Source: a virus
Strand: one strand, 5' to 3'
Length of the DNA: 24,841 nucleotides
Virus record (IMG/VR): IMGVR_UViG_3300027985_001644
Coordinates: 1-24,841 of that record
Notes under the pieces: model-generated
What the model was told of the DNA's origin: nothing
The model's input: the letters and a program-made list of their open reading frames with translations, nothing else
Databases searched by the model: none
Shown: positions 1 through 24,841 of the stretch, piece after piece
Numbering within the stretch: position 1 is the stretch's first letter
How the letters are laid out: every line of letters begins with the position of its first letter
Translations under genes and position numbers: made by a program

Positions 1-134
1 CTGATACCCCAGTGCTACCCAAGGTAGTCTTTCGGATCACAGCATTCTCAGCCGGTTGCAGACCACATTGAGGCCTCACAGTCCGTCTAGAGTTGTCCCT
101 GACGCGCAGGCTCCGCCTATCTTATCATGAGCTT
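1..134. other. Upstream flank of the integrase, no gene seen
   Basis: No supportable gene lies here. The stretch precedes an inward-facing tyrosine recombinase, so by convention it is where an attachment site (attL) of the island would sit. I see no tRNA 3' end or recognisable core repeat, and the partner att site is outside the window, so no attachment site can be called. Confidence 0.3.
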
Positions 135-1325
135 ATGAAGAACAAGCTCACACCCAAATTCATCGAAGGCATCAAGCCCAACCCGGCAAAGCGGCTCGAT
201 TTCCGCGACGATCTCATGCCGGGGCTTGTGTTGCGTGTCAGCCAAACCGGGACCAAAACCTTTTGCCTGCATCGACGGATCAACGGCAAGATGCGGCGTC
301 TGAACATCGGTCGGTTCGGTGTCATCTCGCTTGCCGAGGCACGGGAACGGGTGCGACAGGTGCTTTACGAAATCGAGTCCGGCCGGTTTGAAGAACGGGC
401 CGGGGTTGAAGTCGAAGACCGTAAGACCCTGGGCGAAATCATCCCCGACTATGTCGAAAAGCACGCCAAATCCCAAAACCGCGACTGGCGGAACAAACAA
501 TCTCTGCTGGCGAAGTTCACCGACCTGCACGGGAAGCGCCTTGATCAGATCAAGCGGGCGGATGTCGTCAAGGCGCTGGACGCCATCGTTGTGACCGCCC
601 CAGTCAGCGCCAACCGGGCCTTGGCGCATCTGAAGCACCTGATGAACTGGTGCGTAGATCGCGGAATGCTCGACGCTTCGCCGCTGACTGGCATGAAACT
701 CCCGACCAAGGAAACCCCGCGCGAACGGGTGTTGACCAGTGAGGAACTGCGGGCGCTCTGGGCGGCCTGTGACGCCGACGGATACCCGTTCGGGGATTGC
801 ATGAAGCTGCTGATCCTCAGCGGCCAGAGGCGCACCGAGGTTGCCGAAATGAAGTGGTCGGAACTCGACCTCGACAAGCGCCTTTGGACTCTGCCGTCTG
901 CGCGGGCCAAGAACGGCAAGCAGCACACTGTGCCGATCACCGATGCCATGTTGACCGTGCTGCGGAGCGTCCCCCGTTACCTGTCCAGCGATTTCGTTTT
1001 CACGACGACTGGCAAGACGCCAATCTCGGGCTTCGGCCGGGTGAAGGAACGCATGGACAAGGCTCTTCCCAAAGACACAGCGCCGTGGATCATCCACGAC
1101 CTGCGCCGCACGATGTCTACGAACCTCGCCATGCTGGGCGTCCCGCAGCCCGTAACGGAGGCGTTGCTGAATCACAAGACAGGTGTAGTTTCGGGCGTTG
1201 CAGCGATCTACAATGTCTACTCATACGCGGACGAAAAGCGGGATGCCTTGGCGCGATGGGGAAAAACCGTCACAGCTTTGGTCACAGGGACGGACAATGC
1301 CAAGATCACCATTGCTAGAGGTTGA
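135..1325 (+). CDS. int: Tyrosine recombinase/integrase of an island or satellite
   Basis: Site-specific recombinase of the P4-like integrase family, which inserts and excises an element at an att site. The chain shows an N-terminal arm-binding DUF4102-type domain, a central SAM-like core-binding domain and a C-terminal catalytic domain. Numbering from the TTG at 93, the catalytic set is visible: Arg246 in SGQRRTEV, His335 and Arg338 in HDLR, His361 in LLNHK and nucleophile Tyr373 in AAIYNVY. The ORF opens at the TTG at 93 (410 aa), but the conserved family N-terminus MKNKLTPKFIEGI begins at the ATG at 135 (396 aa), which I prefer; neither has a strong ribosome site. It is the outermost gene and faces inward, as is normal for island integrases. 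It overlaps the next gene by 29 nt. Family assignment is secure; the insertion site is unknown. Confidence 0.95.
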   Translation: MKNKLTPKFIEGIKPNPAKRLDFRDDLMPGLVLRVSQTGTKTFCLHRRINGKMRRLNIGRFGVISLAEARERVRQVLYEIESGRFEERAGVEVEDRKTLGEIIPDYVEKHAKSQNRDWRNKQSLLAKFTDLHGKRLDQIKRADVVKALDAIVVTAPVSANRALAHLKHLMNWCVDRGMLDASPLTGMKLPTKETPRERVLTSEELRALWAACDADGYPFGDCMKLLILSGQRRTEVAEMKWSELDLDKRLWTLPSARAKNGKQHTVPITDAMLTVLRSVPRYLSSDFVFTTTGKTPISGFGRVKERMDKALPKDTAPWIIHDLRRTMSTNLAMLGVPQPVTEALLNHKTGVVSGVAAIYNVYSYADEKRDALARWGKTVTALVTGTDNAKITIARG

Positions 1326-1896
1326 ACATTTCGTAGGTCCTCGACGGGCGTTTGAGATTGTAGGCGACCATCTATTTGGCAGCGACTGGAGGCAGGAATG
1401 CGTCGAGGATCGCGCCGACCTGCACCACAAAGAAACCGTTGCCGTTCTTAGACAGGCGCTGAAATCCGGAATTGTTCGGTCGCACTGGTCCACCCCTGAC
1501 TTCAACAGCGGCGGCGACTTTCGCCCTCAAGATGCAGACCAGGAGTTCTTCAGCATCAATGCGAAAGATGACCTCGTGTTCCATCCAATGGTCGGGCAAC
1601 CAGTGACTTGCAGGATATTCGCGGAAGACCTGCGTCAGTTTCTTGTCGGACAACCTACCCGGCATCGGGGCTTCGGGAAATCATCTGGCCAGCCATGCAC
1701 CAAGTGGCTGACAAAGATGTTTCTCGAGGGCGGAAAAGACGTGCCAATCGTAGCAGAACTATTCCGACAAGCGCGGGAACATTGGCCCGGACTATCAGAG
1801 CGCAGCTTCAAGATGGCACGTAAGAAAGCCATCGACCTATCTGGCCGGACGGACTTGGCTAAGCCGGGCCGGAGAAAGAATCCAAACGGTGCGTGA
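1297..1896 (+). CDS. Hypothetical protein, 199 aa, next to integrase
   Basis: I do not recognise this family. The ATG at 1297 lies inside the 3' end of the integrase gene and follows a purine-rich AGGGACGG, so it is probably translationally coupled. The N-terminal two thirds are acidic and mixed, with phenylalanine- and histidine-rich segments (for example EVEHFVG, DDLVFHPMV). The last ~45 residues form a basic, helix-prone tail (SFKMARKKAIDL and a final PGRRKN) of the kind often seen in small DNA-binding or accessory proteins of phages and islands. The position directly behind int suggests a role in integration/excision control or element maintenance, but this is inference only. No membrane segment or catalytic motif is visible. 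Confidence 0.6.
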   Translation: MPRSPLLEVEHFVGPRRAFEIVGDHLFGSDWRQECVEDRADLHHKETVAVLRQALKSGIVRSHWSTPDFNSGGDFRPQDADQEFFSINAKDDLVFHPMVGQPVTCRIFAEDLRQFLVGQPTRHRGFGKSSGQPCTKWLTKMFLEGGKDVPIVAELFRQAREHWPGLSERSFKMARKKAIDLSGRTDLAKPGRRKNPNGA

Positions 1897-1941
1897 TCTG
1901 ATTGGCGCCGAATTTTTCTTCAGATTCGTATCTGCTACCGT

Positions 1942-1976
1942 CATTCCATCGGCTGATTGAACGGAATGCGCATTCC
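1942..1976. promoter_or_regulatory. Palindromic operator candidate upstream of alpA-like gene
   Basis: A perfect 14-bp palindrome, GGAATGCGCATTCC, lies at 1963-1976, 27 bases before the alpA-like start codon. A third half-site, CATTCC, sits at 1942-1947. The location just upstream of a gene for a small DNA-binding protein fits an autoregulatory operator. No clear -10/-35 pair was found, so the promoter itself is not defined. Confidence 0.4.
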
Positions 1977-2003
1977 TTCACACCCATGTTGAAGGACAAA
2001 TAG

Positions 2004-2228
2004 ATGAAAATCGAAGACGGTCGCAAGACCTTGGCCGTGCGGGATGACCTCAAGCGGCTAGGCATAAACGTCAGCAACACGACCCTTCTGCGCTGGGAAG
2101 CGCGCGGGCGCTTTCCGCGCCGCATCAGAATGGCCGGGACGAGCGTTGCTTGGTTCCTGTGCGAAATCGAGGACTGGCTGGTTGCACGCGCCGCAGAACG
2201 TGCCCGCGCGCATTACGCCGACTACTGA
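2004..2228 (+). CDS. AlpA-family excisionase/transcriptional regulator
   Basis: A 74-aa winged-helix protein of the MerR-like AlpA/phage-excisionase type. It contains the characteristic run of an AlpA DNA-binding unit: a recognition helix region NTTLLRWEARGRFPRRIRM followed by a beta-wing and the closing segment VAWFLCEIEDWLVAR. In P4-like elements such proteins activate the integrase gene or act as directionality factor for excision. A good ribosome site (GAAGGA) precedes the ATG. It lies between the integrase block and the replication gene, the usual place in satellites and islands, and only 23 bases before the prim-pol start, so the two are likely cotranscribed. Confidence 0.85.
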   Translation: MKIEDGRKTLAVRDDLKRLGINVSNTTLLRWEARGRFPRRIRMAGTSVAWFLCEIEDWLVARAAERARAHYADY

Positions 2229-2251
2229 TCACCCATAGAAGGAGAAACGGG

Positions 2252-4027
2252 ATGCCATCCGCATTTCGCTTCGAGGGTGACATGGCGTCTTCCTCGATCA
2301 CCAAAGCTGCGCTTGCATGGGTGCGGCAAGGTGCCAAGATCATTGCCCTGCATGGCATCGATGAGGCCGGGTCCTGCACCTGTGGCAAGAGCCATTGCCG
2401 CAGTCCGGGCAAGCATCCCATCGCCGACCTGTTCCCGAAAGGGCAGCACAGTGCCACGACCAGTGCTGCCACGATCCGGCGCGCCTTTACTAAATACCCG
2501 AAAGCAAACCTCGGCGTGATCCTGCCCCCGGGTATCGTCGCGCTGGACGTGGACGGGCCGGAAGGGCTTTCGACGTTCAAGGGCTTGGACCTTCCATCCA
2601 CCTTGTCCGTGCAAACAGGTCGGGGCACTCACCACTACTTTCGCGCTCCGCAGCAACTCCCCAAGAGGAAGACGAACCTCGAACATATCGACATCAAGGA
2701 TGACCAGTCCGGTTACATAGTTGTTCCGCCCAGCACACATCACAGCGGCAAACAGTATCGCTGGCGGAAGTCGAATGGGCCTATCGCAACCCTGCCGGTC
2801 AGTTTGTTGAAACGGCTGCGACGCCCTGCAACGGTAAAGGTGCAGTTCGGCGGCGAAGGGGTGTTCCGTGCGGGCGGGCGCAACAGCGAACTCACCAAGA
2901 TTGGCGGTTCGCTCAGGTTCCGTGGGCTTTCCGAAACCGCTATCGGCGCGGCATTGCAGGCGATCAACACTACGGCCTGCAACCCACCCCTAGACGCCGA
3001 AGAGGTCGACCGCATCGCCATCAGTATCGGCAGGTATGAACCCGCAAACGAAGCCGCCTTTGGCTGGCTCGATGATGTTGAGGAAACCGAACCCCAGTTC
3101 CTCGCCTTTCCCTACATCGTCAGGGGTGCGCTGACCGTCCTCGACGGCAACATGGGGCAAGGCAAGTCGACCTTCACCTGTGCCATCGCCGCAGCCGTGA
3201 CCACGGGCGAGCCACCGCCGTTCGTCAAGAATATCGAGAAAGGCCGCGTCCTATTCATGTCAGCGGAAGACGACGCCTCGCGCGTCCTGAAACCGCGCCT
3301 GATCAAAGCCGAGGCAGACACGTCAAAGGTGCGCTTTCAGCAGGAACCGTTTTCACTGGACGAAAGAGGTCTGACGATGCTGCGGCAGGAACTTGCCGCC
3401 AACACCCCGGCGCTGGTGGTCATCGACCCCATCATCGCTTTCATGAAAGACGGGGCAGACGGCAACAAGGCGACCGAGACCATGCACTTCATGGTGCAGA
3501 TCGACCAGCTTGCCAAAGAGTTCGACACGGCCATCCTGATCGTGCGGCACCTACGCAAAGCGCGCGCCGATCACGCGATGCACCAAGGGATTGGGTCAAT
3601 CTCGATTTCTGCCCGGGTGCGTTCCGGCCTGATCTTGGCCCCGCATCCTGACGAACCGAAAAGGTTGCGTGCGGTGGCCCACGCCAAAGCGAACTACTCC
3701 GAACTCGGCCCCACTATCGTCTTTGAACTGGAAAACACCGGCCCGCGGTCACACCCGAAGCTCCGGTGGCATCCGACCGATCCATCCTTGACCGCAGAAA
3801 TGCTGCTGGCCCCACCCGAACAAGAAAGGGGCCGACCGCCTCGGGAACGGGACACTGCGACGGTCTGGCTGGAAAGCGTGCTGCGCAAGGGGCCGACCAA
3901 GAAGGCAGTGCTTGATGCCTTGGCGGCGAAGGTCGGAGTCCGCAACAGCACTCTGCGGCGTGCTGGGGATGCCTTGAGAGTCGTCAAGTCAAAGGACGGC
4001 AAAGATTCGGTCTGGTCGCTCGAATGA
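2252..4027 (+). CDS. Bifunctional primase-polymerase / RepA-like helicase
   Basis: Replication protein of a mobile element. Residues ~15-190 form a bifunctional Prim-Pol domain, with a CxC...C zinc-knuckle-like cluster (Cys42, Cys44, Cys49), the catalytic ALDVDG (Asp99, Asp101) and the later QTGRGTHHYF motif. Residues ~205-260 resemble a primase C-terminal helical domain. Residues ~285-500 are a RecA/RepA-like ATPase with Walker A GNMGQGKS (Lys305) and Walker B LVVIDP (Asp392). The C-terminal ~60 residues look like a winged helix. I chose the ATG at 2252 because AAGGAG lies 10 bases upstream; an open frame extends back to 2150 but would overlap the alpA-like gene. Such proteins prime and unwind DNA for autonomous replication of P4-like satellites and islands. 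Length 591 aa is ordinary for this fusion. Confidence 0.9.
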   Translation: MPSAFRFEGDMASSSITKAALAWVRQGAKIIALHGIDEAGSCTCGKSHCRSPGKHPIADLFPKGQHSATTSAATIRRAFTKYPKANLGVILPPGIVALDVDGPEGLSTFKGLDLPSTLSVQTGRGTHHYFRAPQQLPKRKTNLEHIDIKDDQSGYIVVPPSTHHSGKQYRWRKSNGPIATLPVSLLKRLRRPATVKVQFGGEGVFRAGGRNSELTKIGGSLRFRGLSETAIGAALQAINTTACNPPLDAEEVDRIAISIGRYEPANEAAFGWLDDVEETEPQFLAFPYIVRGALTVLDGNMGQGKSTFTCAIAAAVTTGEPPPFVKNIEKGRVLFMSAEDDASRVLKPRLIKAEADTSKVRFQQEPFSLDERGLTMLRQELAANTPALVVIDPIIAFMKDGADGNKATETMHFMVQIDQLAKEFDTAILIVRHLRKARADHAMHQGIGSISISARVRSGLILAPHPDEPKRLRAVAHAKANYSELGPTIVFELENTGPRSHPKLRWHPTDPSLTAEMLLAPPEQERGRPPRERDTATVWLESVLRKGPTKKAVLDALAAKVGVRNSTLRRAGDALRVVKSKDGKDSVWSLE

Positions 4028-4051
4028 CCTGATTGCCCCCGTTCGGACGCT

Positions 4052-4095
4052 CACTTGCTCAGAATTTTCATGCGTGTGGGATTTCTGAGCAAGTG
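4052..4095. repeat. Perfect 13-bp inverted repeat behind the prim-pol gene
   Basis: CACTTGCTCAGAA at 4052-4064 is exactly complementary to TTCTGAGCAAGTG at 4083-4095, with 18 bases between the arms. No T-run follows the second arm, so a classical intrinsic terminator is unlikely. It sits in the short gap between the replication gene and a small ORF and could be an operator, an attenuator, or part of the element's replication origin. Confidence 0.6.
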
Positions 4096-4160
4096 TTCAC
4101 CCCCCAAGCCGCCCATGGAGGTGGCCCGCAATCCCACCTCGAAACATGAAGGAACAGAAA

Positions 4161-4457
4161 ATGAAAGATCACGCCAAAATGCAGAACCGTCTGAAAGCCA
4201 CCGTTCAAGAGGCAATCCTGAAAACGGGCCAGATCGAGGGAACCGACGACATTGCCCTCACCAATACCGATGTAGTCGAGGCCCTGCTTGAAGTCACAGG
4301 CCTATACGGTTCGATGCAGACCTTCGAGACCTACACGCCGCGAGACGTTGCCTTCAAGCACGCCAATACGCTCCAACGCCACATCGACCGGTTTCGCAAG
4401 ATGCGGGAGGCAGGCAAGTTGCCCTTCAACTTTGTTCCACGGTCCCAGATCAACTGA
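4161..4457 (+). CDS. Small hypothetical protein of the island, 98 aa
   Basis: A small soluble protein following the replication gene in the same direction. The ATG at 4161 is preceded by AAGGAACAGAAA, a good ribosome site; an in-frame ATG at 4146 lacks one. The chain is mostly alpha-helical by composition (MKDHAKMQNRLK, then two helices around residues 35-50 and 65-85) and ends in a short tail. I do not recognise the family. Its placement after prim-pol and the upstream inverted repeat suggests a replication or copy-control accessory, but this is inference. Confidence 0.6.
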   Translation: MKDHAKMQNRLKATVQEAILKTGQIEGTDDIALTNTDVVEALLEVTGLYGSMQTFETYTPRDVAFKHANTLQRHIDRFRKMREAGKLPFNFVPRSQIN

Positions 4458-4778
4458 GGGTGGCAGGCGCCGCGAAATCGGCGGCGGTAATCCAAGGAGA
4501 AGCTCGCCGGACAAAACCTCGGCAGTCGATATGTCAGGTTGTCCGCAAAGGGGGAGCGATCCGTCAAAAAAACGCACCCCCATCTCCCCGCGTGACGGCA
4601 CCTCTGGTGTCTCGGTGCGGGGCGTCAGAGCGGCATTCGGATAATGTATCAGTCTGTCAGACGTGAGCCGGACCCAAATAACCGAACCTTTTCAATTGGT
4701 CCGCGCAGCGGCAGTGGTCGCCGTCGCTGTCTTGGGTATCGCGCGGGTAGCATTTCAGCTTGGCGGACCATCTTGGCG
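4458..4778. other. Gap without a convincing gene
   Basis: No frame here has a ribosome site and plausible protein composition together. A GTG-started frame at 4460-4666 encodes a low-complexity basic peptide I do not accept. An imperfect stem is visible, GGGGGAGCG (4549-4557) against CGCACCCCC downstream with one A:A mismatch. The sequence could contain a transcribed leader or a small RNA, but nothing decisive is seen. Confidence 0.3.
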
Positions 4779-5009
4779 TCATTCTTGGACCCATCCCTTG
4801 CGATGGTAGTGGCGCAGCACGATGACGCGGTTGAACAGTGGGAAGCCGATCCACAGCCCGTTCGCACTGATCAGTGACAGGAGCGACCACAGGAACATCC
4901 CCCTGAACAGGTAGTACAGCGGCCCGAACAGCAAGCACCACAGGCGATGCCAGTTGCCAAGAACCGTTTTCGTTTGACCGTTGAAGGCCCATGTCGCGCG
5001 TATCGTCAT
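4779..5009 (-). CDS. Small membrane protein, DUF2628-like
   Basis: A 76-aa protein whose centre (GNWHRLWCLLFGPLYYLF and the following hydrophobic stretch ending WIGFPLFNR) forms one or two membrane helices, with a polar N-terminus and a basic C-terminus (RHYHRKGWVQE). The pattern of a GPLYYL... helix followed by a short second helix and a basic tail resembles DUF2628-type small inner-membrane proteins; the resemblance is from memory and moderate. I chose the ATG at 5009 because GAGG lies ~9 bases upstream; an ATG five codons earlier (5024) is also possible. It stands alone on the minus strand between the replication module and the nuclease gene. Function unknown. Confidence 0.55.
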   Translation of the reverse strand: MTIRATWAFNGQTKTVLGNWHRLWCLLFGPLYYLFRGMFLWSLLSLISANGLWIGFPLFNRVIVLRHYHRKGWVQE

Positions 5010-5093
5010 TGCCGTTTTCCTCATTGGCTGGCTTCGATGCCAGCGCAATAAGATCGGGGACCATCGCCCGTCAGGGTAATTCCTGTGCTGCCT

Positions 5094-5330
5094 ATGGAGA
5101 CCACAGAGGTAGCCGTACCGATGTACCGCATCCGTGCAGATGCCCGGATGATCGGCGTGAGAGCGGCGCACAGCGCGCTAGCCGGGATTTCGATGGGATC
5201 ACTATGCGTGAGGCGCGCCCCGGCGCTCCTGGCTCAATACAACGCCGCCGCGCGCGCGTTTAGCTCTCGATCCGCAGGGCTAGTCGCGGCTGGGGTCAAT
5301 CCCGGCCCAATGCTCGGCGCATGTCGCTGA
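5094..5330 (+). CDS. Doubtful small ORF, 78 aa
   Basis: An open frame rich in Ala and Ser (for example RAAHSALAGISMGSLC and FSSRSAGLVAAGV) that overlaps the 3' end of the oppositely oriented nuclease gene by 35 bases. There is no good ribosome site at the ATG at 5094; the in-frame ATG at 5121 has a GAGG but 12 bases away. No family is recognised. It is listed because the 290-base interval would otherwise be empty. Confidence 0.2.
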   Translation: METTEVAVPMYRIRADARMIGVRAAHSALAGISMGSLCVRRAPALLAQYNAAARAFSSRSAGLVAAGVNPGPMLGACR

Positions 5331-5910
5331 GTGTCGATCTGAACGGATGTCCTGACATGCTGAGGTTTAACGGCAGTGGTGGCCCGCCTCTGATCAGCGT
5401 TTCCTCAAGCGCCCAAGGTTCTTCATGTTGGACTACCGAGATCGCCGCGTGCTGATCCATCCAGTCCGACAGCCTGTCCTCTTGCTGCCGATCCATGTGA
5501 ACGCGGTTTCGACTGTCCCGCCAGAAGGTCAGGTCAAGCGCCCGTTTGAGCAATGCCGCAAGGGACAGGCGCACGGTCGAGACCCGCACAGTTCCCCGCA
5601 GATGATTGCGCCAAAGCCGTCTTTGCATCGGCGTCCGCGCGCTTCGGCTTTTTGATCCATCCTTCGGAGGTGCGATGCCAATGTAGAGCAGGTGTTTCCC
5701 CTCTCGCTCTATGCATCCGCCCCTTGGCACCAAAGGCAGGCGGTGGTCGAACCACCAGCCGTAGACGCCGTGCGTAACCACGTGCAGGTCGATAAAATCC
5801 AAGACATGACCGGGCAGCAGTAGGGTGTCGGGCGACAGAATGGCCCTGGCTTCCCCCCTTAGACTATGAGTCAACTTAGAGGGCGCATGTCCCCCTGCCT
5901 CTTTCTGCAT
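5296..5910 (-). CDS. GIY-YIG nuclease family protein
   Basis: Predicted nuclease with the GIY-YIG fold. The two signature strands are visible as HGVYGWW and LLYIGIAPP, followed about 20 residues later by the arginine-bearing helix QRRLWRNHL, and a late acidic helix ALEETLI that can supply the catalytic Glu. The C-terminus PLPLNLSMSGHPF is typical of a GIY-YIG family that includes small restriction-type and orphan nucleases. The start is uncertain: ATG at 5910 (TTG at 5946 also open). A C-box-like operator at 5862-5872 lies inside this N-terminus and a strong AAGGGGGGAA follows it, so the true start may be a non-standard codon near 5838-5841. That would begin the protein just before the conserved LLLPGHVLDF. 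It is divergent from a controller-like regulator. No DNA methyltransferase is adjacent. Confidence 0.75.
   Translation of the reverse strand: MQKEAGGHAPSKLTHSLRGEARAILSPDTLLLPGHVLDFIDLHVVTHGVYGWWFDHRLPLVPRGGCIEREGKHLLYIGIAPPKDGSKSRSARTPMQRRLWRNHLRGTVRVSTVRLSLAALLKRALDLTFWRDSRNRVHMDRQQEDRLSDWMDQHAAISVVQHEEPWALEETLIRGGPPLPLNLSMSGHPFRSTLSDMRRALGRD
5862..5872. promoter_or_regulatory. C-box-like operator, copy 1
   Basis: GACTATGAGTC matches the GACT-N3-AGTC consensus of controller-protein (C-protein) operators of restriction-modification systems. It lies within the annotated 5' end of the GIY-YIG gene. On the minus strand it reads TGACTCATAGTCTAAGG, nearly the same as copy 2 on the plus strand. 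Confidence 0.55.
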
Positions 5911-5961
5911 TCCTGAATGCCGCCAGTGACTTCGGGCCTTCCGCAAGCCTAGGTCGATTAT

Positions 5962-5978
5962 GACTCATAGTCTATGGT
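5962..5978. promoter_or_regulatory. C-box-like operator, copy 2, before the controller gene
   Basis: GACTCATAGTC at 5962-5972 is the exact reverse complement of the site at 5862-5872 and lies exactly 100 bp from it. The following TATGGTC gives a degenerate second half-site and a possible -10 (TATGGT at 5973-5978) for the controller-like gene. Overlap of a C-box with the promoter is the standard arrangement for C-protein autoregulation. Confidence 0.55.
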
Positions 5979-6001
5979 CGAAATCGTGACCGCCATGCGC
6001 C

Positions 6002-6220
6002 ATGCCGCGCATGTCAATTCAATCGCGCGTTTCCAGAAACATCCAAAGGATCAGGAGAGAGAAGGACCTTTCGCAAGAAGAGGTCGCCCATCGCGCAGCC
6101 ATTCACCAAACCTACCTGAGTGGCGTCGAAACCGGGAAGCGCAACCCGTCGATCTTGGTAGTCGAGCGCATCGCCACGGCCCTCGGCGTGGACGTCTCGG
6201 AAATCTTCAAGCCGAACTAG
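6002..6220 (+). CDS. XRE-family regulator, restriction-controller-like (C protein)
   Basis: A 72-aa (69 aa from the ATG at 6011) single-domain helix-turn-helix protein. The run LSQEEVAHRAAIHQTYLS then VETGKRNPS and LGVDVSEIF is the Xre/Cro-type five-helix fold, filling nearly the whole chain, as in restriction-modification controller proteins of ~75-80 aa. No ribosome site precedes either ATG, which fits the leaderless or near-leaderless transcripts of many C genes. The GACTCATAGTC site 30-40 bases upstream is a C-box-like match, and the GIY-YIG nuclease gene diverges from the same region. I infer that it times expression of that nuclease and of itself. XRE assignment is secure; the controller role is inference. 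Confidence 0.8.
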   Translation: MPRMSIQSRVSRNIQRIRREKDLSQEEVAHRAAIHQTYLSGVETGKRNPSILVVERIATALGVDVSEIFKPN

Positions 6221-6285
6221 GGTTATTCCTGACACGCTCCGATCTTGCGTCTTATCGATCCTCATCAGCAACTTAGGAGATCGAC

Positions 6286-6486
6286 ATGACCGACATCGTG
6301 ACGCTCAACGCCATCTGCGAAGAACTCAAGATCGACCCGCGCGAAGCCCGCGAACGCCTGCGCGCGGCCGCCAGCGATGCCACGGCAAACCCTGAACTGG
6401 CGAAGGCGAGGAAACCGCGCACCCCGTGGCAGTGGGTGAAGGGGTCTGCCGCGGAGAACGAGGCTCGTAAAGCGCTCACTATCTAA
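6286..6486 (+). CDS. Small conserved-looking hypothetical protein, 66 aa
   Basis: The ATG follows TTAGGAGATCGAC, a strong ribosome site. The protein starts with an acidic helix that resembles a helix-turn-helix or degradation-tag-like fold (TLNAICEELKIDPREARERL) and ends in a basic, Trp-containing segment (RTPWQWVKG) followed by a short helix. It follows the controller-like gene by 65 bases in the same direction and is closed by a hairpin terminator, so the two may form one transcript. I do not know its function; a small nucleic-acid-binding protein is plausible. Confidence 0.65.
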   Translation: MTDIVTLNAICEELKIDPREARERLRAAASDATANPELAKARKPRTPWQWVKGSAAENEARKALTI

Positions 6487-6508
6487 GACTTGTAGAAATG
6501 AATTGCTG

Positions 6509-6530
6509 GGGCCGCTTGTTTGCGGCCCTT
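6509..6530 (+). terminator. Intrinsic terminator-like hairpin
   Basis: GGGCCGC (6509-6515) pairs with GCGGCCC (6522-6528) across a TTGTTT loop and is followed by a short TT. It closes the small plus-strand operon and lies between convergent genes. Confidence 0.6.
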
Positions 6531-6594
6531 GGCATAGGATGCGGCTGAAGGTCATTTCGACCTCTTCTATCGACCCGTTCTTTCTTCTGGCCAG

Positions 6595-7494
6595 TTATTG
6601 AGGGCGAGAAAAGCGACTGAAGTAGTCGACTGCGTCCTCCGCTTGTTCCTCTTCAATATCCGCCAGTGGCGCGCGCGCCTCCAACGTCAACAGCGAAAGA
6701 GATAGATCGTACCGTTCTGAGATCATTGAGTGATCTGTGACCGGCTCCCTCAGCCAAGTACCTCCATCGAGTCTCGTCGGTTCGATCAGTCCAACACTTC
6801 CGGCATTACGCGCCACCGGCGACATCAAGGGGATTTCGCGGGGCGGCAATCCTGCAACCTTGATAAACGCACCGGACTTGAACGCCGGTTCGCTGGATCT
6901 GGCCCAAAGAATGTAACCATCACGACTTACAACAAGGATTGCTCTTTTCTGGGTGTATGAAAGCCACCGGAGTGTTGCAGCTGTCAACGAGACTTCATAG
7001 CGCTCGGCACACGCACCAAGCATGTCGAAATCAGCACCGCAATTCGCGGGAATCTGCGCTCGGAAATCATCCAGCGGCATTAGCAGACCGGCGGCGAAGC
7101 GGTTAGCCTCGGCCTCGACACGATTATATTCGCTATCCCATCTCACCATGTCCTCCGGACGGCATTGAAAGCCGTTTGGGTACTTTTTTCGGTGAAGCAA
7201 GTAGTGGCCGAACTCGTGTGCGATTGTGAAATTCACCCGCCCTTTTACGCGAAGAGAATCGGAATAACCGATCCCCCACTCACCAGACCCATCCGGTTTT
7301 GGGATCAATGCGCCCTCAAAACCGTCAAATCCCCGTGCGCGCACGCGCGTGATGGGATCGTCTGGAAATACCTGTTGACTGTATTTCTGAGCCAAACTCG
7401 CCACGTCTACCGGAAAGCGAGCGGCCCCAAAGGCCGAAGTCAACAGGATTGAGAGGTCATTCGCCCACCGCTCCGGACCTTTGTCTTGCTTCAT
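6595..7494 (-). CDS. capP: CapP-like ImmA/IrrE (DUF955) metalloprotease
   Basis: Zinc metallopeptidase of the ImmA/IrrE family. The catalytic HEFGH is at residues 93-97 and the third ligand is in the helix VEAEANRFA (Glu129). The C-terminal ~130 residues form a separate regulatory domain after the peptidase. Its gene overlaps the upstream XRE repressor gene by 4 bases (ATGA). The pair is divergent from a CBASS operon, the arrangement described for CapH/CapP, in which the protease cleaves the CapH repressor after DNA damage and so induces CBASS. The symbol is assigned from context; the fold is certain. General ImmA proteins of mobile elements work similarly on their own repressors, so the alternative is a phage-type repressor/antirepressor pair next to CBASS by chance. 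Confidence 0.85.
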   Translation of the reverse strand: MKQDKGPERWANDLSILLTSAFGAARFPVDVASLAQKYSQQVFPDDPITRVRARGFDGFEGALIPKPDGSGEWGIGYSDSLRVKGRVNFTIAHEFGHYLLHRKKYPNGFQCRPEDMVRWDSEYNRVEAEANRFAAGLLMPLDDFRAQIPANCGADFDMLGACAERYEVSLTAATLRWLSYTQKRAILVVSRDGYILWARSSEPAFKSGAFIKVAGLPPREIPLMSPVARNAGSVGLIEPTRLDGGTWLREPVTDHSMISERYDLSLSLLTLEARAPLADIEEEQAEDAVDYFSRFSRPQ

Positions 7495-7814
7495 TCGTCA
7501 TCCCAGAGGTCAAGCATCTTACGCATCGTATCACGTTTGTCCGGTGCCAATTCGACGAATTTCCGAAAGAAAACCTTGTCTTCAGGAGATAAGTCGTCTG
7601 CGGTATTAATTGGCGTGCCGATAAGAACATCGACCGTCGTGTCCAAGGCAGCCGCGATCGCAGCCAATTTGTCCGCAGACGGCCTCGGGGGATTCTTGTT
7701 TTCGAGCTCCCAAATGTAACCCTTGCTGCATCCCGCCTTGGCCGCGAGCTGGTCGAGTGTGAGGCCGCTTCCTGTTCGTCGATCCCGAATCCTTTGGCCC
7801 ATTGGTGTGGTCAT
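7491..7814 (-). CDS. capH: CapH-like XRE repressor of the CBASS operon
   Basis: A 107-aa transcription factor. Residues ~5-65 are an XRE helix-turn-helix (GLTLDQLAAKAGCSKGYIWE, then NPPRPSADKL). Residues ~70-107 are an acidic linker and C-terminal helix (SPEDKVFFRKFVELAPDKR), a plausible oligomerisation and cleavage region. A strong GGAGGGCGG precedes the ATG at 7814. It is cotranscribed with the overlapping CapP-like protease. A minus-strand promoter can be read at 7862-7867 (TTGTCA) and 7839-7844 (TACTCT) with 17-base spacing. The -10 lies inside one copy of a 20-bp direct repeat found twice in this divergent promoter region, consistent with autorepression. Role as CBASS repressor follows from the published CapH/CapP arrangement and is inferred here. 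Confidence 0.82.
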   Translation of the reverse strand: MTTPMGQRIRDRRTGSGLTLDQLAAKAGCSKGYIWELENKNPPRPSADKLAAIAAALDTTVDVLIGTPINTADDLSPEDKVFFRKFVELAPDKRDTMRKMLDLWDDE

Positions 7815-7834
7815 GTCCGCCCTCCGTGTGTTTT

Positions 7835-7854
7835 GTTCAGAGTAGACATATTTT
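7835..7854. promoter_or_regulatory. CapH operator candidate, direct repeat 1
   Basis: GTTCAGAGTAGACATATTTT. It differs at only two positions from the repeat at 7893-7912 in the same orientation, 58 bp away start to start. It contains the -10 hexamer (TACTCT on the minus strand) of the predicted repressor-protease promoter. Confidence 0.6.
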
Positions 7855-7867
7855 TCTTCCTTGACAA
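7839..7867 (-). promoter_or_regulatory. Predicted promoter of the repressor-protease pair
   Basis: On the minus strand, -35 TTGTCA (7867-7862), a 17-base spacer and -10 TACTCT (7844-7839). The start codon of the XRE gene is 24 bases further on. Overlap with the direct repeat argues for autoregulation. Confidence 0.45.
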
Positions 7868-7892
7868 ACGGGATGGCAGGTCACACCTTGGC

Positions 7893-7912
7893 GTTCAGAG
7901 TAGCGATATTTT
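7893..7912. promoter_or_regulatory. CapH operator candidate, direct repeat 2
   Basis: GTTCAGAGTAGCGATATTTT, 18 of 20 positions identical to the repeat at 7835-7854. It is on the CBASS side of the divergent promoter region, ~100 bases before the CD-NTase start, where a repressor could block the defence operon. Confidence 0.6.
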
Positions 7913-8010
7913 GCGTGACACCTTCTCTTCCTGTCATCAACATATCGAGCAGCAACGATAGGCCCGCCCTACCAATAGGGCCAGCCAAGCGACCTAGAAA
8001 GGGGTCCACG

Positions 8011-9261
8011 ATGAACAAGCACTTGGGGACCCCGGCCGCTCCGTGGGACAGTATCTCGGAACAGATGTTGGCGGCTGTGGCCATCAAGATCGAGCTACCA
8101 CCGAGCATGCACGCACTTCTGGCAGAGCGGAAAGCGGCCATCGAGAAGCACCTTGAACGCGACGGAAGCCCGCTGAAAGGGAAGATCCGTCTCTTCTACC
8201 AGCAAGGCTCAGTTGCCATTGGCGCAACCATTCGAGCCAAGTTCCGCTTCGAAGGTTTCGACATCGACATCATTGTCGAACTGATCGCGCCGGGCCTGAC
8301 GCCTTGGCAGGCTCTTGAGTTGCTCTACGAGGCTATGCGGGGCGAGCGTGGCTCACGTTACTACGACATGACTGAGCGCCAGACACGGTGTGTGACGATC
8401 CACTATGCCGATGGGATGCACCTCGACCTGTCTCCCGCCGAACTGATCAGCGAAATCGACCCGCGCCGTAGCTACATCTTCCATTCCAAACCTGAAGATC
8501 AGCGCAACAAAGACCACAAGGTGTTAACCAACAGTTTCGGATTTGTCGAGGAGTACAACTCGACCTGCCCGGTCGATCTGTCGTTTCAGCAGGAGTACGC
8601 TCGGCGGGCACTCCAAGCCGATCAAGGCTTGGTCGTCATGCAGAAGGATGCAGACTCTTTGCCTGTGCCAGCCCACTCGACTGTCGTGGGAGGGAAATCA
8701 GCGGTCACCGTGGCGCTTCAACTGATCAAAAGGAACCGCAACATCCGGTGGGCAACCCGGGATGGGCGCATGCCCGCCTCTGTGATGCTGAGTTGTCTGA
8801 CGTTGGAGGTCGCAGAATCAGGGCGGACCATTGGTCAGAACCTCAAGATCATCGCGCAGCACATTCTCGACCGCCTGCTGTGGGCAAAAAGCGTGGGCGA
8901 GCTGATCCACGTAGAAAATCCGCGATGCCCCGGCGATGTGTTCACTGATCGCTGGCCTGAAAACCACTCCGCACAAGACAAGATGATCGCGGACATGAAG
9001 CTGTTCTTGGAACAACTCAGCGTGCTTCTCGATGATCGACGGACTTTGCGTGAACGTCGCGACACCTTGAAAGCCATGTTCGGCGAAGACATTGGCCAGC
9101 AAGTCGTGGACGACATGGAACGCGAGATTGGTGAGGCTATTCGCACTGGTCGTCATGGCTTCGGCGCGCTCGGCGGCCTTGCTATGAGCCCAACCATCGC
9201 ACGGGCCAAACCAGCGGTGAAGCCTTCGACATTCTATGGCACGCGGTTTTGGAAACGATGA
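8011..9261 (+). CDS. CBASS CD-NTase (cGAS/DncV-like nucleotidyltransferase)
   Basis: Synthesises a cyclic oligonucleotide alarm signal on phage infection. The nucleotidyltransferase core is visible: the QQGSVAIGATI turn (Gly66-Ser67), the metal-binding FDIDIIVEL (Asp84, Asp86) and the third carboxylate in MHLDL (Asp139). The rest, to residue 416, is the helical lobe of the CD-NTase fold. I chose the ATG at 8011 because GAAAGGGG lies just upstream; the frame is open back to 7861 but that segment contains the operator repeats. The stop codon overlaps the E2-like gene by 4 bases. The C-terminus ends in GTRFWKR rather than a small residue. The cyclic product cannot be predicted from sequence. Divergent CapH/CapP-type genes probably repress the operon until induction. 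Confidence 0.92.
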   Translation: MNKHLGTPAAPWDSISEQMLAAVAIKIELPPSMHALLAERKAAIEKHLERDGSPLKGKIRLFYQQGSVAIGATIRAKFRFEGFDIDIIVELIAPGLTPWQALELLYEAMRGERGSRYYDMTERQTRCVTIHYADGMHLDLSPAELISEIDPRRSYIFHSKPEDQRNKDHKVLTNSFGFVEEYNSTCPVDLSFQQEYARRALQADQGLVVMQKDADSLPVPAHSTVVGGKSAVTVALQLIKRNRNIRWATRDGRMPASVMLSCLTLEVAESGRTIGQNLKIIAQHILDRLLWAKSVGELIHVENPRCPGDVFTDRWPENHSAQDKMIADMKLFLEQLSVLLDDRRTLRERRDTLKAMFGEDIGQQVVDDMEREIGEAIRTGRHGFGALGGLAMSPTIARAKPAVKPSTFYGTRFWKR

Positions 9262-9734
9262 AATCCCTCCTAGCACAAGTGGACGCAATGCAGCGCGATT
9301 GGCCGCAACTCCAACCCACGAAGGGGTTCGGGCCGCAGTCCGTTGTCTGGTTTGGCGATATTAAGGGCATAGATCGAAAATTTCAGATCAGCATCGAGTA
9401 CGGCCTGCCCCTGACCGGGCGAACTGAACTATACCGGCGCATGCCCGTGGTTCGCGTCCTGAGGCCCTCGCTAGTCCCGAATTGGGACGCCGAAGAGGAG
9501 TCCCCACTCCCTCACGTTTACTTCGAGCTTCCAGACATCAGGTTGTCTCCGCTTTGTTTGTTCGACCCTAAGGCTCGTGAATGGGACCCATCCATGCTCA
9601 TCAGCCGAACGACCGTTGGCTGGACTGTGCGCTGGCTCGCCGCTTACGAGTTCTGGGAAATGACCGGGCGTTGGATCGGCGGCGGGCGACACGAGGAAAT
9701 TGGGACAGACAAGGGCGACAGCCATGCCGCGTGA
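9258..9734 (+). CDS. CBASS E2-like conjugating protein (type II-short)
   Basis: A 158-aa bacterial E2 (ubiquitin-conjugating-like) protein of the E2-only CBASS type. The family signature is present: a His at residue 86 (LPHVYFEL), then SPLCLFDP with the presumed catalytic Cys100, EWDPSMLIS, and the C-terminal YEFWEMTGRWIGGGRH. There is no E1 or JAB-type partner in the operon, unlike the long type II systems with a Cap2 E1-E2 fusion and Cap3. In related systems this protein forms covalent links with the CD-NTase and primes it for signalling. The ATG at 9258 overlaps the CD-NTase stop (ATGA); a TTG three codons earlier is also in frame. It overlaps the effector gene by 11 bases. Confidence 0.88.
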   Translation: MKSLLAQVDAMQRDWPQLQPTKGFGPQSVVWFGDIKGIDRKFQISIEYGLPLTGRTELYRRMPVVRVLRPSLVPNWDAEEESPLPHVYFELPDIRLSPLCLFDPKAREWDPSMLISRTTVGWTVRWLAAYEFWEMTGRWIGGGRHEEIGTDKGDSHAA

Positions 9735-10797
9735 CAGCGAATATGACCACACCGTTCCTCGACGCTCTGACGGAACGAGACAAACTCTCAGACCGGTTCA
9801 GCCGTGGCCTGCGGAGAAGCCGTTCAAGATACTTTCCATCGATGGCGGCGGCATCTTGGGCATTCTTCCCTGCATGGTGTTGGCTGAAGTCGAGAAACGG
9901 TTCCTTGGAGGTGAGCCAATCGGGCAGCACTTTGACATGATCGTGGGCACATCGACCGGGGGTATCATCGCGCTGGGTCTTGGGCAGGGGAAATCCGCAC
10001 AGGAAATCTCCAAACTCTACATTGAGCGTGGCCGGTTCATTTTTCCTGGAAATCGCCTTACGCGGTGGCTTCGCGGTTTGGCGGGCTGGGCATTCACCCC
10101 ATACAACCGGGCCAACCTCGAAAACGAGCTGCGTCGAGAGTTTGGTGATGGTCTCTTCGGCTCTTCATCTGCCGCAATCTGCATACCGTCCTTCGATGGC
10201 AGATATGGTGAGCCATATGTTTTCAAGACACCTCACCACCCTGATTACAAGAAAGACCAGTATGAGCGGCTTGTGGATGTCGGGCTTTCCACTGCGGCGG
10301 CGCCCACGTTCTTTGCTGCGGTGAAAAGAAATGGATACGTGTTCGCAGATGGTGGCATTTGGGCGAACAATCCCGCCATGATCGGTATTGTGGACGCACT
10401 GACCTGCTATGACATTGATCGCACCCAGATCAGGCTCCTGAGCCTCGGATGCGGTCAAGAAAGTTATCGAATGCGCTGGTGGCACCGCATCGGAGGGAAA
10501 TTCGTCTGGGCCAGCGCGTTTGTTACCTCTGCTATGAGGGCACAATCGCATAACGCGCTGGGTCAAGCTGGATTGTTGATCGGTCGCCCACATTTGCTTC
10601 GGCTAGATGCCCCTGAGGTCGTCAATAGGATCGGAATGGACAATGTCGACCGGGCTTTGGCCGAAATGCCCCCCGTCGCAAGGTCGCTTGTGGAAGCATC
10701 GGGGCAAAGGATTTCCCAGATATTTCTCCAAGATGCGCACCCGGAACCACCGCATGCGCAACACACTGAACCAAGTGACAGCGCGGTTTCAGGCTAA
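9724..10797 (+). CDS. capV: CBASS effector: patatin-like phospholipase CapV
   Basis: A 357-aa patatin-like phospholipase, the membrane-degrading effector triggered by the cyclic nucleotide. Visible motifs are the oxyanion loop DGGGILG (residues 40-46), the nucleophile elbow GTSTGG with Ser77, and the catalytic DGG at 209-211 (FADGGIWANNP). On activation such enzymes hydrolyse inner-membrane phospholipids and kill the infected cell. The ATG at 9724 follows AAGGGCGACAGCC; the frame is open upstream to 9700 but starts there would lie deeper inside the E2 gene. The last ~20 residues are a disordered Pro/Ser-rich tail. It is the last gene of the CD-NTase-E2-effector operon, and a hairpin follows 15 bases after the stop. 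Confidence 0.92.
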   Translation: MPRDSEYDHTVPRRSDGTRQTLRPVQPWPAEKPFKILSIDGGGILGILPCMVLAEVEKRFLGGEPIGQHFDMIVGTSTGGIIALGLGQGKSAQEISKLYIERGRFIFPGNRLTRWLRGLAGWAFTPYNRANLENELRREFGDGLFGSSSAAICIPSFDGRYGEPYVFKTPHHPDYKKDQYERLVDVGLSTAAAPTFFAAVKRNGYVFADGGIWANNPAMIGIVDALTCYDIDRTQIRLLSLGCGQESYRMRWWHRIGGKFVWASAFVTSAMRAQSHNALGQAGLLIGRPHLLRLDAPEVVNRIGMDNVDRALAEMPPVARSLVEASGQRISQIFLQDAHPEPPHAQHTEPSDSAVSG

Positions 10798-10812
10798 GTA
10801 GGCGACCATGAA

Positions 10813-10839
10813 ATCTGGCGGGGGGCCATCCCGCCAGAT
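10813..10839 (+). terminator. Hairpin after the CBASS operon
   Basis: ATCTGGCGGG (10813-10822) and CCCGCCAGAT (10830-10839) form a perfect 10-bp stem with a 7-base loop. No clear T-run follows, so termination is likely but not certain. Confidence 0.55.
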
Positions 10840-11170
10840 ACTGAGGCTTCGTCGCGTGGCAAGCTTTGCGCAGAGTATGGAGGGGTAGTAACTTCCGGAC
10901 AAAATTAGGACCCCGACAAAAAGCACACAATGCATTGAGAACACGGAAAAAAACAGGGTGCGACGCAAAAAGCGTTTTCGGACAGGCATGTAAGTAGTGC
11001 TGAAATAAGGCCCCACAGGGCGTCACCGAGGCAACACGTTCCGATCATGCGGTGAACATTCGACCATCATCGCGTATCACCAAGTAAACACTGAATTAAA
11101 AGGAAGATCATCGGACGCGGATGTTATCGGAGAAAAGCCCATTCGGGGCGCGGGAGCATAACGACGATCA
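10840..11170. other. Gene-free stretch between CBASS and the prophage
   Basis: No supported gene. Base composition is visibly more AT-rich than the flanking genes, with A-runs near 10949 and 11095. A minus-strand frame at 10789-11016 encodes a hydrophobic stretch but lacks a ribosome site. The junction between the island and the Mu-like prophage must lie here or in the repeat cluster that follows; the exact end cannot be set without the right end. Confidence 0.35.
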
Positions 11171-11293
11171 TGACAAGGTCTGACCGGTGGGTCAGACCTT
11201 CATAGTCTCGGTCAGACCTTGTCAGGGAATTGAATAGACAAGATTTTTTGCATGAAAGATTGCTGAATCTCGATGTCCAAGGTCTGACCGAGA
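11171..11293. repeat. Four copies of AAGGTCTGACC: candidate prophage left-end transposase sites
   Basis: The 11-mer AAGGTCTGACC occurs at 11175-11185 (+), 11190-11200 (-), 11210-11220 (-) and 11279-11289 (+). Copies 1 and 3 extend to a 16-bp perfect inverted pair (TGACAAGGTCTGACCG and its complement, 11171-11186/11209-11224). Copies 3 and 4 share 15 bp (AAGGTCTGACCGAGA). Multiple sites in mixed orientation close to the left end is how MuA-binding sites are arranged in Mu-type phages. Function as attL is inference. They could alternatively be operators, or a terminator structure for the methyltransferase gene. Confidence 0.5.
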
Positions 11294-11344
11294 AAATCGT
11301 CAAATGGTGGCACGTTCGAACGAGTTTCTGACGCGACAAAGCAC

Positions 11345-12151
11345 CTAGTTTCGGATGAGCAACTCCGCCCTCGCGCCGCCGGCATCGTTGCGCCCGGCCG
11401 CAATCGTGTACGTCGTGCGCACCTCCGTCAGATCGAACGAGGCAAAGATCGCACGGATCTCCGGAACGTCATTCAAGGACATGATGAAGTGCCCTTTGAT
11501 TCCGCCGAGGACAGTCGCCAGCCGCGCAAAATCAGTGCGCTCGAACATCTGCTTGCCGTAATCATCCTCGCAGCCCCAATAGGGCGGATCGAGGTAGAAG
11601 AGCGTGTTAGGGCCGTCATAGCGCGGGATGAAATCCGCCCAATCCAGGCACTCGATCACCACGCCGGCAAGCCGCGTGTGCAGATCCTCGAGCATCGGCT
11701 CGAGCGTGGTCAGGTTGAAGCGACCCGGGCGATCCCTCGAAACGCCAAAGTTCCGCCCGCTCACCTTGCCGCCGAAGGCCGTACGTTGCAGGTAGAGAAA
11801 CCGCGCCGCTCGCTCGAGGTCGGTGAGCGTGTCGGGATTGGTCTCGACCAGGCGATTGAACTCGGCGCGCGTGGTGAGCTGAAAGCGCAGAACCTCGAGA
11901 AACTGCGGGTAGTGGCGTTGCAGGATGCGGAACAGGTTCGCGATATCGCGACCGCGGTCATTGATGACCTCGGCTCTGGGCCGGGTAGAGCGGCGAAGGA
12001 AGATCCCACCCATCCCGACGAATGCCTCCGCATATAGCTGGCATGGGGTCGCGTCGATGATCGCGCAGATCCGCTTCGCAAGGTTACGCTTGCCGCCCAT
12101 CCATGGGGCGGCAGGCGCAGTCGGAGCTACCGGCTCGAGTTCATGGTGCAT
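11345..12151 (-). CDS. DNA adenine methyltransferase, D12 class (Dam-like)
   Basis: N6-adenine methyltransferase of the MethyltransfD12 family. The N-terminal APWMGGKRNLAKR is the family's cofactor/DNA motif, AEAFVGMGGIFLR (41-53) is the AdoMet-binding motif, and the catalytic DPPY is at 188-191 (FYLDPPYWG). At 268 aa the protein is of normal length. AGGA precedes the ATG at 12151 by 9 bases. It is transcribed leftward toward the prophage end, outside the c repressor, so it probably belongs to the phage as an accessory gene that protects phage DNA from host restriction. The target sequence cannot be read from the protein; GATC is only the family default. Confidence 0.9.
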   Translation of the reverse strand: MHHELEPVAPTAPAAPWMGGKRNLAKRICAIIDATPCQLYAEAFVGMGGIFLRRSTRPRAEVINDRGRDIANLFRILQRHYPQFLEVLRFQLTTRAEFNRLVETNPDTLTDLERAARFLYLQRTAFGGKVSGRNFGVSRDRPGRFNLTTLEPMLEDLHTRLAGVVIECLDWADFIPRYDGPNTLFYLDPPYWGCEDDYGKQMFERTDFARLATVLGGIKGHFIMSLNDVPEIRAIFASFDLTEVRTTYTIAAGRNDAGGARAELLIRN

Positions 12152-12236
12152 GACGATGTTCCTGAAGGTTCACGGAATGAGAACCTATCATGAACATAAA
12201 TTGGTGTCATCGACCATGATTTCTGGAGCGAAGGCG

Positions 12237-12674
12237 CTACCGTCCAAACGTTCCGCAGGACAGATCTCCCGTCGCCCATCGAAGCGCTGGATCACCGAAC
12301 AACTTCTTTGCGCCACTCTGTATTCCAGTCTTGACGCTAACCTTTGCACCATTTCCAGCCCGGTCTATGCGAACCAGAACATAGGGCAGGAAAACGGTCC
12401 CGGAGGCGTAGTGATAGACCTCACCATAACCCAGGTCAGGATACAGCTGAGCGTCAATGTTCATGCCATTTGGAAGTACACTTCCGGTGAACACCGGGCC
12501 ATCGCCCCAGCATTTCCGTGCGCCTTTCACGATGTCGGCATAGGCTGCCTGGTAATTGCGAGAAACAGTCACTGATGCAGAAAATGGCTGTGCGTCGAAG
12601 CTTTCCCGGCTTTGAAGCTCGCACCCAGCGACCAGAATCATAGAAATTGCGGCAAGAACGACGTGAATTTTCAT
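12237..12674 (-). CDS. Small prophage lipoprotein
   Basis: A 145-aa predicted lipoprotein. Residues 1-17 are a type II signal peptide ending in the lipobox LVAGC, with Cys18 the lipidated residue, followed by a polar serine-rich linker and a compact beta-rich domain. GAGGGAAGC precedes the ATG. It lies between the methyltransferase and the c repressor on the same strand, only 7 bases after the repressor stop, so it could be expressed from the lysogen. Lipoproteins in this position are often lysogenic-conversion or superinfection-exclusion proteins; that role is inference and I do not recognise the family. Its base composition is less GC-rich than the phage early genes. Confidence 0.8.
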   Translation of the reverse strand: MKIHVVLAAISMILVAGCELQSRESFDAQPFSASVTVSRNYQAAYADIVKGARKCWGDGPVFTGSVLPNGMNIDAQLYPDLGYGEVYHYASGTVFLPYVLVRIDRAGNGAKVSVKTGIQSGAKKLFGDPALRWATGDLSCGTFGR

Positions 12675-12681
12675 GCTTCCC

Positions 12682-13431
12682 TCATGGTGTCCTGCAGAAA
12701 TAGACGACGCGACCGACGACGCGCAGGTGGCGCAGCTGCTCGGCGCGGAGCGACTCGGGCGGATACATCGCGTTGTCGCTGACGATCTCGATGGTGGCGT
12801 CGAGGCGGCGGCGCACGCGCTTCACCAACAGGTCGTCATCGACGTTGAGCACGTAGATGCAGCCGTTCACGACATCGGTCTGGCTGCAATCGACGACCAG
12901 GATCGAACCGTCAGGAATGGTCGGCTGCATCGAATCGCCGCGCGCCCAGATGATCGAGCAGCGATCCGGGGTCGCGCCCAGGTCACGCAGGAACGGCCGC
13001 GCGAAGGCGACGACGCCATCGGCCTGCTCGGTCGCCGGAACGGTAGCGCCAGGGCCTGCTGATGCCTGGATCTCGTTGTAGATCGGCAGCGTCACGAAGT
13101 CTGGTCGATCAAGATCACCCGCCCCATCGCCATCAGGCATATCAACCTCTCCTGCACCCGCTCGACGAAGCTGAATGGGGCGAGGATGTGCGGCGCGCCC
13201 AGATCCCGTAGCGAGCCAACTAAAATCGATACCCGCAGCATCGGCAAGCAAACGTAAAGCCTCAACAGGCACCTTAACTGTGCCGTTGATCCACTTGTTA
13301 AGCTGCTCGGGCGTCACCCCAGCAACCGCCGCGGAACGTCCCTTTTGTCCAATCTTATCAACGCATAGCTCGATCCTAAGGCCGAGATTCTTTCTGAATA
13401 GCAAAGTGTCTGAAGTAACGGATTCGGCCAA
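12682..13431 (-). CDS. Prophage c repressor, LexA-like (HTH plus S24 peptidase)
   Basis: Lysogeny repressor. Residues ~12-75 hold a helix-turn-helix (RSAAVAGVTPEQLNKWING), then a flexible acidic linker, then an S24 LexA/UmuD-type self-cleavage domain. A probable Ala-Gly cleavage site is in IQASAGPG (125-126), the nucleophile in RGDSMQP (Ser167) and the general-base lysine in LLVKRV (Lys204). This predicts RecA-dependent induction by DNA damage, unlike phage Mu c, which is not cleaved this way. The open frame starts at a TTG at 13431 with a weak ribosome site; a start further in is possible. It is divergent from the ner-like gene across a 15-bp inverted-repeat operator. Confidence 0.9.
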   Translation of the reverse strand: MAESVTSDTLLFRKNLGLRIELCVDKIGQKGRSAAVAGVTPEQLNKWINGTVKVPVEALRLLADAAGIDFSWLATGSGRAAHPRPIQLRRAGAGEVDMPDGDGAGDLDRPDFVTLPIYNEIQASAGPGATVPATEQADGVVAFARPFLRDLGATPDRCSIIWARGDSMQPTIPDGSILVVDCSQTDVVNGCIYVLNVDDDLLVKRVRRRLDATIEIVSDNAMYPPESLRAEQLRHLRVVGRVVYFCRTP

Positions 13432-13440
13432 GCATCACGC

Positions 13441-13481
13441 ATACCGACTTTAATCTTGATAATGCCGATTAAAATCGGTAT
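13441..13481. promoter_or_regulatory. c/ner operator: 15-bp inverted repeat
   Basis: ATACCGACTTTAATC (13441-13455) is complementary at 14 of 15 positions to GATTAAAATCGGTAT (13467-13481), with 11 bases between. The second arm contains its own near-palindrome, CCGATT-AA-AATCGG. It sits 10 bases from the repressor start and 100 bases before ner, where the c and Ner proteins of Mu-type phages compete for the divergent early and repressor promoters. Confidence 0.65.
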
Positions 13482-13580
13482 CCCTTCCTTATGCCGCCGC
13501 CGAAGAGCGTTGGCTGTTGTCACAAGCAGTTCTGAAAAAGGCCGATGCGCCAACATCGACCCTCTACAGGAGACCACCCC

Positions 13581-13874
13581 ATGGGAGCACCCTGGACCAA
13601 GCCCAAGATCAAGTGCGCCCTTGAGGAACGCGGCATGACCCTCACGGGCCTTGCCGAACTCAAGGGCATCTATCCGAGCCAGATGCGGAACGTCTGGAAA
13701 CGTCCCTGCCGCAACGCCGAGGCGGCGATCGCCGAGTTTCTCGACGAGCCGGTGGCGGAGCTCTTCCCGGATCGTTACCCCGTGAGGCGGTCTCGTATCC
13801 TTTCTGCCGAGAACGAGGCCCTGATCGCAAGGGAAAAAGCGCGGCGTGCCGCTGACAACGAGGCGGCGGCATGA
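13581..13874 (+). CDS. ner: Ner/Nlp-family early regulator
   Basis: A 97-aa helix-turn-helix protein of the Mu Ner / Nlp (SfsB) family. The signature is clear: APWTKPKIKCALEERGMTL, then LAELKGIYPSQMRNVWKRP and the closing FLDEPVAELFPDRY. In Mu, Ner shuts down early and repressor transcription. ACAGGAG lies ~10 bases before the ATG at 13581. It is the first rightward gene, facing the repressor across the operator, exactly as in Mu. The C-terminal ~25 residues are a charged helix (RILSAENEALIAREKARRA) beyond the usual Ner length of ~75 aa. Confidence 0.9.
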   Translation: MGAPWTKPKIKCALEERGMTLTGLAELKGIYPSQMRNVWKRPCRNAEAAIAEFLDEPVAELFPDRYPVRRSRILSAENEALIAREKARRAADNEAAA

Positions 13875-14179
13875 GCGCGGTCCTGTCGATGCGGGGAGAC
13901 GTTTTTGACGGAAGTTCGGCCGGGTTTCGGCGGAGCGCCGTAGATATCAGCGAGGTGATCGCCCTGCTGCGCGGCGGCGTTCAGCCCGATGCGGAGACGC
14001 TGTCGCGGCTGGGCATGGGCCTGCACAGGATCCGCGACTTCCTGCTGCTCGAGGCGGAAGCGCAGGCCTATCGCGAACGGATCATGGAAGATCCGGTGAT
14101 TACCGAGGTCGTCAGCCAGATCGTGCGGGCGCCGAGTGTCGCGCTGCCGCCGAAGGAGGTGGTCAATGTCCGATCGTGA
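13871..14179 (+). CDS. Hypothetical prophage early protein, 102 aa
   Basis: A soluble small protein starting in a 4-base ATGA overlap with ner. Its middle is strongly helical (DISEVIALLRGG, then LGMGLHRIRDFLLLEAEAQAY) and the end is basic. I do not recognise the family. As part of the tightly packed early operon it is likely a nucleic-acid-binding or host-modifying accessory. Coding is supported by the overlaps on both sides and codon bias like its neighbours. Confidence 0.7.
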   Translation: MSAVLSMRGDVFDGSSAGFRRSAVDISEVIALLRGGVQPDAETLSRLGMGLHRIRDFLLLEAEAQAYRERIMEDPVITEVVSQIVRAPSVALPPKEVVNVRS

Positions 14180-14300
14180 CGACGATATCAGCGTCGAGGA
14201 CGTGATCGATTTCATCGGCGCCGTGGTGATCGCGGTGACGCTGGTGGTGGGGATCTTCATTGGCGGAGGGCTCGGCGGAAGCGCCGGGCTCGGGCTGTGA
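14166..14300 (+). CDS. 44-aa single-pass membrane peptide
   Basis: A very short gene. ATG at 14166 lies inside the end of the preceding gene, preceded by AAGGAGG ~9 bases upstream, and the stop at 14298-14300 overlaps the next ATG (TGATG). The chain is an acidic N-terminus (MSDRDDDISVEDVIDF) followed by a ~20-residue hydrophobic helix (GAVVIAVTLVVGIFIGGG) and a glycine-rich end. This is a classic small single-pass membrane protein. Overlap at both ends and the strong ribosome site make it credible. Role unknown; superinfection exclusion or modulation of a host membrane complex is possible. Confidence 0.7.
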   Translation: MSDRDDDISVEDVIDFIGAVVIAVTLVVGIFIGGGLGGSAGLGL

Positions 14301-14551
14301 TGCAGATGGTGATGGGAGATCAGAGCCCCGTCGCGCGCTGGAACCGGGCGATGGAAAAGCTGCGCGAAGCGCGGCGGGCCGCGCCCGAGATGCATGACAT
14401 GGGGCTGAGCCGGAAGCAGCGCGATACGGCCATCGTGACCTATGCGCGCGCAGTGGACGAGCTCGTCAAGGAGCTCGGCCTGATGCTGGAAACCGGCGTC
14501 CTCGAGGAGGTCGAGGACTTCCTGCAGATCATCTACGGAGGGGTGGCATGA
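14300..14551 (+). CDS. Hypothetical early protein, 83 aa
   Basis: Starts at the ATG at 14300, overlapping the previous stop codon. The chain is almost wholly helical and charged (MEKLREARRAAPEMHDM, then a long helix ending EEVEDFLQIIYGG), suggesting a small coiled or helical bundle. No family recognised. It overlaps the next gene by 4 bases (ATGA), so it is translationally coupled in the early operon. Confidence 0.7.
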   Translation: MQMVMGDQSPVARWNRAMEKLREARRAAPEMHDMGLSRKQRDTAIVTYARAVDELVKELGLMLETGVLEEVEDFLQIIYGGVA

Positions 14552-14829
14552 TCGTGACCAAGTTCAATCGGGGGTCCCGTCAGAGATCGCCGCGGGAACG
14601 GCTGCGCACCGCAGCGCTGGTGGCGCAGAACATGTCGCAGTTCAGGCACTCGAAGGACCTCATCGAGCAGTTCGAGCGCACCTGTTCCGGCGAGGTGTCG
14701 GTGGTTTCTGGCGGCTACCGTGCCAAGGCGCTCGGCTTTTCGTCCAGGGCTACCTGCAGCCGATATCAGGCGGTGCGAAACTGGATCAACCAGGTGCTTT
14801 CAAAAGCCGAACTGGCAGGGGTGGCATGA
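14548..14829 (+). CDS. Hypothetical basic early protein, 93 aa
   Basis: GGAGGGGTGGC precedes the ATG. The protein is basic, with Arg-rich segments (RGSRQRSPRERLRT) and a C-terminal half resembling a small helix-turn-helix or nucleic-acid-binding fold (ALGFSSRATCSRYQAVRN). No family recognised. It ends in a 4-base overlap with the next gene. The junction motif GGGGTGGCATGAT occurs at both its start and its end, showing a repeated coupling signal. Confidence 0.7.
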   Translation: MIVTKFNRGSRQRSPRERLRTAALVAQNMSQFRHSKDLIEQFERTCSGEVSVVSGGYRAKALGFSSRATCSRYQAVRNWINQVLSKAELAGVA

Positions 14830-15341
14830 TGGAGCAGAGCCAGAAATACGCCGAATTTGACGGCGTAAGCATCCCGCTTCGTCCCCTTCTCGAGCTAAGC
14901 GACATCGTGTTGGCGCAACAGCTTCCGGACATGCTGCGTTGGGTCGCGCGCTGGGGTGGCATTCCGCTGGCTGCGCAGCATGTCACGGTGACCGAGGAGC
15001 CGCATCAGGAGGCCGAACCGAACCCGGCCGCACCGACTGCGACGGCGTCGGAACGTCCTCTCTGGTGGGTCGCAATCGAGGCGGAGCTGGAGCAGATCGG
15101 CTATTCGGCCGGCTGGACGGCTGAATGCGATCTATGGCTGGTCGAGGCCTTCGCGAATGGCACGCCGATCGAGGCGACCTGTGATGCGCTGGGGGTCGAT
15201 GCGAAGACGGCGCGGGCCCGGTTCATCACGCTGACGCCGAATTGTGTCAACAGCCGTGGAGCCAGATCGGTCACGCCGGATCGCAGCAACAAGCTGATTC
15301 ATGTGCTGCGGGCCCGCGCCGCAGCGATGGGGGTGAAGTGA
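14826..15341 (+). CDS. Hypothetical early protein with C-terminal HTH-like segment
   Basis: A 171-aa protein (ATG at 14826; a second ATG follows directly). The N-terminal ~60 residues are helical, followed by a proline/alanine/glutamate linker. A C-terminal domain starting near residue 78 contains a helix-turn-helix-like stretch (GTPIEATCDALGVDAKTARARF) and a basic end (SNKLIHVLRARAAAM). It is probably DNA-binding. I do not recognise the family. It is coupled to both neighbours by overlaps. Confidence 0.65.
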   Translation: MMEQSQKYAEFDGVSIPLRPLLELSDIVLAQQLPDMLRWVARWGGIPLAAQHVTVTEEPHQEAEPNPAAPTATASERPLWWVAIEAELEQIGYSAGWTAECDLWLVEAFANGTPIEATCDALGVDAKTARARFITLTPNCVNSRGARSVTPDRSNKLIHVLRARAAAMGVK

Positions 15342-15853
15342 TGCGCAACCCGTGCAGCTGTGTCAGCCATAACCGACCAGATCTCGGCGGCACCGAAGCC
15401 GAAGTCGTGCTGCCGTTCCGGATGCATTTCGAGGGCCTCAACGGGCGTGGGCTGCGTGATGATCTTCCGCTGACGGTCAGCGTCGATCCGTGCATCGCCG
15501 ACGTCATGCAGGCGATGTGGCGCGCGGGCATTGAGACGGCTGGATGTTGCTGCGGTCATCGCGGAGCATTCGGCGGGCCGAGCGTGATCATCGTGCATCC
15601 GGAAGATGCCGCCGATGCCACCCATGTGCTCGAGCAGGACTGCCGGGCCTGGCAGGTGATGTTCTGGGCGGGCGGCGATCATCAGCCTGACCGTCAGATC
15701 ATTGACGATGAGGCGTTTCACGACGACGACATCGCAGATGAGCCTGATGCCTGGCCGCATGGCTGGTGGGTCCTGCCGGCGGCGCTGGTCGGCCTGCTGT
15801 TCTGGGCCGGTATCATCATCGCCATGGTCTTCTGGATCGCATCGCTGCTCTGA
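15341..15853 (+). CDS. Cys-rich protein with C-terminal membrane helix
   Basis: A 170-aa protein with a possible metal site, GCCCGHRG at residues 68-75, within a small domain seen in phage-encoded hypothetical proteins. It is followed by an acidic linker (residues ~120-138) and one C-terminal transmembrane helix (about 143-169, WWVLPAALVGLLFWAGIIIA). The ATG at 15341 overlaps the preceding stop. This layout suggests a tail-anchored protein with its Cys domain in the cytoplasm. It ends the first block of early genes and is followed by a hairpin-rich gap. Function unknown. Confidence 0.7.
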   Translation: MRNPCSCVSHNRPDLGGTEAEVVLPFRMHFEGLNGRGLRDDLPLTVSVDPCIADVMQAMWRAGIETAGCCCGHRGAFGGPSVIIVHPEDAADATHVLEQDCRAWQVMFWAGGDHQPDRQIIDDEAFHDDDIADEPDAWPHGWWVLPAALVGLLFWAGIIIAMVFWIASLL

Positions 15854-15903
15854 ACGGAATTCCGCGCCACCGAAGCCACCACTCCTCCCTGGACGCGTGG
15901 CGC

Positions 15904-15983
15904 GGAAGGCGCCGGGGCCTTCCTCCCCCCTGGGCTCCGGCGCCTGCGGAAACATCCGCCTGCGGCAGGGCGCTGCGCGCCCT
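15904..15983 (+). terminator. Tandem hairpins before the parB-like gene
   Basis: Four stems fall within 80 bases. They are GGAAGGC/GCCTTCC (15904-15923, followed by TCCCCCC), GGCGCCGG/CCGGCGCC (15908-15944), GCGGA/TCCGC (15946-15959) and AGGGCGC/GCGCCCT (15967-15983). The first two share bases and cannot form together. A partial terminator or attenuator is likely; no long T-run is present. Confidence 0.45.
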
Positions 15984-16010
15984 TCGAACTGACATCAATA
16001 CAGGCACATC

Positions 16011-16844
16011 ATGACGACTTCTGAAATCCGCCGGATCCCGCTCGAGCTGATCGACGTCCCCGCCGATCGGGCACGGGACTATGACGAGGCCACCGCCGCG
16101 GCGCTGGCCGCCATCCTCAAGGTGCAGGGGTTGATGCACCCGATCCGGGTTCGCGCGGTCGGAGACCGCTTTGCGCTGATCGCCGGCCTGCACCGGCTTG
16201 GCGCCTTCCGGATCAATGGCGAGGCCTCGATCCCCGCCACCTTCTCGGCCGCCGCGAACGATGATGAAGCCCGCCTCGAGGAGGTGATGGAAAACCTCGG
16301 ACGGGGCGAGCTGATCGCGCTCGACCGCTGCCATCACCTCTATGAGCTGAAGGTGATCCATGATGCAGCGCATCCTGATGCGGTTCGCGGCGGGCGCCCG
16401 AAAAGTGGGAAAAGTTTTCCCACTTCTGACGATGCTGAGGTCTTCGGCCTTGCCAGCACCGTGGCCGAGAGTGTCGGCCTGTCCAAGCGCGCCATCAACA
16501 TGGCCGTCAAAATCTGGACGGATCTGACGCCCGCCTCGCGCCTGCGCCTGGTCGGCACCGACCTTGCTCGCAAGCAGACCGAGCTCAAGGCGCTGTCCGA
16601 GCAGAAGCCGGCGATGCAGGCGAAGATCCTCGCGCTGATCGAGGGCGCCGATCATCCTGACATCCAGAACGTCGCCAGTGCGCTTGCCTTCCTCGAGCGC
16701 GGCGTGGAAATCAGCCCCATCGAGAAGCAGTTCCAGTCGATCAACACGGCGTTCAGCAAGCTCGCCGATGATGCGCTCGACATGGTGGTGTCGAACCACG
16801 CCGATCGCATGATCGCCTCGCTCAAGCGGCTGGGGCGCATCTGA
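16011..16844 (+). CDS. ParB/Srx-fold nuclease-type protein of Mu-like phage
   Basis: A 277-aa protein with an N-terminal ParB/sulfiredoxin-like domain: IPLELIDVP, then LMHPIRVRAVGDRFALIAGLHRLGAF (the GxHR box in place of the GERR of true ParB) and ENLGRGELIALDR. It is followed by an HTH region (VAESVGLSKRAINMAVKIW). In Rhodobacter-type Mu phages such a gene precedes the transposase genes. There is no parA beside it, so chromosome-style partition is unlikely; it may be a CTP-binding DNA clamp or accessory factor. It starts at 16011 without an obvious strong ribosome site and ends overlapping the next ATG. The domain call is firm, the role is inferred. Confidence 0.85.
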   Translation: MTTSEIRRIPLELIDVPADRARDYDEATAAALAAILKVQGLMHPIRVRAVGDRFALIAGLHRLGAFRINGEASIPATFSAAANDDEARLEEVMENLGRGELIALDRCHHLYELKVIHDAAHPDAVRGGRPKSGKSFPTSDDAEVFGLASTVAESVGLSKRAINMAVKIWTDLTPASRLRLVGTDLARKQTELKALSEQKPAMQAKILALIEGADHPDIQNVASALAFLERGVEISPIEKQFQSINTAFSKLADDALDMVVSNHADRMIASLKRLGRI

Positions 16845-17308
16845 TGTCCCGCTTCCGCGACCCTTTGACGAAGGATCTGTTTGCCTGGCGGCCACCCAAG
16901 GTGGGCGTGGGCTACAGCGAGGACGTCATCGGGCGCGGCCGTCTGGACAGCAAGGTCGCGCGGCTGATCAGCCAGGCACTGCGGGACGCACGTGAGAACG
17001 ATGTCAGCCGGGCCGAGGCAGCGCGCCGAATGAGCGCGTTCCTTGCCCGGCCGATCAGCGAAGCGATGCTCAACAAGTGGTCGTCGGAGGGATCCGAGGA
17101 GCACCGGATCCCGCTCGACGCCTTCATCGCCCTCGTGCACGCGACGGATGCGAAGGAGCTGCTCGGCTTCGTTCCGGGCGAGTTCGGCCTGACGGTGATC
17201 GAGACCGAATATGCGGAGCTGATCGAAGAGCGCCTGCTCGACGACCACATCGAGGAATTGCAGGCACGCAAGCAAGCGTTGGCCGCTCGCAGGAAGATCC
17301 GCAGATGA
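16844..17308 (+). CDS. Hypothetical DNA-binding-like protein before transposase
   Basis: A 154-aa protein between parB-like and transposase genes, overlapping both (TGATG and ATGA). The central part looks like an XRE-like or HTH region (DVSRAEAARRMSAFLARPIS, then LNKWSSEGSEEHRIPL, with FIALVHATDAKELLGF as the C-terminal helices of such domains). The C-terminal ~35 residues form a charged helix ending in RRKIRR. I infer a small DNA-binding protein of the transposition operon; the family is commonly found just before MuA in related phages. Confidence 0.75.
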   Translation: MSRFRDPLTKDLFAWRPPKVGVGYSEDVIGRGRLDSKVARLISQALRDARENDVSRAEAARRMSAFLARPISEAMLNKWSSEGSEEHRIPLDAFIALVHATDAKELLGFVPGEFGLTVIETEYAELIEERLLDDHIEELQARKQALAARRKIRR

Positions 17309-19593
17309 ACGACCAGTCCCTGCCCCTTCAGGAATTCTTCACGGCGCGTGAGCTGGCCGAGCTGTCCGCGCGGTTGGGATATGACGGGCTTCCCGGGACC
17401 GAGAGCGGTGTGATCCGTCGCGCCAAGCGCGAGGGCTGGAACGATCAGCCCGGATCGCTGTGCAGAAAGCGCGCAGGGGTAGCCGGCGGCGGTGGTCTTG
17501 AATACCACATATCGCTGCTTCCAGCCCTGCAGGGAATGCTTCTGAAGAGCCGCATGCTGCAGACCGGCGTCCGCAATCGAAATGCGATCGCTGTGAAGTC
17601 CGAAGCCGTCCCTGCCGTGCCTGCTGCCTTGGCGCGCCGCGCGCGGACCACGGCTGAAGCGCGCTCGGAGATCATGGTCGCGATCATCGGCTATGCGGCC
17701 CGCGCCGGCAAGAAGCCCTCCCAGGCAATGGCTGATTTTCTTGCGGCCCAGGAGGGTCATCGTCACTGGATTGCGGCTTGCGCGGCGCGCGATCGGGGGG
17801 ATTTTCTCGATGCTCCGAGCATGCGTGCGCTTCAGATGGGATCGCCACTGACCCGTCCTTTCGACCCCAAGGCCCCCTATGGGTTCGGCGTGTCGGAAGA
17901 GGTCTTGCGGCTTGCAAACAATCGACCCCGCGGCGGTGATTTCATCCAAGTCGGTCGGTCCGCCCTTTACGAATGGATGAAGGCGCATCGAGAACGGGGA
18001 TTTTCCGCGCTCGCGCCCGCACGGACAAAGGCGCCCGAGCCCATTCCGGATGACTTCTGGCGCTTCATGCGTTTTTTCGCACAACCAGCAAAGCCTGCGA
18101 TCTCGCGCAGCCACAAGAAATACCTGGACAGCACCCCTTCCGGTGTCATCGCCCTGACGATCGATCAGGTCAAATACACCCTGCGCGAGAAGCTCAACCA
18201 TATCGAGCGCAACAAGGGTCGTGAGGGGCCGCTGACCTTGCGCTCGCGCTTGGCCTATGTCTCGCGCGACACGTCGGACCTGCTGCCCAGCACGATCTAT
18301 GTGGCCGACGGTCATACTTTCGATGCCGAGGTTGCAGACCCGAATTCCTACGGAGCAATGCGGCCGGAAATCACCTCGATCATGGATGTCGCGACGCGTC
18401 GCCTCGTTGGTTGGGCGATCTCGCGCAAGGAGAATGTCATCGCGGTGACCGAGGCCTTGCGCAATGCCTGCTTGGAGAACGGGATTTGCGCCGTGTTCTA
18501 CGTGGATAACGGTCCAGGCTACAAGAACAAGACCTATGACGATGAGGGCAATGGCCTCATGGCCCGTCTTGGTATCGAGAAGTATCATGCTCGGGCTTAC
18601 GGGTCCCAGGCAAAGGGTAACATCGAGCGATCGCACCAGACCATCTGGATCACCCTGGCGAAGGAGTTCCCCACCTATCTGGGTGATGCGATGGACAAGG
18701 AGGCGCGTCAAAAGGCCTTCCGCCAGAGCCGCAAGGAGATTGCAGAGGTCGGAGCTTCGACCCTTCTGATGCCCTGGGAGACCTTCCGCGAAGCCATCGC
18801 GCGCCGCGCCGAGGAATATAATAGCGAGCCCCACAGTTCCCTACCGCAGATCATCGATCCGGTGACGGGGCGGCGCCGCTTCATGACGCCGAACGAGGCC
18901 TGGGCGCAGCATGTCCGAGACGGATTCGAGCCTGTCCTTGTCGATCCGGAGATGATGGACGATCTCTTCCGGCCCTACGTCGAGCGCACCGTGTCTCGCT
19001 GCCTCGTCCAGTGGAACACGAACGAGTATTTCAGCCTCGATCTCAACCCTTACCACGAGAAGCGGGTGTTCGTGGGCTATGATGATGCCCAGGCAGACCG
19101 GGTCTGGGTGCGTGAGATCGATCGCGAGACCGGTGAGCCCGGGAGACTGATCACCGTAGCCGTCTATGGCGGGAACAAGGTCAGCTACATGCCGCGGACC
19201 CGTATCGCCGCCGCTGAAGAGAAGCGGCAAAAGGGCGCCCTCAAGCGGATCGAGGCGAAAGTGCGGGACGTCGAGGCCGAACGGGTCGCGCCGATGCTGG
19301 AGCACCAACCTACCCAGACGACCGCGGAGATTTTCGAGGTTCACGCGGACCCGGCGCCCGTCATGGAGCCATCAGATCCCGTCAAGAATATCTCCCCCCA
19401 GGCGCCGCGGCGGATCAGCTTTGCTTCGGACGAAGAGCTCGCAGCTTGGGCGCTGCAGCACCCTGACCAGCTCAGTGCGAACCAGATCAGGGTGCTGCGC
19501 AACTGCATGGGCAATTCGACGGCCCGTGACCTTTTCAGAATGTCAGGCATCGACGTGGAGGCGCTTCGAACCCTCCTCCGCGCCGTTGCCTGA
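17305..19593 (+). CDS. Mu-type DDE transposase (MuA homologue)
   Basis: A 762-aa transposase catalysing strand cleavage and transfer of the prophage ends during replicative transposition. The N-terminal ~250 residues are DNA-binding domains, beginning with a MuA-like winged helix (FTARELAEL..., GLPGTESGVIRRAKREGW). The RNase H-like core carries Asp335 (VADGH), Asp401 (YVDNGPG) and Glu441 (KGNIERSHQ). A beta-barrel domain follows (~res 550-650), then a basic helix-rich domain (EEKRQKGALKRIEAKVRD) and a C-terminal tail that likely contacts the MuB ATPase. The ATG at 17305 overlaps the previous gene; the frame is open upstream but has no other suitable start. Transposase and ATPase genes are 37 bases apart. 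Confidence 0.95.
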   Translation: MNDQSLPLQEFFTARELAELSARLGYDGLPGTESGVIRRAKREGWNDQPGSLCRKRAGVAGGGGLEYHISLLPALQGMLLKSRMLQTGVRNRNAIAVKSEAVPAVPAALARRARTTAEARSEIMVAIIGYAARAGKKPSQAMADFLAAQEGHRHWIAACAARDRGDFLDAPSMRALQMGSPLTRPFDPKAPYGFGVSEEVLRLANNRPRGGDFIQVGRSALYEWMKAHRERGFSALAPARTKAPEPIPDDFWRFMRFFAQPAKPAISRSHKKYLDSTPSGVIALTIDQVKYTLREKLNHIERNKGREGPLTLRSRLAYVSRDTSDLLPSTIYVADGHTFDAEVADPNSYGAMRPEITSIMDVATRRLVGWAISRKENVIAVTEALRNACLENGICAVFYVDNGPGYKNKTYDDEGNGLMARLGIEKYHARAYGSQAKGNIERSHQTIWITLAKEFPTYLGDAMDKEARQKAFRQSRKEIAEVGASTLLMPWETFREAIARRAEEYNSEPHSSLPQIIDPVTGRRRFMTPNEAWAQHVRDGFEPVLVDPEMMDDLFRPYVERTVSRCLVQWNTNEYFSLDLNPYHEKRVFVGYDDAQADRVWVREIDRETGEPGRLITVAVYGGNKVSYMPRTRIAAAEEKRQKGALKRIEAKVRDVEAERVAPMLEHQPTQTTAEIFEVHADPAPVMEPSDPVKNISPQAPRRISFASDEELAAWALQHPDQLSANQIRVLRNCMGNSTARDLFRMSGIDVEALRTLLRAVA

Positions 19594-19630
19594 CCAACCA
19601 GAAACTTTCCGGAGATGAGGAGAGCATAGC

Positions 19631-20404
19631 ATGAGACCGACCTTTGTCGAGACGAGCAACGTCAGGGAGTTCTATGGCGCCCTGAAGAAGGTCAATGAAC
19701 GCGGCGCACAGGAGGCCTGCCTCGTCGTCGTGGATGGCAAGCCGGGCCTGGGCAAAACCACTACGATCAATCGCTGGACCACCCAGACGGGCAGCATCTA
19801 TCTGCGTGCACAGAAGGGGTGGGATTACAGCTGGTTCATCCAGGAGCTCTTGGCGGAACTCTCCGTCGACCCGAAAAGCATCCGTGGCAAGCGGGACCGT
19901 TTCGCCCGGGCGCTTCAGGAACTGCAGGACCGTGCCGAGAGGGCGATGCTGCTTGATAAGACCTTCGGGCTGGTGATTGACGAGTGCGATCTCGTCTCCT
20001 CGCGCGGCGAGATCATGGAAGCGATCCGCGGCATTTCGGATCTCAAGTTTCTGCCCACAATCCTCGTGGGCATGGGCACGCTGCGCGATAACCTGCGCCG
20101 CTTTCCCCAGATTGAGAGTCGTGCACCGAATAAGGTCAGCTTCCTGCCAGCGTCGATCGAGGATGCGCGCGCGCTGATCGCTGGCCGTTGCGAAGTGCCG
20201 GTCGCCGATGATCTCGTCCAGTATGTCTGGAAGGCCTCGCGCGGCTTCAATCGTGAGATCCTCGACGCGATCGCTCACATCGAACGCTTCGGACTGCGAA
20301 TCAACATCGATCAGACCGGGCTCACCATTGCTGATATGGCCGGGCAGCCGATCATGACCGACCGTACCACCGGCAAGGACATCTTCGTCACGGGGGCGAT
20401 GTGA
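19631..20404 (+). CDS. MuB-like AAA+ ATPase (transposition target selector)
   Basis: A 257-aa ATPase that binds target DNA and activates MuA. The Walker A is VDGKPGLGKTT (Lys42) and the Walker B is LVIDECD (Asp117, Glu118). The N-terminal TFVETSNVREFYGAL resembles other transposition AAA+ proteins. GAGGAG precedes the ATG. It is shorter than Mu B (312 aa) and lacks an obvious N-terminal HTH appendage, as in B3/RcapMu-type phages. Its stop overlaps the next ATG. Confidence 0.92.
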   Translation: MRPTFVETSNVREFYGALKKVNERGAQEACLVVVDGKPGLGKTTTINRWTTQTGSIYLRAQKGWDYSWFIQELLAELSVDPKSIRGKRDRFARALQELQDRAERAMLLDKTFGLVIDECDLVSSRGEIMEAIRGISDLKFLPTILVGMGTLRDNLRRFPQIESRAPNKVSFLPASIEDARALIAGRCEVPVADDLVQYVWKASRGFNREILDAIAHIERFGLRINIDQTGLTIADMAGQPIMTDRTTGKDIFVTGAM

Positions 20405-20997
20405 TGGTCGATCGCCACCACCCTGGCAAAGCCCCTACGGCAGTCCTCGCCGCACTTGGCGATGGATCGTGCCGCACGATCGCTGATCTGGAAACAGCGC
20501 TCGACCTGACGGCACGGCAGGTTTCTGACGCCGCTGCGAATTTGCTGCGTCGCGACTACTTGATGCGCATGGAGGTCGGTTGCTACAAGCTGACCGACGA
20601 AGGGATCGCCGCCGCACAACGCGGCGAGGTGATTACCTCCGGGCCACGCGGAAAGCGCAATTCCTGCACGGTCTTTCAAAATACTTTCCGCCAGCGCGCA
20701 TGGCTATCGATGCGTACCCGTGGGCGTTTCACGCTCGCCGATCTGGTCTGCGACGCGGCGACTGAACATGATCGCGACCCGCTCGAAAATGCACGCCGTT
20801 ACGTCGCGGTGCTGGTGCAGGCGGGCTACGTCCTCGAACTTCCTCGCCGCAAAGCAGGCACTGCGCCGACCTCGAACGGCTACAAGCTGTTTGCGCTCGC
20901 CCAGAATACCGGACGCGCAGCGCCGATTTACAGTGCCGAGCGCCGCGTGCTTCACGACCCCAATCGTCGGGAGGACGTGCCGTGCAAGCGCGCCTGA
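20404..20997 (+). CDS. Winged-helix-like prophage early protein, 197 aa
   Basis: Two winged-helix-like halves can be read. The first is GSCRTIADLETALDLTARQVSDAAANLLRR followed by a wing (VGCYKLTDEGIAAA). The second begins at RGRFTLADLVCDAATE and runs to YVAVLVQAGYVLEL. The fold suggests a DNA-binding regulator. The ATG at 20404 overlaps the MuB stop; a GTG one codon earlier is in frame. It overlaps the next gene by 16 bases. Exact function is unknown. Confidence 0.75.
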   Translation: MVDRHHPGKAPTAVLAALGDGSCRTIADLETALDLTARQVSDAAANLLRRDYLMRMEVGCYKLTDEGIAAAQRGEVITSGPRGKRNSCTVFQNTFRQRAWLSMRTRGRFTLADLVCDAATEHDRDPLENARRYVAVLVQAGYVLELPRRKAGTAPTSNGYKLFALAQNTGRAAPIYSAERRVLHDPNRREDVPCKRA

Positions 20998-21344
20998 TCG
21001 ACCTGCCTGATCCTGAGTGGTTGCAAATCCTCCGTGATGAGGTCGCGAAACCCGGCGCGACCATCGCCGGTGTAGCAGCCTCGATCGGTATGAAGCGCAC
21101 TGCCCTGTCGATGCTGCTTTCCGGAAAATACCCGGCCAAACTGGACAGGGTGAGCGCGAAATTCGGTCCGGTCGTCCTGGATCATTACCGCGGCCAGCTG
21201 CTCTGCCCGCATGTGCGCCATGGCATCGGCGCGGATGAGTGCCGCGCCAATGCTGCAGCGCCGATGTCTACCTCCAACCCCGTCAAATTTGCGCAGTGGT
21301 CGGCCTGCCGGCGCTGTTCTTTCAACCCCACAAAGAAAGCTTAG
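20982..21344 (+). CDS. HTH protein with C-terminal Cys cluster, 120 aa
   Basis: GTG start at 20982 with GGAGG upstream inside the previous gene. Residues ~25-50 form a HTH (ATIAGVAASIGMKRTALSML, then LSGKYPAKL), and the C-terminus has paired cysteines (LLCPHV, DECR and ACRRCSF) that could bind zinc. Proteins of this layout recur in the early region of Mu-like phages. I infer a small regulator; the family name is not known to me. Confidence 0.75.
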   Translation: MQARLIDLPDPEWLQILRDEVAKPGATIAGVAASIGMKRTALSMLLSGKYPAKLDRVSAKFGPVVLDHYRGQLLCPHVRHGIGADECRANAAAPMSTSNPVKFAQWSACRRCSFNPTKKA

Positions 21345-21346
21345 CC

Positions 21347-21532
21347 ATGGCTGACAGTACTACCACCCTCACGCTGAACGAAGGCACTTTCATGCTGATC
21401 GATCAGATCCTGCAGGATGAGCGCGGTGTCGAAGAGATCGATCCCAAAGAAGTCGCAGAAGTGATCGTGAATGCGATCAAGAAACTCGTGCGCGACAACC
21501 CCACCACCTCCGAGGAATCCATCAATGTCTGA
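21347..21532 (+). CDS. Small acidic hypothetical protein, 61 aa
   Basis: ATG at 21347 preceded by AAAGAAAGC. The chain is acidic and helical (MLIDQILQDERGVEEIDP, then KEVAEVIVNAIKKLVRDN) with no known motif. It overlaps the DUF3164 gene by 8 bases, so coding is supported mainly by operon packing and the helical heptad-like pattern. Confidence 0.65.
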   Translation: MADSTTTLTLNEGTFMLIDQILQDERGVEEIDPKEVAEVIVNAIKKLVRDNPTTSEESINV

Positions 21533-22175
21533 CCAGTCCCCCACCTCCATCCCCGATGGGATCATCGAAATCGAGGGCAAGAAATACATGCGCGACGCGA
21601 CCGGCGGGTTTCGCCCGGTCGAGCTTGTCAAGCCGACCGACAAGCTCATCGACGAGCAGGTGCGCAAGATCTTCGGTTTCGCCGTTGCGCTGAGCGAGCA
21701 GGTCTCCCGGTTCAAGGGGCATACCTTCGACGACCTGGGCGAGCTCGATGCGCTGCTCGAGCAGGAATACGGCCTGAAGGTCGGCGGCGCCAAGGGCAAC
21801 AAGAGCTACTTCAGCTTCGATGGTCTGATGCGTGTCGAGATCCGCGTTTCGGACCAGCTGACCTTCGGCCCCGAGCTGCAGATCGCGAAGGCACTGGTGG
21901 ACGAGTGCCTGAACGAATGGTCGGCCGATAGCCGCCCCGAGATCCGCGCAATCGTGACGAGTGCCTTCAACACCGACAATGAAGGCCAGATCAATCGCGG
22001 CGAGATCTTCATGCTGCTGCGTCTCGAGATCGAGGATGACCGCTGGCAACGGGCGATGAAGGCGATCCACGATGCGATCCGCGTAATCGGCTCGAAAACC
22101 TACATGCGCTTCTCGATGCGCGACGCCTTCGATGCGGCCTGGCAGACCGTGACCATCGACCTGGCGAAAGCCTGA
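21525..22175 (+). CDS. DUF3164 family protein
   Basis: A 216-aa protein of the DUF3164 family found almost only in Mu-like phages between the transposition and host-interaction genes. Recognisable parts are the N-terminal YMRDATGGFRPVELVKP, the central GNKSYFSFDGLMRVEIRV, and FNTDNEGQINRGEIFMLLRL, ending in DDAWQ-like helices. Its biochemical role is not established. The ATG at 21525 overlaps the previous gene; an earlier in-frame start at 21471 is unlikely. Confidence 0.85.
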   Translation: MSDQSPTSIPDGIIEIEGKKYMRDATGGFRPVELVKPTDKLIDEQVRKIFGFAVALSEQVSRFKGHTFDDLGELDALLEQEYGLKVGGAKGNKSYFSFDGLMRVEIRVSDQLTFGPELQIAKALVDECLNEWSADSRPEIRAIVTSAFNTDNEGQINRGEIFMLLRLEIEDDRWQRAMKAIHDAIRVIGSKTYMRFSMRDAFDAAWQTVTIDLAKA

Positions 22176-22211
22176 CCCCCACCAACCATCAGCCATCACA
22201 GGAGAAACACC

Positions 22212-22481
22212 ATGGCAAAGACCTTCCCGAAATCCGAACTCGCTCGCCAGCTCGCGCATGACATGGGCTGGAACGTCACCAACACCGCCGAGGCCGTCGA
22301 TCGTATGTTCGAGCTGATCCTCGAGCACGCTGAGGCCGGAGAGCGTGTCAGCATCGGCTCGTTCGGCTCGTTCAGCGTCAAGCAGAAGGCTGCTCGCAAG
22401 GCGCGCAACCCGCACACGGGCGAAGCCGTCGATGTGCCGGCGCGGGCCGTTCTGGCCTTCAAACCGTTCAAGACCGCCTGA
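22212..22481 (+). CDS. HU/IHF-family DNA-bending protein
   Basis: An 89-aa HU-like protein. The family signature is visible: the N-terminal helix pair (KSELARQLAHDMG..., AVDRMFELILEHAEAGERV), then SIGSFGSF, and the DNA-clamping arm KAARKARNPHTGEAVDVPA with RNP-type loop, ending AFKPFKTA. AGGAGAAACACC precedes the ATG. Mu transposition uses host HU and IHF, so a phage-borne HU may make the transpososome less dependent on the host or assist packaging. A strong inverted repeat follows the stop. Confidence 0.92.
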   Translation: MAKTFPKSELARQLAHDMGWNVTNTAEAVDRMFELILEHAEAGERVSIGSFGSFSVKQKAARKARNPHTGEAVDVPARAVLAFKPFKTA

Positions 22482-22485
22482 GCGA

Positions 22486-22540
22486 AACGCCGAGGGTTTC
22501 TGACATAGCTTCAGAGCCAATATCAGAAACCCCTGGCGTT
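22486..22540 (+). terminator. Long hairpin after the HU gene
   Basis: AACGCCGAGGGTTTCTGA (22486-22503) pairs at 16 of 18 positions with TCAGAAACCCCTGGCGTT (22523-22540) across 19 bases. It lies immediately after hupB-like coding sequence in the only sizeable gap of this operon. There is no T-run, so it may be a Rho-independent-like stop, an mRNA-stabilising hairpin, or a regulatory RNA. Confidence 0.5.
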
Positions 22541-22593
22541 GTCGCGGCGTGGTGGCCGCGGCCTGATGAGCAGCTGGAGGATAGTTTAGAGCC

Positions 22594-22857
22594 ATGACCC
22601 ACTTCTCCATTTACGGAGATCCGGATGCCGAGATGCGACTGAAGTCGTTCACAGGAACATCGAAAAACGGAAAATCGGTCATCCGCATCGAAATCGAGTG
22701 CAGAACGCCGTGGCGCTTTGGCTATGCCTTGGAAGAGCTCGGAAAGGTGCAGGACGGCCAAAAGCCCCAGAAGGCGCCGCCGAAGAAACCCGCGAAGGCG
22801 AAAGTCTTGTCGCTGCCTCCACCGCACCTCATGCTTCCTGAGCCAGGGCACGACTGA
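22594..22857 (+). CDS. Hypothetical protein, 87 aa
   Basis: An 87-aa protein with a compact N-terminal beta-rich half (TGTSKNGKSVIRIEIEC and PWRFGYALEEL) and a Lys/Pro/Ala-rich, probably disordered tail (KPQKAPPKKPAKAKV). GGAGG lies ~15 bases before the ATG. It precedes GemA directly (1 base between). No family recognised; the tail suggests nucleic-acid contact. Confidence 0.65.
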   Translation: MTHFSIYGDPDAEMRLKSFTGTSKNGKSVIRIEIECRTPWRFGYALEELGKVQDGQKPQKAPPKKPAKAKVLSLPPPHLMLPEPGHD

Positions 22858-22858
22858 C

Positions 22859-23287
22859 ATGAATACCATCGCAATCATCAACATCGCGCGTCAGCAGTTA
22901 GATCTGGACGAAGACACCTATCGTGCGCTCCTGGTACGGGTGACGGGCAAGGCATCTCTCCGCCAGATGTCAGAACGCGAGCGCATCGACGTGGTCGACG
23001 AGCTGAAGCGCAAGGGGTTCCGCGTCCGGAAATCCCGCAAGGCGTTGCCTCCGTCGACGAAGCCCTATGTGCGCCTGATCCACGCCCTGTGGGCGAGCTG
23101 CGCGCGCTACGGGGTGATCGAGACCGGATCGCGCGAAGCCTTGCGGGCCTTCTGCAAGCGGTTCGTCGCGCATGGCATTGACGCAGTTGCAGTCGATCCC
23201 GACATGCTCAGCTACGCCCAGGCGACACCGATCATCGAAGCGCTGAAGAAGATGGAAGCGCGCGGAAAGGCGGCCAGCCATGGATAA
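22859..23287 (+). CDS. gemA: GemA / gp16-like protein (DUF1018)
   Basis: A 142-aa member of the Mu GemA/gp16 (DUF1018) family. The diagnostic start is IAIINIARQQLDLDEDTYRALL, then the MSERERIDVVDELKRKGFR helix and a C-terminal WASCARYGV...FCKRF region. In Mu, GemA modulates host gene expression and DNA supercoiling. The ATG at 22859 lies 1 base after the previous stop; an open frame extends further upstream but overlaps the preceding gene. It overlaps the next gene by 8 bases. Confidence 0.9.
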   Translation: MNTIAIINIARQQLDLDEDTYRALLVRVTGKASLRQMSERERIDVVDELKRKGFRVRKSRKALPPSTKPYVRLIHALWASCARYGVIETGSREALRAFCKRFVAHGIDAVAVDPDMLSYAQATPIIEALKKMEARGKAASHG

Positions 23288-23696
23288 GCGCATCGCCAAT
23301 GCCGAAATCCGCCGGGTCTGGATGGATCCTGGTCTGACCACGGCCGAGGCAGCGGCCGAGATCAACCTGTCGCGCGCGGGCCTTTGGAAACGCGCTAAAA
23401 ACCTTGGCCTGCCGCCCCGCAAGGAAGGGCGTCCTCCGGTAATCCCGGAAGCGGAGTTGCGGGTGCTCTGGCTGGCGGATGTGCTTTCCAGCGATATTGC
23501 AGCCCTGTATCGGTGCCCGACCGACTCGGTGCGGCAGGCATCCCGCCGGATCGGGCTCGATCGCAGACCGCCGGGGCGCCATTTGACGATCACCATGGCC
23601 GAATATCGGCTGGGGCTGATCCGGAAAGCGAACACCCCGGGCAGTAAACTGTCTGATCCAGAGCGCAGGATCCTTACCAGGACACGTCAGGAGTGA
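23280..23696 (+). CDS. Double-HTH prophage protein, 138 aa
   Basis: Two helix-turn-helix-like units are visible: LTTAEAAAEINLSRAGLWKR (about 19-38) with AKNLGLPPR, and SSDIAALYRCPTDSVRQASRR followed by IGLDRRPPG. The protein is basic and ends in a helical tail. It lies between GemA and the Mor-like activator and probably binds DNA; a regulatory function is inferred. ATG at 23280 overlaps the gemA stop region. Confidence 0.75.
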   Translation: MDKRIANAEIRRVWMDPGLTTAEAAAEINLSRAGLWKRAKNLGLPPRKEGRPPVIPEAELRVLWLADVLSSDIAALYRCPTDSVRQASRRIGLDRRPPGRHLTITMAEYRLGLIRKANTPGSKLSDPERRILTRTRQE

Positions 23697-23700
23697 GCCT

Positions 23701-24102
23701 ATGACGACGCAGCACTTCCCAGCCAGCATCGACAATGTTCCCGAGTCGCTCATCGATGTCGCAGAAACTTTCGGCCTGGGCGTTGCGCTGCGCTTGATGC
23801 AACAGTTCGGCGGACAGGAGCTGGAGTTTCCGCGGCGTTTTCGGGGCACGCGTCATCCGTGCAAGGAGATGGTCGCGTTGCTCGGCGCGGAGGTCGGGGA
23901 GCAGGTTTGCCATTTCCTTGCCGGCATGAGGGTATATGTTCCAAACGGCAAGGTGCGCCGCCTGCGACCCGAGATCGAACACCTGCAATCCAGCGGCAGA
24001 GACCGCCGCCAGATCGCCAAGCTGCTGGGAATTTCGCAACGGCATGTTCGGAGACTGGCGAACAAGCCGCCAGATGATCTTCCGCTCTTCCCGGATTACT
24101 GA
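23701..24102 (+). CDS. mor: Mor-like middle-operon transcription activator
   Basis: A 133-aa protein of the Mor/C activator family of Mu-like phages. The N-terminal part (SLIDVAETFGLGVALRLMQQFGG) is the dimerisation region. The middle segment AGMRVYVPNGK is the family's conserved turn. The C-terminal RRQIAKLLGISQRHVRRLAN is the DNA-binding helix-turn-helix. AGGAGTGAGCCT precedes the ATG. Mor activates middle transcription, leading to late genes. A hairpin terminator and an inverted repeat lie directly downstream, before the lysis gene, where an activator site would be expected. Confidence 0.85.
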   Translation: MTTQHFPASIDNVPESLIDVAETFGLGVALRLMQQFGGQELEFPRRFRGTRHPCKEMVALLGAEVGEQVCHFLAGMRVYVPNGKVRRLRPEIEHLQSSGRDRRQIAKLLGISQRHVRRLANKPPDDLPLFPDY

Positions 24103-24116
24103 GACCAGCCAGCCAT

Positions 24117-24140
24117 CCCCCGGACCACGTCCGGGGGTTT
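24117..24140 (+). terminator. Intrinsic terminator after the mor-like gene
   Basis: CCCCCGGAC (24117-24125) and GTCCGGGGG (24129-24137) form a perfect 9-bp GC-rich stem with a 3-base CAC loop, followed by TTT. It closes the early operon. Confidence 0.8.
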
Positions 24141-24142
24141 AT

Positions 24143-24186
24143 GCTTTCGCGCGCACGTAAACCGGGGCGACACCAGGTGCGAAAGC
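24143..24186. promoter_or_regulatory. Inverted repeat, possible activator site before the lysis gene
   Basis: GCTTTCGC (24143-24150) and GCGAAAGC (24179-24186) are exact complements with 28 bases between, in the short gap between the terminator and the amidase start (24197). No -35 hexamer is evident, which suits an activator-dependent promoter such as those used by Mor/C proteins. This role is inference. Confidence 0.4.
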
Positions 24187-24196
24187 AGGCTAAATC

Positions 24197-24820
24197 ATGA
24201 CCAATCCGGCACTTTCCCTGATCCAGACGGGGCTTCGCGATCTCGGCTATGCGCCGGGGCTGATCGATGGCTTCTATGGTCCGAAAACCCAAGCTGCTGC
24301 GGAAGCATGGCTCGCAGCGGGCGGTGCCGGAGCGAACGAGCTGATCCATCCGGAAACGGCGGCGATGATCCACCAGGGCGCCGCGCGCTATCCGGTGCAC
24401 GAGATCGTCGTGCATTGTTCGGCGACGCGGCCGGACTGGCTCGAGCGCGAAGGATTTCTGACGCAGGTCGAAGTCATCCGTCGCTGGCATGTCGAAGACA
24501 ATGGCTGGCGCGACATCGGCTATCACTGGCTGATCAGTCGCAAGGGTGAAGTCCTCGCGGGTCGCGCCGAAACCGAGATCGGGGCTGGCGTCGAGGGTCA
24601 CAATCGCGGCGTGATCCATGTCTGCCTGATCGGTGGGTTCGGTTCGACCGAGCATGATGCCTTTCGCGCCAATTTCACGGGCGCCCAGGACGGCCGCCTT
24701 CGGGCAGTGATCCAGGGGATCAGCATGCGCACCCAGATCACCCGTATCTCGGGGCACAACGAGTGGGCGGCCAAAGCCTGCCCGGGCTTCAACGTTCCCT
24801 CCTGGCTGAAAGGAGCCTGA
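24197..24820 (+). CDS. N-acetylmuramoyl-L-alanine amidase (endolysin)
   Basis: Phage lysis enzyme that cleaves the amide bond between MurNAc and the peptide stem. Residues ~5-45 form a peptidoglycan-binding-like module (QTGLRDLGYAPGLIDGFYGP). Residues ~66-200 are an Amidase_2/T7-lysozyme-type domain with zinc ligands His73 (VVHCSAT), His187 (SGHNEW) and Cys195 (KACPGF), plus Tyr109 and Lys193 at the usual catalytic positions. No signal peptide is seen, so export would need a holin. The ATG at 24197 follows AGCAGG. The next gene starts 1 base after its stop, suggesting a lysis cassette. Confidence 0.92.
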   Translation: MTNPALSLIQTGLRDLGYAPGLIDGFYGPKTQAAAEAWLAAGGAGANELIHPETAAMIHQGAARYPVHEIVVHCSATRPDWLEREGFLTQVEVIRRWHVEDNGWRDIGYHWLISRKGEVLAGRAETEIGAGVEGHNRGVIHVCLIGGFGSTEHDAFRANFTGAQDGRLRAVIQGISMRTQITRISGHNEWAAKACPGFNVPSWLKGA

Positions 24821-24821
24821 G

Positions 24822-24841
24822 ATGAATTCCGTCTATGTCCG
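24822..24841 (+). CDS. Start of next prophage gene, cut by the window edge
   Basis: ATG at 24822 after AAAGGAGCCTGAG, a strong ribosome site. Only MNSVYV can be read. Position after the endolysin suggests a holin or another lysis gene, but nothing in the visible residues proves it. Confidence 0.5.

Follow-up and report, generated by a model that had tools for sequence, protein, structure and literature searches.

What purpose does a perfect inverted repeat serve directly behind the primase–helicase gene of a viral record, and is it a replication origin, an operator or the signature of an RNA hairpin? We addressed this question in the 24,841 nucleotides of IMG/VR record IMGVR_UViG_3300027985_001644 (positions 1–24,841; hereafter the window). 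The initial annotation described a perfect 13-bp inverted repeat in the gap between the prim-pol gene and a small gene, with no T-run, and each of these points was confirmed. The left arm CACTTGCTCAGAA (4052–4064, plus strand) and the right arm TTCTGAGCAAGTG (4083–4095, plus strand) are exact reverse complements 18 nucleotides apart, bearing the core TGAGCAAG on the reverse and forward strand, respectively; the repeat starts 24 nucleotides 3′ of the prim-pol stop codon (4025–4027), and the right arm is followed by TTCACCCCCC. None of 200 dinucleotide shuffles of the 130 nucleotides after the stop codon reached the score of the repeat. When the whole window was shuffled, one or more perfect 13-bp repeats (loop 3–60) turned up in 12 of 300 shuffles, so a repeat of this length anywhere in 24.8 kb is only mildly unusual. 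In sister loci the symmetry reaches two 22-nucleotide halves (86% complementary and without a spacer in L013), and we thus treat the unit as a 44-bp near-palindrome (4052–4095, assigned to neither strand) rather than as two arms around a free loop.

The palindrome lies in an island with an integrase gene (93–1325, plus strand; PF00589 and PF13356), followed by genes for an AlpA-family regulator (2004–2228, plus strand; PF05930) and the prim-pol/helicase (2249–4027, plus strand). A CBASS operon (6595–10797) encodes the regulators CapP and CapH (minus strand), a nucleotidyltransferase, an E2-like protein and a CBASS-type phospholipase, and a gene for a D12-class adenine methyltransferase is found at 11345–12151 on the minus strand. 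The same island backbone with other cargo occurs in Ruegeria pomeroyi. In the window the island is joined to a Mu-like phage, recognized from the translations. Two other perfect repeats in the window are longer (16 bp): between the phospholipase and methyltransferase genes, four copies of AAGGTCTGACC in both orientations form 16-bp perfect inverted repeats at 11171–11293. The Mu-like part contains a match to the type II hammerhead ribozyme (22480–22579; 53 bits against a gathering threshold of 37), just behind a reading frame at 22212–22481.

Eleven sister loci emerged when genome contigs were scanned with the prim-pol protein; going by the record titles, their genera belong to the Rhodobacterales. 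Ten of the 11 carry the 44-bp unit at the same place, 14–21 nucleotides 3′ of the prim-pol stop codon, and this conservation at one place, the check proposed in the initial annotation, was the decisive point in judging the repeat real. In the exception, L008, the prim-pol gene is truncated 3′, and neither the palindrome nor the 270-nucleotide noncoding block that lies further downstream was found in that genome. The palindrome is single-copy in each of the ten sister genomes (allowing up to three mismatches). Among 394 sampled genomes of the family it was present in three, all of them sister genomes and exactly those with a close prim-pol (74–79%), and both were absent from the other 391. A class-wide search of 385 genomes matched solely G001, which was already in the set. 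Viral contigs yielded no match to the palindrome pattern and no relative of the prim-pol or of the 98-amino-acid protein encoded downstream, and plasmid and phage collections gave chance-level matches only to the palindrome region.

We compared substitution along the 11 palindrome-bearing sequences (the window included). Of the outer bases of the arms (2 × 10), 18 of 20 are invariant, with a mean pairwise difference of 0.018, compared with 0.165 for the inner 24 bases of the unit, 0.23 for the first eight bases to its right, and 0.53 and 0.61 for the left (2–15) and right (9–38) flanks. Differences at codon positions 1, 2 and 3 in the last part of prim-pol were 0.12, 0.10 and 0.42. The outer arm bases have thus changed less than the neighbouring prim-pol codons, whereas the flanks on either side have diverged, and the invariance of these letters indicates strong constraint on the sequence itself, beyond pairing alone.

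The gene upstream encodes a prim-pol, a PriCT_1 domain, an AAA_25 (RepA/RadA-like) helicase and a winged helix, as recognized with Pfam and with PDB profile matches to RadA and to RSF1010 RepA (1g8y, E = 1.4e-5 for the helicase core); its start codon is uncertain (ATG at 2249 or 2282). The C-terminal winged-helix domain (3842–4024, plus strand) is the proposed reader of the palindrome. AlphaFold modelled the last 68 residues with a pLDDT of 91–94 over residues 11–68 and the order H-H-H-E-E, and Foldseek matched this model mainly to winged-helix regulators, weakly but consistently (best E = 0.022, PDB). The model of the whole prim-pol had a mean pLDDT of 58.9, and because of this low confidence we used the model of the C-terminal domain alone.

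Related helicases were found in 14 of the 394 family genomes at E ≤ 1e-20, and 11 of these are distant (32–36% identity). Behind the helicase of 7 of the 11 distant genomes lies an inverted repeat of other sequence, whose elements repeat at 8–9-bp intervals, in opposite orientation on the two sides of a spacer. We also included L057–L061, reached via the noncoding block and not via the helicase search, and L064, from the second of two tandem islands in genome G002; the helicases at these loci are AAA_25 proteins. The iterons are of the types TGAGMA (L032, L034 and L064), with a core common to the TGAGCAAG arms of the window, TTGRCG (L033, L035, L036 and L037), TGRCR (L031), GTTAYC-like (L057, L058, L059 and L061) and GTGATS (L060). 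Counting the window and its sisters, arrays with 8–9-bp spacing were present in 13 of 21 loci tested. In shuffle tests of 20 of these loci, 15 had scores reached by 0 of 200 shuffles and two by 1 of 200, and at L028, L030 and L062 the observed score was reached by 16–26 of 200; the twenty-first locus, L064, gave 4 of 200. No iterons were found at this place in the prim-pol relatives L027–L030 and R. pomeroyi L062, which have instead an AT-rich imperfect repeat and an apparent canonical terminator; three of the four loci tested in this group were not beyond shuffles. Spacers between the two iteron sets of the distant relatives are 47–62% AT. In the clade of the window, a lone inverted pair flanks an ordinary spacer (56% AT), and there is no array with three or more elements. 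We note that L060 carries, on the reverse strand just 3′ of the helicase stop codon, an exact TGAGCAAGTG beside iterons of the GATCAC type, which may be chance or a relic.

Across these islands the type of winged helix changes along with the type of iteron. The helix reads STLRRA in the window and PTLRRA in most sisters, and the nearest wording, PTLNRA, occurs in L032, L034 and L064, the loci whose iterons share the TGAG core. Identity of the C-terminal domain to the TGAGMA group (0.37–0.39) is barely above that to the other groups with a TLxRA helix (0.33–0.37) and does not distinguish them clearly. The groups of helix and iteron are few (about six) and related by descent, so their co-change is a pointer rather than an independent test. 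Tandem islands gave a mixed result as a test of incompatibility, because the two in G197 have different iteron types (TTGRCG and GTTAYC) and those in G002 have iteron cores that are related and not clearly different.

Downstream of the palindrome are a gene for a 98-amino-acid protein (4161–4457, plus strand; no family recognized) and a conserved noncoding block of about 270 nucleotides (4499–4767, assigned to neither strand), on which a gene for a 76-amino-acid protein converges (4779–5009, minus strand; no Pfam or NCBIfam family matched). The 98-amino-acid gene is a dispensable companion: seven of the 11 palindrome-keeping loci have it intact, a stop codon interrupts it in L003, L004 and L007 carry a 72-amino-acid reading frame in its stead, and L010 lacks it. 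The palindrome stays in all 11, and we conclude that it travels with prim-pol. The block bears an A-run, and we propose it as a second component of the origin region. It is common to the distant relatives and aligns over about 270 nucleotides between the window and 21 further loci, though incompletely in some: L032 is without its second half, L010 is without its first, and L031, L033 and L036 have an insertion. Of the alignments used for folding the block, one (A2) comprised 18 of the 22 loci, leaving aside L031, L032, L033 and L036, and another (A3) comprised 21, leaving aside L010. With the L028 copy as query, the block was detected in 18 of the 394 family genomes, namely the 14 with a related helicase together with G150, G252, G260 and G299, in each of which it lies behind an AAA_25 helicase. 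It is retained across islands whose initiators share only about 20–35% identity. Two genomes have two copies in the same orientation about 16 kb apart (G002:C4:185042-200921 and G197:C1:1045881-1062506), as in two tandem islands. In the plasmid and phage collections the block matched one plasmid record, R. pomeroyi NC_006569, and nothing among the phages. We treat the block as a DNA element since RNAalifold returned weak structures for its halves (−9.9 and −5.8 kcal/mol, with covariation terms of −0.39 and −0.79). An RNA-family reading was considered and rejected: Rfam searches came back empty for 3900–5000 of the window (E up to 1) and, with E up to 0.1, for L028 and L038 among the relatives.

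Three other functions for the palindrome have to be weighed. It could form an RNA hairpin that ends the prim-pol transcript, either as a terminator without a U-tract, such as a pause or an end assisted by Rho, or as a 3′ stabilizer that limits read-through into the following gene. A position just 3′ of the stop codon would suit such a role, as would the stable RNA folds of all eight distinct palindrome sequences (−18 to −29 kcal/mol, z −4.4 to −9.0; −25.1 kcal/mol, z −6.9 for the 44 nucleotides of the window) and the apparent canonical terminator at the same place in L027–L030 and L062. However, a T-run is present on neither side and a terminator scan found none there; a G+C-rich stem followed by a T-run is not what is seen at 4052–4095, and the attenuating hairpin of the initial annotation, understood as a plain intrinsic terminator, thus finds no support. 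The arm letters are invariant beyond the needs of pairing, and related clades have iteron arrays at this very place. Covariation was no higher than in shuffles (91.7% of cells paired compared with 92.1%), which neither supports nor refutes hairpin formation; an early impression that G–U changes favoured an RNA hairpin was dropped on these grounds. Overall, we consider a role in the transcript unlikely. A folded strand might instead act in DNA, as a priming site like ssiA and ssiB of RSF1010: after the helicase has opened the duplex, the prim-pol would recognize the hairpin and prime on it, as RepB′ does in the description of RSF1010 given in the relevant part of PMC4234260. The union of prim-pol and RepA-like helicase core in one gene and the stability of the hairpin are consistent with this idea, but there is one copy per genome (up to three mismatches) rather than the two sites of RSF1010, and related helicases are followed at this place by iteron arrays, which are typical of double-strand binding, so we regard it as improbable.

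The remaining alternative, an operator for the downstream gene or for an island regulator such as AlpA or an XRE-type protein, draws on the symmetry of the site and its position 65 nucleotides upstream of the start codon of the 98-amino-acid gene in the window. This reading loses ground because the palindrome persists in the four loci in which that gene is broken, different or absent (L003, L004, L007 and L010). The arm sequence has no other site in the window, matches with up to two mismatches are no more frequent than expected (20 observed, 21.4 expected) and provide no extra copies at other promoters, and a scan of 1300–7900 found no sigma-70-like promoter. An operator, which the initial annotation had also proposed, is in our judgement very improbable.

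We consider it likely, on the basis of these comparisons, that the replication origin of the island has the palindrome as its initiator-binding core, in a rep–ori module like that of phage-inducible chromosomal islands (PICIs). Where the initial annotation spoke of an origin or a copy-control site, it is the origin that gains most, from the inverted iteron arrays at the same place in distant islands and from iteron types that follow the winged helix of the helicase. The position of the palindrome, its symmetry, its conservation, its strict company with the prim-pol clade, the counterpart iteron arrays and the predicted winged helix all support this assignment. Weighing against it are the single inverted pair and ordinary spacer of this clade, the missing iterons of L027–L030 and L062, the confounding of helix and iteron types with ancestry, the narrow margin in C-terminal identity and the related iteron cores of the tandem islands in G002. 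The layout of the module is the same as in PICIs and in pRN1, which is why we take the palindrome as the site bound by the initiator. We infer that the C-terminal winged helix of the prim-pol/helicase would bind both inverted TGAGCAAG arms, probably as paired subunits, and that binding would load the RecA/RepA-type helicase ring onto the DNA. The prim-pol part might then synthesize the initial primers within or next to the conserved block with its A-tract (4499–4767), which would thereby participate in the origin, and in this way set off replication of the island.

A broader and more tentative proposal is that Rhodobacterales defence islands have a two-part origin, in which a fast-changing, island-specific initiator site, either an iteron array or a minimal 44-bp palindrome in the prim-pol clade, is combined with a near-constant 270-nucleotide block that is independent of the initiator and would be read by something shared, for example a factor of the host or helper phage. 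The arrays of the prim-pol clade would have collapsed to one palindrome, on which the fused prim-pol/helicase would start replication unaided. This is possible, though we hold it to be doubtful. The portions of the literature on Rhodobacterales and Roseobacter that we consulted contain no description of this island type. The palindrome region is a small and directly testable candidate origin for marine Rhodobacterales islands with anti-phage cargo; knowing the origin would tell whether these islands are true phage satellites and which of them can share a cell, and could provide replicons for marine Rhodobacterales.

Several known systems resemble this arrangement. RSF1010 oriV, in the part of PMC4234260 that treats it, likewise combines a RepA helicase, a RepB′ primase and nearby ssi hairpins, but the window has one hairpin in place of ssiA and ssiB, its primase and helicase are fused and no separate RepC was seen in it. 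The Vibrio cholerae satellite PLE is also a satellite-type island with initiator-bound iterons that include a 13-bp inverted repeat, as far as the relevant section of PMC7145576 describes it, but its initiator is a RepA_N protein rather than a prim-pol and its repeats are direct. The initial annotation made a comparison with P4-type elements; the closer published parallels that we found are Gram-negative PICIs and the archaeal plasmid pRN1. In PICIs (EcCICFT073 and others), according to PMC6092414, the origin directly follows the rep gene on its 3′ side and contains two iteron sets; deletion of this region significantly reduced the colonies obtained. The window shares with their pri–rep–ori module the gene order int, alpA, pri/rep, a primase either fused to the initiator helicase or encoded beside it and, in position only, a site immediately 3′ of the initiator gene (14–24 nucleotides behind the stop codon in 11 loci); its relatives also carry two inverted iteron sets 3′ of the rep gene. 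It differs in having just one inverted pair, whose short spacer (56% AT) is not rich in AT, with the 98-amino-acid gene and the 270-nucleotide block after it, and in its AAA_25/RepA-like helicase. According to PMC4234260, replication of pRN1 requires a stem–loop 3′ of the prim-pol/helicase/winged-helix gene; the stem–loop varies among relatives, unlike the conserved sequence around it. The window likewise has an archaeo-eukaryotic-type primase (Pfam Prim-Pol) fused to a helicase and a predicted winged helix, with an inverted repeat just 3′ that varies between relatives and is flanked by a conserved stretch, whereas pRN1 has an SF3 helicase instead of the RecA/RepA type (AAA_25, RepA/RadA-like) and a stem–loop of about 100 nucleotides instead of a 44-bp unit whose sequence is fixed within the clade. 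Because it lacks both the two iteron sets around an AT-rich stretch of PICIs and the SF3 helicase of pRN1, we file the rep module of the window under neither, and we take it to work like both. The palindrome is most likely the site at which the replication protein of the island binds to begin its copying, a variation on a layout familiar from other islands that resemble phage satellites.

Follow-up and report, generated by a model that had tools for sequence, protein, structure and literature searches.

The transposition enhancer of bacteriophage Mu doubles as an operator for the phage repressor. During Mu transposition, the Ialpha domain of the transposase binds the enhancer and aids transpososome assembly, and the Ibeta and gamma domains bind the phage ends (PMC3362531). 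In the literature searched, an enhancer was placed in Ab30, a phage similar to D3112, by analogy only (PMC5977238). A study of transposable prophages from 2021 described the enhancer-binding domain as one that "so far appears specific to Mu" (PMC8705779). No enhancer is mentioned in the RcWaterboi paper (PMC8601537). The RcapMu record annotates the terminal att repeats only, and not the four-site element described here.

The window, an IMG/VR record of 24841 bases, contains the left part of a Mu-like prophage beside an island; the right end of this prophage lies outside the record. The prophage is of the RcapMu type. It encodes MuA-like and MuB-like proteins, a repressor, Ner, a ParB-like protein and gp14 in the RcapMu order, and it shares its left-end gene order with both RcapMu (NC_016165), a Rhodobacter phage, and RcWaterboi (MW677528). 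Its transposase is about 50% identical to theirs.

A four-site cluster in the left part of the prophage

Four exact copies of AAGGTCTGACC, starting at 11175, 11190, 11210 and 11279 in the order + - - +, are present at the positions given in the original prediction. The 24.8 kb record contains no further exact copy; about 0.01 copies of an 11-mer are expected there by chance. When up to two mismatches are allowed, 15 matches are found versus 5.2 expected, and none of 100 shuffled sequences reaches 15. Identities extended to 15-16 bp had also been claimed; this holds for copies 1 and 3, which share TGACAAGGTCTGACCG. The cluster is indeed located to the left of the last leftward phage gene, which encodes a DNA methyltransferase. 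The features of this region and of the transposition genes are as follows.

11175-11185, + strand: putative enhancer site 1, AAGGTCTGACC
11190-11200, - strand: putative enhancer site 2, AAGGTCTGACC
11210-11220, - strand: putative enhancer site 3, AAGGTCTGACC
11221-11278, no strand: spacer between sites 3 and 4, 58 bp, A+T 62% versus 46% in the flanks
11279-11289, + strand: putative enhancer site 4, AAGGTCTGACC
11345-12151, - strand: D12-class DNA adenine methyltransferase, last gene of the leftward operon (Pfam PF02086, 2.4e-23); also in the related prophage L111
12682-13431, - strand: S24-type phage repressor (Pfam, PHROG 4)
13581-13874, + strand: Ner-like repressor (PHROG 769; listed ORF start 13545)
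17305-19593, + strand: MuA-like transposase, 762 aa (Pfam Mu-transpos_C and HTH_Tnp_Mu_1; listed ORF start 17077)
17305-17568, + strand: N-terminal winged-helix domain of the transposase, residues 1-88, counterpart of MuA Ialpha (phmmer and Foldseek, both 1TNS)
17401-17433, + strand: recognition helix, residues 33-43, ESGVIRRAKRE (AlphaFold helix; covariation)
19631-20404, + strand: MuB-like transposition protein (PHROG 296)

The N-terminal domain of the transposase matches the Pfam family HTH_Tnp_Mu_1. Its best solved relatives in a phmmer search are 1TNS, the enhancer-binding domain of the Mu transposase (E 2.9e-6), and 1G4D, the DNA-binding domain of the Mu repressor. The AlphaFold model has a mean pLDDT of 71, rising to about 82-89 over residues 11-50, and contains a helix at residues 33-43. 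Foldseek ranked 1TNS first (probability 1.00, E 1.1e-3) and 1QPM second (0.99).

We propose that the cluster is very likely the transposition enhancer of this RcapMu-type prophage, that is, the counterpart of the Mu internal activation sequence, with its sites bound by the N-terminal domain of the phage's own transposase. The sequence comparisons described below argue strongly for binding of the cluster by this domain. The enhancer function, and the three-part complex that it implies, would follow by analogy with Mu. The original prediction had assigned the cluster to the region of a Mu-like prophage's left end, with the transposase as its binder; the location is correct, and the transposase very probably does bind there.

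Geometry of the element in other transposable phages

Loci were fetched by transposase similarity and scanned for the arrangement of sites irrespective of their letters. Dozens of phages have the + - - + arrangement; their best scores range from 26 to 33, where 33 is the highest possible, versus a maximum of 25 in shuffled sequences; a few top hits, such as L108 and L178, were judged to be chance and left out. The commonest starts are 0/15/35/104, the spacing varies by one to two bases, and each phage has one element. The letters of the sites differ between related phages and the geometry stays. In a good number of phages, including RcapMu and D3112, one of the four sites is degenerate, usually site 3, and some phages have only three recognisable sites. 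No fitting element was found in several distant phages. A separate pattern, TGACAAGGTCTGACC, gave 11 single-copy matches in viral contigs. These were judged to be chance because none has a second motif copy nearby.

In the RcapMu group, the element mostly starts about 265-350 bp from the TGTAGGGG terminus. RcapMu and RcWaterboi have it about 290-300 bp from their left terminus, as in the window, but with other site letters, a correspondingly different recognition helix and a degenerate site 3. In the D3112 group, the two + sites are also 104 bp apart, with a - site at 33-35. There, however, the element is not by the terminus but 5' of the repressor gene, close to the position proposed by analogy for the Ab30 enhancer (PMC5977238). 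The Pseudovibrio/Paracoccus phages L171, L173, L071 and L073 also have the element on the 5' side of the repressor gene. This location, shared with D3112, is the region in which the Mu enhancer is found.

The element resembles the Mu internal activation sequence in two respects. Its probable binder is a homologous N-terminal winged-helix domain, and it is internal to the left end and separate from the end sites of the other transposase domains. It differs in having four + - - + sites at 0/15/35/104, a geometry that was searched for in Mu and is absent there. Moreover, the element of the RcapMu group is about 300 bp from the terminus instead of between c and ner; in the window it lies left of the leftward operon and does not overlap repressor operators between c and ner. 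In 46 of 52 phages, the DNA separating sites 3 and 4 has a higher A+T content than the flanks, as would be expected of bendable DNA. Another difference from Mu is that no IHF consensus was found in the 52 spacers, a weak test since only 0.32 matches were expected.

In the Sinirhodobacter ferrireducens prophage (L034), a remnant of the methyltransferase 3' end (4984-5040) adjoins the element. This shows that the methyltransferase is optional and that the element stays without the gene.

Recognition-helix residues and site letters

Residues 33, 34, 35 and 37 of the recognition helix track the letters of the sites across phages. At position 6, Asp or Glu33 goes with C, Lys or Arg33 with G and other residues with T (50 of 51 phages); at position 7, Arg37 goes with G, Ile or Leu37 with T, and Gln37 with C or G depending on residue 33 (all 42 judged); at position 10, a polar or basic residue 35, or the Ser34 plus Ile37 type, goes with C or T (49 of 51); none of these counts is blind, since the rules were drawn up by eye and the site registers of held-out phages were set by hand. 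For the same reason the tree counts are not blind either: on a tree built from the rest of the transposase, helix and site change on the same branch 10, 16 and 11 times for positions 6, 7 and 10, versus shuffled means of 2.3, 6.0 and 2.3 (maxima 7, 13 and 7).

The blind part of the comparison consists of six held-out phages, all of which fit the rules: L310 (ESGVIR, AACTCTGACC-type sites), L044 (KSGVIR, GAACTGTGACC), L064 (KRRVQ, AAGTGGGACG), L104 (KRNMN, AACTGGGATG), L263 (ESAVIR, AACTCTGAC) and L314 (ERGVR, GGTCGGCA). Many loci of the prediction run stop short of the left end and were therefore outside judgement; sampling of genomes by family added few new phages. L198, a relative of D3112, breaks the rule for Asp33, with A instead of C at position 6. 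In one Pannonibacter sp. SL95 genome, the prophages L056 and L058 have identical transposases but their site letters differ, and the rules hold only for L058. Both are near contig ends, and an assembly error or a recent recombination may account for this mismatch.

Plain mutual information over the transposase is confounded by relatedness; it was dropped in favour of distance-corrected, distant-pair and tree-count measures. After correction for overall distance, the top column among 631 is residue 33 for position 6 and residue 35 for position 10. The same two residues again come first of 616 columns, for positions 6 and 10 respectively, when distant pairs are compared. The best control columns, taken from gp14, Ner, MuB and the repressor, are weaker at these two positions. 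No single helix column is best for position 7, where the rule needs residue 37 together with residue 33. Only position-specific results were used because, in sums over several positions, some catalytic columns outrank the helix through the outgroups.

Natural exchanges of the domain provide a second line of comparison. The transposases of RcapMu and RcWaterboi are 95% identical, and 14 of their 36 substitutions are inside the Ialpha stretch; from RcapMu to RcWaterboi, the sites change from AAGGTCGGCA to GAGGTCCGAA and the helix from AERGAR to TERGVQ. In the D3112 group, transposases are 98-100% identical over the 500 residues that follow Ialpha, and Ialpha itself is swapped. Each version has its own site word and the 104-bp spacing is kept: AAAGTCGGAA at 831 and 935 with DRGVR, AA(A/T)CGGATG at 871 and 976 with ARNVK, AACTTGAAA at 672 and 776 with VQGIN, and GAATACGAAA at 697 and 801 with DRAIQ. 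Domain and sites thus change together. Covariation, controls and natural swaps all strongly favour binding of the sites by the Ialpha-type domain.

A modular exchange was seen in the D3112-type prophages L193-L207, where about the first 45 residues of the transposase are exchanged among at least five versions and the remainder is 98-100% identical. It resembles phase or immunity diversification.

In the mechanism that we propose, each of the four 10-11 bp sites would be gripped by the N-terminal winged-helix domain of the transposase. At the termini, CTTCCGGAC-type sites would be bound by other domains, the counterparts of Ibeta and gamma. Left end, right end and element would thereby be held together, which would promote correct assembly of the transpososome.

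Covariation tells the binder and not the reason for binding. The same domain might bind the sites for another purpose, such as autoregulation of the leftward operon or avoidance of self-insertion, and the position of the element 5' of the repressor in D3112-type and Pseudovibrio/Paracoccus phages makes an effect on transcription possible. We regard such a purpose as unlikely here. The window cluster is downstream of the leftward operon, and a search of the window for promoters and terminators around it found neither. In addition, a four-site geometry that stays fixed over large divergence is easier to reconcile with an assembly scaffold than with an autoregulatory operator.

Sites for the phage repressor, or for another regulator such as Ner, gp14 or the ParB-like protein, could also give repeated motifs. 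The element does overlap the repressor 5' region in D3112-type and some alphaproteobacterial phages, and the enhancer of Mu has such a double role. Nevertheless, transposase residues 33 and 35 follow the variation of the sites more closely than the columns of gp14, Ner, MuB and the repressor do. The Ner proteins of RcapMu and RcWaterboi are 99% identical, yet their sites differ, and no ParB-like protein was found in L063, in L171 or in the stretch of D3112 that was searched. Furthermore, the RcapMu group has a separate palindrome between c and ner (GCACTTTACTAAAGTGC in RcWaterboi). In the window this palindrome is CCGATTAAAATCGG at 13466, between the repressor and Ner, which indicates that operator and enhancer are apart. 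An operator function of the cluster therefore appears very improbable.

Returning to the enhancer, we are inclined to think that a four-site element of fixed geometry is a general and ancient component of transposable phages of the RcapMu and D3112 types rather than a peculiarity of Mu. It would be re-coded when the recognition helix and the sites are exchanged or mutated together, with the result that a phage would assemble on no enhancer other than its own, and in the RcapMu type it would have been freed from the double use as repressor operator. The Ialpha-type domain and a matching four-site element span alphaproteobacterial and Pseudomonas transposable phages. The readable residue-to-base code makes the geometry of the transpososome enhancer, which is poorly understood, testable with natural variants, and offers a way of locating enhancers in other phages. 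It also suggests that the transposition machineries of related phages are kept insulated from one another within a shared host.

Termini of the prophage and of its relatives

The original prediction took the motifs as transposase end sites marking a terminus just left of 11175. Such sites, repeated in mixed orientation near a phage end and probably bound by the transposase, would at first sight suit this reading. Homology with RcapMu attL, however, places the left terminus at about 10876, 299 bp further left and with a motif of its own.

10876-10900, + strand: prophage left terminus, TATGGAGGGGTAGTAACTTCCGGAC (alignment with RcapMu attL1 and L034)
10892-10900, + strand: end-type transposase site CTTCCGGAC, L1-like (motif present at the two ends of RcapMu and at those of the S. 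ferrireducens prophage)
10975-10983, + strand: second end-type site TTTTCGGAC, L2-like (from the sequence; CTTTCGGAC at the same place in L034)

The annotated left end of RcapMu is TGTAGGGGGGGACTACCTTCCGGAC, and TATGGAGGGGTAGTAACTTCCGGAC is its counterpart in the window. The outermost base, 10876, was assigned by alignment with TGTGGAGGGG, the left end of L034; a 5-bp target duplication defines the terminus of that prophage. In the window prophage the outermost two bases are TA, against TG in its relatives; because of this TA, the terminus would alternatively be at 10878 if TG is needed. Should the prophage really end with the TA at 10876-10878, its transposition may be impaired.

The 5-bp target duplication proposed as a check was found in relatives with TG...CA termini; for the window itself, the right end is outside the record. 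The S. ferrireducens prophage (L034/G002), with a transposase 84% identical to that of the window, begins with TGTGGAGGGG, ends with CCGCCACA and is flanked by TGCGG. The L111/G397 prophage (transposase 79% identical) has TTGTC on both sides. L034 has the end motif of the window, CTTCCGGAC, and a different cluster motif, AAGGTCGGAA. Conversely, L111 has the cluster motif of the window, AAGGTCTGACC, and a different end motif, CTTTGGCAG. The end and cluster motifs thus vary independently, and the ends are recognised through a motif other than that of the cluster, namely CTTCCGGAC or its variants.

The expected recurrence of the motif at the right end also failed in relatives. No right-end cluster of their own motif is present in the complete phages RcapMu, RcWaterboi and RR1-B, nor in the two prophages bounded by TGCGG and TTGTC, where the cluster is about 310 bp from the left end. 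With up to one mismatch in 10, RcWaterboi has its motif only at 238-408 of 38.3 kb, and RR1-B at 338-443 plus one stray copy at 5922. Exact copies in RcapMu occur only at 288, 303 and 394, and one-mismatch copies are scattered far from both ends. The element therefore lies within the phage and separate from the terminal sites, and the reading of the cluster as end sites is hardly credible. Least tenable is the view that the inverted pair 11175-11200, whose 11-bp arms enclose a 4-nt loop and which lies downstream of a gene, forms a hairpin terminator for the leftward methyltransferase operon, since the pair comes without a T run or terminator-like site and this view leaves sites 3 and 4, the 104-bp spacing and the tracking of transposase residues unexplained.

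A second Mu-like left end was observed 43 bp past the right terminus of the S. ferrireducens prophage, in G001 (IMGVR_UViG_2845942736_000007, about 7245-7670; G002:C58 141387-141811). The copies at 7245-7382 of G001 belong to this remnant and are outside the prophage. This second left end is followed by a four-site-like cluster with overlapping composite sites, in which AGGTCTGACCAAGGTCGGAA occurs twice, 116 bp apart, and also by head genes in opposite orientation. The remnant is rearranged and has sites of two specificities.

The island beside the window prophage contains a CBASS defence system (6595-10797).

6595-7494: CapP-like peptidase, beside a small HTH protein
7491-7814: small HTH protein, possibly CapH
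7861-9261: CD-NTase (CBASS)
9249-9734: E2-type protein (CBASS)
9700-10797: patatin-like phospholipase effector (CBASS)

Further left are a tyrosine integrase with an arm-binding domain (93-1325) and a Prim-Pol/AAA primase (2150-4027). Together they suggest that the island is integrative or satellite-like and that the prophage was inserted into it or next to it. The L111 prophage directly adjoins a putative CRISPR-associated cas3, a long helicase-type ORF (L111 1-2411).
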